From Brachybacterium halotolerans (GTDB lineage: Bacteria > Actinomycetota > Actinomycetes > Actinomycetales > Dermabacteraceae): a stretch of 64,000 nucleotides of DNA. Under the pieces are notes generated by a model. It saw only the letters and a program-made list of their open reading frames with translations, was not told where the DNA came from and made no database searches. The stretch is from assembly GCF_016623465.1 (NCBI RefSeq), contig NZ_JAEDAJ010000002.1:452155-516154 (forward strand), in the 5' to 3' direction. The position numbers and the translations under genes are program-made. Shown piece by piece: positions 1 to 64,000 of the stretch (its first letter is position 1; each line of letters opens with the position of its first letter).

Positions 1-119
1 CCCAGGCCCGGCGCCCCCCCCCCCCCCCCCGGGGGGGGCCCCCCCGGGGGGCGCCCCCCCCGCCCCCCCCCCCACGCCCCGTCCGGTCGTGCGCGCAGTC
101 CCTGGAGGAGAATGCGCAC
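1..119. other. Low-complexity C/G tract at window edge
   Basis: The first ~72 bases are nearly all C and G, with a C run of about 17 (14-30) followed by G and C runs. No coding signal is visible. From ~75 the sequence becomes normal and ends with a good ribosome-binding site (GGAGGAG, about 103-109) for the antiporter. The tract looks like a contig end or a base-calling artefact rather than biology. Confidence 0.6.
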
Positions 120-1970
120 GTGCACATCGTCCTGTTCATCGTCCTGCTGGTGGTGACCGTCCTGGCGGGCTCCGCGATCGCGGACCGCCTGCGGCTGCCC
201 GCGCCGATGGTCCTCATCGTCATCGGCGTGATCGCCTCCTACCTCCCCTTCGTGCCGGCCGTGCGACTGACCCCCGAGCTCGTGCTGCTGGGTCTGCTGC
301 CGCCGCTGCTCTACTCCTCGGCGCTGAAGACCTCCCTCGTGGACATCCGGGCGAACCTGCGCACCGTCGCCATGCTGTCGATCGCCCTGGTGGTGGTCAC
401 GACCGTGACCGTGGGCGCGACCGTGCACCTGCTCATGCCCGACGTCCCCTGGCCGGTCGCCCTCGCTGTCGGCGCCGTCGTCGCCCCGCCCGACGCGGTC
501 TCGGCGAGCGCGGTGGCGCGGCGCATCGGCCTGCCGCGGCAGATCGTCACCGTGCTCGAGGGCGAGTCCCTGCTCAACGACGCCACCGCCCTGGTGGCGC
601 TGCGGGCCGCAGTCGCGGCGATCGCCGGCACGGTCGCGGTCGGCTCGATCGGCCTGGACTTCCTGATCGCCGCGGGAGGCGGCGTGATCGTCGGCCTCGC
701 CGTGGCGTTCGCGGTGCTCACCGTGCGGCGCTGGGTGCACGACCCGGCCGTGGACACCGGCATCTCCTTCGTCGTCCCCTTCGCCGCGTACCTGCTGGGC
801 GAGGAGCTGCACGCCTCCGGCGTGATCGCCGTGGTCGTCGCCGGTCTGCTCATCGGCCACAAGGCGCCGCTGGTGCAGACCTCGACCTCGCGCCTCACGG
901 AGAACGCCACCTGGACCTCGATCGCGTTCCTCCTCGAGCACGCGGTGTTCCTGCTCATCGGTCTGCAGTTCTCACAGATCATCGCGGGCGTCAGCCACTC
1001 CCTGAGCTGGGGCTTCGTGCTGGGCGTGTGCGCGGCGGCCCTCGCAGTCGTGATCCTCACCCGGCTCGCCTGGATGTGCGCGAGCCGCCTGGTGATGACG
1101 CTGTGGGTGCCCGCGGACCGCAGGCCGCCCTGGCCGAACGTGGTGGTGACGGGCTGGGCCGGCATGCGCGGCGTCGTCACCATCGCCGCCGTGTTCGTGA
1201 TCCCGGCGTCCGTGCCGCACCACGACGTGCTCGTGCTGATCGCGCTCGTGGCCGTGCTGGGCACGCTCTACCTGCAGGGCCTGACCCTGCCGTGGCTCAC
1301 CCGCGTGCTGCGCGTGGTCCCGAACGATCCGGCGGCCGACGCCCTCGCCCGCGCGACCCTGCTGCAGAAGGCGGCCGACGCCGGCAATACCGTGCTCGCC
1401 TCCTGCGGGGAGCAGGACGATCCCGCGGTCGTGCAGATGATCCGCGACCGGCAGGACCAGCGCACCTTCGCCGCCTGGGAGCGACTGTCCACGCAGGTGG
1501 GCCAGGAGAGCCCGAGCGACGCGTTCACCCGCATCCGCACCCGGATGCTCGCGGCCGAGAGAGCGCGGGTGCTCGAGATCCGCTCGAAGGGCAAGGTGCC
1601 CTCGCACGTGGTCCGCGAGGTGCTGGGCATGCTCGACTTCGAGGAGTCGCTGCTGGACTCCGGCACCGAGGCCCGCGAGGATATCGTCGCGACCGGCAGC
1701 GGCGAGGGCGGATGGTGCGAGGACCTGCGGCGCTATCCCGCCGTCGGCACGCCCGCCCCGGAGCGCGCCTTCTGTCGGCGCTGCCGCGAGGAGGGCACCA
1801 CCACCGTGGCCCTGCGCCAGTGCCTGGAGTGCGGGGAGGTCGGCTGCTGCGACAGCTCCCCCGGCCAGCACGCGACCGCGCACTTCCACGACACGAGCCA
1901 CCCGGTCATGCAGTCCGCCGAGCCCGGTGAGACCTGGCGCTGGTGCTACGTGCACCAGGCGACGGCCTGA
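120..1970 (+). CDS. Na+/H+ antiporter with C-terminal UBP-type zinc finger
   Basis: A 616-residue CPA1-family monovalent cation/proton antiporter, expected to exchange Na+ (or K+) for H+ across the cell membrane. Residues 1 to ~410 hold about 12 hydrophobic helices, including the family-typical segments AVVAPPDAVSASAVARR and EGESLLNDATALVAL, which carry the ion-binding acidic residues. A cytoplasmic helical stretch follows. Residues ~545-612 form a cysteine/histidine-rich zf-UBP module (CRRC, CLECGEVGCC, HATAHFHDTSHP). The GTG start at 120 has GGAGGAG about 10 bases upstream. This antiporter/UBP fusion occurs in actinobacteria, but the role of the finger is not known to me. The gene is convergent with the next one. 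Confidence 0.9.
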   Translation: MHIVLFIVLLVVTVLAGSAIADRLRLPAPMVLIVIGVIASYLPFVPAVRLTPELVLLGLLPPLLYSSALKTSLVDIRANLRTVAMLSIALVVVTTVTVGATVHLLMPDVPWPVALAVGAVVAPPDAVSASAVARRIGLPRQIVTVLEGESLLNDATALVALRAAVAAIAGTVAVGSIGLDFLIAAGGGVIVGLAVAFAVLTVRRWVHDPAVDTGISFVVPFAAYLLGEELHASGVIAVVVAGLLIGHKAPLVQTSTSRLTENATWTSIAFLLEHAVFLLIGLQFSQIIAGVSHSLSWGFVLGVCAAALAVVILTRLAWMCASRLVMTLWVPADRRPPWPNVVVTGWAGMRGVVTIAAVFVIPASVPHHDVLVLIALVAVLGTLYLQGLTLPWLTRVLRVVPNDPAADALARATLLQKAADAGNTVLASCGEQDDPAVVQMIRDRQDQRTFAAWERLSTQVGQESPSDAFTRIRTRMLAAERARVLEIRSKGKVPSHVVREVLGMLDFEESLLDSGTEAREDIVATGSGEGGWCEDLRRYPAVGTPAPERAFCRRCREEGTTTVALRQCLECGEVGCCDSSPGQHATAHFHDTSHPVMQSAEPGETWRWCYVHQATA

Positions 1971-2022
1971 ACGGCGCCGCACAGCCCGGCTCCTGCCCGG
2001 CCGCCGTCCCGACGAGGCGCCC

Positions 2023-3144
2023 TCAGCGGCGAACCTCGCCGTCGCGCACGTCGCGCTCGCGGTCCCCGTCGGCGTCGGGATAGTCATCCTCGTCGCGCCC
2101 CTCGGCCCTGCCATCGCCGGCGTCCTCCGACTCCGGCCGCGTCGGATCCTCCCCGCGCCGTGCCTTCTCCAGCCGCTCCCTGCGGTCGCGGATCGTGCCG
2201 ATCGTGACCACGAAGACGACCACGACGACGAGGACGGGCACCAGGTAGTCGACGATCCAGTCCGGCACGTCGATGCCCAGATGGATGTCCGGGATCCATC
2301 CGAACAGCAGGTTCCAGAGCCAGCCGAGGAACCGACGTATCGGCTCGAGGAGCGCGTCGACGAGCTCGCGCACGGGACGCGTTACCTCGCCGATCCAGGT
2401 GCGGATGCCGCGGGTCGCCTCGTCGACCCAGGTGACGACGGGCTCGACGAGTCGGCCGATCCAGCGCTTGACCGGATCGAGCAGTCCCGAGAAGAGCGCC
2501 CCGAGTCCCAGCAGGGGCACCAGGAAGCGCGCCGCCTGGGCGCCGGCGGCGATCAGGCCGAAGCGCACGGGATGATCCGCCTTGCGGGCCTCGCGGGCGG
2601 CGGAGGGCGACCCCTCGGCGGGCACCAGCGGCGCGCCGACGAGCTCGTCCGCGCGGACCACGTCCACCTCACCGGCGCCGCCGAGCGTCGTGGTGCGCAC
2701 GACGAGCTTCTCGCGGTCCTTCATGGTCCCGCTCGCCGTGGGCCTGCGCACGGTGATCGTGCTGCGGAAGAAGCCGTCGTCGAGCTTCAGGGCGAGGCCG
2801 TCCGCCGTGGTGACGTCCTCCGCGCTGTCGGCCCTCGCGAGCGCCTTCTCGGCTTTCGGGTCGTGGCGCACGCCGTCGATGAGGATGACGGCCTCGGTGT
2901 CCAGGGGGCGATGGCGCACCTCGGCGACGTACTCGTGGCCGTCGCGCCGGCCCTCGTAGCGCACGTCGGCGCCGAAGCCCGTGGTGCGGTGCGTCCCGAA
3001 CTCCTCGTCGCCCTCGGTCGCGCCGTCCGTCCCTTCGAGGTTCGTCCCCTCGATGTCCGGCTCCCGGTCCTCGGTCCCCTCGTCGTGCATCCCCTCGTCC
3101 TGCATGCCCTCCATCGTGCCGGGCCGCGCGGGGCCGCGGATCAT
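2023..3144 (-). CDS. Hypothetical membrane protein
   Basis: About 373 residues. I do not recognise a family. The N-terminal ~60 residues are acidic and low in complexity (repeated EGM/DEGT/EGT units). Residues ~70-170 look like a soluble beta-rich domain. Residues ~190-215 form a hydrophobic segment, followed by an amphipathic stretch with repeated W, V and R (VKRWIGRLVEP, RRFLGWLWNLLFGWIP). A strong transmembrane helix (VDYLVPVLVVVVVFVVTIG) at ~310-330 precedes a charged Arg/Asp/Glu tail. The start is uncertain: ATG at 3144 or ATG at 3114, neither with a clear ribosome-binding site. It lies 38 bases downstream of the TIGR01777 epimerase gene and is probably cotranscribed with it. Confidence 0.6.
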   Translation of the reverse strand: MIRGPARPGTMEGMQDEGMHDEGTEDREPDIEGTNLEGTDGATEGDEEFGTHRTTGFGADVRYEGRRDGHEYVAEVRHRPLDTEAVILIDGVRHDPKAEKALARADSAEDVTTADGLALKLDDGFFRSTITVRRPTASGTMKDREKLVVRTTTLGGAGEVDVVRADELVGAPLVPAEGSPSAAREARKADHPVRFGLIAAGAQAARFLVPLLGLGALFSGLLDPVKRWIGRLVEPVVTWVDEATRGIRTWIGEVTRPVRELVDALLEPIRRFLGWLWNLLFGWIPDIHLGIDVPDWIVDYLVPVLVVVVVFVVTIGTIRDRRERLEKARRGEDPTRPESEDAGDGRAEGRDEDDYPDADGDRERDVRDGEVRR

Positions 3145-3182
3145 GCGGAAGCATGGGGTCGGGGACGACGACGGTCTCCCCC

Positions 3183-4664
3183 TCAGACCATCGGTCGACG
3201 CAGCACGTGCCGCAGCGCCTGCTCGAGCTCCGTGTGGGCGGGGTCGAACCCGCTTCCCAGCAGGCGCGACGCGTCGACATCCTGGTCGGCCCGCACGAGC
3301 TCCTTCGCCCCCTCGCTCCCGAGCAGCAGGGCGGGCCCGAAGCCGGGGACCGGGACGAGCGCGGGCCGGTGCAGCACGCGTCCGAGCGTCCGGGCGAACT
3401 CCCGCGAGGTGACGGGCGCGGGGGCGACCGCGTTCACGGGCCCCTCGAGGTCCTCCGTGCACAGTGCGTGGGCATAGGCGCGGGTCATGTCGTCCAGGGT
3501 GATCCAGGAGAGCACGGCGTCCGGCGCCGCGAGCCGTCCGCCGATCCCGGCGAGGAACATGGGGATCTGCGGGAGCAGGGCCCCTCCCCCGTCGGAGAGC
3601 ACGATGCCCGTGCGCAGGTGCACCACGCGCACGCCCGCCCGCGCCGCGGGGGCGCTGCTGGCCTCCCACTCCTCGCAGACGCGGGCGAGGACGTCGTCGC
3701 CGAAGGCGTCGTCCTCGGTGAGCACCTCGCCCGGCCGCTGGGCACCGTAGGCGCCGATCGCGCTGGCCTGCACGAGGACCCTGGGACCGGCCGACGCGCC
3801 GTCCGCTCCGTCCTTCATGCGCGCGAGCGTGCGCGCGATGAGGTCGCCGCCGCGCACACGGGACGTGAGGATCTCGCGCTCCGCGCGCGCGGTGAAGCGC
3901 GTGGAGATCGGCCGGCCGGCGAGGTTCACGACCGCGTCGACGCCCTCGAGGTCGGCCGGGTCGAGCTCCCCGCGCTCGGGGTCCCAGGGGATCTCGTCGG
4001 GCCCCTCGGCGCGGCCGCGGACCATGCGGATCACCCGGTGGCCGCCGGTGCGCAGCAGCGCGACGAGCTGCGTGCCGATCAGACCGGACGCCCCGGCGAT
4101 CGCGACCACCAGCCGCGGGGAGCCGGCATAGCGGGCGTGGAAGGCGAGGTCCTCGCGCAGCTGCGCGCCGCGGAAGGCGAGCATGCGCTCGATCGTCCGA
4201 CGGACCTCGCGCGCCGGGAGGCCGCCGATGCCGCCCGTCAGGTCGGCGCCGCCGCCTCCGGCCGCCTCGCCGGTGCTGCCGATACCGCCCGGCAGCTCGA
4301 GGTCGATGCGGTCGCGGATCTCCGAGCTGCCGGACCCGGTCCCGGCGATCTCGTGCTGGTGCCGCCACGTGCGGAAGGGCCCGGTGACCTGGGCATCGAC
4401 GAAGGAGTGGACGGACGTCGCGCCGCTCCCGCGATCCTCGCGGGAGGCGTGCCGCAGCTCCCAGCGGGGGCTGAGCCCCGTCGGCAGCAGCGGAGGGCCG
4501 AGCCGCACGGCGACCCGCCTGCCGACCTCGAGCCCGCCAGCGTCCGGGTCCTCGATCCTGGCCATGCCGGGCGGCGTGAGCCGGACCAGGGCGCCGTGCC
4601 GTTCGTGCCAGGCGAGGACCTCGTCGACGGGGTGGTCCAGCGGGGTGCGTGCCTCGATGCGCAT
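3183..4664 (-). CDS. TIGR01777 family NAD(P)-binding epimerase with N-terminal SRPBCC domain
   Basis: A 493-residue two-domain protein. Residues 1-~150 match a SRPBCC/polyketide-cyclase-like ligand-binding fold (starts MRIEARTPLDHPVDEVLAWH). Residues ~180-430 are an extended short-chain dehydrogenase/epimerase domain with the nucleotide-binding motif VVAIAGASGLIGTQLVALL. The C-terminus (VPVPGFGPALLLGSEGAKE) fits the DUF1731 cap typical of TIGR01777 proteins (YfcH/SulA-like). The substrate is unknown in this family. The gene starts the short operon with the downstream membrane protein. Confidence in the family is high; no specific reaction can be assigned. Confidence 0.88.
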   Translation of the reverse strand: MRIEARTPLDHPVDEVLAWHERHGALVRLTPPGMARIEDPDAGGLEVGRRVAVRLGPPLLPTGLSPRWELRHASREDRGSGATSVHSFVDAQVTGPFRTWRHQHEIAGTGSGSSEIRDRIDLELPGGIGSTGEAAGGGGADLTGGIGGLPAREVRRTIERMLAFRGAQLREDLAFHARYAGSPRLVVAIAGASGLIGTQLVALLRTGGHRVIRMVRGRAEGPDEIPWDPERGELDPADLEGVDAVVNLAGRPISTRFTARAEREILTSRVRGGDLIARTLARMKDGADGASAGPRVLVQASAIGAYGAQRPGEVLTEDDAFGDDVLARVCEEWEASSAPAARAGVRVVHLRTGIVLSDGGGALLPQIPMFLAGIGGRLAAPDAVLSWITLDDMTRAYAHALCTEDLEGPVNAVAPAPVTSREFARTLGRVLHRPALVPVPGFGPALLLGSEGAKELVRADQDVDASRLLGSGFDPAHTELEQALRHVLRRPMV

Positions 4665-4723
4665 CGGTGCCTCCCGGCGTCGGTCGCGAGTGTTCGCGGT
4701 GATGCGCCACGGTACGCGCCCCC

Positions 4724-4751
4724 GCTGGTCGGACGTCGGCGTCCGACCGGC
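4724..4751 (-). terminator. Candidate hairpin terminator downstream of the AGCS symporter gene
   Basis: A 12-base-pair stem (4724-4735 with 4740-4751, one G-T pair) closes a TCGG loop just beyond the 3' end of the symporter gene. There is no T tract, so it would be an I-shaped terminator of the kind often seen in high-GC actinobacteria. Function is inferred. Confidence 0.5.
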
Positions 4752-4769
4752 TGCGGCGGAGCGGCAGGG

Positions 4770-6320
4770 TCAGTCCAGCGCGTCGACCTTGGGCCGACCG
4801 CCGTCGCCGCCCGCGGCACGGGCGTCGGCCCTCTCCTCCCAGAACTCGGCGTTGCGGATGCCCAGTGGTCGCGGATCGAACTGCGGATCCAGGCCCTCGC
4901 GCTTCTGGCGCCGGTAGTCCTTGAGCGCCTTCATCGCGGGCACCTGCAGCACCAGGATTGCGATGATGTTCAGCCAGGCCATCGCGCCCACGCCGATGTC
5001 GCCGAGCGCCCACGCGTTGCCGGTGGTCGTGGCCAGGCCGCCGATCGCCACGGCGATGATCATGAGGACGCGGAGCACCCACACCAGCGCGCGGCGCACC
5101 TGGTGGCTCGGCACCCAGCGCATGAGGTAGGTCAGGTTGGTCTCGGCCATGTAGTAGTACGCCACGATCGTGGTGAAGGCGAAGAAGAACAGCGACAGCG
5201 CGATGAACGAGGCGCCGACGCCCGGCAGGAAGGTGTCGAAGCCCGCCTGCGCGAAGCCGGGACCCACGGGGACGTCGTCGGCCAGGCCGCCCGGACCCTG
5301 GGTGAGGATCTGCGAGGGATCCTCGACCGCATCGGAGTACACGCGGTACATGCCGGTGGACAGGATCATGAAGGCGGTCGCGGAGCACACGAACAGGGTG
5401 TCGACGTAGACGGCGAAGGCCTGCACGAAGCCCTGCTTGGCGGGGTGGGAGACCTCCGCGGCGGCCGCGGCGTGCGGGCCCGTGCCCTGGCCGGCCTCGT
5501 TCGAGTACAGGCCGCGCTTGACGCCCCACTGGACGGCGAGGCCCACGATCGCGCCGTAGACCGAGTCCATGCCGAAGGCGGAGGAGAAGATCTCGGAGAA
5601 GACGGGCACGATCTGGTCGGCGTTCACGAACATCACGACGATCGCCGCGAGGATGTAGATGACCGCCATCACGGGCACCACGAGGCCCGCGAAGGTGGCT
5701 ATGCGCTTGACGCCGCCGACCACGATGAGCATCAGCAGCACCAGGATCACGACGGTCGAGATCCACTGCGGGAGACCCCAGGCGCCGAAGGCGGAGACGG
5801 AGATGCCGTTGGCCTGCACGCCCGGGAGGAAGAAGCTCATGGCCAGCACGGTGACGAGCGAGAAGACGATCGCGTAGACCAGGGAGATGCCCTTGGCGCC
5901 GGTGTGCTTGTAGGCCTTCTCGATGTAGAACGCGGGACCGCCGCGGTACTCGCCGGTGTCGCGGTCGCGCTCCTTGAAGATCTGGCCGAGCGTGCACTCG
6001 ATGAAGGAGGTCGCCGACCCCAGGAAGGCCATCGCCCACATCCAGAAGACCGCGCCCGGCCCGCCGAAGGCGATGGCCGTCGCGACGCCCGCGATGTTGC
6101 CGGTGCCCACGCGGCCGGCGAGCGAGATCATCAGCGACTGGAAGGAGGAGACGCCGCTCTCCGACTTCTCGCCCCTGATGATCTGCCGGAGCATGTCGGG
6201 GATGTTGACGACCTGGAGGAGCAGGGTCCTCGCGGTGAAGTAGAGGCCTGCACCCAGGCACAGGATGATGAACGGCGCGCCCTGGATGTTTCCGGACAGC
6301 CAGGCGATGAAATCACTCAT
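4770..6320 (-). CDS. Alanine/sodium symporter family (AGCS) transporter
   Basis: A 516-residue integral membrane protein that should take up alanine, glycine or a similar amino acid with Na+. About 10-11 hydrophobic helices are visible. The family signature region is clear near residues 55-95 (SLAGRVGTGNIAGVATAI, GGPGAVFWMWAMAFLG), as are ERDRDTGEYRGGPAFYIEKA and SNEAGQGTGPHAAAAAE. The ATG at 6320 was chosen because AGGAG lies about 11 bases upstream and the product then begins MSDFIAWLSGN; earlier in-frame codons give only a Pro-rich extension. A dyad at 6398-6419 lies in its upstream region. The gene stands alone; substrate choice cannot be read from sequence. Confidence 0.93.
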   Translation of the reverse strand: MSDFIAWLSGNIQGAPFIILCLGAGLYFTARTLLLQVVNIPDMLRQIIRGEKSESGVSSFQSLMISLAGRVGTGNIAGVATAIAFGGPGAVFWMWAMAFLGSATSFIECTLGQIFKERDRDTGEYRGGPAFYIEKAYKHTGAKGISLVYAIVFSLVTVLAMSFFLPGVQANGISVSAFGAWGLPQWISTVVILVLLMLIVVGGVKRIATFAGLVVPVMAVIYILAAIVVMFVNADQIVPVFSEIFSSAFGMDSVYGAIVGLAVQWGVKRGLYSNEAGQGTGPHAAAAAEVSHPAKQGFVQAFAVYVDTLFVCSATAFMILSTGMYRVYSDAVEDPSQILTQGPGGLADDVPVGPGFAQAGFDTFLPGVGASFIALSLFFFAFTTIVAYYYMAETNLTYLMRWVPSHQVRRALVWVLRVLMIIAVAIGGLATTTGNAWALGDIGVGAMAWLNIIAILVLQVPAMKALKDYRRQKREGLDPQFDPRPLGIRNAEFWEERADARAAGGDGGRPKVDALD

Positions 6321-6397
6321 GCGAGGAGGCTCCTGAGGAGGGGGCAGGGGATGTGCAGCACGCACGAGTGTGACGCACGACTCCCGCTTTCCGGGCC

Positions 6398-6419
6398 ATT
6401 TCGGGTCATGTTGCGAAAT
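6398..6419. promoter_or_regulatory. Inverted repeat upstream of the AGCS symporter gene
   Basis: Two 6-base arms, ATTTCG (6398-6403) and CGAAAT (6414-6419), are separated by 10 bases in an AT-richer patch about 80 bases before the symporter start. Such a dyad could bind a dimeric regulator. It also lies just beyond the 3' end of the broken monooxygenase gene. Regulatory role is inferred from position only. Confidence 0.3.
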
Positions 6420-6464
6420 CGAGACCTCGGCCGACGGGCGCTGCGCGCGACGCCCTCGGGCCCC

Positions 6465-7614
6465 TCAGGCGACGAGGCGTCGGGCGATGACCCTGGTCAG
6501 CGGGCGCACGCCCAGAAGTCGACGTGCCGCACGGTGCACGAGACGCTCGGCCGGGCTGCGGGAGATGAAGGTCCCCGCACTGCGCCGGCCGCTGCGCTGT
6601 GCGCGCTCGGCCACCGGGCGCATCCTGCGCTCGTACTCCGCGAGACCGGCGTCCCGGTGCGGGCCCGCGTGGCGCAGGGAGACGGCGAGCGCCTCGGCCC
6701 CGGCGATCGCGAGCGAGGTGCCCTGCCCGGCGAGGAGAGAGACGGCGTGCGCGGCGTCGCCGGCGAGGGTCACCCCGCCTCGGCTCCACCCGGGGGCGGA
6801 GGACTGGGCGACGAGGTCGTCGTAGTACTGCGCGGGGGCGTGCTCGAGGGCGCGGTCGGCGAGGGGGTGCAGTCCCGAGAACCGCGCGCGCAGCTCCTCG
6901 GGGTCGGGGGTCGGCCGGGCGGTGACGGCGGGGTCTTCCCTCTCCATCAGCAGCAGCGCCGCGCTGCGGTCGTCGCACGCGTAGAGCCCTGCCGTGCGCT
7001 CGAGGGAATCGGTGAGCATCGCCCAGTCGCCGAGCTCGGCGGCGATCTGCGGATCCTCGAACAGGAAGCTCGAGGCGCGGTACCCCATCGGCATCACCTC
7101 GGCGTGCGCCGGCGAGATCGCCGCGCGCACCCGCGAGCGCACTCCGTCGCAGCCGACGACGAGGTCGGCGGTCAGCTCCTCGCCGCCCTCGAGCACGACC
7201 CGCGGGCGCTCCCCCGACCGCTCGCCCGCGTGCACCTCGTCGACACGGGCGGAATAGCGCAGGCAGACCGCGTCGGGGAGGGGCGGCGAGCAGGGCGAGC
7301 TCGACCTGCGGCCGCAGGATCGAGAAGTAGTCGGTGCCCAGCACCTCGATCAGCGGCGCGACCTCGATGCGCCCGTGCTCGCGATCCGCGGCGTCGACGT
7401 AGCGCACGCCCTCGAAGACCCTCGAGCGCGCACGCATCTCACCGAGCACGCCCAGGCGTCTCGCGGCGCCGACGCCGGGTCCGAAGAAGTCGATCATGTA
7501 TCCGCCGCCGCGCGGGCCGGGAGAGGTCTCCAGGACCGTCACGTCGTGCGCGGGGGCGAGTCCGCGGGCGAGTGCGAGTCCGCAGACTCCGCCGCCCACG
7601 ATCAGGACCTCCAT
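6465..7614 (-). pseudogene. FAD-dependent (class A) monooxygenase, frameshifted
   Basis: Two halves of one flavoprotein monooxygenase lie in different frames. The N-terminal part, from ATG 7614, has the FAD-binding motif MEVLIVGGGVCGLALARGL and stays in frame to about 7285. The remaining protein, with LVVGCDGVRSRVR and the second FAD motif VTLAGDAAHAVSLLAGQG, continues in another frame to the stop at 6465. Removing one base from the G runs at 7275-7283 would restore a continuous protein of about 380 residues (LALLAALPDAVCLRY across the join). It may be a real pseudogene or a homopolymer sequencing error. The intact form would hydroxylate an unknown substrate using NAD(P)H and O2. Confidence 0.8.
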
Positions 7615-7647
7615 GGGGCGAGCGTACGCGGCACCCGGGCATGAGAG

Positions 7648-7735
7648 GACCCCTCGCGCACCTGCCAGAGCCCACCTGCCCTTGCTGCCGTCAAGCCCTG
7701 GGGGAGTTCAGTGAGGTGACACCGCACGAGGGGTC
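7648..7735 (-). ncRNA. ffs: Signal recognition particle RNA (small bacterial type)
   Basis: Read on the minus strand, this is an 88-nt RNA-like sequence with the hallmarks of bacterial SRP RNA. The ends pair over 9 bases (7735-7727 with 7656-7648), extended by 3 more. The 5' arm contains GTGTCACCTCACTGAACTCC, typical of Gram-positive SRP RNAs, followed by the domain IV strand CCCCAGGG and the opposing AGCAAGGG. Domain IV is the Ffh-binding part. The apical loop reads GCTTGACGGC, so the usual GGAA tetraloop is replaced by TGAC (or a 6-base TTGACG loop). A -10-like TAGAAT lies just upstream on the minus strand (about 7743-7748). The RNA is a core of the SRP that targets membrane proteins. Confidence 0.85.
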
Positions 7736-7966
7736 GCGCACGATTCTAGCGATCCTGCGCCGCGCGTGCACACCCGCCGCCGCGCGGCGTGACGCGGCTC
7801 CCTTCGGCCGCCGCGGACGTGCGGTCCCTGTGCTCTCGCCTCGCGAGAATCCGCCTCCCCGCCAGGCCCTCCGGAGCCGTAGAGTGGTGATGCCGGTCAC
7901 GTCCCGAGGATGCGATGTGCTCCCCGGGCGAGACCACCGATGGAACCGATCTCGACGAGGAGAGTC
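7736..7966. promoter_or_regulatory. Divergent region between SRP RNA and aldehyde dehydrogenase genes
   Basis: This non-coding stretch should carry the SRP RNA promoter on the minus strand and the aldehyde dehydrogenase promoter on the plus strand. Visible hints are TAGAAT near 7745 (minus) and TAGAGT near 7882 (plus). No convincing -35 boxes or operators were found. Together with the SRP RNA it fills the ~350-base gap between the two flanking protein genes. Confidence 0.35.
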
Positions 7967-9490
<1,524 letters not shown>

Positions 9491-9511
9491 TCCCGCCGGG
9501 TCTCCATCGCT

Positions 9512-9572
9512 CGCGAGAGGTGAGTCGTCGTCGTCAACAGCCCCTTTTGAGGACGTCAACTCACCTCTCGCG
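9512..9572. repeat. 14-base perfect inverted repeat between ALDH and DUF779 genes
   Basis: CGCGAGAGGTGAGT (9512-9525) and its exact complement (9559-9572) flank a 33-base loop that contains CCCCTTTT. It lies 22 bases after the aldehyde dehydrogenase stop and 105 bases before the DUF779 start. It could be a partial terminator or attenuator, an RNA processing hairpin, or a regulator site. The long loop argues against a simple intrinsic terminator. Confidence 0.7.
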
Positions 9573-9676
9573 GGATCGTGGCGCTGCAGCTGCACCGGCT
9601 GCCGCGCACCACGCGCCGCGCACCACGACCACGCGCGCGGTCTCCCCAGGAGGCCGCATATCGGAAGGAGCGCATC

Positions 9677-10252
9677 ATGACGGATTCCTCCGCCGAGAAC
9701 CCGACCCCAGCACCCGGCACCTCGTCGGCCGCGGCCCCCGCGCCCGCGTCCGCGCCCGCGTCCGCACCCGCACCCCAGCCGGGCCAGCCGCCCGCTCCCC
9801 CACTGCCCGAGCCCACACCGTCCGACGACGTGCTCGAGGCGGACCCCACGATCGAGGGCGAGGACTTCTCCCGGGTGGCCTTCACGCAGGCGGCGGTGGC
9901 GCAGATCCAGCGGCTCATCGACCGCAACGGGCCGCTCATGTTCCACCAGTCCGGAGGATGCTGCGACGGCTCCTCCCCCATGTGCTACCCGGCCGGCGAC
10001 TTCCTCACCGGCGACGCGGACGTGCGCATGGGACATGTGGAGGTGCCGCTGCCCGACGGCACCGCGAGCCCGCTCGACTTCTGGATGAGCCGCGAGCAGT
10101 TCGCGTACTGGCGCCACACCCACCTCACGATCGACCTCGTCGATGGGCGCGGCGGCGGCTTCAGCCTCGAGACGCCCGACGGCAAACGGTTCCTCACCCG
10201 TTCCCGCATGCTCCCGGAGGACGCGCAGGTCAGGGAGCGCCTGGAGCTCTGA
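9677..10252 (+). CDS. DUF779 domain-containing protein with Pro/Ala-rich N-terminus
   Basis: A 191-residue protein. Residues ~1-65 are low complexity (Pro, Ala, Ser), ending in an acidic patch. The DUF779 domain follows from ~residue 66 (FTQAAVAQIQRLIDRNGPLMFHQSGGCCDGSSPMCYPAGDF... split here), with the conserved SGGCCDGS and MCYP cysteines. The family's function is unknown, but it is repeatedly coupled to acetaldehyde-type ALDH genes, as here. The ATG at 9677 has GGAAGGAG about 7 bases upstream. Typical DUF779 proteins are about 110-130 residues, so the N-terminal extension is unusual. Confidence 0.88.
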   Translation: MTDSSAENPTPAPGTSSAAAPAPASAPASAPAPQPGQPPAPPLPEPTPSDDVLEADPTIEGEDFSRVAFTQAAVAQIQRLIDRNGPLMFHQSGGCCDGSSPMCYPAGDFLTGDADVRMGHVEVPLPDGTASPLDFWMSREQFAYWRHTHLTIDLVDGRGGGFSLETPDGKRFLTRSRMLPEDAQVRERLEL

Positions 10253-10323
10253 GCCGCACGGGCCCCGCCAGGAGACCCGTTCCCGCCGACCTCGCCCCGG
10301 GGCCGGGGCCGGGGCCTCTGGGA

Positions 10324-10989
10324 CTACTCCGCCCCGCGTCCCTTCGCGTGCGCGATCGCGGACTCGCGCTGCTCGATCATGCGCAGCACGTCCAGCAGGC
10401 CGCGGCTCATGACGGTGCCCACCACGACCATGCGCATGGCCTCGGCGGTGCTGCGGGGCATGTGGGCGATGTCGGCGCGGGCCACGAGGGACATGGCCTC
10501 CGCGTAGGCGTCGATGTGGTCGTCGCCCGTCGGCACGCGCGCCTTGTCGCAGGCGGTCCAGGCCTGCTCGAGGCGGGTCATGAGCGGATCGGAGTGCTCC
10601 AGGACGGTCCAGCCTCGGCGCTCGGCCAGCGACCGCACGCGGGGCGAGATCTTCCCGGGCGCGAAGCGCGCGGCGTCCTCGTCGACGGCCGCCGTCTCGG
10701 CGTCCTCCGCGGTCTCGCCCGCGAGGGTGCGCTGGGCGATGCCGAGCATGTCGATCTGCTCCTGGTGCGGGGAGTCCAGGGCGTCGACGATGCGGCGCAC
10801 GGCCGCGATGTTCAGTCCGCCCGCATCGGTGAGCGCGCGGATCAGGCGCACCCGGTCCACGTGGCCCTCGTCGTAGACCGCGCTCGTGCGGGAGGTGAGC
10901 CGGCCGGGCGGCAGCAGCTTCTCGCGCAGGTAGAACTTGATGGTCGCCACGGGCACGCCGGCGGTGTCGGCAAGCTCGGAGATCCTCAT
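10324..10989 (-). CDS. MerR family transcriptional regulator
   Basis: A 221-residue regulator. Residues 1-70 are a classic MerR winged helix-turn-helix (MRISELADTAGVPVATIKFYLREKLLPPGR), followed by VYDEGHVDRVRLIRAL. The C-terminal ~140 residues are helical, with no metal-binding cysteine cluster, so the ligand is likely an organic molecule or a protein contact. It resembles the MerR group with a TetR-like helical C-terminus. An AT-richer segment just upstream (11030-11048, with TATTACC and GGTAT half-sites) is a possible autoregulatory promoter. No target can be assigned with confidence. Confidence 0.87.
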   Translation of the reverse strand: MRISELADTAGVPVATIKFYLREKLLPPGRLTSRTSAVYDEGHVDRVRLIRALTDAGGLNIAAVRRIVDALDSPHQEQIDMLGIAQRTLAGETAEDAETAAVDEDAARFAPGKISPRVRSLAERRGWTVLEHSDPLMTRLEQAWTACDKARVPTGDDHIDAYAEAMSLVARADIAHMPRSTAEAMRMVVVGTVMSRGLLDVLRMIEQRESAIAHAKGRGAE

Positions 10990-11074
10990 GTCACGTCCTC
11001 GTCCGGCGGTCTGGGTTCCTGGATATTACCCACCGGAAACCATAGGTATGCGCACGAGGTGCCCGTGTGACCGC

Positions 11075-11785
11075 TCACCCGGACACCAGCGGCGCGAGCA
11101 GGGGCAGGACGAGCGTCATGGCCAGCGCGTTGAGAACCATGGCGGCGCTCGACCAGCCGCCGGTGACGGGCGACTCGTCGAGCGCGCGGGAGGTGCCGAT
11201 CCCGTGGGACGTGAGCCCGATGGCGAATCCGCGCGCCCGCGGGTCCTGGACGCGGGCGAGGCTCAGCAGCACGGGCGCGAACACGGCGCCGAGGATCCCC
11301 GAGAGGATCGTGAGCACCACGGCCAGCGGTGCCGAGGCCTGCAGCGACTCGGCGAGGGTGAGGGCGACGGGGCTGGTCACCGAGCGCGGCAGCACGGAGC
11401 GCAGGATCTCCGGGTCGGTGCCGAAGGCGCGCAGCACGCCCACGGTGACGCCCAGGCTCACCACCGCGCCCACCATCAGCGCGAGCACCACGGAGGCGGC
11501 CGAGCGGGCCAGCGCCCGCCCGTTCGCCAGCAGCGGCAGGGCGAGCGCCACCGTCGCGGGGCCCAGCAGCAGCGTGAGCACCGTGACCTGCTCCAGGTAC
11601 TCCGCATAGGGCAGGGCGACGAGCTCGAGCACCGCGGCGACCACCACCACGGTGACGAAGACCGGCGTGAGCAGGGCAGGCCGGCCCGTGCGGCGGTGCA
11701 GCCAGAGGGAGCCGAGGTAGACGGCGAGGGTGAGCACGAGACCGAAGATCGGCAGGTGGACGACGGTCTGGACGGCGCCGCTCAT
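11075..11785 (-). CDS. lrgB: LrgB family membrane protein
   Basis: A 236-residue membrane protein of the LrgB/CidB family. About 7 hydrophobic helices are visible. The conserved region LPRSVTSPVALTLAESL and the late segment RGFAIGLTSHGIGTSRAL are typical. LrgAB/CidAB systems have been linked to murein hydrolase control and to export or import of small organic acids such as pyruvate. Its start overlaps the lrgA stop by 4 bases (11782-11785), showing translational coupling. It is the last gene of the leftward M20-abgT-lrgA-lrgB run. Confidence 0.9.
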   Translation of the reverse strand: MSGAVQTVVHLPIFGLVLTLAVYLGSLWLHRRTGRPALLTPVFVTVVVVAAVLELVALPYAEYLEQVTVLTLLLGPATVALALPLLANGRALARSAASVVLALMVGAVVSLGVTVGVLRAFGTDPEILRSVLPRSVTSPVALTLAESLQASAPLAVVLTILSGILGAVFAPVLLSLARVQDPRARGFAIGLTSHGIGTSRALDESPVTGGWSSAAMVLNALAMTLVLPLLAPLVSG

Positions 11786-12267
11786 GCGCCGCTCCCCTCG
11801 AGCCGCTGATGGCCGTCGTCGCCGCGGCGTCGGTCCTGCCGGTGCAGCAGGGCCTGCAGCACGCGGCCGACGACGAGCAGGGCCAGCAGGAAGGAACCGC
11901 CGACGGCGAGGGCGATCGGCAGGGCGTTGCGGGCGAGCGCCCCCATCTCGACGACCACGCCGACGCCCGGCGGGACGAACAGCAGCTGCAGGTGCGCGAG
12001 CAGCGGGGTGCCCGCGGGCTCGGCGACGCGCAGGATGCCGCGGGTGCGCGGCACGAGCCCCAGGATCACGAGCAGCACCAGTCCGAGCACCACCCCGGGG
12101 ATCGGCAGATGGAGGAGGGCGGCGAGCGCGAGGCCGATCATCTGCAGCACCAGCAGCACCGCGAGGCCCAGCAGCACGGGCGGCAGGAGGGCGGGCAGCG
12201 GCCTCCGCCCGTCGTCGGTCGCCCCGTCCCCCGTCGGCCCGTCGTCGCTCGGCTCCCGCGTGCTCAT
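11782..12267 (-). CDS. lrgA: LrgA/CidA family membrane protein
   Basis: A 161-residue small holin-like protein. An Asp/Gly-rich cytoplasmic N-terminus of about 25 residues precedes four hydrophobic helices. The motif LHLPIPGVVLGLVLLVILG, around residues 53-72, is characteristic of CidA/LrgA. It is expected to work with LrgB in the cell membrane. Its ATG lies 4 bases after the abgT stop, so it is almost certainly cotranscribed with abgT. The family assignment is secure; the transported or sensed molecule is not known here. Confidence 0.88.
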   Translation of the reverse strand: MSTREPSDDGPTGDGATDDGRRPLPALLPPVLLGLAVLLVLQMIGLALAALLHLPIPGVVLGLVLLVILGLVPRTRGILRVAEPAGTPLLAHLQLLFVPPGVGVVVEMGALARNALPIALAVGGSFLLALLVVGRVLQALLHRQDRRRGDDGHQRLEGSGA

Positions 12268-12271
12268 CGGC

Positions 12272-13915
12272 TCACTGTCCCAGATGGATCCCGTTGCCCG
12301 GGCCCAGCGGCAGGTCGAAGGCGAAGAACACGGCGAGGATCAGCGTCCAGGCGATCCAGAAGGGGACCACGAAGGGGAGCATGCGTGCGAAGAGGCTGCC
12401 CAGTCCGGCGGCCGGCTCGTACTTCCGCAGCATGCCCAGCAGCACCACCATGTACGGGTTCATGGGCGTGATCACCTGGGTCGCGGAGTCGCCCACCCGG
12501 AAGGCGGCCTGCGTGAAGGCGGGCTCGTAGCCGAGCAGGGCGAACATCGGCACGAACACGGCGGCCATGATCGTCCACATGCCCGAGCCGGAGATGATGA
12601 ACAGGTTCAGCACGCTCGCCAGCAGGATGAAGCCGATGACGGCGCCGAAGCCGGTGAGGCCGATGTGCTCGAGGCCCTCGGCGCCGGTCACAGCGATCCA
12701 GGAGCCGATGCCGGACCAATTGAACAGGGCGATGAAGTTGCCCAGGATGAACGCGAGGACGATGAACGGGAGCATCTCCTTGAGCGCTTCGGTCATCATC
12801 CGCACGGCGTCGCGCGTGGAGCGCAGGGTGCCGGTCGCGATCCCGTACACGCTGCCCAGGACCACGAAGTAGAGGAACACCAGGAACACGATCGAGTCCA
12901 GCAGCGGGGACGTCGGCAGGAAGCCGCCGTCCTCGTTGCGCCACGGGGAGCCGGGCACGAGCGCGGCGAGCAGCACGATCGCGGTGAGCACGAGGCCGGC
13001 GAGAACCGTGAGCAGCAGGCCGCGCTTCTCCGGCCGGGAGAGGGAGGCGCGCATCTGCTCGGAGGACTCGCCCGAGGTCTCCGGGGCCTGTCCGTCGGCG
13101 TCCTCCTCGATGGTCTCGTCGCGCGGGATGTCCTGGCGCACCAGGCGCGGCTCGATGACGCGGTCGATGATGAAGCCGGCGATGAGGGCCAGCACGATCG
13201 AGGAGGCGATGTTGAACCACCAGTTCGACACCGGGTTCACCGTGGTCGCGCCGAGCCCGGAGACGGTCTCGATCACGGAGTTCGTGATGCCCGCGAACAG
13301 GGCGTCCAGGCTCGTGGGCACGAGGTTCGTGGAGTAGCCGGCGCCGGCCGCCGCGAAGCCGCCCAGGAGTCCCGCGACGGGGTGCCGGCCGGCGGCCTTG
13401 AACACGAGCGCGGCCAGCGGCGGGACCACCACGAAGGCCGAGTCGGACATGATCGAGGCGATCACGCCCACGATGCCCACCACGTAGGGCAGGAGCCACG
13501 CCGGCGAGGAGCCGAACATCGCGCGGATCCCGGCGGCGAGCAGCCCGGAGTGCTGGGCGATGCCGATGCCCAGCAGGATCGGCATCACGGTGACCAGCGG
13601 CGGGAAGCCCAGATAGTTCTCGCCCAGGCTCGTGGTCAGCCAGGCCATCCCCTCCCCGGTGAACAGGCCCTTGATGACGGTGACCTCGTCGGATCCGGGC
13701 ACGCTCACCTTCACCCCGGCCAGCGCCATCGCGGTGGAGACGATCCCGGTGACCGCGAAGAGGATCAGGAACAGCATGAACGGCTCGGGCAGCTTGTTGC
13801 CCAGCCGCTCGACCACGTTCAGCAGGCGATCGGTGCGGGTCAGCCGCGCGGCGGAGCCGTCAGGGGCGGGTCCGTCGGGGGCGGGGCCGACGGGGCGCGG
13901 GGAAGGGCTGCTCAT
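12272..13915 (-). CDS. abgT: AbgT family transporter (p-aminobenzoyl-glutamate transporter-like)
   Basis: A 547-residue membrane protein with about 12-13 hydrophobic helices. The family motifs are present: RTDRLLNVVERLGNKLPEP near the N-terminus, SDSAFVVVPPLAALVFKAAGRHP, and ITPMNPYMVVLLGMLRKY near residues 470-490. AbgT proteins import p-aminobenzoyl-glutamate or export sulfonamide-like compounds. The gene upstream encodes an M20 amidohydrolase, the enzyme class that cleaves p-aminobenzoyl-glutamate, which supports the import role. lrgA and lrgB follow directly. A set of short repeats lies just upstream of its start. Confidence 0.92.
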   Translation of the reverse strand: MSSPSPRPVGPAPDGPAPDGSAARLTRTDRLLNVVERLGNKLPEPFMLFLILFAVTGIVSTAMALAGVKVSVPGSDEVTVIKGLFTGEGMAWLTTSLGENYLGFPPLVTVMPILLGIGIAQHSGLLAAGIRAMFGSSPAWLLPYVVGIVGVIASIMSDSAFVVVPPLAALVFKAAGRHPVAGLLGGFAAAGAGYSTNLVPTSLDALFAGITNSVIETVSGLGATTVNPVSNWWFNIASSIVLALIAGFIIDRVIEPRLVRQDIPRDETIEEDADGQAPETSGESSEQMRASLSRPEKRGLLLTVLAGLVLTAIVLLAALVPGSPWRNEDGGFLPTSPLLDSIVFLVFLYFVVLGSVYGIATGTLRSTRDAVRMMTEALKEMLPFIVLAFILGNFIALFNWSGIGSWIAVTGAEGLEHIGLTGFGAVIGFILLASVLNLFIISGSGMWTIMAAVFVPMFALLGYEPAFTQAAFRVGDSATQVITPMNPYMVVLLGMLRKYEPAAGLGSLFARMLPFVVPFWIAWTLILAVFFAFDLPLGPGNGIHLGQ

Positions 13916-13932
13916 CGTCTCTCCTCGGGGCG

Positions 13933-14022
13933 GGACGGTCGGTCGACGGGGTCGGCCGACGGGTCTGTCTGCGGGGTCGGTCGACGGGGTTTATCGGCGG
14001 GATCGGTCGACGGGGTGCGGGG
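13933..14022. repeat. Imperfect GGTCGACGGGGT repeats between M20 and abgT genes
   Basis: The 12-mer GGTCGACGGGGT occurs exactly at 13941-13952, 13979-13990 and 14005-14016. Diverged copies lie between them. The array fills nearly the whole 107-base gap. Similar GTCGAC/GTCGGCCGAC sequences occur as in-frame insertions elsewhere in the window. It may be a small expanding repeat or multiple regulator sites. Confidence 0.6.
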
Positions 14023-15459
14023 TCAGTCGAAGTAGTGGGGCACGTCGATGGCGCCGCCGGCGGCCTCGAACTCCTCGCGCACGGCGGCGGCGAGCTCGGC
14101 GTCGTGGAGCATGTCGAGCACTGTCGCGGCGAGGCCGTAGGCGCCGTCGGCCGCGGAGGCCCGGGCAAGGTCACCGGTGGCGGCCGCGGCGAACTCGCGC
14201 GTGTGCAGCGCGGTGTCGGCGTCGGCGACGTGGATGACCGGGTGCATGCCGGGGACGCGGAAGCTCACGTTGCCGAAGTCGGTGGAGGCGGCGAGGGTCT
14301 CGGAGACCACGCCGCGGGGCAGCGGGTCCCGCCCGCGCCGGCGCTGCGCCTCGACCCAGCGCCCGGTGAGGGCCTCGTTCGTGCGCACGGGCAGCGAGGG
14401 CGGGTGCTCGTCCCAGCTGATCTCGACGCCGCAGCCGGTCATCAGCGCGGCGCCCCGGGCCACGTCCTCCACGCGGCGCGAGAGGTCCCGCAGGGTGGAG
14501 GGCGCCAGCGAGCGCACGTAGAGGTCCAGGCGGGCGGTGTCGGGGATGACGCTGGCCCGCTCCCCGCCCTCGCGGATCACCGCGTGGATCCGGTCCGACG
14601 GCGGGGTCTGCTGACGCATCAGCCCGATCCCCTGGTACATGAGGCTCGCGGCGTCCAGGGCATTGCGCCCCATGAACGGCTGCGCGGAGGCGTGGGCCGT
14701 GTGCCCGCGGAAGACGACGGTGAGGGTGCGCCGGCCCAGCCATGCCTGGTCGGCGAGGTCGTAGCCGGGGTACGGGTGGGCCATGACGGCGGCGTCGAGG
14801 CCGTCGAAGGCGCCCTCGCGGGCCATGTACTCCTTGCCGGTGTGTCCCTCCTCGGCGGGTGTGCCCAGCAGCACGACCCGGCCGGGCACGGCCGACGGGT
14901 CCGTGGCCGCGAGCCGTGCGAGGGCGAGGAAGGCGCCCACGCCCATCGCGGCGATGACGTTGTGGCCGCAGCCGTGGCCCACTCCGGGCAGGGCGTCGTA
15001 CTCGGCGCAGATCGCGATCGTGGGCGACTCCGCGGTCGCGGCGCCGCTGATCTCCGCGCGGATCGCGGTCTCCAGCCCGTGCACGCCGACCTCGGGGTCC
15101 AGCGCATGGTCCTCGAGCACGGCGGCGATCGCGGCGGCCGAGCGGCGCTCCTCGAAGGCGGTCTCCGGGTGCGCGGCGAGATCCAGGAGCAGGTCGACCA
15201 TGGCGTCGGCGTCGGCCGCGACCGCGTCCTCGAGGCGGGCGTGCAGCTCCTCCCCCGCGCCCGCGAAGGCGGAGCCGGGGTGGGACGTGGTGCGCATCGC
15301 CTGCTCGCGCGCCGCGTCCAGCTCCTCGAGGTACGCACCCGACGCGGGGACCGGGCTCTCGGTGGGGACCCTGCTCTCGGCGGGGACGCCGGGGGCGGGC
15401 GCGTCGGCCGCGCCGGGCTCCCCGATGCGGCCGTGGGACTGCGGGTCGACATCGCTCAT
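14023..15459 (-). CDS. M20 family metallo-amidohydrolase (AbgA/AbgB-like)
   Basis: A 478-residue zinc-dependent amidohydrolase of the M20D/aminoacylase group. The metal-site segments are clear: ICAEYDALPGVGHGCGHN near residues 152-170, the general-base pair in LLGTPAEEGHTGKEYM near 195-210, and MAHPYPGYD. The dimerisation domain follows (FRGHTAHASAQPFMGRNALDA). With AbgT encoded directly downstream, the likely substrate is p-aminobenzoyl-glutamate or a related N-acyl amino acid, hydrolysed in the cytoplasm. The first ~45 residues are a low-complexity extension (repeated Pro-Thr-Glu-Ser), so a later start is possible. Confidence 0.87.
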   Translation of the reverse strand: MSDVDPQSHGRIGEPGAADAPAPGVPAESRVPTESPVPASGAYLEELDAAREQAMRTTSHPGSAFAGAGEELHARLEDAVAADADAMVDLLLDLAAHPETAFEERRSAAAIAAVLEDHALDPEVGVHGLETAIRAEISGAATAESPTIAICAEYDALPGVGHGCGHNVIAAMGVGAFLALARLAATDPSAVPGRVVLLGTPAEEGHTGKEYMAREGAFDGLDAAVMAHPYPGYDLADQAWLGRRTLTVVFRGHTAHASAQPFMGRNALDAASLMYQGIGLMRQQTPPSDRIHAVIREGGERASVIPDTARLDLYVRSLAPSTLRDLSRRVEDVARGAALMTGCGVEISWDEHPPSLPVRTNEALTGRWVEAQRRRGRDPLPRGVVSETLAASTDFGNVSFRVPGMHPVIHVADADTALHTREFAAAATGDLARASAADGAYGLAATVLDMLHDAELAAAVREEFEAAGGAIDVPHYFD

Positions 15460-15570
15460 GGTCAGACCCTAATGGACCTCCCCGTCCCGCGGCGCCGGGC
15501 TCCGTCCCCGCCCGTCGGCCCTGACCGGCCAGTGACCCCCGCGTGCCCGGAACGCCCCATATCCCTTACA

Positions 15571-15589
15571 GTGCACGCTCAACGTGCAC
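15571..15589. promoter_or_regulatory. 7-base inverted repeat at the metP promoter region
   Basis: GTGCACG (15571-15577) and its complement CGTGCAC (15583-15589) are separated by 5 bases. They lie directly after a -10-like TACAGT (15567-15572), about 105 bases before metP. The position fits an operator over the transcription start. No regulator gene is adjacent, so the regulator is unknown. Confidence 0.4.
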
Positions 15590-15694
15590 CGCGGATCCGC
15601 TCCGCCGCGCGCGGGCGCAGAGCCCGTCGCGCGTCCGGGCCGCAGCCGCCCGGAGCACCCGTCGTCCTCCACTCCTCCATGCGGAAGGCATCGC

Positions 15695-17551
15695 ATGACC
15701 TCCTCCCCAGCCACTGCCCCGAGCGGCGAGGCGCCGCAGCGCGAACGCGCGAACCGCGGCGCCTTCAGCGGACGCTCGGCCTTCATCTTCGCGGCGATCG
15801 GCAGCGCCGTCGGCCTCGGCAACATCTGGCGCTTCCCGGCCGCCGCCTACGAGGGCGGCGGCGGGGCGTTCATGATCCCCTACCTGGTCGCGCTGCTCAC
15901 CGCCGGGATCCCGCTGCTGTTCGTCGACTACGCGATCGGCCACCGCTGGCGCGGCTCGGCCCCTCTGGCCTGGCGGCGCCTGAAGCGCTGGACCGAGTTC
16001 ATCGGCTGGTGGCAGGTGCTGATCTGCGTGATCATCGGCGCCTACTACGCCCTGATCATCGCCTGGTCCCTGAACTACATGGTGTTCTCCGTGGGCCAGA
16101 AATGGGGCGACGATGCGGAGGGCTACTTCTTCGGCCAGTTCACCCATTCGCTGATGGGGGCCGACGCGGGCATCTCCTTCGACTACGTGGGCCCCGTGCT
16201 CGTCACGATCCTGCTGGTGTGGGTCGCCGTGATCATCACGCTCGCCCTCGGCGTGGAGAGCGGCATCGCGAAGACCTCGATGATCTTCATCCCGCTGCTC
16301 GTGGTCATGTTCGTGATCCTCGTGGTGCGCGCCCTCTTCCTGCCGGGCGCGATGACGGGCCTGAACGCGCTGTTCCAGCCGAACTGGGCGGCGCTCGCCG
16401 ACCCGGCCGTGTGGATCGCCGCCTACGGGCAGATCTTCTTCTCGCTGTCGGTCGCGTTCGGCATCATGCTCACCTACTCCTCGTACCTCAAGAAGAAGAC
16501 GGACCTCACGGGCTCGGGCCTCGTGGTGGGCTTCGCGAACTCGAGCTTCGAGATCCTCGCGGGCATCGGCGTGTTCTCGGCGCTGGGCTTCATGGCGCAG
16601 GCGCAGGGAGTGCAGGTCCAGGACGTCGTCACCGACGGCATCGGGCTCGCGTTCATCGCCTTCCCGACGATCATCTCCCAGGCCCCCGGCGGCGCCCTGA
16701 TCGGCGTGCTGTTCTTCGGGTCGCTGGTGCTCGCGGGCTTCACCTCGCTGGTCTCGATCATCGAGGTGATCGTCTCCGCCGTGCAGGACAAGTTCGGGCT
16801 CTCGCGCGTGCCCGGCACGCTCGTGGTGCTGCTGCCGATGGCCATCGGCTCCACGCTGCTGTTCCCGACCACGATGGGCCTCGCGCTGCTGGACACGCTC
16901 GACAACTTCGTGAACTCCTACGGGATCGTCGGCGCCGCGCTCGTCTCGACGATCGCGCTCGGCTACATCGTGCGCGGCCTGCCCACACTGCGCGACCACC
17001 TGAACTTCAAGGGCACCTTCCGCCTCGGCATCGGCTGGGAGACGTGCGTGAAGGTGATCGCGCCGCTGGTCCTGGGCGTGACGATGGTGCTCTCGGCGGT
17101 GCAGCTGCTGACGGCCGACAAGCCCTACTCGGAGTACCCGGCCTTCTTCGTGAACGTCTTCGGGTGGGGCATGGCGATCGCCCTCGTGGTGATCGCGATC
17201 GTGCTCTCGCTGGCCCCCTGGCCCGCGGGCTCCAACAAGGACCGCCCTGATTCCGACGGCGACCCGATCGCTCCGCCCGTGGTCGCCGACAGCGTGCTCG
17301 CCGCGCCCGGCACCCGCGTCGTGATCGACGAGGCCGCCGAGCCCCGCACCCCGCAGGAGCTGCGCCCGCCCCAGGTCTCCGGTGCCGGTGACGTGCGCGG
17401 GACGGGCGGCGCCGACGGCGCCCAGGAGATCGCCTCGAGCGCGATCGCGACCGTCCGCAGCGGCGCCGCGGCGCCCACGGACGCAGAGGGCTCCCGGGGA
17501 TCCCGCGGCTCCGCGCCCACCCACCGCGCCGAGCAGGGAGGAGGGAACTGA
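15695..17551 (+). CDS. metP: Sodium:neurotransmitter symporter family (NSS) amino-acid importer
   Basis: A 618-residue Na+-coupled amino-acid importer. The NSS signature is clear at the start of helix 1 (FIFAAIGSAVGLGNIWRFP), followed by about 11 more hydrophobic helices to ~residue 510. A soluble tail of ~105 residues, rich in Pro, Ala and Glu, ends the protein. The ATG at 15695 has GGAAGG about 9 bases upstream and gives a normal cytoplasmic N-terminus. It overlaps by one base a 39-codon gene for the small subunit, the arrangement known for the methionine/alanine importer MetPS of Corynebacterium. Methionine or alanine is therefore the likely substrate, by analogy. Confidence 0.92.
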   Translation: MTSSPATAPSGEAPQRERANRGAFSGRSAFIFAAIGSAVGLGNIWRFPAAAYEGGGGAFMIPYLVALLTAGIPLLFVDYAIGHRWRGSAPLAWRRLKRWTEFIGWWQVLICVIIGAYYALIIAWSLNYMVFSVGQKWGDDAEGYFFGQFTHSLMGADAGISFDYVGPVLVTILLVWVAVIITLALGVESGIAKTSMIFIPLLVVMFVILVVRALFLPGAMTGLNALFQPNWAALADPAVWIAAYGQIFFSLSVAFGIMLTYSSYLKKKTDLTGSGLVVGFANSSFEILAGIGVFSALGFMAQAQGVQVQDVVTDGIGLAFIAFPTIISQAPGGALIGVLFFGSLVLAGFTSLVSIIEVIVSAVQDKFGLSRVPGTLVVLLPMAIGSTLLFPTTMGLALLDTLDNFVNSYGIVGAALVSTIALGYIVRGLPTLRDHLNFKGTFRLGIGWETCVKVIAPLVLGVTMVLSAVQLLTADKPYSEYPAFFVNVFGWGMAIALVVIAIVLSLAPWPAGSNKDRPDSDGDPIAPPVVADSVLAAPGTRVVIDEAAEPRTPQELRPPQVSGAGDVRGTGGADGAQEIASSAIATVRSGAAAPTDAEGSRGSRGSAPTHRAEQGGGN

Positions 17552-17670
17552 TGTCGGCATCGGCCATTGTCATGCTGTGCGTCGCGATCGTCACCGTCTG
17601 GGGCGGCCTCGCCGCCGCGATCGTGAACATCGTGCGTCATCCGGAGGAGCCGGAGGATCCGGAGGACTGA
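17551..17670 (+). CDS. metS: Methionine/alanine importer small subunit (MetS-like)
   Basis: A 39-residue protein, found by reading downstream of metP: one transmembrane helix (IVMLCVAIVTVWGGLAAAIV, residues 6-25) followed by NIVRHPEEPEDPED. This size, the single helix with an N-terminal Ser/Ala stretch and the acidic tail are typical of NSS small subunits. The ATG at 17551 shares its A with the metP TGA, and a strong GGAGGAGGG lies just upstream. In Corynebacterium the small subunit is needed for transport. It would sit in the membrane bound to MetP. Confidence 0.9.
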   Translation: MSASAIVMLCVAIVTVWGGLAAAIVNIVRHPEEPEDPED

Positions 17671-17802
17671 GCCCTGCGGGGCCGATCCGGCCTCGTCACC
17701 GCCTGGTCGGCCCGACCGGGTGTGACATGCACCCGGCCCGGCCGGGGCCGGCTCGCACCACCGGGGGTCCTCCGGTAGTGTGTCTTCTGCTCTACGAGCA
17801 AT

Positions 17803-17887
17803 GGAGGATTCGCATAGCGGCCTAGTGCGCACGCCTGGAACGCGTGTTGGGTGAAAGCCCTCGGGGGTTCAAATCCCCCATCCTCCG
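17803..17887 (+). tRNA. tRNA-Ser (anticodon GGA)
   Basis: An 85-base class II tRNA. The acceptor stem GGAGGAT (17803-17809) pairs with ATCCTCC (17880-17886), with G as discriminator. The anticodon arm CACGC-CTGGAAC-GCGTG places GGA at 17837-17839, reading UCC and UCU codons. A long variable arm and the T arm with GGTTCAAATCC complete it. The CCA end is not encoded (CCC follows). A TAGTGT -10-like box lies upstream at 17776-17781. Confidence 0.97.
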
Positions 17888-17893
17888 CCCAGG

Positions 17894-17932
17894 GAACGCC
17901 CCTGATCCGCGCTTCGCGGGTCAGGGGCGTTC
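17894..17932 (+). terminator. Strong hairpin terminator after tRNA-Ser
   Basis: An 18-base-pair stem (17894-17911 with 17915-17932, one G-T pair) with a 3-base loop starts 7 bases after the tRNA. A short T-containing tail (TTCTGC) follows. It is very stable and well placed to end the tRNA transcript. Confidence 0.85.
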
Positions 17933-17956
17933 TGCATCCGCCGGGCCGGTGGCACG

Positions 17957-18391
17957 ATGAGCGCCATGGTGCAGGAGTCCACACCCCGTCGGCGCATCGG
18001 CTCCGCGGTCTCGCGCGAGGGCGAGGAGGCGTTCGTCGGCCGATGCCTGTCGATCCTCCGGGACGGCGAGGTCGACGCGGAGCTCATCGAGGTGCTCGGC
18101 GGGAACTCCGCCGGCCCCGTCCTCACCGGCAGGTCCGACGGCCCCCACGGGTACTGGGTGCGCACCTGGGCGCTGCGGGCCTTCCTCTACGCCTGGACCG
18201 CTGCCGCCGAGCCGACCGTGGTCGCGGCGACCGACGACCCGCACTGGCGGGTGCGGGAGATGGCCGCGAAGGTGCTCTCCGCCCGGGCGTCCTCGCGCTG
18301 CGGCGCCGAGGCGGCGCTCGAGCGGCTCCGACAGGACGGGCATCCCCGCGTGCGCGCCGCGGCGGGGCGAGCGCTGGGTCGCCCCGGCTGA
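17957..18391 (+). CDS. HEAT-repeat-like small protein
   Basis: A 144-residue soluble protein. The C-terminal half (residues ~85-140) looks like two HEAT/armadillo-type helical repeats: DDPHWRVREMAAKVLSAR and DGHPRVRAAAGRALGR share the pattern of a proline/histidine turn, an R-V-R segment and alanine-rich helices. The N-terminal half has no motif I recognise. Such folds usually bind proteins. The start could be ATG 17957 or ATG 17966. It follows the tRNA terminator and is likely transcribed alone. Confidence 0.7.
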   Translation: MSAMVQESTPRRRIGSAVSREGEEAFVGRCLSILRDGEVDAELIEVLGGNSAGPVLTGRSDGPHGYWVRTWALRAFLYAWTAAAEPTVVAATDDPHWRVREMAAKVLSARASSRCGAEAALERLRQDGHPRVRAAAGRALGRPG

Positions 18392-18490
18392 TCGGTTCGA
18401 AGCGACGCTCCGTCCTCCCGGGAGACGGGGCATTCCGCGCCATGGATGACAGGCATCGCAGTCGACGCAGGAACGTGGAGGTGCTGGAGG

Positions 18491-18709
18491 ATGACAGACG
18501 GAGCGGGGGCCTTCTCGATCGTCACCCCGGAGAGCGAGCTCGAGCTGATGGGAACTGGCGCCACTGCCTCCTTCCTGCTGGACCACGGATTCGCGAACGC
18601 CGACCGTGAACCGCATTGGCATCTGCGGTGGTGCCTGGATCGGATGGAGGTCGGAGAGTCCATGGACGTCGGCTCCGCACGTGTCGTCCGCGAGGCGCCC
18701 TACGACTGA
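18491..18709 (+). CDS. Small hypothetical protein
   Basis: About 72 residues from the ATG at 18491, which has GGAGG 9 bases upstream (18477-18481). An in-frame ATG at 18446 would add 15 residues and lacks a comparable site. The product (starts MTDGAGAFSIVTPESELEL) has no transmembrane segment; HWHLRWCLDRMEVG is the only distinctive stretch. I do not recognise a family. It is convergent with the cysteine dioxygenase-like gene. Confidence 0.6.
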   Translation: MTDGAGAFSIVTPESELELMGTGATASFLLDHGFANADREPHWHLRWCLDRMEVGESMDVGSARVVREAPYD

Positions 18710-18752
18710 GCGGCATCGTCGTCGGTGTCGGCCGTGCCGTGCAGGCCGCCTC

Positions 18753-19388
18753 TCAGCGCTCCGGCAGGTCGTAGGTGCGCCGGATGCTCGAGCCGAGCTC
18801 GCGGATGTCTGCGCCGTAGACATGGATCGAGATCGCGGTGCCCTCCCCCGCGTTCCAGACCCGATGCAGATCCCCGGGCGGGGCGAAGCCGTCGGCGCTG
18901 CCGTTCGGATTGGTCACCTCTGCGGTGCGCACGAGCGCCAGGCCGTCCTCCGGGTCCGGCATCTGCCCGTCGTCGAGGTGCACCTCGCTGCCGGCGGCGT
19001 CCTCCACGCGGTACCGGATCTCGGCCTCCTCGCCCTCGTAGACGCCCACCACACACCAGGAGATGTGGTCGTGCACGGGAGTCTGCTGCCCGGGGAGCCA
19101 CACCAGCGCGACGATCGAGAAGCTGCCGTCGGGCTCGACGTGGACGATGTTCTGCCGGTAGCGCTCGGGGTCCGCCACCCGCGCCTCCGCAGGCAGCAGC
19201 TCCGGCACGGCGAGGTGCTGCTCCAGGGCCCGCGTCACGCGGCGCGAGGTCTGGGCGGCGTCGCCGCCGGCTGCGACCGCCTCGCGGATCTCGTCGATCA
19301 GGCGCTGGAGGGAGGGCGGCGCATCCTGCGGCGAGCGATCGTGCTGGGCTCTCTCCGGCCGGACCGCCGAGGTCTCCTGCGCACTCAT
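18753..19388 (-). CDS. Cysteine dioxygenase family cupin protein
   Basis: A 211-residue cupin. The metal-site motif TPVHDHISWCVVGVYEGEE (histidines near residues 104 and 106) and the later histidine in HRVWNAGEGTAISIHVYG match the cysteine dioxygenase family, which uses non-haem Fe(II) and O2 to oxidise cysteine or another thiol to a sulfinic acid. The ATG at 19388 gives MSAQETSAVRPE; a longer start at 19436 would add an unlikely Cys/Arg-rich stretch. It is divergent from an OsmC-family gene, which suggests a shared thiol/oxidative theme. The exact thiol substrate cannot be told. Confidence 0.85.
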   Translation of the reverse strand: MSAQETSAVRPERAQHDRSPQDAPPSLQRLIDEIREAVAAGGDAAQTSRRVTRALEQHLAVPELLPAEARVADPERYRQNIVHVEPDGSFSIVALVWLPGQQTPVHDHISWCVVGVYEGEEAEIRYRVEDAAGSEVHLDDGQMPDPEDGLALVRTAEVTNPNGSADGFAPPGDLHRVWNAGEGTAISIHVYGADIRELGSSIRRTYDLPER

Positions 19389-19556
19389 CGGCCCGTCCCT
19401 TCTCCGAGTGCGCCCCTGCGAGCAGGCGACGCACATCCATCAGCGGTCTCCGGCCAGGCTATCGAGCACCCGGCGTCGACCGCACGCTCGACGAACCCCC
19501 GATGTCGAGGGGGTGACGAGCGCGTGGACGGCGCAGGCCGCGTCTACCCTGGGGCC

Positions 19557-20060
19557 ATGGCGGAACCATCCGGACAGTCCCCGATCGAGACGGCCACCGC
19601 GGGGCCGTCCGCGGCCACGGCCCCCGACGCCCTCCCTGAGAAGTACACGCGCACCCTCTACACCGCGCGCGTGGAGAACGTCGGCGGGACGGCGGGCGAG
19701 GTCCGCGTGGAGAACGGTCCCACGCTGCCCACGGGCGGTCCGTCGGCCGACGCCACGGGCTCGAATCCCGAGCAGTTCCTCGCGATGGCGTGGAGCACGT
19801 GCCTGGGCGAGACGCTCAAGGCGGTGCTGCGAGAGCGGGGCATCGACGCCGCGACCCATGTGCACGTCGAGGTCAGCCTGCACTTCGACCCCACGGGCGG
19901 CTACCGCTTCGCGCCCCGCGCCCTGGTGAGCGTCGAGGACGTGGGCGAGGACGAGGCCCGTCGCCTCGCGGAGGCCGCGCACGCGCGCTGCCCCGTCTCA
20001 CGGCTCCTCGGCCGTGCCGATTCGGGGGCTCTCGAGGTCGTGCCGCCGCCCCGGGGTTGA
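19557..20060 (+). CDS. OsmC/Ohr family peroxiredoxin-like protein
   Basis: A 167-residue protein of the OsmC/Ohr family, which reduces organic hydroperoxides with a pair of conserved cysteines. The two cysteines are in STCLGETLKAVL (near residue 82) and HARCPVSRLL (near residue 144). The segment TGSNPEQFLAMAWSTCLG is typical. The first ~25 residues are a Ser/Thr/Ala-rich extension. The ATG at 19557 has no strong ribosome-binding site. Its divergent neighbour is a cysteine dioxygenase-like enzyme. Ohr and OsmC subtypes cannot be separated with certainty here. Confidence 0.88.
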   Translation: MAEPSGQSPIETATAGPSAATAPDALPEKYTRTLYTARVENVGGTAGEVRVENGPTLPTGGPSADATGSNPEQFLAMAWSTCLGETLKAVLRERGIDAATHVHVEVSLHFDPTGGYRFAPRALVSVEDVGEDEARRLAEAAHARCPVSRLLGRADSGALEVVPPPRG

Positions 20061-20111
20061 CGCCCGTCGGGCAGCCGCGCATGCACGGGCCGCCGCCTGA
20101 ACAGCCGGATC

Positions 20112-20992
20112 TCAGGGGCGGGCGTCCAGGATCTCCTGGGCGCGCGCGAGGGCGACGTCGACCCCCGCGCGGACCTCGGAGAGTCCCTGTGCGACGGGCA
20201 GCGCGCGCAGCTCGTCGGCGATGATCTCGACTCCCCAGAAGCCGTCCCATCCCGCGTCGATCATCGCCACCACGAACCCCGCCATGTCGAGATCCCCGCG
20301 GCCCGGGAGGCAGCGCGGAGCGACGCCGTCGGCGCCCACTGGCGCGTCCCCGAGCTCGACCACCGCGACCGGGACGCCCTCCAGGAGCGCGGGCAGGAGC
20401 GTGACGTCGTCGTCGCCGGATCTCGCGAGCTGATAGATGTCCACGGCGAGCCCGGCGCGCGGGTGGTCCACGGCGCGGACGAGGTCGACCGCGTCGCCGA
20501 AGGTCGGCAGGTTGGTGTCCGCCATCGCCTCGAGGGCCAGGGTGAGGTCGAAGGCGTCGGCGCGCTCGGCGGTCCGGTGCAGATCCGCGGCGAAGGCCGC
20601 GGGCTCCGGCGCTTCGGAGCGGCCGGCGCCGAGGCGGCATGCGCCGATCTTGAGGGCAGGGGCTCCGAGCTGCGCCGCGGCGTCGAGGAAGTCGTCGAGC
20701 TGACGGTCGGAGGCCGCGCGTGCCGTGCCGCGTTCCCACCAGTCGCTGAGGAACTCGAGCTCGATGCGCTCGATGCCGGCGTCCTCGAGCTGCTCGCGCA
20801 GTCGGGGAAGACCGATCGTGTCGCGCAGCTCCACGAGGTCGGCGTGCTGGATCCCCACTCCCCGCCAGCCCGAGGCGGCGAGCGCCTCGATCCTCTCCGG
20901 GAGAGGCACGGGGCTGCGCTGGTCTGCGTCGCGGGGCCGACGTCCCCTGCCCAGGTCCAGCAGGAGGCCAGCAGGTCGTGGTGGGTGCTCAT
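20112..20992 (-). pseudogene. Sugar phosphate isomerase/epimerase, frameshifted near N-terminus
   Basis: A xylose isomerase-like TIM-barrel protein of ~290 residues. The start MSTHHDLLASCWTWAGDV, from ATG 20992 (GGAGAGG 8 bases upstream), is in one frame. The rest, from about QRSPVPLPERIEALAASGW to the stop at 20112, is in another. One base appears to be missing around 20930-20940 in a G/C run. The body carries family features (GVGIQHADL, IELEFLSDWWERG, ALKIG, LTLALEAMADTNLPTF, VDIYQLARSGDD, GFWGVEII). It may be a pseudogene or a sequencing error. Substrate unknown. Confidence 0.78.
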
Positions 20993-21043
20993 GGTCATTG
21001 CCTCTCCGCGGCGGCAGCGCTGCGATGCGCACTGCCATGGATA

Positions 21044-21057
21044 CGTACGAGTGTACG
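21044..21057. promoter_or_regulatory. Operator-like dyad CGTAC-N4-GTACG
   Basis: Two perfect 5-base arms around GAGT, about 50 bases upstream of the sugar isomerase start. Read on the minus strand it overlaps a TACACT -10-like box. The form resembles sites for GntR or LacI dimers. The regulator is unknown. Confidence 0.35.
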
Positions 21058-21146
21058 AAGGGCGGGTCCGCCACGGCCCTGCCGCGCGCATAGGGAACCG
21101 ACAGCTCGCGTTCAGCGCCTGCCAGGCTGGAGCCGGTTAAGTGTAT

Positions 21147-21248
21147 CCCAGGTGCTGACGGAGCGGCGAGCCACTGAGGAGAGGCTCCCCGCCTGACCCG
21201 CAGCACCGGGGAAAGGGATGGCCCCGGCCCGTGGGGACGGGCCGGGGC
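21147..21248 (+). ncRNA. Candidate structured RNA with intrinsic terminator
   Basis: Three nested or tandem hairpins lie within 102 bases. An outer stem pairs CCC (21147-21149) plus GGTGCTG (21151-21157) with CAGCACC (21201-21207) plus GGG (21208-21210). An inner stem pairs GCGG-C-GAGCC (21163-21172) with GGCTC-C-CCGC (21183-21192) around a 10-base loop ACTGAGGAGA. A separate perfect 12-base-pair hairpin (21221-21232 with 21237-21248, loop GGGG) is followed by GCTTTCTGTT, which looks like an intrinsic terminator on the plus strand. No protein gene follows on that strand, so an independent small RNA is the simplest reading. I could not match it to a named RNA family. A leader on the minus strand is the alternative. 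Confidence 0.45.
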
Positions 21249-21332
21249 GCTTTCTGTTCCGGGGCCCCGATGCCGGGCACGCCCCGTCGGCCGTAGCCGT
21301 TCAGCCGTTCCGCCGAGGGATCGACCGACCGT

Positions 21333-23429
21333 TCAGCCCAGCGTCGCGGGGCGGTCCCAGGCGGTGCCGCGCACGTGCTCATCGAGGAACCCGAGGAACG
21401 TCTCGTACCAGACCTGCGCATTGCCGCGACCGGTGATCCAGTGGCCCTCGTCGGGGAAGTAGAGGAAGCGGTGGCGGGTGCGGCCCTGCTCGTCGCGCGG
21501 CGTGGCGGAGAACTCGTGCAGGTCGTACCAGAGCGCGTGGCCCTGTGCGATCGGCACCCGGTAGTCCTTGTCGCCGTGGATCACGAGCATCGGCACCTGG
21601 ATCTCGGCGACCTCGTCCTTGGGGTTGAAGCGGCTGTTCTGCTCGCGCATCGACCGCTCCCAGCCGGCGTTGTCGGTGGTGCGGCCCATCGAGGCCGTGT
21701 CCCACAGCGAGGCATGGGTGACCACGCAGCGGAAGCGGTCGCCGGTGTGCCCGGCCACCCAGTTCGCCATGTACCCGCCGTACGAGCCGCCCGCGAAGGC
21801 GGTGTGCTCGGCGTCGATGTCCGCGCGGGCGACCGTCGCGTCCGCGAGCGCCATGATGTCGGTGAAGGGGGCGCCGCCGAGCTCGTGCTGGCCGCGGTCG
21901 ATCATCTCCTGCCCGTAGCCGGTGGAGATGGCCGGGTCCGGCAGCAGCACGGCGTAGCCCGCGTCGACGAAGGGACCGGGATTCCAGCGATAGGTCCAGG
22001 CGTTCCACGACCCCCAGGGGCCGCCGTGCGCGAAGACGACCAGCGGGTGCGGGCCCTCTCCCGCGGGCAGACGCAGCCAGGCGCGCAGCGCCGTGCCGTC
22101 CTGGGCGGTGGCGGACACCTCGGTGAGGGGGCCTGGCTGCTCGACGGCGTCGGCGGGGTTCGGAAGATCCGCGACCTCGCCGCTCGCCAGATCGATGCGC
22201 ACGGGGTGCGGGGCGACGGCGATCCCGGAGGCGGAGGCGACCGCCGTGCCGCCCGCGACGGTCAGCTGCGCGAAGGAGAGCTCCTGGTCCGGTCCGCCGG
22301 CGAGCCGGCGCCCGGCGGCGTCGCCGAGGCCGCCGATCCACACGGATCCGCGTCCCTCGTCATCGCCCGCGCCCACGAGGGTGTCTGCGTCGACCCAGGT
22401 GAGGTGGGGGTCCCGGTCCAGCTCGGGCCAGATCTCCTGGCTCTCCCCGGTGGCGAGGTCGAGCACCTCTGTGCGCGAGCGGGCGGAGGCCGTCTGCGTC
22501 CAGGTGCGCTCGCGCGAGATCAGCGCGTGCGTCCCGTCGGGGCTGAACTCGCCGGGCCAGAACTCGACCTCGTTCGTGGCGTCGCGCAGCAGCTGCGGGG
22601 CCTGCGTCCCCGTGAGGTCGAGCAGGTAGAGGCGGCCGACGCCCAGGCGGTCGTCGAGCGAGTCGGTCATCGCGACGAGCGCGCGGCGGCCCTGCCGGTC
22701 CACGCTCCATGCGCTCAGCCGCCCCGGCGGCATCTCCAGGTGCCGGAAGTGGAGGACCTGGCGACGAGGGGCGTCGTCGTCATCGGCCGACGCGGGCTGA
22801 TCGGCCGACAGGGACTGGTCGGTCGAGGCGGACTGGTCGGGCGACACGGACTGATCGGGCGCGGCGGTCGCCTCGGCGGTGAAGAGGTCCTCGGGGAGGG
22901 CCGCCACGGCGAGCACGCTGCGGGCGGGGCCCAGGTCGTGGTCCCAGTGGCGGGTCGGGAAGCCGTCGTGGAGAGCGGCGCTGACCTCTGCCTTCGAGCG
23001 CTCCCGGGAGAGGCGGGCATGCTCTGCCTCGTCGGACGCCTGCGAGTGGACGTCGATCTCGGCGACGAGCACCCCGTCGGTGAGGTGCAGCCCGCCGAAG
23101 CCGCCGGGACGGGAGGCGATCTCCCGAGCCTCTCCGCGCGGGGGCAGGGCCCAGAGCTGAGCGTCGTCGGCCTCCTCGCCGTCCTCCCCCACGCGCCGGG
23201 CGGTGAACAGGGTGGTGCCGTCCTCGGCGAGCACCACGGAGCCCACGGACGCGCTGCCGCGGGTCAGGGGGAGCAGGGAGTCCCCGAGGATCTCCACGAG
23301 CGAGCTGCGATAGGACGCGCCCTTCGCGTCCGGGGCCGAGACCTTGGCGACGATCCTCCCGCCCGGCGTCGTCTCCAGTCCCGCGAGGCGGCGGGCGTCC
23401 AGCAGTGCAGTGATGCTCCGATGCGTCAT
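21333..23429 (-). CDS. S9 family serine peptidase (prolyl oligopeptidase/acylaminoacyl peptidase type)
   Basis: A 698-residue cytosolic peptidase. The N-terminal ~430 residues form a beta-propeller-like region. The C-terminal alpha/beta hydrolase domain has FAHGGPWGSW (oxyanion region), the nucleophile motif GGSYGGYMANW near residue 545, VIHGDKDYRVP with the acidic residue, and the histidine in PDEGHWI. It would cleave short peptides or acyl-aminoacids. Residues ~187-215 hold four 6-residue repeats (DQSVSP-like) absent from typical relatives, inserted in the propeller. The ATG at 23429 gives MTHRSITALLDARRL. It is divergent from the Gln/Pro-rich membrane protein gene. Confidence 0.9.
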   Translation of the reverse strand: MTHRSITALLDARRLAGLETTPGGRIVAKVSAPDAKGASYRSSLVEILGDSLLPLTRGSASVGSVVLAEDGTTLFTARRVGEDGEEADDAQLWALPPRGEAREIASRPGGFGGLHLTDGVLVAEIDVHSQASDEAEHARLSRERSKAEVSAALHDGFPTRHWDHDLGPARSVLAVAALPEDLFTAEATAAPDQSVSPDQSASTDQSLSADQPASADDDDAPRRQVLHFRHLEMPPGRLSAWSVDRQGRRALVAMTDSLDDRLGVGRLYLLDLTGTQAPQLLRDATNEVEFWPGEFSPDGTHALISRERTWTQTASARSRTEVLDLATGESQEIWPELDRDPHLTWVDADTLVGAGDDEGRGSVWIGGLGDAAGRRLAGGPDQELSFAQLTVAGGTAVASASGIAVAPHPVRIDLASGEVADLPNPADAVEQPGPLTEVSATAQDGTALRAWLRLPAGEGPHPLVVFAHGGPWGSWNAWTYRWNPGPFVDAGYAVLLPDPAISTGYGQEMIDRGQHELGGAPFTDIMALADATVARADIDAEHTAFAGGSYGGYMANWVAGHTGDRFRCVVTHASLWDTASMGRTTDNAGWERSMREQNSRFNPKDEVAEIQVPMLVIHGDKDYRVPIAQGHALWYDLHEFSATPRDEQGRTRHRFLYFPDEGHWITGRGNAQVWYETFLGFLDEHVRGTAWDRPATLG
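22797..22868 (-). repeat. 18-bp in-frame tandem repeat within the S9 peptidase gene
   Basis: Four units with an exact 18-base period begin at 22797, 22815, 22833 and 22851. They encode DQSVSP, DQSAST, DQSLSA and DQPASA. The DNA keeps a TCGGYCGA-like core. It looks like a recent local expansion in a surface loop. Confidence 0.75.
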
Positions 23430-23555
23430 GACCAGCAATCCTGCCAGAACGAGTCCGGGCGCGTGGTCGCCTCGCCCCGGTGAGTACGCTCTGTGCTGAC
23501 GCGGCGCCTGGGTACGCTCTGGACCGGAGTGCCGCACGCGCCACGAGGGGGAACC

Positions 23556-24659
23556 ATGACGCAGGGACCGGGATCGCCGTACGGACAGCAGTCGCCGCCC
23601 GGACCACCGCAGAAGTCCGGGCAGCCCGGACAGCAGGGCCAGCAGGGCCAGCAGGGCCAGCAGGGCCAGCAGGGCCAGCCCGGCCAGCCCGGCCAGCCCG
23701 CTCCGCCCCGCCGCCCCGTCGGCCCCTGGATCGTGGGGGTCTGCGGATGCCTCGTGCTGCTGCTCATCGCGATCGGCGGCGGCGCGCTCGCCGTGATCCT
23801 CAGTCAGCGCGGCGATGACGAGGCGTCCGCGGACCCCTCGGCGACGTCCTCCTCCGACTCCTCCTCGAAGCCGCCGGAGACGCCTCCGCCGTTCACCCCG
23901 GCCGACCCCTACGAGAAGCTCACGCTGAGCGAGCAGGAGACGCGCGAGGTCCTGCAGACGAACCCGCTCACGCGCGGCACCCTGCCGACCGCGGACGAGT
24001 GCGACCTCCCGAAGCTCGCGGCGAAGCACAGCGACGAGGAGCTCGAGGCCTTCCTCAACGCCGGCGAGTCGTGCCTGACGCAGGTGTGGTCGACCGCGAG
24101 CTCCGACCGCTCGATGCCGTGGGCGACGCCGAGCATCGTGGTCTACAGCTGGCCCGACGTGCCGAAGTCCAGCTGCGAGAAGGACACCTTCGAGCGCGAC
24201 TACCCGCGCGTGTGCAACCTCGACAACACCATCTACTGGCCCGCCGACTACGACGCCTCCGACGCAGAGGACCCCGCCGCGGACTACCCGGCCCACCTGC
24301 TGTGGGGGCTCGCCCTCGTGCAGCAGACGACGGTCATGTGGCAGTCCAGCATCGGCCTCTACTACCAGCACCTGGACGACGAGGTCAGTGACGACGAGAA
24401 GGCACAGGACGAGGCGCACCGTCGCTACGTCCTGCAGAACCAGTGCATGGCGGCGGCGACCGTGATGCAGCTTCCCGACGGGGCCCGCCCGTCGGCCGCC
24501 CTCCAGAAGTCCGTGCTCGACGCCCCGGCGCGCAAGGACAACACCGACCCCACGATCTCCGAGGACTCGCAGGACGCCTGGATCCGCGCGGGCCTGGAGA
24601 GCGAGGGCGATCTCGGCGCGTGCAACGCCTGGACGGCGGAGACCTCCGACGTGAGCTGA
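23556..24659 (+). CDS. Membrane-anchored protein with Gly/Gln/Pro-rich N-terminus
   Basis: A 367-residue protein. Residues 1-~50 are Gly/Gln/Pro-rich, with GQQ repeats. A single transmembrane helix (IVGVCGCLVLLLIAIGGGALAVIL) spans ~60-83. A Ser/Pro/Glu linker leads to an exported domain (~105-367) with several cysteines that may form disulfides (DECDLP, GESCLTQVW, KSSCEKD, RVCNLDN, QNQCMAA, GACNAW). The exported domain recalls actinobacterial neutral zinc metallopeptidase-like proteins, but I see no HExxH motif, so I assign no activity. The ATG at 23556 has GAGGGGGA upstream. Confidence 0.75.
   Translation: MTQGPGSPYGQQSPPGPPQKSGQPGQQGQQGQQGQQGQQGQPGQPGQPAPPRRPVGPWIVGVCGCLVLLLIAIGGGALAVILSQRGDDEASADPSATSSSDSSSKPPETPPPFTPADPYEKLTLSEQETREVLQTNPLTRGTLPTADECDLPKLAAKHSDEELEAFLNAGESCLTQVWSTASSDRSMPWATPSIVVYSWPDVPKSSCEKDTFERDYPRVCNLDNTIYWPADYDASDAEDPAADYPAHLLWGLALVQQTTVMWQSSIGLYYQHLDDEVSDDEKAQDEAHRRYVLQNQCMAAATVMQLPDGARPSAALQKSVLDAPARKDNTDPTISEDSQDAWIRAGLESEGDLGACNAWTAETSDVS
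23631..23702 (+). repeat. 9-bp tandem repeat (CAGCAGGGC) in membrane protein gene
   Basis: Five exact CAGCAGGGC units (23631-23675) are followed by CAGCCCGGC variants to about 23702. They encode (GQQ)n then (GQP)n in the cytoplasmic N-terminus. Copy-number change would keep the frame but vary the linker length. Confidence 0.85.
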
Positions 24660-24741
24660 GCCCGTCGGCCGCGCCGCCGACCCGATGGCCGATCTGAACC
24701 CGCAGGTCAGCGGCCCCAGTGTGTCCCACGACCCGCCGCGC

Positions 24742-24775
24742 TTGCCGCCGCCCTCAAAGTAGTTTAATGTTGAAC
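24742..24775 (+). promoter_or_regulatory. Promoter with overlapping operator-like dyad before the CE1758-type gene
   Basis: TTGCCG (24742-24747) and TAATGT (24765-24770) with a 17-base spacer form a plausible vegetative promoter. A near-perfect dyad, GTTTAA-TG-TTGAAC (24762-24775), lies over the -10 box, as expected for repression by a dimeric MarR- or TetR-type protein. This is one of the few AT-rich patches in the window. It ends about 31 bases before the luciferase-like gene. Confidence 0.6.
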
Positions 24776-24806
24776 CATCTTCAGACGCTGAGCCCAGGAG
24801 GCCGTC

Positions 24807-25961
24807 ATGCAGTTCGGAATCTTCACCATCGCGGACATCACCCCCGACCCCACGACGGGACGCGTGCCGACCGAGCACGAGCGCCTCGAGCTCATGGTCG
24901 AGGAGGCGAAGCTCGCCGAGCAGGTGGGCCTGGACGTCTTCGCGATCGGCGAGCACCACAACCCGCCGTTCGTCACCTCCTCCCCCACCACGACCCTCGC
25001 GTACATCGGCGCGCAGACGAAGGACCTCATCCTCTCGACCGCGACCACGCTGATCACCACGAACGACCCGGTGAAGATCGCCGAGGACTACGCGATGCTC
25101 CAGCACCTCACGAACGGCCGCGTGGACCTGGTGATGGGACGCGGCAACACGGGCCCCGTCTACCCCTGGTTCGGCAAGGACATCCGCAAGGGCCTCGAGC
25201 TCGCGATCGAGAACTACGACCTGCTGCACCGCCTGTGGCGGGAGGACGTCGTGGACTGGCAGGGCGAGTTCCGCACCCCGCTGCAGCAGTTCACCTCGAC
25301 CCCTCGCCCGCTCGACGGCGTGGCGCCCTTCGTGTGGCACGGATCGATCCGCTCCCCGCAGATCGCCGAGCAGGCCGCCTACTACGGCGACGGATTCCTG
25401 CACAACAACATCTTCTGGCCCATGAGCCACACCAAGCAGATGGTGCAGCTGTACCGCGAGCGCTATGAGCACTACGGCCACGGCAAGGCCTCGCAGGCGA
25501 TCGTCGGGCTGGGCGGCCAGGCCTTCATGCGCAAGAACTCCCAGGACGCGATCGCCGAGTTCCGCCCGTACTTCGACAACGCCCCGGTCTACGGCGGCGG
25601 CCCCACGATGGAGGACTTCACGAAGCAGACGCCGCTGACCGTCGGCTCGCCCGAGCAGGTCGTCGAGCGCTACCTGGGCATGGCCGACGCCGTCGGCGAC
25701 TACCAGCGCCAGCTGTTCCTCATGGACCACGCGGGCCTTCCCCGCCAGACCGTCCTCGAGCAGATCGAGCTGCTGGGCACCGAGGTCGTCCCCGTGCTGC
25801 GCCGCGAGCTCGAGGCGCGCCGCCCGGCCGACGTCCCCGAGGGGCCGACGCATGCCGCGATGGTCGCGGCGCGAGACGCCGAGAAGGGCGCGTTCGATGC
25901 GTCGTACCGTTTCGAGACGGGCGACAACTGGACCGGTCTGCGCGCCGAGGACCGCGGCTGA
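24807..25961 (+). CDS. LLM-class flavin-dependent monooxygenase, CE1758 family
   Basis: A 384-residue luciferase-like TIM-barrel monooxygenase using reduced FMN and O2. The start MQFGIFTIADITPDPTTGR and the segments FAIGEHHNPPFVTSSPTTTLAY, GRVDLVMGRGNTGPVYPWFGKD and HNNIFWPMSH are characteristic of the CE1758 branch. Family members are nearly always next to a CE1759-type FMN reductase, encoded by the next gene here. The natural substrate is not known. The ATG at 24807 has AGGAGG about 6 bases upstream. The promoter just upstream carries an operator-like dyad, suggesting inducible expression. Confidence 0.9.
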   Translation: MQFGIFTIADITPDPTTGRVPTEHERLELMVEEAKLAEQVGLDVFAIGEHHNPPFVTSSPTTTLAYIGAQTKDLILSTATTLITTNDPVKIAEDYAMLQHLTNGRVDLVMGRGNTGPVYPWFGKDIRKGLELAIENYDLLHRLWREDVVDWQGEFRTPLQQFTSTPRPLDGVAPFVWHGSIRSPQIAEQAAYYGDGFLHNNIFWPMSHTKQMVQLYRERYEHYGHGKASQAIVGLGGQAFMRKNSQDAIAEFRPYFDNAPVYGGGPTMEDFTKQTPLTVGSPEQVVERYLGMADAVGDYQRQLFLMDHAGLPRQTVLEQIELLGTEVVPVLRRELEARRPADVPEGPTHAAMVAARDAEKGAFDASYRFETGDNWTGLRAEDRG

Positions 25962-26055
25962 CGCGGACGGGCCCCTGTCCCCCGCGCCGGCCGCCGCGCC
26001 TGCGCCTGCCCGCCCGTCCATCCCGCCGCTCCGCCACCTCGTCGAAGGAGTCCCC

Positions 26056-26769
26056 GTGCCCCGCACCTACCGCGTCCTGACCCTCACCGCGGGCCTGTCG
26101 ACCCCGAGCTCGACCCGCATGCTCGCCGACCAGCTCACGGCCGCCGCGCGCACCGCCCTCGAGGCCACGGGGGCCGGGGTCGAGGCCTCCACGATCGAAC
26201 TGCGCGAGCATGCCCATGACCTCACCGATGCCCTGCTCTCGCACTTCCCCGGCGAGCGCCTGCGCCCCGTGGTCGACGCGATCCGGGAGGCCGACGCGGT
26301 GATCGCGGTGACCCCGATCTTCAACGTCGGCCCGTCGGGCCTGTTCAAGCTGCTCATCGATGCGCTCGACAAGGACCTGTGGCGCGGCAAGCCCGTGCTG
26401 CTCGGCGCGACCGCCGGGACGGCCCGCCACTCCCTGGCGCTCGACTTCGCGATCCGGCCGATGTTCTCGTACCTCCGTGCGGAGCTGGTGCCGACGGCCG
26501 TGTTCGCGGCGTCGGCCGACTTCGGCGGCGCCTCGGCCGCCGAGGCCTCGCAGGATCCGCTGGTCGAGAGGGCGCACCGAGCGGGCGGGGAGCTCGCGGC
26601 GATGCTGAGCGCGGGTGTCGGGCGGGCGGACGGGTCCGGGGAGACCGACGACGGTTCTGAGGGCGCCGACAGGGACGACGACGCCGACGACGCCTCCGTC
26701 GGCACCTCCCCTGCGCTCGACGCGGAGTTCTCGGACTTCGTCCCGATGGGACGCCTCCTCGGGCACTGA
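26056..26769 (+). CDS. NAD(P)H-dependent FMN reductase, CE1759 family
   Basis: A 237-residue flavodoxin-fold reductase that should supply reduced FMN to the upstream monooxygenase. Residues 1-~170 show the flavin-binding pattern (VLTLTAGLSTPSSTRMLADQL, VTPIFNVGPSGLFKLLIDAL, PVLLGATAGTARHSL). The segment LDFAIRPMFSYLRAELVPTAVFAAS is typical of the CE1759 branch. The C-terminus has an acidic low-complexity insert (~200-225) before FSDFVPMGRLLGH. The GTG at 26056 has GAAGGAG 5 bases upstream. The 94-base gap after the monooxygenase gene is compatible with one operon. Confidence 0.88.
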   Translation: MPRTYRVLTLTAGLSTPSSTRMLADQLTAAARTALEATGAGVEASTIELREHAHDLTDALLSHFPGERLRPVVDAIREADAVIAVTPIFNVGPSGLFKLLIDALDKDLWRGKPVLLGATAGTARHSLALDFAIRPMFSYLRAELVPTAVFAASADFGGASAAEASQDPLVERAHRAGGELAAMLSAGVGRADGSGETDDGSEGADRDDDADDASVGTSPALDAEFSDFVPMGRLLGH

Positions 26770-26884
26770 CCGCGCCGGGTTCCGGGCATTCCGCCCGCGC
26801 CGCGGAGCTCGGCGCCGCGCATCCTCCGCGGCGCCTCCTCACGCCCGGTAGCGTGGGCGGCGACCGCCGCAGCCAGGAGGACCC

Positions 26885-27748
26885 ATGCACGCAGCCCGCC
26901 TCACCGATTCCCTCTGCTACCACGGCGAGGGCCCGATCTGGTCGGCGAGCTGGGGCGAGGGCGGGGCGCTGCGCTTCGTCGACATGCTCGCCGGGTCCTT
27001 CCTCGAGCTCGACCCCGCGAGCGGTGGCATCACCCGCACCGAGGTGCCGAGCCCCGTGGTCGCCTGCGTGCGCCCGCGTCGCGGCGGCGGCGCCGTGCTC
27101 GCCCTCGAGAAGGGATTCGGCCTCCAGGAACCCGACGGCACGATCACCGCCCTGCCCGCGCTGTGGGACGAGCCCGTGCGGATGAACGAGGGGGCCGTCG
27201 CGCCCGACGGCACCTTCTGGTGCGGCTCCATGGCCTACGACCGCACCGAGGGAGCGGCCTCGATGTGGCGGCTCGGCACCGACGGCACGGCGATCCGGGC
27301 ATGGGGCGACGTCACGATCTCCAACGGGCTGGCGATGTCCCCCGACCACGCGCACGGGTACTACGTGGACACCCCCACCGGCCGCGTCGACGTCCTGGAC
27401 TGGGACGAGACCGCGGGGTTCGTGGGCCGACGCACCTTCCGCGACCTGGGCGACGAGGACGGCCACCCCGACGGCCTCACGGTCGACGCCGAGGGCCGCG
27501 TGTGGGTCGCGATGAACGGCGCCGGCAGGGCCCTGTGCCTCGAGTCCGACGGCACCGTGGCCGAGCGCGTCGAGGTGGACGCCCGCCAGGTCACCGCCTG
27601 CACCTTCGGCGGCGAGGGCCTCACGACCCTGTACCTCACCACCAGCAGGGAGAACCTGCCCGAGGGCGAGGACCCCGCCGCGGGCTCCCTGTTCGCGGTC
27701 GCGCCGGGCGTCAGCGGCATCGCCGAGGAGCTGGTGTTCGGTGGGTGA
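26885..27748 (+). CDS. SMP-30/gluconolactonase family protein
   Basis: A 287-residue six-bladed beta-propeller of the SMP-30/gluconolactonase/LRE-like family, metal-dependent lactone hydrolases acting on sugar lactones. Family landmarks are YHGEGPIW (metal-ligand Glu), RMNEGAVAPDGTFWCGSMAYD (Asn/Asp site), ISNGLAMSPDHAHGYYVDT and DGHPDGLTVDAEGRVWVAM. The ATG at 26885 has CAGGAGGA upstream. A TAGCGT -10-like box lies ~40 bases before. The 3' end is directly followed by the unknown gene at 27756. It may open an aldonolactone from sugar oxidation; the substrate is inferred only at family level. Confidence 0.88.
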   Translation: MHAARLTDSLCYHGEGPIWSASWGEGGALRFVDMLAGSFLELDPASGGITRTEVPSPVVACVRPRRGGGAVLALEKGFGLQEPDGTITALPALWDEPVRMNEGAVAPDGTFWCGSMAYDRTEGAASMWRLGTDGTAIRAWGDVTISNGLAMSPDHAHGYYVDTPTGRVDVLDWDETAGFVGRRTFRDLGDEDGHPDGLTVDAEGRVWVAMNGAGRALCLESDGTVAERVEVDARQVTACTFGGEGLTTLYLTTSRENLPEGEDPAAGSLFAVAPGVSGIAEELVFGG

Positions 27749-27755
27749 GGGCGTG

Positions 27756-28985
27756 ATGCCACCGTCGGCCGATCACGAGCGCGGGACTACGGCCCCGTCA
27801 GTGCCATCCATGTCCGACGCCGAGGTCGCCACCGCGCTCACCCGCGGCCCGCGAGGACTGCGGACGCTGCTCGAGTTCGCGCTGCGCAGCGAGCGTGCGG
27901 TGCAGCCCCATCCCCGCAAGATCGGTCGGCTCGACAAACGTGTGTACGACGCGGCCATGCGGCGCGAGGACAGCGTCCCCCACGCGTACGTCCGCAGACT
28001 CCCGTTCCTCCGCTCCACGCTGGCACCCCTGCCGCCCGAGCCATCCCTCGAGGAGATCGCCGCCCTCATCGAGGCCCTCCCCCTGCTCGATCCCCTCGAG
28101 GACGTGCTCCGCTCGTGCGTCGCCGATGCGGTGACGACCGCGCGCTACTGGCAGGGAATGGCCGGTGAGGACGTGCTCGCCTCGACGCCCCCGGTGAGCC
28201 GGTCCCTCGAGAGGGTCGGGGAGCACCTCTCGCGCTCCCCACTCGTACACTCCTGGTTCTCGGGCATCGCCACGGATCATCAGCAGCGAATCACGTGGGA
28301 CGAGGAGGAGCCCACCACGATGCATGACGGTCTCGGCTACGAGGCCAACGCACTGCGTGACCTGCTGGAGCAGCGCCAGGAGTGGCGTGCCGACGCCCGT
28401 ACCGGCGGCACCAGCACCTGGTGGACCACCCCGCACTTCCGCATCGAGGGCACCGCGGGGGTGTTCGCCGATGGGGTCCCGATCCACCTGTGGCTCGTCG
28501 AGGACGACTTCGGATACGACCGCGCCCATGCGCAGCCCCTCGAAGGCACGCGCGGGCGACGGTTCGTGGAGATCCGTTCGGAGCAGGACTGGACCGACCT
28601 CTGCCGCGAGCATCCCGTCGTCCCCATGCAGGATCCGGGCGGGAACTGGCACGCGTGCACGGGCGCCGACGGCCCGTGGGTGATGCCGGACTGGGCATCG
28701 GTCGCGCGCACGGCGGACGGGGTCCATCTGAGCCTCGGTGCCTATCTCGATCTCGCAGGACGACCGCTCGAGGTGAGGGGCATCGAGGCGCCTCCCACGC
28801 TTCGGAGCGGGCGCGATGCTCCCCGCACTGCGCTGTCCATCGTCGCCGGCTGGCACCCGGACACGACATACTGGCTGCACGAGGCGCCGCGCCCCGCGGG
28901 TCAGCCCGAGGCCTGGCATCGAATCGATGTCGACGGCGCGCCCGGTGAGCTCTCGTGGACGCGAGATCGAGGTGCACGAGGGTGA
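27756..28985 (+). CDS. Hypothetical protein, ~409 residues
   Basis: I do not recognise a family. The protein is soluble, with no signal peptide or transmembrane segment. Residues ~20-160 are helical and Arg/Leu-rich (starting near SDAEVATALTRGPRGLRTLLEFALRSE split here). Residues ~200-400 are richer in Trp, Gly and beta-type segments (WWTTPHFRIEGTAG, GNWHACTGADGPWVMPDW). The ATG at 27756 follows GAGGG by 4 bases; a GTG at 27741 that overlaps the lactonase stop is an alternative. It overlaps the sirtuin GTG by 4 bases, so the two are translationally coupled. Confidence 0.65.
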   Translation: MPPSADHERGTTAPSVPSMSDAEVATALTRGPRGLRTLLEFALRSERAVQPHPRKIGRLDKRVYDAAMRREDSVPHAYVRRLPFLRSTLAPLPPEPSLEEIAALIEALPLLDPLEDVLRSCVADAVTTARYWQGMAGEDVLASTPPVSRSLERVGEHLSRSPLVHSWFSGIATDHQQRITWDEEEPTTMHDGLGYEANALRDLLEQRQEWRADARTGGTSTWWTTPHFRIEGTAGVFADGVPIHLWLVEDDFGYDRAHAQPLEGTRGRRFVEIRSEQDWTDLCREHPVVPMQDPGGNWHACTGADGPWVMPDWASVARTADGVHLSLGAYLDLAGRPLEVRGIEAPPTLRSGRDAPRTALSIVAGWHPDTTYWLHEAPRPAGQPEAWHRIDVDGAPGELSWTRDRGARG

Positions 28986-30067
28986 CCGGCCGCCTCGATC
29001 CGACACGCACAGGAGCTCCCGACCCGGGTTCTGCAGGGCGTGCAGGCCCCGCCGCGGACGTCGGGCGCTGGTTCTCGACGGGCGCGCAGACCGCGAGCGT
29101 CGGTGCGCCCGACAGCCCGAACGCTCCCTCGCCGAACGCACCTCGCACCCACGCCCGCGACCATCCCTGGGGCCCCGCGGATCCCTCGCTCTACGGCCGG
29201 CTGAGCACTCCCGAGGAGGTGCTCGGAGCGCTCGACGTGCTGCGGGGCGGCCCGGTCACCGTGCTGACTGGGGCGGGACTGTCCACGGAGTCGGGGCTTC
29301 CCGACTATCGCGGTCCGCGCGCGGTGCCGCGCACGCCGATGACCTACCAGGAGTTCGTCCGCTCCGATCTGTCGCGGCGCCGGTACTGGGCGCGCTCGAC
29401 GGTCGGCTGGACCCAGTTCGGCGCCGCCCGGCCGAACCGCGGGCACCGCCTGCTCGCCGCGCTCGCCGCGCCCCTCGAGATCAGAGGCGTGATCACCCAG
29501 AACGTGGACCGGCTGCACGAGGAGGCAGGCTCGAACCCCGTCGTCGACCTGCACGGGCGCCTCGACGTGGTGCGCTGCCTGGACTGCGACGCGACCGTCT
29601 CCCGCGACTCCCTGCACTCGCGCCTGCTGGGGATGAACCCCGACATCGCCGCGCGCCTCGAGGACCTCGCCCGGGACGCCGCCCAGGCGCCCGACGGCGA
29701 CGCCGAGGTCGACCGCACGAGCCGGTTCCGCTACCCGCCGTGCGCTCTGTGCGGCGGGATGCTGAAGCCCGACGTGGTGTTCTTCGGGGAGAGCGCGCGG
29801 CGCGAGATGGTGGCCGACGCCTTCGCGCTGCTCGAGCGCTCGCGCGCCCTGCTCGTGCTCGGCTCGAGCCTCACCGTCATGTCGGGTCTGCGATTCGCCC
29901 GCCAGGCCCTCGCCGACGGCAAGCCCGTGGTGATCGTCAACGACGGCCCGACCCGGGCCGACGACCGCGCGACCGTGCGCGTCCACGGCCGCGTCGGCGA
30001 TGTGCTGGGCGCCTGGGCGCTGGAGCTCGGCGTACGGGATCACCCCGGGCGTCATCGGAGCCGATGA
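28982..30067 (+). CDS. Sir2 family NAD-dependent protein deacylase
   Basis: A 361-residue sirtuin that removes acyl groups from lysines using NAD+. All core motifs are present: VLTGAGLSTESGLPDYRGP, ITQNVDRLHEEAG, DLHGRLD (catalytic His), the zinc cysteines CLDCD and CALCGG, KPDVVFFGE, and LVLGSSLTVMSGLRF. The spacing between the zinc pairs is long, with an extra helical insertion (LLGMNPDIAARLEDLARDA), as in some bacterial class II-like sirtuins. The first ~75 residues are an Arg/Pro-rich extension; the GTG at 28982 overlaps the preceding stop, but a later start is possible. The VOC gene follows after 4 bases. Confidence 0.88.
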   Translation: MTGRLDPTRTGAPDPGSAGRAGPAADVGRWFSTGAQTASVGAPDSPNAPSPNAPRTHARDHPWGPADPSLYGRLSTPEEVLGALDVLRGGPVTVLTGAGLSTESGLPDYRGPRAVPRTPMTYQEFVRSDLSRRRYWARSTVGWTQFGAARPNRGHRLLAALAAPLEIRGVITQNVDRLHEEAGSNPVVDLHGRLDVVRCLDCDATVSRDSLHSRLLGMNPDIAARLEDLARDAAQAPDGDAEVDRTSRFRYPPCALCGGMLKPDVVFFGESARREMVADAFALLERSRALLVLGSSLTVMSGLRFARQALADGKPVVIVNDGPTRADDRATVRVHGRVGDVLGAWALELGVRDHPGRHRSR

Positions 30068-30071
30068 GACC

Positions 30072-30506
30072 ATGACGCCCATGCACGATCTCTCGTCCGC
30101 GCCGCTTCGCATCGCCCGTCCGACCGGCGATCTGGGCGCCGCAGAGCGCTTCTGGGTCGACGGCGTCGGGCTCGAGGTCCAGTGGCGCACGGACGCTTCG
30201 GCCGAGGGTGGGCATCGTCTGACCATGGTCGGTCCCGCCGGGGGAAGCTGGCATCTCGAGCTCGTGGACGATCCGCAGTGCGCGGCCGAGGCGCATCCCA
30301 CCGACGAGGATCTGCTCGTCGTCTATCTCGGCGAGCCGGCGTCGGACGCGTGGATCTCCCGCATCGAGAGCGCCGGCGGAGTCCGCGTCGCCGCCCGCAA
30401 CCCCTATTGGGACACGTTAGGCGTGACCCTGCGCGACCCCGACGGATACCTGTTCGTTCTCTGCTGCCGGGACTGGGACCCGGCGGAAAGGACCGGCGCA
30501 CGATGA
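30072..30506 (+). CDS. VOC (glyoxalase/bleomycin resistance) superfamily protein
   Basis: A 144-residue protein with two beta-alpha-beta-beta-beta modules typical of the vicinal oxygen chelate fold. Visible features are LGAAERFWVDGVGLEVQWR in the first half, and VRVAARNPYWDTLGVTLRDPDGYLFVLC in the second, where Asp/Glu/His ligands usually sit. Members include lactoylglutathione lyases, dioxygenases and isomerases; no specific reaction can be assigned. An ATG at 30081 is an alternative start. Its stop overlaps the next start (ATGA, 30503-30506), placing it in the same operon as the sugar isomerase. Confidence 0.85.
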   Translation: MTPMHDLSSAPLRIARPTGDLGAAERFWVDGVGLEVQWRTDASAEGGHRLTMVGPAGGSWHLELVDDPQCAAEAHPTDEDLLVVYLGEPASDAWISRIESAGGVRVAARNPYWDTLGVTLRDPDGYLFVLCCRDWDPAERTGAR

Positions 30507-31285
30507 TCCGTCCCGGCCTCTGCTCCATCACCTTCCGCGACCTGACGGCCGAGCAGCTGATCGACCTCGCCCGACGCGCCGGCCTCGCCTGCATCGAATG
30601 GGGCGGCGACGTGCACGCCCCTCCCGGGGACACGGAGACCGCCGAGCGCGTCCGCCTCCTCACCGAACAGGCGGGACTGTCCGTCGCGTCCTATGGCTCC
30701 TACCTGCGGTTCACCGGCGACAACGCCTCACATCGCGCTGACGCGGACGCGGTGCTCGCCTCCGCCCGCGCCCTGCATGCCCCGCGGATCCGGGTGTGGG
30801 CGGGCGGCACGGGCTCCCGTCGGACCCCGACGCCGCTGCGGGCACAGGCCGCCCGGCGCATCCGCGAATTCGCGACGCGCGCGGGCGAGCACGGGATCGA
30901 CCTCGGCCTCGAGTTCCACCGCGGGACGCTCACCGACGAGATCGGGTCGACCATGCGCCTGCTCGACGAGGTCGCCGCGGACAACGTGCGCACCTACTGG
31001 CAGCCGCACCAGGACATGCCGGACGACGACGCCCTGCAGACGCTGCGCACCGCGCTGCCGCGCACGTCCACCATCCACGTGTTCTCGTGGTGGCCCGGCG
31101 CCTCGCGCCTGCCGCTCGCGGAGCGTGCCGACCTGTGGTGCGCAGCGTTCTCGATCCTCGAGGCCGAGGGCTCGGACCGCGACGCCCTGCTCGAGTTCGT
31201 CCCGAACGATGACCCCGCGGTGCTCGACCGCGAGGCGGCGACGCTCCGCGAGCTGATCGAGGACGGACGGGCGAGCACCCCATGA
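30503..31285 (+). CDS. Sugar phosphate isomerase/epimerase family protein
   Basis: A 260-residue TIM-barrel protein of the xylose isomerase-like (AP endonuclease 2) superfamily. Recognisable segments are LCSITFRDLTAEQLIDLARRAGL, CIEWGGDVHAPPGD, RIRVWAGGTGS, GLEFHRGTLTDE (metal-ligand Glu), YWQPHQDM and IHVFSW (metal His). Such proteins isomerise or epimerise sugars, inositols or hydroxypyruvate-like compounds. It overlaps its neighbours at both ends by 4 bases, so it belongs to the VOC - isomerase - 2-hydroxyacid dehydrogenase unit. The substrate is unknown. Confidence 0.86.
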   Translation: MIRPGLCSITFRDLTAEQLIDLARRAGLACIEWGGDVHAPPGDTETAERVRLLTEQAGLSVASYGSYLRFTGDNASHRADADAVLASARALHAPRIRVWAGGTGSRRTPTPLRAQAARRIREFATRAGEHGIDLGLEFHRGTLTDEIGSTMRLLDEVAADNVRTYWQPHQDMPDDDALQTLRTALPRTSTIHVFSWWPGASRLPLAERADLWCAAFSILEAEGSDRDALLEFVPNDDPAVLDREAATLRELIEDGRASTP

Positions 31286-32280
31286 AAGTCCTGCTCGCGA
31301 TGCCCGATGGGCTGCAGCACCGCATGTTCGACCGCGACCAGCTGGCGCGCCTCGCCGCGCTCGCGGACGTCGACGTCGACGTCGAGCGCACCGCACCCGA
31401 CCTCTCCGCCCTCGACGATGCCGAACTCGCTGCCGTCGACGTGCTCCTCACCGGTTGGGGCTCGCCGCTCGTCGACGCGGCGGCTCTCGGGCGCATGCCG
31501 CGGCTGCGCGCGATCGTGCACACCGCCGGCACCATCCGCTTCGTCGTCTCCGAGGCCGTGTGGGAGCACGGCGACATCGTCGTCACCTCCGCGACCGAGG
31601 CGAACGCGGTGCCCGTCGCCGAGTTCGCGCTCGCGCAGATCCTTCTGGCCGGCAAGCGCACGCTGGCGCAGGCGGCCCGGCATCGGGAGGTGCGCGATCG
31701 GCGCCGGGAGCCTCCGGTGAGCGAGCGCGTGGGGAACTTCCGTTCCGTCGTGGGCCTCGTCGGCGCCTCGCGCATCGGCCGCCTCGTCGCCGAGCATCTG
31801 CGTCGCTTCGACCTCGAGGTGCTCATCAGCGACCCCATCGTGAGCACCGAGGGGATCGCGGCGCTGGGCGGACGCAAGGTCGAGCTCGAGGAGCTGTTCG
31901 CGCGCAGCGACGTGGTGAGCCTCCACGCCCCGGACGTCCCCTCCACCCAGGGCATGGTCACGGCGCGGCTTCTCGCCTCGATGCCCGAGGGGGCGACGTT
32001 CCTGAACACGGCGCGGCCCGCCCTCGTGGATCGCGACGCGCTGCGCGCCGAGCTGCTCAGCGGACGGATCAGCGCCGTGCTCGACGTCGACGACGACCTC
32101 CCGCCCGACGACCCGCTGTGGGATGTGCCGACGGTGCTGATCACCCCGCACATCGCCGGTTCGCAGGGCAACGAGCTGGGCCGCATGGGCGAGTCCGCGC
32201 TCGAGGAGGTGCGCCGCCTCGCTGCGCGCGAGCCGCCGCGATTCCCCGTGGACCCGCGGCGGCTCTCTGTCAGCGCCTGA
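31282..32280 (+). CDS. D-isomer specific 2-hydroxyacid dehydrogenase family protein
   Basis: A 332-residue NAD(P)-dependent dehydrogenase expected to interconvert a 2-keto acid and a D-2-hydroxy acid. The Rossmann motif VVGLVGASRIGRLVAEHL, near residues 155-172, has GxSxxG in place of the usual GxGxxG. The catalytic region shows FLNTARPALVDRDAL (the usual arginine-glycine is Arg-Pro here), and TPHIAGSQGNE carries the active-site histidine. An N-terminal catalytic domain precedes it. It is the last gene of the coupled operon and is convergent with the GH3 gene 23 bases away. Confidence 0.87.
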   Translation: MKVLLAMPDGLQHRMFDRDQLARLAALADVDVDVERTAPDLSALDDAELAAVDVLLTGWGSPLVDAAALGRMPRLRAIVHTAGTIRFVVSEAVWEHGDIVVTSATEANAVPVAEFALAQILLAGKRTLAQAARHREVRDRRREPPVSERVGNFRSVVGLVGASRIGRLVAEHLRRFDLEVLISDPIVSTEGIAALGGRKVELEELFARSDVVSLHAPDVPSTQGMVTARLLASMPEGATFLNTARPALVDRDALRAELLSGRISAVLDVDDDLPPDDPLWDVPTVLITPHIAGSQGNELGRMGESALEEVRRLAAREPPRFPVDPRRLSVSA

Positions 32281-32303
32281 GAGTGCTCATTCGCTGGCCG
32301 TGC

Positions 32304-34655
32304 TCAGCCCCTGTTCACGCGGTCGAGCATCTCCTGGAGCTGCTCGCGGCCGAACCCGCCGAGGCCGGTGAAGCGGCCGACGGGGATCTGCTCGGCCATC
32401 TTCAGCATCTCGGGGTCCGCGAACAGCCCGCTGTCGCCGAGCAGCGAGCCGAGCGCCTCCTCACCGCCGGGAAGCGCACGAATCTCGAGCGGCGTCGAGG
32501 TCATCGTCATCACCGGGCGGGGCTCGTCGCCCGCGATCTCGACGTCGGCCGACGCGCCCAGATCCCTGCTCGAGGCGCCCACCTCGACGCGGTAGGTGCC
32601 GCTCTCGACGACCCAGCTGCCGGCCGCGGGGCTCCAGTACTGCAGGTCCTCCGCGGGAACCGAGATCCCCACGCGCCGGGACTCACCGGGCGCGAGCTCG
32701 ACCTCGGCGAAGCCCTTGAGCTCGCGCGGGGCGCGGGTCACGCGGGAGCCCGGCACGGAGACGTAGGCCTGGACGATCTCGCGGCCCGCGCGGTCGCCGG
32801 TGTTCTCGACCGTCACCTCGAGGTCGATGCCGCCCCGGGCCGAGGCGGTCACCGCCAGATCGCTCTGCGCGAAGGTCGTGAAGCTGAGGCCGTGGCCGAA
32901 GGGATAGGCGACCTCCGCGTCCACGGCGTCGAAGCCGCGGTATCCCACGAACAGGCCCTCGCCGTAGCGCACGTGCGAGTCCTCGCCCGGGAAATGCAGG
33001 TACGAGGGGGTGTCCTGGAGGCGCAGAGGGATCGTCTCGGCGAGGCGGCCCGAGGGGTTCGCACGGCCGAAGAGGATGTCGGCCGTGGCCTCGCCGCCGC
33101 CCTGGCCCAGCAGCCAGCCCTCGAGCAGGGCGTTGACGCCGCGCAGCGCCTCGGGCAGGCGCACCACGGAGCCGTTCGAGAGGACCACGACCACTCGCTC
33201 GGCGACCTCGCGGACCCCCTCGAGGAGCTGCAGCTGGTCTGCGGGCAGCTCGATGTCGGTGCGGTCGAAGCCCTCGGACTCGACGTCCTCCCCGAGCCCA
33301 AGGAAGAGCACGGCGGTGCGGGCGCCGCGCGCGAGCTCGACGGCCTCGGCGCGCAGGGCTTCGGGGCTCGGGGCAGCGTCCGTCTCCCCGTCGGCCGCGC
33401 CCGGGACGAAGCCGCGGGCGAAGGGCACGTCCTCGCCGGCGATCGCCCGGATCGCACCGAGCGCGTCGGTGAGCCGGGTCGGGTTCACATGCGAGGAGCC
33501 GGCTCCCTGGTAGCGCGGGGTCTGCGCGAAGTCGCCGATGACCACGAGTCCCTCGGCGTCGGACGCGGTGCCCGCGCCGGTTCCCTCACCTGCGCCGTCC
33601 CCGGGCTCGGCGAGGGGCAGCGTGCCGTCGTTCTCGAGGAGGACGAGCGCGCGGCGGGCCGCCTCGACGGCGATGCGATGGTGCGCCTCGGCGTCGTAGG
33701 CCGCGTCGGGGTCGGCCGCTGCGAGCCCGCGGCGCAGCAGGGCGACGGCCTTCCCCGCGGCGCGGTCCAGGGCCTCCTGGTCCACGTCCCCGCGCGCGAC
33801 GGCCTCGCGCAGGTCCTGCTCGCCGAAGGGGTCGGCGGGCATCTGCAGGTCGAGGCCCGCCTGCACGGAGGCGGGTCGGTCCTCGACAGCTCCCCAGTCG
33901 GAGACCACGAGTCCCTCGAAGCCCCACTGCTCGCGCAGGATCTCGGTGAGCAGGCGGCGGTTCCGGGCGACCGGGGTGCCGTCCACGCTGTTGTAGGAGC
34001 ACATGACGGTCCACGGCTGGGCCCGCGTGACCACCGTGCGGAAGGCGCGCAGGTAGATCTCGTGCATGGTGCGCTCGTCCACGTCGACGTCCACGCGCAT
34101 GCGGTCGGTCTCCTGGTTGTTCAGCGCGAAGTGCTTGACCGAGGTGCCGACTCCGCGCTGCTGCATGCCGTCCACGAAGGCGGTCGCGAGCTCGCCCGCC
34201 AGGTGCGGGTCCTCGGAGAAGTACTCGAAGTTGCGTCCGCACAGCGGCGAGCGCTTGATGTTCATGCCCGGGCCCAGCACCACGGAGACGCCGCCGGCGA
34301 GGGCCTCCTCGGCGATCGCGCCGGCGACGGCGGCCGCGCTCGAGCGGCTCCAGGTCGAGGCGAGGCCGACGGCGGGCGGGAAGCAGGTGGCCTCGACGGA
34401 GTCGTTGAGGCCCAGGTTGTCGGCCGCGCCGGACTGCTGGCGCAGTCCGTGCGGTCCGTCGCTCACCTGGATCTGCCCGAGCCCCAGGGACGGGGCGGCG
34501 TGGAGGTGCCAGAAGTCGGCGCCGCCGGTCAGGGCGATCTTCTCCTCCTGGCTGAGCGCGGAGACGTCGGCCGAGGGGTCGGCAGACCCGGCGGAGGGGT
34601 TCCTCCGGGGGCCGGAGGGTGTGCTCTGGGGGTCGGAGGGGGTTCTCTGGGTCAT
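32304..34655 (-). CDS. Glycoside hydrolase family 3 beta-glucosidase
   Basis: A 783-residue GH3 enzyme, probably cytoplasmic as no signal peptide is seen. It hydrolyses terminal beta-linked glucose or xylose from oligosaccharides. Features in order: substrate-binding DGPHGLR, GPGMNIKRSPLCGRNFEYFSEDP, KHFALNNQETDR, and the nucleophile aspartate in VVSDWGA (about residue 252). The second GH3 domain has VIGDFAQTPRYQG and FLGLGEDVESEGFDR, and a C-terminal FnIII-like domain follows (SRRVGISVPAEDLQYW). A ~60-residue tail extends beyond that. The ATG at 34655 has AGGAAGGA upstream. It is divergent from an APC permease. Confidence 0.9.
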   Translation of the reverse strand: MTQRTPSDPQSTPSGPRRNPSAGSADPSADVSALSQEEKIALTGGADFWHLHAAPSLGLGQIQVSDGPHGLRQQSGAADNLGLNDSVEATCFPPAVGLASTWSRSSAAAVAGAIAEEALAGGVSVVLGPGMNIKRSPLCGRNFEYFSEDPHLAGELATAFVDGMQQRGVGTSVKHFALNNQETDRMRVDVDVDERTMHEIYLRAFRTVVTRAQPWTVMCSYNSVDGTPVARNRRLLTEILREQWGFEGLVVSDWGAVEDRPASVQAGLDLQMPADPFGEQDLREAVARGDVDQEALDRAAGKAVALLRRGLAAADPDAAYDAEAHHRIAVEAARRALVLLENDGTLPLAEPGDGAGEGTGAGTASDAEGLVVIGDFAQTPRYQGAGSSHVNPTRLTDALGAIRAIAGEDVPFARGFVPGAADGETDAAPSPEALRAEAVELARGARTAVLFLGLGEDVESEGFDRTDIELPADQLQLLEGVREVAERVVVVLSNGSVVRLPEALRGVNALLEGWLLGQGGGEATADILFGRANPSGRLAETIPLRLQDTPSYLHFPGEDSHVRYGEGLFVGYRGFDAVDAEVAYPFGHGLSFTTFAQSDLAVTASARGGIDLEVTVENTGDRAGREIVQAYVSVPGSRVTRAPRELKGFAEVELAPGESRRVGISVPAEDLQYWSPAAGSWVVESGTYRVEVGASSRDLGASADVEIAGDEPRPVMTMTSTPLEIRALPGGEEALGSLLGDSGLFADPEMLKMAEQIPVGRFTGLGGFGREQLQEMLDRVNRG

Positions 34656-34859
34656 GGCGGTCCTTCCTGCGGCGGGACGACGCGGGCCGACGGCGCGCTG
34701 CGCGGCTCCTGCGGATCGTGGTGATCGCACAGTACGTCCTGCGGGCTCGTCGGACCCTGAGCACTCGTAGCATGGCCGGACTCGTCGTCCCCGACCCGTG
34801 CCCCGCGCCCGACCCGGACCTCGACCCCGATCCCGTCCTCGACTCCCCCGGAGGCCACC

Positions 34860-36287
34860 TTGGCTGAACTGAAGAAGTCCCTCGGCCTGCCCTCGCTGAT
34901 CGCCCTCGGCGTCGCCGGGGTCGTCGGCTCCAGCTGGATCTACACGTCGTCCTCGTTCTTCGCGGACCTCGGTGCGGGCGGCATGATCATCGGCCTGCTG
35001 ATCGGCGCGGCCCTCGCCGCCTGCGTGGCCCTCGCCTACGGCGAGATGACCAGCGCCGTGCCCCGCGCGGGCGGCGAGGTCGTGTGGGGGTACACCTCGC
35101 TCGGACGCTCGGCGGGCTTCGCGACCGGGTGGTTCCACATCGGCGCCTACATCTCCTCCCTCGCCTTCTACGTCACCGCGTTCGGGACGCTGCTGGCGAA
35201 GTACGTCCCGGCGATGGACGCGATCCCCCTGTACTCGGTGGGCGGCGCGCCCGTGACGCTTCCGGTGCTGGCCGCCGGTCTCGCCCTGACCCTGGTGATC
35301 TTCGGGCTCAACTGGTTCGGGGTCTCGCTCGGCGCGCAGATCCAGGTGGGGCTGTTCGGGGCGATGCTGCTGATCGGCGCGGCGCTCGTGATCGGCGCCC
35401 TGGTGGTCGGGTCCCCCGCGAACCTGTGGCCGATGTGGACCTCGGAGCAGCCGCCGGTCGCCTCGACCCTGCGGATGGTGGTCCCCGGCATCACCTACGT
35501 GGTCGGCTTCTCCCTGGTGGCCGTGCTCGCCGAGGAGTCGAGCCTGTCCCCGCGTCGTGTGGGCCGTGCGGTCGTCGCCACGGTCGGCTGCGCCGCCGTG
35601 TTCTACACCGCGGTGCTGCTCGCGACGGCGTACGTGGGCCCGTGGGAGGACGTCGCCGGCATGGACCTCGGGACGATCGACGCCTTCACTGCGGCCGGGC
35701 TGCCGCTGCTGGGGCTCGGTGCGTTCCTCATCGCCGTGCTGGGGCTGATCACGAGCTTCCTGGGGCTTTTCGTCGCCTCCAGCCGTGTAGTGCTCGCGCT
35801 CGCCCGCTCGCGTCTGCTCCCCCACGGCCTCGCGAAGGTCGACGAGCGCTCGGGCGTGCCGCGTCGGGCGCTGCTGTTCATCCTCGTGGTCACCGTGGCG
35901 CTCGGCCTGCTGGGTCCGGGCGCGATCATCTGGTTCCTCGATGCCGGCGGCGTGTTCCTGGGCGTCGTGTGGTTCCTGGTGGTCCTCGCGAAATATCGGC
36001 TGCCGCGCGTCTACCCGGGCCTCGACCGCACCTATCGGGCCCGGCCCGCCTTCCTCCCGGCCGTCGGCGCGCTCGGCGCGGTCCTGGTCATCGCCTTCAC
36101 CCTGGTGCCCGTGCCGGGTGTGGAGATGTCCCTGCAGTGGCCTCAGGAGTACCTGATCCTCATCACGTGGGTGGTGCTCGGCGCGGTCCTGTTCGTCCTC
36201 ACTCCGCGCCCGAAGGACCCGGAGCAGGCGTTCGAGGAGATGGTCGGTCCCCTCGCGGGGAGCCTGCGCGGGGCGAAGCGGGGCTGA
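34860..36287 (+). CDS. APC family amino-acid permease
   Basis: A 475-residue permease with about 12 hydrophobic helices. The N-terminal motif LPSLIALGVAGVVGSSWIYTSS matches the substrate-binding helix 1 of APC-superfamily transporters, and GEMTSAVPRAGGEVVWGYTSLG is the usual helix 2-3 segment. It should import an amino acid or amine with protons. The TTG at 34860 has GGAGG 7 bases upstream, and no better start exists. The last 89 bases overlap the convergent sugar isomerase gene on the other strand. Substrate cannot be told. Confidence 0.88.
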   Translation: MAELKKSLGLPSLIALGVAGVVGSSWIYTSSSFFADLGAGGMIIGLLIGAALAACVALAYGEMTSAVPRAGGEVVWGYTSLGRSAGFATGWFHIGAYISSLAFYVTAFGTLLAKYVPAMDAIPLYSVGGAPVTLPVLAAGLALTLVIFGLNWFGVSLGAQIQVGLFGAMLLIGAALVIGALVVGSPANLWPMWTSEQPPVASTLRMVVPGITYVVGFSLVAVLAEESSLSPRRVGRAVVATVGCAAVFYTAVLLATAYVGPWEDVAGMDLGTIDAFTAAGLPLLGLGAFLIAVLGLITSFLGLFVASSRVVLALARSRLLPHGLAKVDERSGVPRRALLFILVVTVALGLLGPGAIIWFLDAGGVFLGVVWFLVVLAKYRLPRVYPGLDRTYRARPAFLPAVGALGAVLVIAFTLVPVPGVEMSLQWPQEYLILITWVVLGAVLFVLTPRPKDPEQAFEEMVGPLAGSLRGAKRG

Positions 36288-37050
36288 GGGGATCGGCCGC
36301 GCGCACCACGGCGAGGGCGTCCGGGAGCTCCGCGGCGAGGTCGTGCCACGAGCACTCGATCGTCACGTCGGCCGTGCAGCCTCCGCGGCGGAGCGCCTCG
36401 AGGAAGTCGGCGATCGGCCAGTCGCCCTGGCCCGGCGGGGTGCGGCCGCTGTCGGCGACGTGGATGTGGCCGACCCGGGGGGCGTGGGCCTCGACCGCGC
36501 GCAGGGACTCGCCTTCGTGCTGGACGTGGAAGAGGTCGGCGACGATGCGGACGTGATCGAGACCGTGAGCGTCGAGGAAGCCGGCGGCCTCGACGATCGT
36601 GTGGATCAGGTCGGTCTCCTCCCGACGGAGGGGCTCGAGGATGATCTCGAGCCCCCTCTGCTCCGCGAGCCCGTCCGCGAGGCGGAGGGCCTCCGCGAAA
36701 CGCGCCTCACCCTCCTCGCGCGCGGTGCCGGCTCCGATCGTTCGGGCGGACCCGCTGCCCAGCACCACTTTTGCACCAGGACGGGCGACCGCCGCCACGG
36801 CGTCGAGCGCCGTGGCGAGGTACGCACGGATCGCCGACAGCGGCACCGAGGGATCGGAGAGCCGTACGTTCGAGGGCACCAGGACGGCGCACGAGCCGAT
36901 GGCCTCGACAGGGTCGACCTCCGTGGCCCGCCAGAGCCCGGAGGGCCCCTCGACCACGAGGCCGCCGACCACGGTCGGCTCGAGATAGTCGGCCCCTGCG
37001 TGCAGCGCCGTGGACTGCTGGGAGATGTCTGCGATGACTCCGTGGGGCAC
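36199..37050 (-). CDS. Sugar phosphate isomerase/epimerase family protein
   Basis: A 283-residue TIM-barrel protein of the xylose isomerase-like superfamily, close in pattern to hydroxypyruvate isomerase or tagatose/psicose epimerase types. Segments include GADYLEPTVVGGLV, LGSGSARTIGAG, LEIILEPLRREETDLIHTI (metal Glu), VRIVADLFHVQHEGES, VGHIHVADSGRTPPGQGD and TIECSW. The GTG at 37050 has GAGGAG 6 bases upstream. The C-terminal ~30 residues are Pro/Ser/Arg-rich and overlap the permease gene antisense, suggesting read-through into former non-coding DNA. It is divergent from the ABC sugar transporter. Confidence 0.86.
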   Translation of the reverse strand: MPHGVIADISQQSTALHAGADYLEPTVVGGLVVEGPSGLWRATEVDPVEAIGSCAVLVPSNVRLSDPSVPLSAIRAYLATALDAVAAVARPGAKVVLGSGSARTIGAGTAREEGEARFAEALRLADGLAEQRGLEIILEPLRREETDLIHTIVEAAGFLDAHGLDHVRIVADLFHVQHEGESLRAVEAHAPRVGHIHVADSGRTPPGQGDWPIADFLEALRRGGCTADVTIECSWHDLAAELPDALAVVRAADPLSPASPRAGSPRGDRPSPRTPAPGPSGAE

Positions 37051-37166
37051 GAGGACTCCTCGTCGATGGTGCGTGCCGGGACGGATGGATCCTGACACGT
37101 CTCAACCTCCGTGGCCAGCACAGCGGGCGAATCCGCCGACCTCGACGCCCGGCGATGACAACACTG

Positions 37167-37180
37167 TGCAACCGCTTTCC
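37167..37180. promoter_or_regulatory. LacI-type operator-like site before the ABC transporter operon
   Basis: TGCAACCGCTTTCC is centred on CG and matches most of the LacI-family form TGNAANCGNTTNCA; the right arm is imperfect. It lies between the divergent isomerase and ABC binding-protein genes, about 155 bases before the latter. Repression by a distant LacI protein is inferred. Confidence 0.45.
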
Positions 37181-37335
37181 GCCGGTAGTGGGCGTCATCA
37201 CACTCGTGCGACATCAGCACACCTGCGCGCTGCGCGCGCCGACCCTCACCGGAGCGGGCGGCGGCGTCGCCGCCCGCAGGTCGCACCACATCCTGGACGG
37301 CGCGAGGACGCGTCCGTCGCACAGCGAGGAGCCGC

Positions 37336-38640
37336 ATGTCCCTCACCCGCCGCACCCTGCTCGCCGCCTCCGGCGCCGGTGCCGTCGCCCTCGGGGGCGC
37401 CGCCTGTGGATCGGGCGGCGCGATGGACCCCTCCGTCCCCCTCGACATCGACGTCGCCGACGCCGACCTCTCCGGGGCCATCGGCCTGCTCACCCCGGAC
37501 TTCGTGGGCGATGACCGCGCCGTTCTCGACGATGACATCATCGCCCCCTTCACGAAGCGGACCGGGGTCGATGTCTCCGTCGACCAGGTCGACTGGAACA
37601 AGCTCAACGAGAAGATCTCCACCGGCATCGCCGGCGGCATCATCGCCGACGTCATCATGACCGGGGTCGGCTGGACCCAGCCCTTCGCCGAGAAGGGCAT
37701 CTTCGCCGAGATCCCCGCCGACTTCATCGAGGGCCTCGGGTACGACGAGAGCGTGCTCGTGTCCACCCGGTACGACGGCCGGTACTACTCCCTCCCACAG
37801 GCCCTGGACCTGCGCTTCATCGGCTTCCATCCCGAGCTGCTCGAGAAGAAGGGCATCGACTCCGCACCCGAGTCCCTCGACGAGCTCGCCCAGGCGGCCG
37901 CGGAGCTCACGGGCGACGGCGTGGTGGGCCTGGACTTCCTCTCCGGCAGCGCCGGCAGCGCACGGCAGGCCTTCGTCTTCCTCCTCTACGCCTTCGGCGG
38001 CACCATGTTCAGCGACGACGGGCTCGCGCCCAGGCTGCACGAGGAACCCGGGCGGCTCGCCCTGCAGTGGATGCTCGACTGCATGGACACCGGTGCGATC
38101 GACTACTCGATCCAGGCCGCGGAGGGACAGCCGTCGCCCTTCCAGCAGAAGAAGGCCGCCATGTCCCTGGTCTCGACCGGAAACTGGCCCACCTGGCAGA
38201 CCATGACCCCGGAGCTCTGCGAGAAGGGCGCCGTGGGAACGTTCCTGCTGCCCAGCGGCGTCGACGCCGACCCGGTGATGTTCCAGGGCGGCACCTTCAT
38301 CTCGATCTCGAGCCTGTCGAAGAACAAGGACGCCGCGGCCGGTTTCATGAAGCACATGCTCGAACCCGACATCCTCGGGAAGGCGAGCGCCGCGACCGGC
38401 AAGGTGCCGCCCACTCCCGACATCCCCGAGACCGAGGGGATCCGCAGCAATCTGCTGATGGCCTTCGGCCTCGAGAACCTCCCGTACGCGGGGGCGACCG
38501 AGGGCGGCTCCGCCGCCTACATGGAGGTCAGGAGCAATCTCGACGGCATCGTCGAGACCTGCCTGACCGGCAGGGCCACGGTCGACCAGACCCTGGCCGA
38601 CATGAAGAAGCTGTGCGACGGCGCGATCAGCAGGATCTGA
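37336..38640 (+). CDS. ABC transporter sugar-binding lipoprotein
   Basis: A 434-residue family 1 extracellular solute-binding protein. The N-terminus MSLTRRTLLAASGAGAVAL has a twin-arginine-like signal, followed by GGAACGSGG with a likely lipidated cysteine near residue 26. The mature protein shows the usual sugar-binder pattern (PFTKRTGVDVSVDQVDWNKL, DVIMTGVGW, YSLPQALDLRFIGFHPELL, FQGGTFISISSLSKNKDAA). It would sit on the outer face of the membrane and deliver a mono- or oligosaccharide to the two permeases encoded downstream. The gap to the first permease gene is 10 bases. Confidence 0.92.
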   Translation: MSLTRRTLLAASGAGAVALGGAACGSGGAMDPSVPLDIDVADADLSGAIGLLTPDFVGDDRAVLDDDIIAPFTKRTGVDVSVDQVDWNKLNEKISTGIAGGIIADVIMTGVGWTQPFAEKGIFAEIPADFIEGLGYDESVLVSTRYDGRYYSLPQALDLRFIGFHPELLEKKGIDSAPESLDELAQAAAELTGDGVVGLDFLSGSAGSARQAFVFLLYAFGGTMFSDDGLAPRLHEEPGRLALQWMLDCMDTGAIDYSIQAAEGQPSPFQQKKAAMSLVSTGNWPTWQTMTPELCEKGAVGTFLLPSGVDADPVMFQGGTFISISSLSKNKDAAAGFMKHMLEPDILGKASAATGKVPPTPDIPETEGIRSNLLMAFGLENLPYAGATEGGSAAYMEVRSNLDGIVETCLTGRATVDQTLADMKKLCDGAISRI

Positions 38641-38650
38641 GGACCGGACC

Positions 38651-39607
38651 ATGACGACCACCGCCCCCACCGCGGCCACGGGCCGCACGGCCCCCGCCGC
38701 GAGCCCGACCGCTCCCGAGCCGCGGCGACACCGCTCCGTGCGCACCGCCGAGAAGCGCTGGGGGCTGCTGCTCGCGGCCCCCGCGACCCTGCACACGCTG
38801 ATCTGGATCGGAGCGCCGATCGTCGTCGCGATCGTCCTCAGCTTCACCGCGTACGACATCATCCACGCCCCGGAGTTCTCCGGGCTCGAGAACTACGCGA
38901 CGATCTTCACGGACGGCCTGTTCTGGCTCTCCGTGCTGCACAACGTAATCATCGCCGCCGTCGGGATCCCCATCTCGATGTTCCTCGCGCTCGTGTTCGC
39001 CACGATGCTCAACCGGGCCCTGCCGGGCCGCGGCGTGTTCCGCGTGATGATCTTCCTGCCCCACATCACCGCCACGGTCGCCGTCGCGATGATCTGGCTG
39101 TGGATCTACAGCCCGTCGCAGAGCGGCCTGATGAACGTGGTGCTCGGTGTGGTGGGGATCAAGCCGCTGCCCTTCCTCACCAATCCCGACCTGGCGCTGG
39201 GCAGCGTCATCCTGGTGACGATCTGGCAGGGCATCGGTTTGAAGATGCTGATCTACCTGGCGGCGCTCCAGGGCGTCGACGAGCAGCTGTACGAGGCGGC
39301 CGATCTGGACGGCGCGAACTTCGTGCAGAAGTTCTTCCGCATCACCGTGCCGATGCTCAAGCCGGCGACCTTCTTCATCCTGGTCACCTCGCTGATCTCG
39401 AACTTCCAGACCTTCGACCTCATCTACATCCTCACCGAGGGCGGTCCCGCGAACTCGACCTCCGTGGTCACCTACCGCATCTACCAGACGGCATTCCAGG
39501 AGTTCCGCGTGGGGCTCGCCAACGCCCAGTCGGTGATCCTGCTGCTGATCCTGGTGGTGCTCGCGTTCCTGTCCCGCCGCATCGTCGGAGGCACCGATGA
39601 CGACTGA
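38651..39607 (+). CDS. ABC sugar transporter permease (MalF-like)
   Basis: A 318-residue inner-membrane permease of the binding-protein-dependent family. A charged N-terminal stretch of ~40 residues precedes six hydrophobic helices. The EAA loop that contacts the ATPase is clear: YEAADLDGANFVQKFFRITVP near residues 216-236. Its stop overlaps the start of the second permease by 11 bases (39597-39607). It works with the binding protein upstream. No ATPase is encoded in the cluster. Confidence 0.92.
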   Translation: MTTTAPTAATGRTAPAASPTAPEPRRHRSVRTAEKRWGLLLAAPATLHTLIWIGAPIVVAIVLSFTAYDIIHAPEFSGLENYATIFTDGLFWLSVLHNVIIAAVGIPISMFLALVFATMLNRALPGRGVFRVMIFLPHITATVAVAMIWLWIYSPSQSGLMNVVLGVVGIKPLPFLTNPDLALGSVILVTIWQGIGLKMLIYLAALQGVDEQLYEAADLDGANFVQKFFRITVPMLKPATFFILVTSLISNFQTFDLIYILTEGGPANSTSVVTYRIYQTAFQEFRVGLANAQSVILLLILVVLAFLSRRIVGGTDDD

Positions 39608-40532
39608 CCACGCCCCGAGCATCAGCGGCACCGCCCCGTCCGCGACGCGCGCACGGGACCACAGCCTGCGACGGCGCAAGCGCACCTCGAACGCGCTGGT
39701 CCTGGCGTTCCTCATCGCCGCCTCGGTGATCATGGCCGCGCCGTTCCTGTGGATGGCGATCTCCTCGATCCGCGACCCCACGGAGCTCGCCCAGGTGCCG
39801 ATGCCGCTGATCCCGAAGGATCTGCGGCTCGAGAACTACAGCGAGGCGCTGGGCCGGGCGCCGTTCGCGACCTATGCGCGCAACAGCCTGATCCTCGCGA
39901 CCGCGGCCGCGGCGCTCAACGTGGTCTTCGCGTCCGCTTGCGGATACGCGCTGGCCAAGCTGAGGTTCCGTCTCGCGCCGGCCGTGTTCGGCTGGATGGT
40001 CGCGTGCATCATGATCCCGTTCTACGCGACGGTGATCCCGGTCTTCCTCATGGTGCGCCACATGCCGCTGTTCGGCGGGAACACCCTCATGGGCGTGGGC
40101 GGTACCGGCTGGATCGACACCTGGTGGGCGCTCATCGTCCCCGGGGCCGTCTCCCCGTTCATGGTGTTCCTCTTCCGCCAGTTCTACGTCTCCACACCCT
40201 CGGAGCTCATCGAGGCCGCACGGCTCGACGGGGTGAGCGAGTTCGGGATCTACACGCGGATCATCACCCCGCTGATCCGCCCGGGTCTCCTGACGGTCGC
40301 GCTGCTGAGCTTCGAGGCGGGCTGGAACAACTTCCTGTGGCCGCTGCTGGTGACGACCTCCGACAGCCTGCGGGTCATCCAGGTCGGGATCGCCTCCTTC
40401 AGGCAGGAGGCCTCGACGGACTGGCACCTGCTGATGGCGGGGACGACGCTCGCGGCGGTGCCGATGATCGTGCTGTTCCTGATCTTCCAGAGGTACTTCG
40501 TGCAGGGGTTCGCCGCCTCGGGGATCAAGTGA
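39597..40532 (+). CDS. ABC sugar transporter permease (MalG-like)
   Basis: A 311-residue permease with six helices and the EAA loop IEAARLDGVSEFGIYTRIITP near residues 203-223. It begins 11 bases inside the preceding permease gene, and its stop overlaps the GTG of the DUF624-like gene (40529-40532). Both overlaps show tight coupling. It pairs with the MalF-like protein to form the membrane channel for a sugar. A shared ATPase of MsiK type elsewhere in the genome would be needed, by analogy with other actinobacteria. Confidence 0.92.
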   Translation: MTTDHAPSISGTAPSATRARDHSLRRRKRTSNALVLAFLIAASVIMAAPFLWMAISSIRDPTELAQVPMPLIPKDLRLENYSEALGRAPFATYARNSLILATAAAALNVVFASACGYALAKLRFRLAPAVFGWMVACIMIPFYATVIPVFLMVRHMPLFGGNTLMGVGGTGWIDTWWALIVPGAVSPFMVFLFRQFYVSTPSELIEAARLDGVSEFGIYTRIITPLIRPGLLTVALLSFEAGWNNFLWPLLVTTSDSLRVIQVGIASFRQEASTDWHLLMAGTTLAAVPMIVLFLIFQRYFVQGFAASGIK

Positions 40533-41164
40533 CGTCGGCACCGGCGGACGAGGCCCGGGGACTGCTGCGGTTCTTCGTGGTCCCCGGCGCGCTGATCGCG
40601 ACGAACTGGGCGGCGCTGCTCGGTGCGCTCACCGTGATCGGCCTGGTGCCGGCGCTGGCGGCGGCGACGCGCACGACGAGCCGCCTGCGTGAGCAGCCCG
40701 ACGTCGCCTTCCGCTCGACGCTCTCCCGCGCCCTCGGCACCCTGCGGCGGGACGCCCCGACATCGGTGCTCACCGTGCTGATGATCCTCGCGATCGGCTT
40801 CGACGCGCTGTTCGTCGCATCCCTTCCCAGCCCGTCCCGGGTGTTCGTGGCGGGGATCCTGATCCCGCCCGCCTGGGCGACGATCGCGTGGATCTCCGCC
40901 TACGTCCGGGTGGCGGCCGAGTCCGGGACGGTGAGCTGGTTCGAGGTCGCGCGCGAGGCGATGGGGCTGTGCGTCTCCCGTCCTCTGCGCGCGGCGCTGG
41001 CCCCCGCGGCGGTCATCGCGCTGTCTCCGCTCTGGCTGCTGGCGCCGCTCACGATCGCGTGCGGTTTCTCGGTCCCGCCTCTGGTCGTCGGGGCCCTGTG
41101 GGGAGCGTGGGGTGCGGACGCTCGAGAGCCGCGGACGCCTGCCCGCGCACACCGCACGAGCTGA
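40529..41164 (+). CDS. DUF624-like membrane protein (YesL type)
   Basis: A 211-residue protein with about five hydrophobic helices, starting at a GTG that overlaps the permease stop (GTGA). The N-terminal pattern ATNWAALLGALTVIGLVPALAAA resembles the DUF624/YesL family, which is often linked to sugar ABC transporters in Gram-positive bacteria, such as the Bacillus rhamnogalacturonan locus. Its function is unknown. The family call rests on size, topology and context. Confidence 0.65.
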   Translation: MTSAPADEARGLLRFFVVPGALIATNWAALLGALTVIGLVPALAAATRTTSRLREQPDVAFRSTLSRALGTLRRDAPTSVLTVLMILAIGFDALFVASLPSPSRVFVAGILIPPAWATIAWISAYVRVAAESGTVSWFEVAREAMGLCVSRPLRAALAPAAVIALSPLWLLAPLTIACGFSVPPLVVGALWGAWGADAREPRTPARAHRTS

Positions 41165-41206
41165 GGTGTTCTCAGGGTCCGTTCCGACCCCGGGATCACG
41201 CCCGGC

Positions 41207-42244
41207 TCACAGCTCCCGCATGATCTGGGCCATCCGGTCCATCGACTCCCTCGCCTCGCGCAGGCCCACACGGTTCAGGTGCCCGTGGCTCACGCCGCGG
41301 CGCACCACGTGCTCGACGTCGACGTCGGCCTGCGCGAGCTGGTCGGCGTAGGCGCGGGAGCTGACCCGCAGGTCGTCGAACTCGTCGGACTCGATGAACG
41401 TGCGGGGCAGGGCCGCGAGGCGCTCGGCGGAGGCGAAGGCGGGGAACACGGCGGCGCCGGCCGCCTCGGGGTCCCCGCCCACGTAGGCCGTGCGCATGAT
41501 CTGCATCGTCTCCGGCGGGAAGCGCAGCACGGGCGGGGTGACGGAGAGCGCCGCCTCCTCCTCGGCCGTGGGCTCCGGGAGCGAGGCGTGGGCGACGGGG
41601 TACATGAGCAGGGAGGCGGCGAGCGGGATGCCCTCCTCGGTGAGGCGCAGGGTCGTGGCCGCCGCGAGGTTCCCTCCCGCGCTCGCTCCGCCCAGGGCGA
41701 TCCTCAGCGGGTCGGCGCCCAGCTCGTCGGCGCTCTCGCGGGCCCAGTGCACCACGGCGCACACGTCGTCGCCGGGGATCGGGGCGTGCACCCCGCCGCG
41801 CGATCCGCCGACGCTGCGGGCGGGGTTCCCGCCCATCTCCGGGGGCTCGTCGCACAGGCGGTAGTCGACGGACACCACGACGGCGTCGGCCCTGCCGGCG
41901 ACGCCGCGCGCGACCTGATCGGCCTCGGGCATCTCGAGGTCGCCGTGCATGAAGGAGCCGCCGTGGCACCACACCAGCAGCGGGCGCGCCGAGAACGACG
42001 GCCCCTGCGGTGTGTACACGCGCACCGGCACGGGACCGTGCGGTCCCGGGATTTCGCGATCGAGCGTCCCGACCGCCCATTCCTCCGCCTCGCCGTAGGG
42101 GGCGTCCCACGCCTCACGGACCTCCTCGTCCACCTCCTCCCAACCGGCCGCGTCGCCGAGGTCGCGCATGCGCCGTGCCATATCTCCGTGAGGAGGCTGC
42201 GTGGGCGACGGGGAGGGGGTCTCGGACGGTAGGTCGGCGGGCAT
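41207..42244 (-). CDS. Alpha/beta hydrolase (HSL-like esterase)
   Basis: A 345-residue cytoplasmic esterase/lipase of the hormone-sensitive lipase group. The oxyanion-hole motif WCHGGSFMHGD, the nucleophile serine in LGGASAGGNLAAA, an acidic residue in IESDEFDDLR and the histidine in GVSHGHLNR make a complete catalytic set. It should hydrolyse short acyl esters. The ATG at 42244 gives a Pro/Ser-rich start; ATG 42181 (MARRMRDLG) is an alternative. Its position among carbohydrate genes would suit removal of acetyl groups from sugars, but this is inference. Confidence 0.86.
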   Translation of the reverse strand: MPADLPSETPSPSPTQPPHGDMARRMRDLGDAAGWEEVDEEVREAWDAPYGEAEEWAVGTLDREIPGPHGPVPVRVYTPQGPSFSARPLLVWCHGGSFMHGDLEMPEADQVARGVAGRADAVVVSVDYRLCDEPPEMGGNPARSVGGSRGGVHAPIPGDDVCAVVHWARESADELGADPLRIALGGASAGGNLAAATTLRLTEEGIPLAASLLMYPVAHASLPEPTAEEEAALSVTPPVLRFPPETMQIMRTAYVGGDPEAAGAAVFPAFASAERLAALPRTFIESDEFDDLRVSSRAYADQLAQADVDVEHVVRRGVSHGHLNRVGLREARESMDRMAQIMREL

Positions 42245-42382
42245 CAGTGCTCCGATCGGTCGGGGGGAAGCGCTCGCGCAGGCCGACGGACGGGCACCGC
42301 TGCGAACCCAGGAGGAGCTCCGATCCTTTCACATCGAGGACTCCGCCCGGGGTCGATGGCGAGGCGGCGGACGGTGCGGGGG

Positions 42383-43363
42383 TCAGCCCAGCGCGTCCAT
42401 CAGGAGGTCGACGGACTCCTCCCCCACGAGGCGGTGACCTGCATCGGTGACCACGAGCCGGGCTCCGCGGCCGACGTCGCGGGCACCCTCCCTATCCGCC
42501 TCGAGCCGCGCGAACGAGGCCCGGGCGGCGGCGATCGGGAACAGCGGGTCCGCCTCCCCCGCTTCGAGGACCAGGGACCGCGGCGCGACGAGCGCGGCGA
42601 TCTCGGCCATCTCGAACGCGGGCAGCAGCCCCGGCACGACATTGCACGGGCAGTGGGGGCGCGCGACGATGCTCGCGGCGAAGGACGAGAAGAAGTTCGC
42701 GACCAGGGTCGCGCGAAGTCGGGTGTCGAGCGCCGCGAGGAGCAGAGCGACGGCGCCTCCGCCGGAGCCGCCGACGACCCCGACCCGGTCCGCGTCGACA
42801 TCGGCCCGCGATCGCAGCGCCGAGACCGCGGCCGAGGCGTCCGCGACCCGTGCGCCGAGCACGGGACTGCCGTGCAGGAGATATCGGGCGGCGTCGACCG
42901 CGCAGCTGCTCTCGGCAGGGCCGTACGGCGCAGCGCCCGGCGCGGGCGGCGTGCGCCGCTGTCCGAAGGAGATCATCTCCGGCACGAGCACGGCGACGCC
43001 CCGGTCGACGAGACGCCGGGCGATCGCCCCGTGGTACGCGTCGCCGTCGCCGACGAGCGCGCGCATCCCCGCCCCGTGCCCGGGGACGAGCACGACGGCC
43101 GCTCCGCTCGCATGCCCGGGCGCGGGGCGCTGCAGGAGAGCGGGGAACGGGTCCCTGCCCTCGGGCGCCACCTGCACGGCCGCGGGTTCGCCGGGTGCCT
43201 GCGCGTCCGGGCCGGCATCGGGGTCCGGGACCGGCGACGCGGGGCCGACGAGGCGCGCGGCGGGGGCAAGTGCGCCGGGGCCATCGCAGCCGAGCAGGGC
43301 GCGGAGGCGGGTGCGTGCGGCCTCGTGCGGATCCTGGGGCGGCGCCTGGTTCGTCTGCGTCAT
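42383..43363 (-). CDS. Alpha/beta hydrolase (dienelactone hydrolase-like)
   Basis: A 326-residue hydrolase. The core shows VVLVPGHGAGM (oxyanion region), RVGVVGGSGGGAVALLLAAL with the nucleophile serine near residue 205, an acidic residue in LEAGEADPLFP and the histidine in VVTDAGHRLVG. It recalls acetyl-xylan-esterase or DLH-type proteins. Residues 1-~75 are an Ala/Pro-rich extension. The ATG at 43363 gives MTQTNQAPPQD. It is divergent from the MFS/rhamnose operon and may share its regulated promoter region. Substrate unknown. Confidence 0.8.
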   Translation of the reverse strand: MTQTNQAPPQDPHEAARTRLRALLGCDGPGALAPAARLVGPASPVPDPDAGPDAQAPGEPAAVQVAPEGRDPFPALLQRPAPGHASGAAVVLVPGHGAGMRALVGDGDAYHGAIARRLVDRGVAVLVPEMISFGQRRTPPAPGAAPYGPAESSCAVDAARYLLHGSPVLGARVADASAAVSALRSRADVDADRVGVVGGSGGGAVALLLAALDTRLRATLVANFFSSFAASIVARPHCPCNVVPGLLPAFEMAEIAALVAPRSLVLEAGEADPLFPIAAARASFARLEADREGARDVGRGARLVVTDAGHRLVGEESVDLLMDALG

Positions 43364-43429
43364 CACCGCCCCATCTTCCCGCCGACGCCCGGTCCCGGGC
43401 GCCGCTCGGGGCAGCGCGGCCGCATCCGC

Positions 43430-43459
43430 TTGACGAATGAATCGTTTCAGTTCTACGGT
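43430..43459 (+). promoter_or_regulatory. Promoter with LacI-type operator in the spacer (rhamnose operon)
   Basis: TTGACG (43430-43435) and TACGGT (43454-43459) are 18 bases apart. The LacI-type site TGAATCGTTTCA (43438-43449), one mismatch from a perfect palindrome, sits inside the spacer, where a bound repressor would block RNA polymerase. The first MFS gene starts about 100 bases downstream. The LacI protein encoded at 52011-53054 is the likely regulator, by proximity and site similarity. Confidence 0.7.
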
Positions 43460-43560
43460 GTGCATCGCCGGCCCACCACGGCCCCGCCCGCAGCACGGAG
43501 ATCGCGCCGCGGACCGCACCCCTCGACCGGCCCCGCAGCACGACGAAGGAGTCAGCGCTC

Positions 43561-44901
43561 ATGCCCATCGGCCGACCCAAGCCACTGACCGGCTGGAAGG
43601 CGACCGCGGCCGTCTCGATGTCCAACTACATCGATTCCGGCTCGATCATCGCGATCGCCACGTCCCTGGGGTTCTGGGGCGCCGCCTACTTCCCCGACGA
43701 CAGCGGACGCATCGCCGGGCTGCTCGCCGCCTTCAGCTCGAACGCCTTCGGCGCCGCCGTCGGCGCGCTCATCGGCGGTCCGCTCTGCGACAAGTACGGC
43801 CGCAAGTTCATCTACACCTACGACCTGCTGCTGTACGCGGTCGGCGGTCTGATCGCGACGTTCGCGATGAACCTGCCGATGCTCTTCGTCGGCTTCATCG
43901 TCATCGGCCTCGCGGTGGGCGCATCGGTGCCCGCGGGCTGGACGTACATCGCGGAGTCCGCGCCGACGCATCAGCGCGGGCGCCACATCGGCGCCACCCA
44001 GCTGGCATGGTCCGTCGGCCCGTTCATCGGCTTCGGCCTCGCCGCACTGCTCTCGCCCCTGGGGCTGGTGGGCAGCCGGATCATCTTCGCGCACCTCGTG
44101 GTGATCGCCCTGGTCACCTGGTACATCCGGCAGGGTCTCTACGAATCCGAGGCGTGGCAGAAGTCCAAGGGCGGGCAGCAGGCCAAGGCCCCGTCGATCT
44201 GGACCTCCCTGCGCGGCCTGTTCAGCCGGAAGGCCAACATCACGGCGCTGCTGTTCCTGGTGGCGATCTACACCTTCTGGAACCAGGCGGCGAGCCAGAA
44301 CGGGATCTTCCTGCCCACGATCCTGTCGTCGATGGGCTTCGGGACGCTCGCCTCGGACCTCTTCTCGATGCTCACCTGGGCGTTCGTCATCATCGGCACG
44401 ATCGTGTTCATGGTCTTCGTCGACAAGGTGTCCTACCGCTGGTTCTTCCTCGTCGGCGGGGCGATGGCCGTGGTCTCGTGGGTCGTCCTCGTCTTCGGCC
44501 CGTCCACCGCGGCGGCCACGGCCTTCGGGTACGCGATCCTGTGGGGGCTCTCCTCCGGCCCGTCGGCCCAGGCCTTCTACTCGGTGTGGTCCCCCGAGCT
44601 GTTCGCGACGCCGTACCGCGCCGGGGCCCAGGGACTGGTCTTCTTCACCGTCCGCGTCGCCTCGGGGATCATCTCGCTGGTCTTCCCCGTGATCCTGATG
44701 GGCGCGAACGGTCTGCTCATCGACGGCCTGATCCTCATCGCCTTCCTGCTCGCCTCGACGCTGATCGGCACGATCTTCGCCCCGCGCACCCAGGGCAAGG
44801 AGCTGCGCGAGATCGAGATCGAGCGCTACGGCGAGGTCGTGTCGGCCGGGCTGCTCGATGCCGAGGCGGGACGCCCCCGGACGGACGACGAGGGGCGCTG
44901 A
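43561..44901 (+). CDS. MFS transporter (sugar porter-like)
   Basis: A 446-residue major facilitator with 12 hydrophobic helices. The loop 2-3 motif GGPLCDKYGRKF and the later RGRHIGATQL are typical of sugar porters. It is preceded by a good ribosome-binding site (GAAGGAG). It is the first gene after the LacI-controlled promoter, followed within 43 bases by a second MFS gene and then the rhamnose enzymes. Uptake of rhamnose, a rhamnosyl-sugar or a uronate is the likely role, from context only. Confidence 0.87.
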   Translation: MPIGRPKPLTGWKATAAVSMSNYIDSGSIIAIATSLGFWGAAYFPDDSGRIAGLLAAFSSNAFGAAVGALIGGPLCDKYGRKFIYTYDLLLYAVGGLIATFAMNLPMLFVGFIVIGLAVGASVPAGWTYIAESAPTHQRGRHIGATQLAWSVGPFIGFGLAALLSPLGLVGSRIIFAHLVVIALVTWYIRQGLYESEAWQKSKGGQQAKAPSIWTSLRGLFSRKANITALLFLVAIYTFWNQAASQNGIFLPTILSSMGFGTLASDLFSMLTWAFVIIGTIVFMVFVDKVSYRWFFLVGGAMAVVSWVVLVFGPSTAAATAFGYAILWGLSSGPSAQAFYSVWSPELFATPYRAGAQGLVFFTVRVASGIISLVFPVILMGANGLLIDGLILIAFLLASTLIGTIFAPRTQGKELREIEIERYGEVVSAGLLDAEAGRPRTDDEGR

Positions 44902-44944
44902 CCATGCACCACGACGACCTCCGTCCGATCCCAGGAGCCCGGTC

Positions 44945-46297
44945 ATGACCACGGACGCCGCGCCCGCGCGCGCTCCCCATCCGTGGCACGTCGCGATCGT
45001 CTGCGGCATGGCCTCCTACATCGACGCCGCCGCGATCGTGAGCTCCGGGATCGCGCTGGTGATCTACCAGCAGGCGATCGGCCTGACGAACGGCCAGGTG
45101 GGGATCCTCTCCGGGCTGCTCACCTTCTGCATCGCGATCGGCGCGATCACGGGCGGGCGACTGGGCGACCGGCTCGGCCGACGCCACGTCTTCATCGCGA
45201 CGATGGCGATGGTGGTCCTCGGGGCCGTGCTCCTCGTCCTCGCGGGCACCTTCACCAGCCTGCTGCTGGGCACGGTGCTCGTGGGACTCGGCACCGGCGC
45301 CGACCTGCCGGTCTCGCTCGCCACGATCTCCGAGGCCGCGAGCGACGCGAACCGCGGGAAGCTGCTCGGCTTCTCCCAGGTCCTGTGGACCGCGGGCATC
45401 CTGGGGACGACGGCCACCTCCGCCGTGGTGGGAGGAATGGGGCACCTGGGCGGGCAGATCATGTTCGCCATGATCGGGGTGATCGCGCTCGTGGTCCTCG
45501 CGCTGCGGCTGACGATCCCGGAGTCCCGCTCGTGGCAGGACGCCCACGCCGAGCGCCTCGCCGGGGCCGACACCGTCCGCGCCCAGCGCACCGGCCTGAA
45601 GGACCTGCTGACCGAGCGTCTCTATCTCGTGCCCTTCGCCGCGATCCTGGTGTTCTACTCGCTCACCAACATCGGCGCGAACACGGGCGGCCAGTTCGGC
45701 ACCTGGATCGCGGTGAACGTCGTGGGCGTCTCGGTGCAGCTGAACTCCCTGATCAGCCTGGTGCTGTTCCCCGCCGGGTTCCTGTGGGCGTTCCTGTTCA
45801 TGCGGATCGTGGACACGCCGCACCGCATGACCTGGTTCCTCGTGGGCGCCGTGGCGCTGGTGGTCTCCTACCTGCTGCCCGCCGTGCTGGGCTTCTCCCT
45901 GCCGGTCTGGATCATCATGCAGATCGTCAACGGCTTCGGCGGCGGCTTCGCCTTCGAGGCCATCATGAAGGTCTGGTCCCAGGAGTCCTTCCCCACGCTC
46001 ATGCGCTCGAGCGCGCAGGGCACCACGATCGCCGTGGCCCGTGTGATCGCGGCCGTCGCCGGCATCCTCACCCCGTCCCTGCTGTACGCGAACCCTCGCG
46101 CCTTCTACGCGGGGATCGCCGCGGTGGTGCTGATCGGCGTGGTCGTCGGCCATCTCGTCTTCCGATCCCGCCGCGCGAACCTCTTCGACGTCGAGGCGAA
46201 GGACCTCGGCGAGGCGCAGGAGGAGCTGATGGAGCAGGGGCTCCGCGCCGACGCTCCCGCCGGGCCGTCCGCCGGGACCCGCCCCGGGCCGCCCTGA
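44945..46297 (+). CDS. MFS transporter
   Basis: A 450-residue major facilitator with 12 helices. The motif TGGRLGDRLGRRHVF after helix 2, DLPVSLATISEAA in helix 4 and RSSAQGTTIAVARVIAAVAG are in line with the sugar/metabolite porter branch. It shares an N-terminal pattern with the preceding transporter (ASYIDAAAIVSS and SNYIDSGSIIAI), so the two may be distant duplicates. The ATG at 44945 follows AGGAG by 9 bases. A C-rich 113-base gap separates it from rhamnose isomerase. Confidence 0.86.
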   Translation: MTTDAAPARAPHPWHVAIVCGMASYIDAAAIVSSGIALVIYQQAIGLTNGQVGILSGLLTFCIAIGAITGGRLGDRLGRRHVFIATMAMVVLGAVLLVLAGTFTSLLLGTVLVGLGTGADLPVSLATISEAASDANRGKLLGFSQVLWTAGILGTTATSAVVGGMGHLGGQIMFAMIGVIALVVLALRLTIPESRSWQDAHAERLAGADTVRAQRTGLKDLLTERLYLVPFAAILVFYSLTNIGANTGGQFGTWIAVNVVGVSVQLNSLISLVLFPAGFLWAFLFMRIVDTPHRMTWFLVGAVALVVSYLLPAVLGFSLPVWIIMQIVNGFGGGFAFEAIMKVWSQESFPTLMRSSAQGTTIAVARVIAAVAGILTPSLLYANPRAFYAGIAAVVLIGVVVGHLVFRSRRANLFDVEAKDLGEAQEELMEQGLRADAPAGPSAGTRPGPP

Positions 46298-46410
46298 CCG
46301 CCGCTCCTCCCGCAGGCCCGGAACATCATCCCGATCCATCGTCCCGACCCACCCGCTCGATCCACCCGTTCACCCCACCCGACCGCTCCCCCCGCGAAGG
46401 AGACCGCCAC

Positions 46411-47589
46411 ATGACGCACCTGACCGCCCTCCCCGACCCGATCGCCCGCGACCTCGCCGACTTCTCGATCGAGGTGCCCAGCTGGGGCTACGGGAACTCC
46501 GGCACCCGCTTCAAGGTGTTCACGACGCCCGGCACCCCGCGCGACCCGTACGAGAAGATCGCCGACGCCGCCCAGACGCACGCCTTCACCGGCGCCGCCC
46601 CGCGGGTCTCGCTGCACTACCCGTGGGACCGGGTCGAGGACTTCGGGGCACTGGCCGACTACGCCCGCGAGCAGGGCGTCACCGTCGGCATGATCAACTC
46701 CAACACCTTCCAGGACGACACCTATAAGTTCGGCTCCCTCACCCACGGCGACACGACCGTGCGCCGCCAGGCGATCGACCACCACCTCGAGTGCATCGAC
46801 GTCATGCGGGCGACCGGTTCGAAGGAGCTGAAGATCTGGCTGGCCGACGGCACGAACTACGCCGGCCAGGACTCGATCCGGGAGCGCCAGGACCGCCTCG
46901 CCGAGTCCCTGCAGGAGGTCTACGGGGGCCTCGCGGACGACGAGCGCCTCGTGCTCGAGTACAAGTTCTTCGAGCCGGCGTTCTACCACACGGACGTCCC
47001 GGACTGGGGCACGAGCCTGCTGCACTGCCTCGCCCTCGGCGAGAAGGCGATGGTGGTGCTCGACACCGGCCATCACGCGCCCGGCACCAACATCGAGTTC
47101 ATCGTGGCCCAGCTGCTGCGCCAGCAGCGCCTGGGCGCCTTCGACTTCAACTCCCGCAACTACGCGGACGACGACCTCATCGTGGGCGCCGCCGATCCGT
47201 TCCAGCTGGTGCGGATCCTCTTCGAGATCGTGCAGCAGGGCGCCCACCGGCCGGAGTCGGGCGTGAACTTCATGCTCGACCAGTGCCACAACCTGGAGTC
47301 GAAGATCCAGGGCCAGATCCGCTCCGTGATGAACGTGCAGGAGGCCCTGGCCAAGGCGCTGCTCGTGGACCGCGCGGCCCTCGCCGACGCCCAGCGCCGC
47401 AACGACGTGCTCGAGGCGAACGGCATCCTCATGGACGCCTTCTGGACCGACGTCCGCCCGGCGCTCGCGGCCTTCCGCGAGGAGCGCGGCCTGCCCGCCG
47501 ATCCCTTCGCGGCGTTCCGCGCGAGCGGCTACGAGGAGAAGGTCGCCGCCGAGCGCGTGGGCGGCGACCAGATGGGCTGGGGCGCCTGA
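46411..47589 (+). CDS. rhaI: L-rhamnose isomerase
   Basis: A 392-residue enzyme converting L-rhamnose to L-rhamnulose, the first step of phosphorylating rhamnose catabolism. It belongs to the actinobacterial/Pseudomonas-type TIM-barrel rhamnose isomerases. Metal-binding segments appear in LVLEYKFFEPAFYHTDVPDWG, VVLDTGHHAPGTNIE and FDFNSRNYADDDL, with GTRFKVF near the start and HLECIDVMRATGSKELKIW before the barrel centre. The ATG at 46411 has GAAGGAG upstream. The aldolase/dehydrogenase and kinase genes follow directly. Confidence 0.92.
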   Translation: MTHLTALPDPIARDLADFSIEVPSWGYGNSGTRFKVFTTPGTPRDPYEKIADAAQTHAFTGAAPRVSLHYPWDRVEDFGALADYAREQGVTVGMINSNTFQDDTYKFGSLTHGDTTVRRQAIDHHLECIDVMRATGSKELKIWLADGTNYAGQDSIRERQDRLAESLQEVYGGLADDERLVLEYKFFEPAFYHTDVPDWGTSLLHCLALGEKAMVVLDTGHHAPGTNIEFIVAQLLRQQRLGAFDFNSRNYADDDLIVGAADPFQLVRILFEIVQQGAHRPESGVNFMLDQCHNLESKIQGQIRSVMNVQEALAKALLVDRAALADAQRRNDVLEANGILMDAFWTDVRPALAAFREERGLPADPFAAFRASGYEEKVAAERVGGDQMGWGA

Positions 47590-47647
47590 CCCCTCGCCCG
47601 TCGGCCGGACCCCGTCTCCCCTCCGCATCCTCGACAGGAGAAACTTC

Positions 47648-49690
47648 ATGACCACTGCCCGCGAGACCATCGACGCGCTCCTGGAGCGTTCCCACCAGCT
47701 GGGCGCGGACCCGCGCACCACGAACTTCGCCGGCGGCAACACGTCGGCCAAGGGCACCGACACCGACCCCGTGACCGGCCAGGACGTCGACCTGCTGTGG
47801 GTCAAGGGCTCCGGCGGCGACCTCGGCACCCTGCAGGAGAATGGCCTCGCGGTGCTGCGCCTGGACCGCGTGCGCGCGCTGCGCGACGTCTACCCCGGCG
47901 TGGAGCGCGAGGACGAGATGGTCGCGGCCTTCGACCACTGCCTGTTCGGGAAGGGCGGCGCCGCACCCAGCATCGACACCGCGATGCACGCCCTGGTCGA
48001 CGCCGCGCACGTGGACCACCTCCACCCCGACGCGGGCATCGCGATCGCGACCGCTGCGGACGGCGAGCGCCTGACCCGCGAGATCTTCGGCGACGACGTG
48101 GTGTGGGTGCCGTGGCGTCGGCCCGGTTTCCAGCTGGGCCTCGACATCGCGGCCATCAAGGAGGCGAACCCGCAGGCCATCGGCTGCATCCTGGGCGGCC
48201 ACGGCATCACCGCCTGGGGCGAGACCTCGCAGGAGGCCCAGCAGCGCTCCGAGCGGATCATCCGAGAAGCCCAGGCGTATCTCGACGAGCGCGGCGCCGC
48301 CGATCCCTTCGGCGCGCACGATGACTCCCGCGAGGCGCTGCCCGAGGACGAGCGCCGCGCGAAGGCCTCGGCACTGCTCCCGGTGATCCGCGGGCTCGCC
48401 TCGACCGATGCGCCGATGATCGGGCACTGGACCGACACCGAGGACGTCCACGAGCTCCTGGCCGGGGAGAAGCTCGCGGCCCTCGCCGAGCTCGGCACGT
48501 CGTGCCCCGATCACTTCCTGCGCACGAAGGTCAAGCCGCTGGTCCTCGACCTGCCATCGGACGCCTCGACCGAGGAGCAGGTGGCGCGCCTGCGCGAGCT
48601 GCACGAGGCCTACCGCGAGGGCTACGCCGCCTACTACGCGCGCCACGCCTCGCAGGACTCCCCCGCCATGCGCGGCGCGGACCCGGCGATCGTGCTGGTC
48701 CCGGGCGTGGGCATGTTCTCCTTCGGGGCCGACGCGCAGACCGCACGGGTGGCCGGCGAGTTCTACGTCAACGCGATCCGGGTGATGCGCGGCGCCGAGT
48801 CCGTCTCGACCTACGCGCCGATCGACGAGGCGGAGAAGTTCCGCATCGAGTACTGGGCGCTCGAGGAGGCGAAGCTGCAGCGCCGCCCGCGGCCCAAGCC
48901 GCTCGCGACCCGCGTCGCGCTCGTGACCGGTGCCGGGTCCGGGATCGGGAGGGCGACCGCCGAGCGGCTCGTCGCCGAGGGCGCCTGCGTGGTCATCGCC
49001 GACCTGAACCTGGAGAACGCCCAGGCGGTCGCCGAGGAGCTCGGCGGACCGGACCGCGCCGTGGCCCTGCGGGCCGACGTCTCGGACGAGGCGTCCGTGG
49101 TGCAGATGGTGGCCGACGCGGTGCTCCCCTTCGGCGGCATCGACCTGATCGTCAACAACGCCGGGCTCTCCCTGTCCAAGCCGCTGCTCGAGACGACGGC
49201 GAAGGACTGGGACCTCCAGCACGACGTGATGGCGCGCGGCAGCTTCCTGGTCTCCCGCGAGGCGGCCCGGGTGATGATCGACCAGGCCATGGGCGGGGAC
49301 ATCATCTACATCTCCTCGAAGAACTCCGTGTTCGCGGGGCCCAACAACATCGCCTACTCGGCGACCAAGGCCGATCAGGCCCACCAGGTGCGCCTGCTCG
49401 CGGCCGAGCTCGGCGGCCACCAGATCCGCGTCAACGGCATCAACCCCGACGGGGTCGTGCGCGGCTCCGGCATCTTCGCGGGTGGCTGGGGCGCGAGCCG
49501 CGCGAAGGTCTACGGGGTCAAGGAGGAGGAGCTGGGCGAGTTCTACGCCCAGCGCACCCTGCTCAAGCGCGAGGTGCTCCCCGCGAACGTCGCGAACGCC
49601 GTGTTCGCGCTGACCGCGGGCGACCTCTCCCACACCACCGGTCTGCACATCCCCGTCGACGCGGGGGTCGCGGCCGCGTTCCTGCGATGA
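47648..49690 (+). CDS. rhaD: Bifunctional rhamnulose-1-phosphate aldolase/short-chain dehydrogenase
   Basis: A 680-residue fusion. Residues 1-~410 are a class II aldolase domain with the zinc histidines in AHVDHLHPDAGIAI (about 121-126), which splits L-rhamnulose-1-phosphate into dihydroxyacetone phosphate and L-lactaldehyde. Residues ~418-680 are a short-chain dehydrogenase domain with VTGAGSGIG, the active-site YSATKADQ (Tyr near 568) and the catalytic Ser in YISSKNS. That domain probably oxidises lactaldehyde to lactate. The ATG at 47648 follows GACAGGAG. Its stop overlaps the kinase start. Confidence 0.93.
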   Translation: MTTARETIDALLERSHQLGADPRTTNFAGGNTSAKGTDTDPVTGQDVDLLWVKGSGGDLGTLQENGLAVLRLDRVRALRDVYPGVEREDEMVAAFDHCLFGKGGAAPSIDTAMHALVDAAHVDHLHPDAGIAIATAADGERLTREIFGDDVVWVPWRRPGFQLGLDIAAIKEANPQAIGCILGGHGITAWGETSQEAQQRSERIIREAQAYLDERGAADPFGAHDDSREALPEDERRAKASALLPVIRGLASTDAPMIGHWTDTEDVHELLAGEKLAALAELGTSCPDHFLRTKVKPLVLDLPSDASTEEQVARLRELHEAYREGYAAYYARHASQDSPAMRGADPAIVLVPGVGMFSFGADAQTARVAGEFYVNAIRVMRGAESVSTYAPIDEAEKFRIEYWALEEAKLQRRPRPKPLATRVALVTGAGSGIGRATAERLVAEGACVVIADLNLENAQAVAEELGGPDRAVALRADVSDEASVVQMVADAVLPFGGIDLIVNNAGLSLSKPLLETTAKDWDLQHDVMARGSFLVSREAARVMIDQAMGGDIIYISSKNSVFAGPNNIAYSATKADQAHQVRLLAAELGGHQIRVNGINPDGVVRGSGIFAGGWGASRAKVYGVKEEELGEFYAQRTLLKREVLPANVANAVFALTAGDLSHTTGLHIPVDAGVAAAFLR

Positions 49691-51336
49691 GCCCGGGACC
49701 GGCGTCCGACGGGGCGCGCCCGCAGGCGGACGGGGCCGACGGGGCGCGACTACGGGCAGAAGGGGCGGACGGGGCGCGTCCACAGGCCGACGATCGGCCG
49801 CTCGCCCTGGCCGCGATCGACCTGGGCGCGACCTCGGGACGCGTGATGGTCGGTCTTCTGCACCCGTCGCCCTCCGCCACGACCGGCGGCGGCGGCCGCG
49901 GCGACGGCGGCCACGGCGACGACGACAACGACGACCCGACCCGCCGCCTCGACCTGCACGCCGCGCACCGCTTCGAGAACCGCCTAGAACGGCGCGATGG
50001 TCATCTGAGCTGGGACATCGACGCCCTGTGGGAGCAGGTGCGGCAGGGGCTCGCAGCCGCCGAGCGCCTCGCACAGGACCTCGGCGCGGACGGCATCGCC
50101 TCGATCGGCGTGGACTCCTGGGCCGTCGACTACGCCCTCGTCGGCCCCGACGGCGAGCGGATCGGCGAGGTGATCGCCTACCGCGACGATCGCACCGACG
50201 GCGCCGCGGAGAGCGTCGCCCACCGCGTCGACGTCGGGCGGCAGTTCGCGCTGACCGGCATCGCCCAGCAGCCCTTCAACACCCTCTACCAGCTCGCCGT
50301 CGACGATCGCCTCGCGAATGCCCCCGACGGCACGCAGGCGCTGCTGGTCCCGGACCTGCTCTCCCTCCTGCTCACCGGCGAGCGCCGCACGGAGCTCACG
50401 AACGCCTCGACGACCGGAATGCTCGCGGCCGGCGAGAACGCCTGGTCCCCCGAGCTGCTGGGGGCCGCGGGCGTCACGAAGGAGCAGTTCGCGCCTCTCG
50501 TCCGACCCGGTGAGCGCGTCGGCACGGTCCGCAGCGACCTCGCGCGCGAGCTGGGCATCGGCGAGGTGCCGGTGATCGCCGTCGGCTCCCATGACACGGC
50601 CTCGGCCGTTCTCGCCGTCCCCGCCGCGGAGGACGACCCCGTCGCCTTCATCTCCTCCGGCACCTGGTCGCTCATCGGCCTCGAGCTCGAGTCGCCCGTC
50701 CTCACCGAGGCGGCCCGCGGGGCCGGTTTCACGAACGAGCGCGGCGTCGACTCCACGTACCGCTTCCTCAAGAACGTGGCGGGGATGTGGCTGGTCAGCG
50801 AGTCGATCGCGCAGTGGGAGGAGTCCGGGGCGCGCATCGACCTCGACGACCTGCTCGCCGCCGCGGCCGCGGTCCCCGGCGACAGGTTCCGTATCAACCC
50901 GACGGACCCGTGCTTCCTCGCCCCGGGCCGGATGGCCGGCCGCGTGGCCGATGCCGCCCGCGTGATCGGCGGGGACGAGGAGCGCCCGCGCACCCCGGCC
51001 CACCTGGTGCGCTGCATCCTCGAATCCCTCGCCGAGACCTATCGGGACGAGCTGCACGCGGCGTGCCGTCTGGCGCGCCGCCCGCTGCCGGAGCGCCTGC
51101 ACGTGGTGGGCGGCGGCAGCCGGAACCGCCTGCTCAACCAGCTGACCGCGGACGCCCTGGGCATCGAGGTCGTCGCGGGGCCGATGGAGGCAACCGCACT
51201 GGGGAACCTCACGCTGCAGGCCCGGGCCCTCGGCGCGATCCCCCACCGCAGCGGCTCGATCCGCGAGCTGGTCCGCGCGAGCGTGGAGCTGGAGGTGTTC
51301 GCGCCCGGAGGGACCTCGGCGTCGAGCGCTCGGTGA
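49687..51336 (+). CDS. rhaB: Rhamnulokinase
   Basis: A 549-residue FGGY-family kinase that phosphorylates L-rhamnulose with ATP. The phosphate-1 motif AAIDLGATSGRVMVGLL is near residues 38-54. SIGVDSWAVDYALVG, ALVPDLLSLLL-like VPDLLSLLLTGERRTE, VGSHDTASAV, FISSGTWSLIG and HVVGGGSRNRLLNQLTADAL are typical of rhamnulokinases. The start ATG at 49687 overlaps the aldolase stop (ATGA). Residues 1-~37 are repeats of ADGA/RPQADG, and a Gly/Asp/His-rich insert follows the first motif, both absent from typical kinases. Cytoplasmic. Confidence 0.93.
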   Translation: MSPGPASDGARPQADGADGARLRAEGADGARPQADDRPLALAAIDLGATSGRVMVGLLHPSPSATTGGGGRGDGGHGDDDNDDPTRRLDLHAAHRFENRLERRDGHLSWDIDALWEQVRQGLAAAERLAQDLGADGIASIGVDSWAVDYALVGPDGERIGEVIAYRDDRTDGAAESVAHRVDVGRQFALTGIAQQPFNTLYQLAVDDRLANAPDGTQALLVPDLLSLLLTGERRTELTNASTTGMLAAGENAWSPELLGAAGVTKEQFAPLVRPGERVGTVRSDLARELGIGEVPVIAVGSHDTASAVLAVPAAEDDPVAFISSGTWSLIGLELESPVLTEAARGAGFTNERGVDSTYRFLKNVAGMWLVSESIAQWEESGARIDLDDLLAAAAAVPGDRFRINPTDPCFLAPGRMAGRVADAARVIGGDEERPRTPAHLVRCILESLAETYRDELHAACRLARRPLPERLHVVGGGSRNRLLNQLTADALGIEVVAGPMEATALGNLTLQARALGAIPHRSGSIRELVRASVELEVFAPGGTSASSAR

Positions 51337-51343
51337 GGACCGC

Positions 51344-51916
51344 TCAGGCCCTCCGCCACGCTTGACGGGCGAACACCGACGCGTAGGCGGCCGTGCACGC
51401 GGCGAGGGTGAGACCGGCGAGGCTGCGTCCGGCGGCCGGGTCGAGATCCCCGCGCAGGACGAGCACGATCGCCGCGCCCGCCCCCAGGCAGCCGACCACT
51501 GCGGCGACGACGTGCAGCATCTGGTCCTGGATCAGGCGGAACAGGGCGAAGTGCGCCGCGACGATGAAGGCGACCGCCGGCACGACCAGGGCGCCGTGCC
51601 CTGTCCTGCCCAGCAGCACGCAGACGAGCGGGATCACGAGCACCTCGATGCCGGCGAAGATTCCTGCCGCGCGGCCGGAGACGAGGCCTCCGCGCTCCCT
51701 GTCGCCCCGCGCGGACCGGGGTCGGCCGCCCCCGCTCCGCGGATCCCGTCGGCCGCGCCCCAGAGCGACCGCGCCCATGATGACGGCGAGCCCTCCGAGC
51801 ACCATGCCGATGACGGCGATGACGGGGAGCGTCTCCAGGGCGTTGGAGGACCAGGCGGTCGTCATGAGTCCCATGAAGACGGTGAGGCCGGCGAAGACGC
51901 GTCGTTCGGTGGTCAT
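51344..51916 (-). CDS. Hypothetical membrane protein
   Basis: A 190-residue protein with about six hydrophobic segments: two before an Arg/Gly-rich cytoplasmic loop (residues ~55-78), and four after it. A histidine sits in VAAHFALFRLIQDQML. I do not recognise a family. It ends 7 bases from the rhamnulokinase stop on the other strand. It has no visible link to rhamnose use other than location between rhaB and the LacI regulator. Confidence 0.7.
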   Translation of the reverse strand: MTTERRVFAGLTVFMGLMTTAWSSNALETLPVIAVIGMVLGGLAVIMGAVALGRGRRDPRSGGGRPRSARGDRERGGLVSGRAAGIFAGIEVLVIPLVCVLLGRTGHGALVVPAVAFIVAAHFALFRLIQDQMLHVVAAVVGCLGAGAAIVLVLRGDLDPAAGRSLAGLTLAACTAAYASVFARQAWRRA

Positions 51917-52010
51917 GGGTCGATCCTGCCGATCCGGCGGGCGCGCCGGATCCGTTCCCTGTCACTCCCGGCCCATGACAACCGTCATCGAGATGCGGCC
52001 GGGACCGGGC

Positions 52011-53054
52011 TCATCCGCGCGAGGACCCGCGCCGCACCAGCTCCGGGCTGAAGCGCACGTGCCGGTCCACGGCGTCGGCCCCGGCGCTGATCTTCTCCTC
52101 GAGCAGGGCGAGGGCCGTGCGGCCCATGAGCTCGGAGGGCTGGGCGATGGAGGTCAGAGGGACCACGGTGCTGCGGGCGAAGGCGATGTCGTCGTAGCCG
52201 ACCATCGCGATCTCGTCGGGCACGGCGATCCCGGCCTCGTAGGCGAAGGCCTGCATCACGCCGACGGCCACGAGGTCGTTCACGCAGAACACACCGTCGG
52301 GCCGGTCCCCAGGTGAGCGCTCGGCGATCTCGGAGCCGGCGGCGCGCCCGGCGAGGACGCTGAGGTCGTCGGCCTCGATGAGCTCGAGCTCGAACCCGGC
52401 CTCGGTGGCGGCGGCCTCCGCGCCCTCGATGCGGGCGGAGACCTGATGGAGGTCCCCGCGGGCGAAGACCATGGCGGGGCGCCGCGCACCGCCCTCGACG
52501 AGGTGGGCGACGGCCAGGCGCCCTCCCTCGACGTCGTCCACGGAGACGGTCGAGCCGCCGGCGCCCCCGCCCGCGCGTCCGTCCGCGCCTCGTTCCCCCT
52601 CGTCCTCGACCATCACCACAGGGGTGCCGCGGTCGACGATCGAGCGGACCAGCTCGCGGTCGGTGCCCGCGGAGGCGAGGAGGATGCCGCGCACGCGCTG
52701 CTCCTCGAAGAGGGAGAGGTAGAGCTTCTCGCGCTCGGCGCTGTTGCCCGAGCTGCCCACGATCACGGCGAGCCCGGAGTCCTCGGCGGCGGCCTCCATG
52801 CCATGCACGAGGTCGGCGTAGAAGGGGTTCGTCGAGTCCAGGACGATCGCGCCGACGGTCCGCGAGCGGCCCATCTTCAGCAGGCGCGCGGCGTCGTTGC
52901 GCACGTAGCCGAGCTCGGCGATGGCCTGCTCGACGCGGGCCCGACGGTCCGCGGAGACGATGTCGGGACGGTTCAGCACGTTCGATACGGTGCCCACGGA
53001 CACCCCGGCCGCACGGGCCACGTCCTTCATGCCGACCGGTCGCGAGTTCCCCAC
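52011..53054 (-). CDS. LacI family transcriptional regulator (likely rhamnose regulon)
   Basis: A 347-residue repressor-type protein. The N-terminal helix-turn-helix and hinge are standard (MKDVARAAGVSVGTVSNVLN, then ARLLKMGRSRTVG), followed by a periplasmic-binding-protein-like sensor domain (IVLDSTNPFYADLVHGME to RFSPELVRRGS). The GTG at 53054 lies 7 bases after a TAGCGT -10 box, as for a leaderless transcript; ATG 53030 is the alternative. It is flanked by the rhamnose operon and divergent from the GH78 gene. Both promoters carry a 12-base LacI-type site, so it is the best candidate regulator of rhamnose use. The inducer is unknown. Confidence 0.88.
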   Translation of the reverse strand: MGNSRPVGMKDVARAAGVSVGTVSNVLNRPDIVSADRRARVEQAIAELGYVRNDAARLLKMGRSRTVGAIVLDSTNPFYADLVHGMEAAAEDSGLAVIVGSSGNSAEREKLYLSLFEEQRVRGILLASAGTDRELVRSIVDRGTPVVMVEDEGERGADGRAGGGAGGSTVSVDDVEGGRLAVAHLVEGGARRPAMVFARGDLHQVSARIEGAEAAATEAGFELELIEADDLSVLAGRAAGSEIAERSPGDRPDGVFCVNDLVAVGVMQAFAYEAGIAVPDEIAMVGYDDIAFARSTVVPLTSIAQPSELMGRTALALLEEKISAGADAVDRHVRFSPELVRRGSSRG

Positions 53055-53219
53055 GGAGCCGACGCTACCCCACGATGCGCCCATGACCGGCGGGATCCCG
53101 GCGAGGTGCCGTGCGGTCCCGCCCACGGAGCCGAGCGCGGCCCCGCCCGCGGGGACACCCCCGGTCTCGCCTGCGCACCCGAAGGCACGCGCCCATCGAC
53201 CCACATGCCGCACTACTCT

Positions 53220-53231
53220 TGCAACGTTTCA
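53220..53231. promoter_or_regulatory. LacI-type operator before GH78 rhamnosidase
   Basis: TGCAACGTTTCA, a 12-base site one mismatch from palindromic and centred on CG, lies right after a TACTCT -10-like box (53214-53219) and about 98 bases before the GH78 start. It closely resembles the site in the rhamnose operon promoter (TGAATCGTTTCA), with the same 12-base spacing. Confidence 0.65.
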
Positions 53232-53328
53232 TCAACCGTGGTGGACTTGCATCGCACCGCGTCCCGCACGGCACCGCGCCGGGCACGCCGCGGCCCCGAC
53301 ACCGTCGTCCTCCGCAGGAGCAGCCCTC

Positions 53329-55659
53329 ATGTCCTCCGCCACCACTCCCGCAGATCTCCTCGCGGACTCGCTCGCGATCACCGCGCCCGTGGACACCGGC
53401 CGCCTGCCGGTCCTGAGCGGCGACCTGGCCCTCGCGCAGGACGCCGATCTGGTCACCCGCGCCACCCTCCACGCGACCTCCCACGGCGTCTACGAGGCGA
53501 CGCTGAACGGGCTCCCCGTGACGGACTCCCTGCTCAACCCGGGATGGACGGTCTACGAGCGGCGCCTCCAAGTGCCCGCCTTCGATGTCACGGACCTCGT
53601 CCACGAGGCCCCGACCGAGGGCCCAGACGCCCCGGCGCTGCGCCTGGACGTGACCCTCGCGGGCGGCTGGTGGCGCGGCGACCTGGGCTTCGAGAACGCC
53701 CATGCGAACTACGGGGACGATCTCGCCCTGCTCGCGGTCCTCGAGGTCGTCTTCGCGGACGGCACGGTCCAGCACCTGCGCACCGACGAGTCCTGGACCT
53801 CACGCCTGACGGGCATCGAGCTCGCGAACATCTACCAGGGGCAGCGCGAAGACCGCCGCCTCGCCCTCTCGGCCCCCGAGCCGGTGCGCGTCGTCGAGAT
53901 CGACCGCTCGACCCTGATCCCGCAGGCGTCGCCGCTGATCACCCGCCACGAGACCCTCGCGCCGCAGCGGATCTGGACCTCGCCGTCGGGCCGGACGCTG
54001 CTGGACTTCGGGCAGAACCTCGTCGGCTTCCTCCGCTTCTCGGTCACCGGTCCCGCAGGCACCGAGATCACGCTGCGCCATGCGGAGGTCCTCGAGCACG
54101 AGGAGCTGGGCACCCGTCCCCTGCGCGGCGCCGAGGCGACCGACCGCATCGTCCTTTCCGGGGATCCCGAGGGCGAGTTCTTCGAGCCCACCCTCACCTT
54201 CCACGGCTTCCGATACGCCGAGGTCACCGGCTGGCCCGGCGAGCTCGCCGCGGAGGACATCGAAGCCGTCGTGGTCGGATCCGACATCACCCGCACCGGC
54301 TGGTTCGAGAGCTCCCATCAAGGGGTGAACCAGCTGGTGAGCAACTCCACCTGGTCGCAGCGCGGGAACTTCCTCGCCGTCCCCACGGACTGCCCGCAGC
54401 GCGACGAGCGCCTGGGCTGGACCGGCGACATCGCCGCCTTCGCCGCGACCGCCGCCTTCCAGTTCGACGTCGCCGACTTCCTGCACGCCTGGCTGCTGGA
54501 CCTCGCCGCGGAGACCGAGGCCAACCCCGACGGCTGGGTCCCGTTCGTGATCCCCGACCTGCTCAAGCTCGCCCACCACGACCCCGAGGTCGAGGCCGCG
54601 GGATGGGCCGGGGCGACCGCGATCTGGGGCGACGCCGCCGTCTGGGTGCCCGAGGCCCTCTGGAACGCCTACGGCGACCTCGAGCGCCTGCGCGAGGAGT
54701 ACCCGGGGATGGTGCTGCACCTGCGCAGCGTCGAGAAGGCCCTCTCCCCGAGCGGCCTGTGGGACACGGGCTTCCAGTTCGGCGACTGGCTGGACCCGGA
54801 CGCCTCCCCGCACGCCCCCGCCGATGCGAAGGCCGACAAGGGCGTGGTCGCGACCGCGTGCCTCGTGCGCTCCGCGCGCTTCGCGAGCCGCGCAGCACAC
54901 CTCATCGGCCGCGAGGAGGACGCCGCCCACTGGCAGGACCTCGCCGATCGCGTCCTCACCGCGTTCACCGACGCCTATGTGCACGAGGACGGCACGATCA
55001 CCTCGGACTGCGCGACCGTGTACGCGCTCGCGATCTCCTTCGATCTGCTCGCGCCCCGGACCCGCGAGAGGGCCGGCGAGCGCCTGGCCGAGGTGGTTCG
55101 CGCCGCCGAGTACCGAGTCTCCACCGGCTTCGCGGGCACCCCCTTCGTGACCTGGGCGCTCTCGGAGACCGGGCACGTTGAGGACGCCTACCGCCTGCTG
55201 CTCGAGGACCAGAACCCGTCCTGGCTCTACCCCGTCTCGATGGGTGCGACGACGATCTGGGAGCGCTGGGACTCGATGCTCCCCGACGGCTCCATCAACC
55301 CCGGCGAGATGACGAGCTTCAACCACTACGCGCTGGGCGCGGTCGCCGACTGGATCTACCAGGTCGTCCTCGGCATCCGCGCCGCGGAGCCCGGCTACCG
55401 CCGGATCCGCATCCAGCCGACGCCCGGACCGGGCCTCGACTGGGCGCGCGGGGCGCTGGACTCACCGGTCGGCCGCATCGAGGTCTTCTGGAGCACCGAG
55501 GGGGCCGACGGTCCAGCGCACGACGGCCCGGGGGCCGATGGCCCGTCGGCCGACGGGCGCTTCCGGCTCGAGGTCACGATCCCCGAGGGGATCCTCGCCC
55601 AGATCGTCCTGCCCGACGGCCGGGTCGAGGAGGTCGTGGGCGGCTCTCACACGTTCTGA
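53329..55659 (+). CDS. Alpha-L-rhamnosidase (glycoside hydrolase family 78)
   Basis: A 776-residue enzyme that cleaves terminal alpha-L-rhamnose from glycosides or rhamnogalacturonan fragments. The N-terminal beta domains carry WWRGDLGFENAH and LLDFGQNLVGFLRF. The catalytic (alpha/alpha)6 domain has the GH78 signature PTDCPQRDERLGWTGD near residues 351-366, with general-acid and base residues. Later segments WERWDSMLPDGSINP and MTSFNHYALGAVADWIY are also typical. No signal peptide is seen, so it probably acts on imported oligosaccharides. The C-terminal ~40 residues carry a GADGP/SADG insert. The last 13 bases overlap the convergent LacI gene. Confidence 0.93.
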   Translation: MSSATTPADLLADSLAITAPVDTGRLPVLSGDLALAQDADLVTRATLHATSHGVYEATLNGLPVTDSLLNPGWTVYERRLQVPAFDVTDLVHEAPTEGPDAPALRLDVTLAGGWWRGDLGFENAHANYGDDLALLAVLEVVFADGTVQHLRTDESWTSRLTGIELANIYQGQREDRRLALSAPEPVRVVEIDRSTLIPQASPLITRHETLAPQRIWTSPSGRTLLDFGQNLVGFLRFSVTGPAGTEITLRHAEVLEHEELGTRPLRGAEATDRIVLSGDPEGEFFEPTLTFHGFRYAEVTGWPGELAAEDIEAVVVGSDITRTGWFESSHQGVNQLVSNSTWSQRGNFLAVPTDCPQRDERLGWTGDIAAFAATAAFQFDVADFLHAWLLDLAAETEANPDGWVPFVIPDLLKLAHHDPEVEAAGWAGATAIWGDAAVWVPEALWNAYGDLERLREEYPGMVLHLRSVEKALSPSGLWDTGFQFGDWLDPDASPHAPADAKADKGVVATACLVRSARFASRAAHLIGREEDAAHWQDLADRVLTAFTDAYVHEDGTITSDCATVYALAISFDLLAPRTRERAGERLAEVVRAAEYRVSTGFAGTPFVTWALSETGHVEDAYRLLLEDQNPSWLYPVSMGATTIWERWDSMLPDGSINPGEMTSFNHYALGAVADWIYQVVLGIRAAEPGYRRIRIQPTPGPGLDWARGALDSPVGRIEVFWSTEGADGPAHDGPGADGPSADGRFRLEVTIPEGILAQIVLPDGRVEEVVGGSHTF

Positions 55660-56657
55660 GACGGCGCGGGCGCTGCGCCCCGCGCGGGCGGCGCGGTCGT
55701 CCCGCGCAGCACGAGCTCGGTGGGCAGGAGGCGGTGCAGCGGCGCCACGTCGTCGTCCGCTCCGCGGTCGAGCAGTGCGTCGATCGCGGCCTCGCCGATC
55801 TCGGCGCGCGGCACGCGCACGGTAGTCAGCCCGGGCGCGAGCATGCCCGCGAACTCGATGTCGTCCCAGCCGATCACGCTCAGCGCGCCGGGAACATCGA
55901 TGCCCCGGGTGCGCAGGTGGTCGACGAGCCCGAGCGCCATCACGTCGTTGTAGACGAGCACCGCGCCCACGCCCGAGCCGAGCACGGCCTCGGCGGCCTG
56001 CGCGCCTCCGTCGGCCGTCGGCGGGAAGCGCCCCAGGTCCACCTGCTCCATGCCAGTTCGGCAGGCCAGTGCGATCGCCCGACGCCGATCGGCGTCCGAG
56101 CGGCTCGCCTCGGGGCCGCCCACGTAGCCGATGCGCGTGTGCCCGAGCTCCGCGAGGTGCCGCACGGCCTCGCCCACCCCGGGCTCGGGATCGGCGAGCA
56201 CCCCCGGGAGGCCCGGATCGGTGCGGTTGACCAGGGCGAGGCGGGTGAGGCCCGCGGCCTCGCGCAGGCTCGCCTCGTCCATGCGGCTCGAGCACAGCAC
56301 GATCCCGTCGACCTGCTGGGCGAGCGTCCGCACGAGCGGCAGCTCGCCCTCGGGCTCCTCCTCGGCGTCGGCCAGCAGCAGCTGCACGCCGCGCTCGCGG
56401 GCCCGCGCCCGCGCTCCCTTGAGCACCGCCGGGTAGAAGGGGTTCAGCAGGTCGGGGACGACCACCCCCACCACGTCGCGCCTGCCCGTGACCAGCGCGC
56501 GAGCGGTGGAGTTCGCGACGTAGCCGAGCTCCTGGGCGGCCTCGAGGATCCGCGTGCGGGTCGCCGCTCCCACCATGTCGGGGCGCTGGAAGGCGCGCGA
56601 GGCGGTCGCGACCGAGACCTGCGCCCGCGCGGCCACCTCCCGCAGCGTCGCGACCAT
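55647..56657 (-). CDS. LacI family transcriptional regulator (likely hexuronate regulon)
   Basis: A 336-residue LacI-family regulator. Residues 1-~55 hold the helix-turn-helix (MVATLREVAARAQVSVATASRAF) and hinge (STARALVTGRRDVVG), followed by the sensor domain (VVPDLLNPFYPAVLKGA to ELVLRGTTAPPARG). The ATG at 56657 follows AAGGGGG. It is divergent from uxaC, and the shared upstream region has two 14-base LacI-type sites, one over its own -35 box, which suggests autorepression and control of uxaC. A uronate-derived inducer is likely, but not shown. Confidence 0.88.
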   Translation of the reverse strand: MVATLREVAARAQVSVATASRAFQRPDMVGAATRTRILEAAQELGYVANSTARALVTGRRDVVGVVVPDLLNPFYPAVLKGARARARERGVQLLLADAEEEPEGELPLVRTLAQQVDGIVLCSSRMDEASLREAAGLTRLALVNRTDPGLPGVLADPEPGVGEAVRHLAELGHTRIGYVGGPEASRSDADRRRAIALACRTGMEQVDLGRFPPTADGGAQAAEAVLGSGVGAVLVYNDVMALGLVDHLRTRGIDVPGALSVIGWDDIEFAGMLAPGLTTVRVPRAEIGEAAIDALLDRGADDDVAPLHRLLPTELVLRGTTAPPARGAAPAPSQNV

Positions 56658-56703
56658 CCATTCCCCCTTCGTGCTCGCCCGTCCTCGTGCCCCCTCGAAG
56701 CGT

Positions 56704-56727
56704 CGCGGCCTCGACGTCGAGGCCGCG
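56704..56727. repeat. 24-bp perfect palindrome in the lacI leader
   Basis: Positions 56704-56715 and 56716-56727 are exact complements with no spacer (core TCGACGTCGA). It lies between the proposed lacI promoter and the lacI start, inside the transcribed leader on the minus strand. It could be a protein site or form an RNA hairpin affecting lacI expression. Confidence 0.7.
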
Positions 56728-56736
56728 GCATCACCG

Positions 56737-56809
56737 TGCAACCGTTTCGAGGGCGGTGGGCGCACGGTCACTATATAGTCGTTCGAGCCGCGCGTTGCAA
56801 ACGATTGCA
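56737..56809. promoter_or_regulatory. lacI/uxaC divergent control region: promoter and two LacI operators
   Basis: On the minus strand TTGCAA (56800-56795) and TATATA (56777-56772), 17 bases apart, form a near-ideal promoter for the lacI gene. Two 14-base LacI-type sites flank it: TGCAAACGATTGCA (56796-56809), over the -35 box, and TGCAACCGTTTCGA (56737-56750), about 20 bases downstream of the -10. The -10 region is itself the palindrome ACTATATAGT (56770-56779). Repressor bound at both sites could loop or block transcription of lacI and uxaC. Confidence 0.7.
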
Positions 56810-56921
56810 TCCCGGTGGGCCGCACGCCCCGGCACCCGTCCGGAACCGCCCCGGAGGCGGAGCCGGATCCGAGCCCGGAGCCCCTGCGCTCCCGTCGTCG
56901 CCATCTCGAGGAGGAGACCCC

Positions 56922-58349
56922 ATGACCACGCCGCTCACCCTGCACCCCCATCGCGCGCTGCCCGCGGATCCGGCGGTGCGGGACATCGCCGTGCGGATCT
57001 ACGAGCAGGTCGCGAACCTTCCGCTGATCTCGATGCACGGGCACGTGGAGGCGCAGGCCTTCGCGGAGAACACGCCGTTCGCCGATCCCGCGCAGCTGCT
57101 GATCGTGCCCGACCACTACGTGACCCGCATGCTCGCCTCCCAGGGCATCTCCTACGACGCGCTGGGCCTCGCGCGCAGCGACGGCGGCGCGGTCGAGACC
57201 GACTCCCGGAAGATCTGGCGCACATTCTGCGAGAACTGGAAGCTCTACCGGGGCACCCCGTCGCGCTACTGGATCGAGCACGAGCTGGTCGAGGTCTTCG
57301 ACGTCCACGAGATGCCGTCGGCCGAGTCCGCGGACCGCATCTACGACCAGATCGCCGCGGTCGTCGCGAGCGACGACTTCCGGCCCCAGCAGCTCCTGGA
57401 CCGCTTCGACATCGAGATCATCTCGACCACGGACCCCGCGACCTCCGACCTCGCCTTCCACGCGAGCATCGCGGAGCAGGGCCTCGGCGAGCGCGTGGTG
57501 CCGACCTTCCGTCCGGACGCGGTCTTCCAGATCGGAGGCCCCGCATGGACGTGCGAGGTGGATGGCCTCGCTGCGGTCTCGGGCATCGACACGGGCGACT
57601 TCTCGGGCTTCCTCGACGCGATCCGCGAGCGCCGCAGGGCCTTCGTCGCCGCGGGCGCGCGTGCCTCGGACCACGGGCACCTGCGGGCCGACACGACGCC
57701 GATGGATCCGGCCGACGCCGCTGCGCTCTATGCCCGCGTGCGCGCCGGGGAGCGGCCCAGCCGCGAGGAGGCCTTCGCCTTCGAGGCCCACATGCTGTTC
57801 ATGACCGCCGAGATGTCCTGCGAGGACGGCCTGGTCATGCAGATCCACCCCGGGGTGCTGCGCGATCACCACTCGGGCGTGCTGGAGACCTACGGCAAGG
57901 ACAAGGGCTACGACATCCCCGTGCCCGTCGACTATGCGCGCGGCGTGCAGCCCATGCTCGACCGCTTCGGCCGCGACCCGCGCTTCCACTGCATCCTCTT
58001 CACTATCGACGAGACCGTCTACTCGCGCGAGCTCGCCCCGATCGCGGGCACCTACCCCTCGGTGCGCCTGGGCGCCCCGTGGTGGTTCCTCGACTCGCCC
58101 GACGGCATGCGCCGCTTCCGCGAGCTCGCCACGGAGACCGCCGGGTTCTTCAACATGTCCGGCTTCGTCGACGACACCCGCGCCTTCGCCTCCATCCCCG
58201 CGCGCCACGACCTCTCGCGCCGCGTGGACGCCGGTTACCTCGCGAACCTGGTCGCCGAGCACCGCCTGGGCGAGGACGAGGCCACCGAGGTCGCGATCGA
58301 CCTCTCGACCACCCTCCCCCGCGCGGCCTACCCGCCCATCGCCCACTGA
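56922..58349 (+). CDS. uxaC: Glucuronate isomerase
   Basis: A 475-residue metal-dependent isomerase of the amidohydrolase superfamily that converts D-glucuronate to D-fructuronate, and D-galacturonate to D-tagaturonate. Family segments are LPLISMHGHVEAQAFAENTPF near the N-terminus (metal histidines), ENWKLYRGTPSRYWIEHEL, TTDPATSDL, DHGHLRADT, MQIHPGVLRDHH and GAPWWFLDSPDGMRRF. The ATG at 56922 follows GAGGAGGAG. Length fits the family. It is the first gene of the hexuronate part and is probably controlled by the divergent LacI protein. Confidence 0.94.
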   Translation: MTTPLTLHPHRALPADPAVRDIAVRIYEQVANLPLISMHGHVEAQAFAENTPFADPAQLLIVPDHYVTRMLASQGISYDALGLARSDGGAVETDSRKIWRTFCENWKLYRGTPSRYWIEHELVEVFDVHEMPSAESADRIYDQIAAVVASDDFRPQQLLDRFDIEIISTTDPATSDLAFHASIAEQGLGERVVPTFRPDAVFQIGGPAWTCEVDGLAAVSGIDTGDFSGFLDAIRERRRAFVAAGARASDHGHLRADTTPMDPADAAALYARVRAGERPSREEAFAFEAHMLFMTAEMSCEDGLVMQIHPGVLRDHHSGVLETYGKDKGYDIPVPVDYARGVQPMLDRFGRDPRFHCILFTIDETVYSRELAPIAGTYPSVRLGAPWWFLDSPDGMRRFRELATETAGFFNMSGFVDDTRAFASIPARHDLSRRVDAGYLANLVAEHRLGEDEATEVAIDLSTTLPRAAYPPIAH

Positions 58350-58429
58350 GTCGGCGCCGCCCGCTCGATCGGCCGCACCGCAGCCCGCCCGCACTTTCGC
58401 CACCGCACCGCTTCCTGGAGGTCAGCACC

Positions 58430-59752
58430 GTGAGCACCCCGTCCACCCCTGACGCCGCGGCATCCGCTGCCGACGCCGCCCCGTCCGCGGGCGGCCGCCT
58501 CGTCCACCTGGGCATCGGCAACTTCTCCCGCGCCCACACGCTGCCGTACACGGCGGACGCCGGCGCGGGCGAGGACGCCTGGCGCGTCAGCGCCTTCACC
58601 GGCCGCTCCCCCGCGATCGCCGAGACGCTCGAGGCGCAGGGGAACCGCTACGGGCTCGTCGTCCGCGAGGCCGACGGCGACCAGGTGCGCCTGCTGGACG
58701 TCCTCGACGAGGTCCGCCCCGCGTCCGACATCGAGGCCCTGCAGCGCCTGATCGCGGATCCCGAGGTCTCCGTGGTGACGCTGACGATCACCGAGAAGGG
58801 GTACGCGGCGGGCGACGATCCCGCCGTCTCCGCCCCCGCGCGCCTCGCGCTCGGCCTGCGCGCGCGCCGCGAGGCCGGCGTCGAGGAGCCGATCGCGCTG
58901 GTCTCGTGCGACAACCTGCCGGGCAACGGGGAGGTGCTGCGCGAGGCGGTGCTCTCCGCGGCCGACGCGGACACCCGCGACTGGTTCGACGACCACGTGG
59001 ACGTCATCTCCACGATGGTCGACCGGATCACCCCGGCCGCGAGCGCCGAGGACCAGCGGATCGTCGAGGAGGCCACGGGCTTCGCCGACCGCGCGACGGT
59101 GGTCACCGAGCCCTTCACCGAGTGGGTCGTCCAGGACGCGTTCCGCGGCCGCCGCCCGGCCTGGGAGACGGCGGGCGCGCAGCTCGTCGAGGACGTCGAG
59201 GTGCACGAGCAGCGCAAGCTGCGTCTGCTCAACGGCGCCCACTCCCTCATGGCCTACGCGGGCCAGCTCGCCGGTCACGAGCGCGTGGACCAGGCGATCT
59301 CCGACCCGGCCGTGCGCGCTCTGGTCGACGCCCTCTGGGCCGACGCTCGCGCGACCCTGCCCCTGCCCGCCGCGGAGCTCGACGCCTACACGGCCGCGCT
59401 CGTCGAGCGCTTCGAGAATCCGCGCATGGCAGACGCCCTGGACCGCATCGCGGCCGACGGCTCGGTGAAGCTCACGGTGCGCGCCCTGCCCGTGATCGCC
59501 GACCGCGGCGGCCCCGCGCAGGCGTCCGGCGCCCTCGCGCTCGTCGCGGCCTGGACCGCCTTCGTCACCTGGCGCGTCGCCACCGGCACCTCGTTCTCGG
59601 ATCCGCGAGCCGACGAGATCTCCGGGGCCGCCCGCCTCGAGGATCCGACGGCGCGCGTGCAGGCCCTGCTCGACATCGTCATCGACGGCGGCGCCCCGCA
59701 GGATCTCGTGGACGCGGTCGTCGCCGCCGAGGGGACGCTGCCCCGGGCCTGA
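58430..59752 (+). CDS. Mannitol dehydrogenase family oxidoreductase (fructuronate/tagaturonate reductase-like)
   Basis: A 440-residue NAD-dependent dehydrogenase. The Rossmann start LVHLGIGNFSRAHTLPYT, SCDNLPGNGEVLREAV, VDRITPAA and the catalytic-lysine segment HEQRKLRLLNGAHS are hallmarks of the long-chain mannitol dehydrogenase family. Beside uxaC and uxaE the likely reaction is fructuronate to D-mannonate (UxuB type) or tagaturonate to D-altronate (UxaB type); the first fits better with an epimerase present. The GTG at 58430 follows TGGAGG. A hairpin ends the gene. Confidence 0.88.
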   Translation: MSTPSTPDAAASAADAAPSAGGRLVHLGIGNFSRAHTLPYTADAGAGEDAWRVSAFTGRSPAIAETLEAQGNRYGLVVREADGDQVRLLDVLDEVRPASDIEALQRLIADPEVSVVTLTITEKGYAAGDDPAVSAPARLALGLRARREAGVEEPIALVSCDNLPGNGEVLREAVLSAADADTRDWFDDHVDVISTMVDRITPAASAEDQRIVEEATGFADRATVVTEPFTEWVVQDAFRGRRPAWETAGAQLVEDVEVHEQRKLRLLNGAHSLMAYAGQLAGHERVDQAISDPAVRALVDALWADARATLPLPAAELDAYTAALVERFENPRMADALDRIAADGSVKLTVRALPVIADRGGPAQASGALALVAAWTAFVTWRVATGTSFSDPRADEISGAARLEDPTARVQALLDIVIDGGAPQDLVDAVVAAEGTLPRA

Positions 59753-59776
59753 GGCTCGGGCGTGAGGCCCGGGCGT

Positions 59777-59811
59777 GAGGCCCGGGGTCAACAGTCCGGG
59801 GCCCGGGCCTC
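59777..59811. terminator. Bidirectional hairpin between convergent genes
   Basis: GAGGCCCGGG (59777-59786) pairs perfectly with CCCGGGCCTC (59802-59811) across a 15-base loop. It lies between the stops of the dehydrogenase gene and the GH106 gene, touching the latter's stop. A second copy of CGTGAGGCCCGGG just before it gives an alternative left arm. Confidence 0.6.
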
Positions 59812-62545
59812 AGCCCCGCAGGACTCGCAGCACCGGCACCTCGTGCAGGCCGCGGTGGACGTCCTCGAGGGTTCGATCGAGGTCCTGGAGGGCGAACCGG
59901 TCGCCGAACATCCTCCGGGACTCCTCGACCATCGGGCCCGCATGCGGGTCGACGGCCGAGGCCCCGGCCGCAGTGGTCAGCACCGTCAGCCGCAGCCGAT
60001 GCGTTCCCGGGCGCAGACGATCGGTGAGGTTCAGGCGGTGCGGTGCCCGCCAGATGATCCCGGCGCTCTCGCCGTCGACCTCGACCACGGCGATCTCCCC
60101 CACGGGCGGGCGCACCTCGGCGCGGAAGCCCTGCGCGCCGTCCGGCCGAGGCATCGGGGCGCACGGCCCCAGGTCGAGCTCGACGCGTGCGCCGGCCGGC
60201 ACCTGCTCCGCCCCGATCCGGACCTCGATCTCGTAATCGCCGCGCGAGCGCTCCGGTGGGAACTCCTCCTCCCAGCCGTGCGGCAGGGTCACCTCGCGCT
60301 CCGTGTCCCCCTCGCTCGTGAAGGTCCACGGCCCCGCGAGGGCGAGCTGCGCGTGCGGCTCCGCCCGTGACGTGGCGCCGTCGAGCGACGCCGCGTCACC
60401 GTGCGCGTCGGTCCGGTCCGGCTCGTCGTCGCTCCCGATCAGCACGAGCGCCTGATACGGGTGCAGCTCGAGGGTGATCGTCCCGTCATCGACGCCGCCC
60501 ACGTCCCCGTTCCCGCCCCCGGCCTCGCCCCTGCCACCGGCCTCGCCCTCCGCCTCGGCCGAGGACCGATCCGCGAGTGCGCGGCGTCCGCCGTCGTCCG
60601 GGTCGAGGAGCTCCCAGTGCGCCCGGGACGTGCGCGGGGTGATCGCGACGCGGCGCACCTCGCCGCCGGTGTTCGCCACCAGGTACAGGTCCCCTCCGTC
60701 CAGACTGCGGTGCACCGTGCCGATCTCCCCGCCGTCGCCGCGGAGGGCGACATCGGGCGGGAGCGCGGAGCGCAGGGCCGCGCCGAGGTCCGTCTCGGAG
60801 ACCTGCTCGTGCGCAGGGCACGCCGGTGCCTCGACGGCGAGCACGGTGCCGCCCGCCGCACGCACCGCATCGAGCCATGCGCGCGACGTCCCCGGCATCC
60901 GCGTCGCCCGGGCGACCACGACCACGGGATATGCGTCCGGTGCGAGGGTCTCGAGCGCGGGGTCGTCCACGAGGTCGTAGTCCCAGCCTCCCGTGCGGAT
61001 CGCCGCCGGGATCCGAGGGCCGATGAGGTCGCGCGCGGCCTTGAACAGGTCGAAGCCGCCGGCGTGGGCGGCGCGGGCGTCGTCGGCGGGCACCAGCACG
61101 GCCACGTCGGCGACCCGCTCCCCGCGGCGCAGCGCCCCGCAGAGCCGGGCGAGCGAGGTGGTGAGCTCCGGCATCGCCGGCCACCACGGATTCCTGTCGT
61201 CCAGCGCTCCGGCGGCGTAGAAGCGCCACCCCAGTCCCGGCGCCTCGGGCGGCGAGTACGGCCAGCCGTGGCCGACGAACCGGGTGATGCCCGAGAGCAG
61301 GTGGTCGTGCGCCTCGGCCCGCAGGTCCAGCGGCGTCGCGCGGAAGGAGGGCGAGTGCACCCACGTCCACACCTCGCTCGAGACCACGCCGTGCCCCAGC
61401 AGGTGCGCGGCGGAGGACGCCCAGCGGCAGGCCGTGATCTCCTTCCAGCCCGCCCCCTCCCCCTCGACGAGGTCGGCCGAGCGGTAGGCGCTGAGCGTCA
61501 CCGGCGGCTCGCCGTAGGCCTGGACGCGGAAGGGGACGCCGTGGCCTGCGGCCCAGTCGCGGCACACGGCCAGGAAGTTCTCCTCGACGAGCTCGCCGAG
61601 GGTGCGGCCCATGTCGATCCGCAGCTGCGCGGTGTCCGGCCCTTCGCCGTCCGCCTCCTCGGTGACGAGGCGGTGCAGCACGGGCACGGGGTCGTAGCCG
61701 CGGCGCCGCGCGAACTCCTCGGGCAGCCGCGGCGTCCAGCCCGCCTCGTACACCTCGAGGCTGTCGCAGAACACCGAGCCCAGCAGCGCGGCGGGCACGG
61801 CGCCGAGCAGCGCCTCGCCCACGACGTCGAGATGGTGCCGGGTCGCGTCGGCGTTGAGGTGGTCGAGCACGGGTCCCTCGGCCCCGGCCGACGACCGTTT
61901 GACCTGCTGCCCGGTCACCTCCGACCAGGCCAGCAGCACGGTGCGAGGCCCGAGACCGGCGGGGATCCGCAGCACCTCGGCGCCCTGCGTGGCCGGCACG
62001 TGCGTCCACTGCGCCGGTGCCGTGCCCTCCCCGACATAGGCGCCCACGAGGTCGTCGCCCGGCCAGGCGCCCCGGGCCGGGAAGTCCAGCGGCGCCGGGG
62101 AGATCTCGCGGCGCTCCCAGCGCAGGCGCCGCGAGGCGTGCTCGGGCCCGATGTGGGGTCCGCCGAACGACCAGCCGCTGCCGAGCGTCACGTCCAGCCG
62201 CAGGCCGAGCTCCCGCGCCCGCTCGGCGGCGTGGCGCAGGGCCGCGAGCATCCGCGGCGAGCCGAACCGGTCCGTCGTCTCCCGCAGCGGGTGGACGAAG
62301 GCAACCTCGGCGCCGCCGAGGCCCGCCGCGGCCATGGCCTCGAGCTCGCGGTCGATCTCCCTGGGCTCCTGGTCGGGTCCGAACCACCACCAGCGCATCA
62401 TCGGCCGGTCGGCCGGGTCCGGGTCCTGCCACCCGCTGCGTACCGCGGTGAGAGTGCCGGCCTCCGCGTCTCCCGTGCCTGCTCCGTCTGCCGCCTCTGC
62501 TCCGCCGTCCGTGCCTGCTCCGCCTCCCGCCCGGATTCCGCTCAT
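59810..62545 (-). CDS. Glycosyl hydrolase, GH106-like (alpha-L-rhamnosidase)
   Basis: A 911-residue protein. Residues ~45-110 show the pattern PMMRWWWFGPDQEPREIDRE and LEAMAAAGLGGAEVAFVHPL typical of GH106-type catalytic barrels, followed by RELGLRLDVTLGSGWSFGGP. Further segments DSLEVYEAGWTP, SEVWTWVHSPSF and the C-terminal galactose-binding-like beta sandwich (GPWTFTSEGDTEREVTLPHGW) fit the family. GH106 enzymes remove rhamnose from rhamnogalacturonan. No signal peptide. Residues 1-35 are Gly/Asp/Ala repeats. Its ATG is 12 bases after the uxaE stop, so translation is likely coupled. Confidence 0.8.
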   Translation of the reverse strand: MSGIRAGGGAGTDGGAEAADGAGTGDAEAGTLTAVRSGWQDPDPADRPMMRWWWFGPDQEPREIDRELEAMAAAGLGGAEVAFVHPLRETTDRFGSPRMLAALRHAAERARELGLRLDVTLGSGWSFGGPHIGPEHASRRLRWERREISPAPLDFPARGAWPGDDLVGAYVGEGTAPAQWTHVPATQGAEVLRIPAGLGPRTVLLAWSEVTGQQVKRSSAGAEGPVLDHLNADATRHHLDVVGEALLGAVPAALLGSVFCDSLEVYEAGWTPRLPEEFARRRGYDPVPVLHRLVTEEADGEGPDTAQLRIDMGRTLGELVEENFLAVCRDWAAGHGVPFRVQAYGEPPVTLSAYRSADLVEGEGAGWKEITACRWASSAAHLLGHGVVSSEVWTWVHSPSFRATPLDLRAEAHDHLLSGITRFVGHGWPYSPPEAPGLGWRFYAAGALDDRNPWWPAMPELTTSLARLCGALRRGERVADVAVLVPADDARAAHAGGFDLFKAARDLIGPRIPAAIRTGGWDYDLVDDPALETLAPDAYPVVVVARATRMPGTSRAWLDAVRAAGGTVLAVEAPACPAHEQVSETDLGAALRSALPPDVALRGDGGEIGTVHRSLDGGDLYLVANTGGEVRRVAITPRTSRAHWELLDPDDGGRRALADRSSAEAEGEAGGRGEAGGGNGDVGGVDDGTITLELHPYQALVLIGSDDEPDRTDAHGDAASLDGATSRAEPHAQLALAGPWTFTSEGDTEREVTLPHGWEEEFPPERSRGDYEIEVRIGAEQVPAGARVELDLGPCAPMPRPDGAQGFRAEVRPPVGEIAVVEVDGESAGIIWRAPHRLNLTDRLRPGTHRLRLTVLTTAAGASAVDPHAGPMVEESRRMFGDRFALQDLDRTLEDVHRGLHEVPVLRVLRG

Positions 62546-62556
62546 CGCGCGCTCGT

Positions 62557-64000
62557 TCAGCGCGCCGGCGCGGCGGCGAAGGAGTCGAGGTGGCGGGAGA
62601 TGTGCGGGACGAGCACCCCGGTGTACCGGTCGTGGTGGGCCCTCAGATCTGCCGCGAAGCGCTCGCGCAGCGGGGTCCCGTCGTGGAGGTCCGCGGTGAG
62701 GGAGTCGCCGTAGCCGACGTGCAGGATCTGCCGGGCGTCGTCGCTGTCCCGCACGAGCTGCACGAGGTCGTCCGCGCCCAGGCCGGAGAGCTCCCTCGGG
62801 GTGCGGTCCTCGTGCGCGGAGACCTGGTAGGAGGCCTTCGCCCGCGCGTAGGCCTCCCGCGAGATGCCCCAGACGGCGGCGAACAGCTCGGGGTCCGCCG
62901 CGGCCACGACCTCGAGGGCGCACAGGTAGGAGGTGCCGGAGGTCTTCAGGTGGACGAGGCCGTCGGTGGCCTCGAGGGCGAGCGGGTAGATCGAGAACTT
63001 GTCGGACCCGGAGTGCAGCGAGATCTTGTAGCCGCCGTGCAGCTCGCCGATCGCGTGGTGGACCTCGAGGTTGCGTCGCAGCTCCTCCCGGTCGCCGCGG
63101 AACTCGAGGCCCTTCTCGAAGCCGTCGACGTAGCGGGGGGCGAAGGAGAACCAGCTGACGCCGAGCCTCCCGAGCTCGGTCGCGAGGTAGTGGTGCTCGA
63201 AGAAGGTGGTCTGCCAGGCCGTCTCGTCGACCGCGATCTCGACCTCGACGGCGGGCTCGCCCCCGTGCGCGCCGGGCGCGGCCTCGGGTGCGTGCGCGAG
63301 CAGGTGGCGGTGCAGGCGCGCGGCCTCGGCGACCGCCCCGCCGTACTTCACGGCGGCGGTGAGGATCTCCGCGTCCGACGGCGCGATCCGCTCCCCCGCG
63401 GCCTCGATGTCGAGGCCCCGGTAGCGGGCGAGGAGGTCGGCGCGGGTGTCCTCGAGCGCCTCCCAGGGCAGGTCGTCGACCTGCTGATCGGTGAAGCCGC
63501 CGGTGACGTCCTGGACCATGTCGCCCGGGTCGAGGGTGAACATGCGGAACCCGGCATCGAGCCCGCGGTCGATGCCCTCGGTGGTCTTGATGTGGTCGCA
63601 GTCCGCCCCGTATCCGCGCTCCCATCCGGCTTCGACCAGGCCGAACACCGCGTCGTCGAGGACCTCGCGCGCACTGCGCCCGAGCCGGTCCATCTCGCGG
63701 ATCGACTGCTGGGCCAGCACGGGGAAGACTCCTCCGCCGGATTCTGCGAAGGCGCGCGACTGCCCGGCGGTCGCGAGGCCGGTGCGGTCGCCGGTTCCCA
63801 CCGAGGTGCGGTGCCCGCTCACGAGCCGCGGACGCAGCGCCGGCACCGCCGCACGCAGGGCGAGCGCGTTGGCGTGGCTCGCGGGCCCCTCGAGGACCGC
63901 CCCGTCGGCCGTCTCGGAGACGGTCCCCTCGAACGCGGTCAGGTCCGCGGAGCGGGCGGCGCGCAGCAGCAGACTGCTCCGCTCGCGGGTGCGGACCACG
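62557..64000 (-). CDS. uxaE: Tagaturonate epimerase, 5' end beyond window
   Basis: At least 480 residues of a UxaE-type D-tagaturonate/D-fructuronate 3-epimerase, the enzyme first described in Thermotoga. Conserved segments are HRTSVGTGDRTGLATAGQ, GGGVFPVLAQQSIREM, GADCDHIKTTEGID, FRMFTLDPGDMVQD, VDETAWQTTFFEHHYLA, GYKISLHSGSDKFSIYPLAL, VHLKTSGTSYL and VTYG-like VGYGDSL. The SGHRTS region begins ~20 residues earlier than in the Thermotoga protein as I recall it, so the true start is probably past position 64000; the GTG at 63999 is only the last visible start codon. It links galacturonate breakdown to the mannonate branch. Confidence 0.85.
   Translation of the reverse strand, partial: VVRTRERSSLLLRAARSADLTAFEGTVSETADGAVLEGPASHANALALRAAVPALRPRLVSGHRTSVGTGDRTGLATAGQSRAFAESGGGVFPVLAQQSIREMDRLGRSAREVLDDAVFGLVEAGWERGYGADCDHIKTTEGIDRGLDAGFRMFTLDPGDMVQDVTGGFTDQQVDDLPWEALEDTRADLLARYRGLDIEAAGERIAPSDAEILTAAVKYGGAVAEAARLHRHLLAHAPEAAPGAHGGEPAVEVEIAVDETAWQTTFFEHHYLATELGRLGVSWFSFAPRYVDGFEKGLEFRGDREELRRNLEVHHAIGELHGGYKISLHSGSDKFSIYPLALEATDGLVHLKTSGTSYLCALEVVAAADPELFAAVWGISREAYARAKASYQVSAHEDRTPRELSGLGADDLVQLVRDSDDARQILHVGYGDSLTADLHDGTPLRERFAADLRAHHDRYTGVLVPHISRHLDSFAAAPAR

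Follow-up and report, generated by a model that had tools for sequence, protein, structure and literature searches.

A conserved candidate small RNA of the Dermabacteraceae with a predicted terminator and PhoP-type promoter repeats

Introduction

Little is known about the small RNAs of high-GC actinobacteria. In a 64-kb stretch of the Brachybacterium halotolerans genome, which is the whole of the DNA analysed here and is referred to as the window, two nested stems are followed by a separate hairpin at a place where no protein gene follows on that strand. A first-pass annotation of the window described this arrangement as a candidate for a structured RNA that stands by itself and brings its own terminator. 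The questions are whether it is an RNA gene in its own right, what would switch it on and how it might act. The comparative data described below confirm that observation and largely support that reading. They also go beyond it, adding conserved promoter repeats, a second genomic copy and a spread through the family.

Fold and terminator of the candidate RNA

The candidate small-RNA gene, as modelled with two covariance models (R1 and R2), has 111 bases on the plus strand (21148-21258), both ends being predictions; the window copy scores 96.2 bits against the model (E 2.2e-18). The computed fold of this segment has an energy of -72.3 kcal/mol (z = -5.39), and none of 200 shuffled sequences was equally stable. 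Seven other copies that were folded have z values of -5.1 to -8.0. Both of the stems noted at the outset are present in the predicted fold, namely an outer stem of 10 bp with one bulged A (5' arm 21151-21161, 3' arm 21198-21207) and an inner stem of 9 bp with one C/C mismatch (5' arm 21163-21172, 3' arm 21183-21192). The inner stem closes on a purine-rich loop of 10 bases, ACUGAGGAGA (21173-21182), just as had been described. According to the base-pair probabilities, the UGAGGAG of this loop is 58-64% unpaired in the copies that have the motif.

The outer stem is followed by a linker, GGGGAAAGGGATG (21208-21220), which is predicted to be only 26-52% unpaired because its AAAGGG can pair with the U-rich tail. 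Next comes a perfect 12-bp hairpin with the loop GGGG (21221-21248) and a tail, GCGCTTTCTGTT (21249-21258), which is T-rich as claimed, if modestly so. A terminator scan found this hairpin as the sole terminator-like site within 20900-21450 (one found versus 0.1 expected), and so the gene has its own predicted intrinsic terminator.

Distribution among relatives and covariation

A DNA search of the genus matched 35 of the 38 genomes, and it revealed another copy in the genome of the window itself (G000, contig C19). With model R1 the RNA was found in 43 of the 47 Dermabacteraceae genomes, representing five of the six genera; the other four had no match with R1, nor with R2 when 150 candidates per genome were scored. 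One genome of the family (G044, genus g5), which is 98% complete in 30 contigs, is among those in which neither model found the RNA, and this would imply either a loss or a strong divergence.

Forty copies were aligned with MAFFT, an alignment that is not fitted to the model, and RNAalifold recovers the three helices from it; 97.4% of the cells are paired and 14 of the 26 pairs have double changes. Adding eight copies from other genera led to a set of 49, in which 97.1% of the pair cells are standard and compensatory double changes occur in 19 of the 26 pairs; this larger alignment was built on the model and is biased in its favour, and the unfitted MAFFT alignment agrees. By helix, double changes occur in eight of the ten pairs of the outer stem, in all four modelled pairs of the inner stem and in seven of the 12 pairs of the terminator, where 100% of the cells are paired. 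The covariation score of the 49 copies is 0.309, as compared to 0.119 for shuffled alignments (none of 500 shuffles reaches it), and controls in which the structure was slid along the alignment have 37-45% of cells paired. Because of these comparative data, the stems and the terminator are far beyond chance, and the secondary structure is conserved with compensatory changes, which was the test that the first-pass annotation had proposed for relatives. Together, the fold, the covariation and the family-wide conservation support its claim of an independent structured RNA.

The stems vary in sequence among the copies, and the loop and the linker stay constant. UGAGGAG is kept in 47 of the 49 copies, the linker pattern GGGGA(2-4)GGGAT in all 49 and GUGGGGAC in 47. 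The two most distant copies (L085 and L086) have neither UGAGGAG nor the promoter repeats described below. Copies range from 107 to 119 bases, and as the length differences are not multiples of three, a coding role is less likely. A few matches were not counted as copies: a second match in G008 that consists of the hairpin only, a second match in G010 and a locus (L035) that repeats another (L026). The G010 match lies in a segment (L087 2030-2166, or G010:C1:3940929-3941065) that holds a tRNA-Leu gene (2034-2119) with a terminator directly after it, and this terminator resembles the linker end plus the terminator stem of the RNA.

Outside of the family the picture is different. In an order-wide sample of 396 genomes, in which nine candidates per genome were scored so that distant relatives may be missed, 35 match at E <= 0.001 and 33 of these are inside the family; the two out-of-family genomes have E values of 1.8e-4 and 6.3e-4. 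A search of 23 genomes with R2, again with 150 candidates per genome and including the four family members lacking a match, gave four genomes at E <= 0.1 (the best 0.00135), none of them convincing. Two candidates of the first screen, G176 and G191, were set aside as weak and terminator-driven. With R2 they reach 33-34 bits (E 4e-7 and 5e-7 in 38 kb), and the part that aligns is a GC-rich terminator plus a short chance stem, the inner hairpin being omitted. Four more out-of-family candidates (G051, G054, G057 and G065) were rejected as weak R2 matches. At nine loci that were checked, neither UGAGGAG nor the linker was found in the central 300 bases, where matches near contig ends may lie off-centre. 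A scan of named genomes with an exact pattern retrieved 25 stretches, 24 of them titled Brachybacterium, Dermabacter or Helcobacillus; the single remaining one, from a Flavonifractor bin, was dismissed as chance (11.2 bits). Brachybacterium and Helcobacillus belong to the Dermabacteraceae, and presumably Dermabacter does as well.

That these weak matches align such GC-rich terminators might suggest that the element does no more than terminate transcription from both of two convergent genes, or that it is some other element acting at the DNA level, such as a repeat. However, a terminator would need neither covarying stems upstream of it nor promoter repeats at a fixed distance, and a DNA repeat would hardly be confined to one or two copies per genome. 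Likewise, a 201-base query matched nothing in collections of plasmids or phages, which argues against a DNA-level element and led us to reject a mobile element. We regard a terminator or DNA element as extremely improbable, and an RNA gene in its own right is the reading pursued here.

Genomic setting of the copies

The window copy is the second copy, which is common to four genomes (G000, G012, G034 and G005). In all four it is flanked by an OsmC gene and an S9 peptidase gene. The peptidase gene (21333-23483, minus strand) is the next gene 3' of the RNA and is convergent with it, and no same-strand gene lies directly downstream in the window, in agreement with the original description. A TIM-barrel gene (AP_endonuc_2; 20112-21011, minus strand) lies between the OsmC gene and the RNA in the aligned blocks of G000 and G012 only. 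It is missing at the matching place in G034 and G005, which would imply a gain or a loss. Upstream of this gene, with respect to its minus strand, is a perfect inverted repeat, CGTAC-GAGT-GTACG (21044-21057), that is a possible operator.

When the window is compared with G005, the conserved block begins with the first promoter repeat and ends with the terminator (window 21091-21259; L001 1472-1640). Thus, with the TIM-barrel gene missing from two of the four genomes and this block kept, the RNA is independent of its neighbours. A second pattern leads to the same conclusion: a convergent gene whose product has the motif VFGID lies at most 900 bases after the RNA in 30 of the 49 copies and was not found after the other 19. 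Two predicted VFGID proteins had no Pfam or NCBIfam match.

These neighbourhoods also bear on whether the element could be a cis-acting leader or riboswitch whose attenuator controls the next gene. The order of the parts, aptamer-like stems and then a terminator, is what such a leader would look like. However, the downstream gene in the window is convergent, as is the VFGID gene in the 30 of 49 copies that have it, and there was no Rfam riboswitch match. A leader is thus highly improbable in our opinion, and we continue to treat the RNA as free-standing.

The C19 copy is located between an SBF transporter gene and a DUF2306 gene, and two other genomes (G011 and G032) have two copies each that are close together. 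In a tree of the 113-base RNA, the four window-type copies group with a support of 0.93, and a copy from another genus (L083) joins them weakly (0.86); the RNA is too short for this tree to tell duplication from transfer as the origin of the second copy.

Promoter repeats

The predicted promoter region has a conserved element of the activator type on the plus strand (21091-21115), consisting of three direct repeats that are 11 bp apart. In the window copy these are TAG (21091-21093), CAG (21102-21104) and CAG (21113-21115). A -10-like hexamer, TTAAGT (21137-21142), without a -35 consensus follows at a position that is roughly conserved among the copies. A consensus scan of the region gave no full sigma-70 promoter; the repeats and the -10-like box are conserved at a set distance. 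The layout of the repeats is one that we take to be that of an activator of the OmpR/PhoB family.

A triple of nAG with a period of 11, located 57 +/- 1 bases upstream of the predicted 5' end of the RNA, is present in 47 of the 49 copies and the strict form (YAG three times) is in place in 38 (in the first count of the repeats, anchors were picked among three offsets, 56-58, so as to maximise matches, and a later count was made without that choice). Control periods of 9, 10, 12 and 13 occur in 0-1 of the 49 RNA promoters. With both strands counted, the strict period-11 triple occurs once in the 64-kb window, at 21091, and about 1.9 sites would be expected from base composition. The weight is therefore on the fixed place across the copies, because a single occurrence in the window proves nothing.

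An exact form of the promoter pattern had 12 matches in the 38 genomes of the genus, as compared to one for the reversed control, and judging from their coordinates all 12 are just upstream of the RNA. A relaxed pattern searched in four genomes gave 29, 22, 25 and 21 matches versus 27, 17, 27 and 30 for the reversed control. This is background, and so no further member of a regulon was found. Two sites with two mismatches lie outside of the RNA genes, and neither accompanies a second RNA gene.

A PhoP-type regulator

Which protein might bind these repeats? One study reports that PhoP of Mycobacterium tuberculosis binds 7-bp TCACAGC repeats separated by a strict 4-bp spacer and that it binds three or four tandem repeats more tightly than two (PMC4832192). 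The genome of the window has eight matches to the DNA-binding domain of such regulators (Trans_reg_C). For one of them (G000:C2:60297-61010) the best solved relative is M. tuberculosis PhoP, with 291 bits, and its recognition helix is EVGIVESYISYLRRKID as compared to DVNVVESYVSYLRRKID in PhoP. These data point to a PhoP-type regulator in a genome that bears the RNA. The protein matches all 30 genus genomes searched at E <= 1e-60, and in 28 of these the best place shows 89-100% identity across 234 or more of the 238 residues, whereas in the other two it is partial.

Repeats of the same spacing also precede the gene for this regulator. Of the 30 loci fetched, we examined 28, leaving out the two with partial regulator genes (L254 and L255). 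CAG-N8-CAG is upstream of the phoP-type gene in 26 of these, and CAG-N8-CA(G/A)-N8-CA(G/A/C), again with a period of 11, is there in all 28, although these regions share descent, as do the 49 RNA copies, and so do not count as independent cases. At periods of 9, 10, 12 and 13 the counts are 0, 1, 0 and 0. The own triple of the RNA (YAG-nAG-YAG) occurs in none of the 28 regions, since either the third or the second repeat reads CAA or CAC there. The feature in common is therefore the 11-bp spacing, start to start, and the CA(G) core of the predicted PhoP-type repeats, and not an identical site. Among the eight regulator loci of the genome, only the phoP-type locus has a period-11 triple. Triples of period 12 occur there (L222) and at one other locus (L221) too, and these probably stem from codon rhythm. 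We take the repeats before the phoP-type gene as predicted sites of autoregulation by the same protein that would drive the RNA.

The lack of the RNA's own triple in these 28 regions counts against the PhoP link, and so do three more observations. The first repeat of the window copy is TAG, the place of Asn212 in M. tuberculosis PhoP is taken by a glycine in the phoP-type protein and the genome has a second PhoP-like protein (L221), for which PhoP is also the best relative, with 221 bits.

The region upstream of the phoP-type gene has a peculiarity of its own. In G000, G012 and G034 the repeats lie partly inside a 28-base palindrome, which makes three of the 28 loci examined.

Known RNA families and possible partners

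At gathering score no Rfam family covers the RNA, and at E <= 10 only sub-threshold matches do, which bears out the earlier failure to match it to a named riboswitch or small RNA. The only match in the window at gathering score is the Bacterial small signal recognition particle RNA, elsewhere on the minus strand (7642-7738, 56.3 bits). As for the literature, no such RNA appears in the titles and abstract openings of the open-licence papers listed for Brachybacterium, Dermabacter and Dermabacteraceae, and a term search of the main text of two papers on bacterial RNA discovery (PMC11109978 and PMC8632094) found these taxa unnamed.

Three known RNAs invite comparison. The 6C RNA is, like the candidate, a small structured RNA of actinobacteria. 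Its loops are C-rich, whereas those of the candidate are purine-rich. The sole 6C match in the region has 19.4 bits on the other strand (the gathering score is 47), and 6C (RF01066) had no match in the 47 family genomes under stricter filters. Both membership in 6C and a partnership with it were ruled out by this lack of a match above the gathering score.

RNAs of the CsrB/RsmZ type titrate a protein by means of GGA in hairpin loops, GGA in a loop being the CsrA-type site. The candidate likewise has GGA in its hairpin loop, and most copies have GGGAUG in the linker; however, it has one such loop and not many. CsrA was not found in any of the 47 family genomes in a search whose control was positive in three of 14 named genomes, and so a CsrA sponge was rejected.

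A small RNA that titrates some other protein is a different matter. The docking site could be the linker together with the terminator hairpin (GGGGAAAGGGAU plus the GUGGGGAC loop) or the loop containing GGA. Both the linker (49 of 49 copies) and GTGGGGAC (47 of 49) are conserved beyond what pairing needs, and an exact complement of the linker in the genome of the window occurs only at the two RNA genes. The latter finding fits with titration and led us to reject an antisense target of the linker. Nevertheless, the protein known to bind such sites, CsrA, was not found, as just described, and we consider titration unlikely, if worth keeping in mind, as compared to an RNA that pairs by its loop.

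The purine-rich motifs also suggest a decoy for ribosomes, in which the Shine-Dalgarno-like GAGGAG of the loop and GAAAGG of the linker could capture 16S rRNA by its 3' tail. That tail carries the anti-Shine-Dalgarno sequence, parts of which would be complementary to both motifs. However, any purine-rich stretch would serve this purpose, the loop is GAGGAGA in the window copy and UAAGG or UGAAGG in the two most distant copies, and the linker is predicted to pair in part with the RNA's own tail. A decoy is therefore very improbable.

For possible mRNA targets, the complement of the loop was looked for near start codons. It had 21 matches, some of them overlapping, in each of two genomes, as compared to 55 and 53 in the reversed control. 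A blastn comparison (E <= 1e-15) of 15 of the 21 loci per genome revealed nothing in common.

The third known RNA, Mcr7, is the closest to the mode of action proposed here. It is described as a PhoP-dependent ncRNA of M. tuberculosis that is about 350 nt long and expected from predictions to occur in the M. tuberculosis complex only, and it is proposed to act on an mRNA by a free loop (PMC4038636). The candidate would be similar in being an actinobacterial small RNA with a PhoP-type site, here a predicted one, before its own promoter and in the action suggested for its loop. By that description, the two are set apart by the length of the candidate (about 111 nt), its terminator-ended form and its other loop.

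Proposed mechanism

The computed fold, the conservation throughout the family, the promoter repeats and the repeats of equal spacing and related core before the regulator gene are observations. Judging from these sequence features, we predict, with a probability of about 0.65, that the gene encodes a free-standing regulatory RNA of the Dermabacteraceae that is activated by PhoP and acts in trans, the purine-rich loop being the acting part. The best reading is that it would resemble Mcr7 in mode, and no kinship is claimed. Transcription of the gene, binding by PhoP and the acting role of the loop are what we infer.

The sequence of events might be as follows. A phosphorylated response regulator of the PhoP type would bind the three 11-bp direct repeats, at about -57 to -33, and recruit RNA polymerase to a promoter that has no -35 box. 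An RNA of about 111 bases would then be made, ending at its own terminator. It presumably folds into the two-stem hairpin that exposes UGAGGAG, after which come the conserved linker and the hairpin of the terminator. In the most likely case, the loop would act in trans on mRNAs by pairing with CU-rich stretches in them. Such pairing could either prevent translation or release a ribosome-binding site from a CU-rich partner strand.

A bolder version can be imagined. The RNA may be a main output of a family-wide PhoP-type system, UGAGGAG may mimic a ribosome-binding site and so open mRNAs in which a CU-rich strand covers the site proper, and the linker-terminator module may dock an RNA-binding protein new to actinobacteria. 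This would be a new mode of small-RNA action in a group in which no CsrA was found; we consider all of it together a long shot.

Conclusions

Few small RNAs of high-GC actinobacteria combine, as this candidate does, conservation across a family with a probable regulator and a promoter that lends itself to testing. If the proposal is true, the RNA would constitute a new Rfam family, and the PhoP-type control of a small RNA, which is known from tubercle bacilli, would be open to study in species of Brachybacterium, which are harmless and can be cultured.
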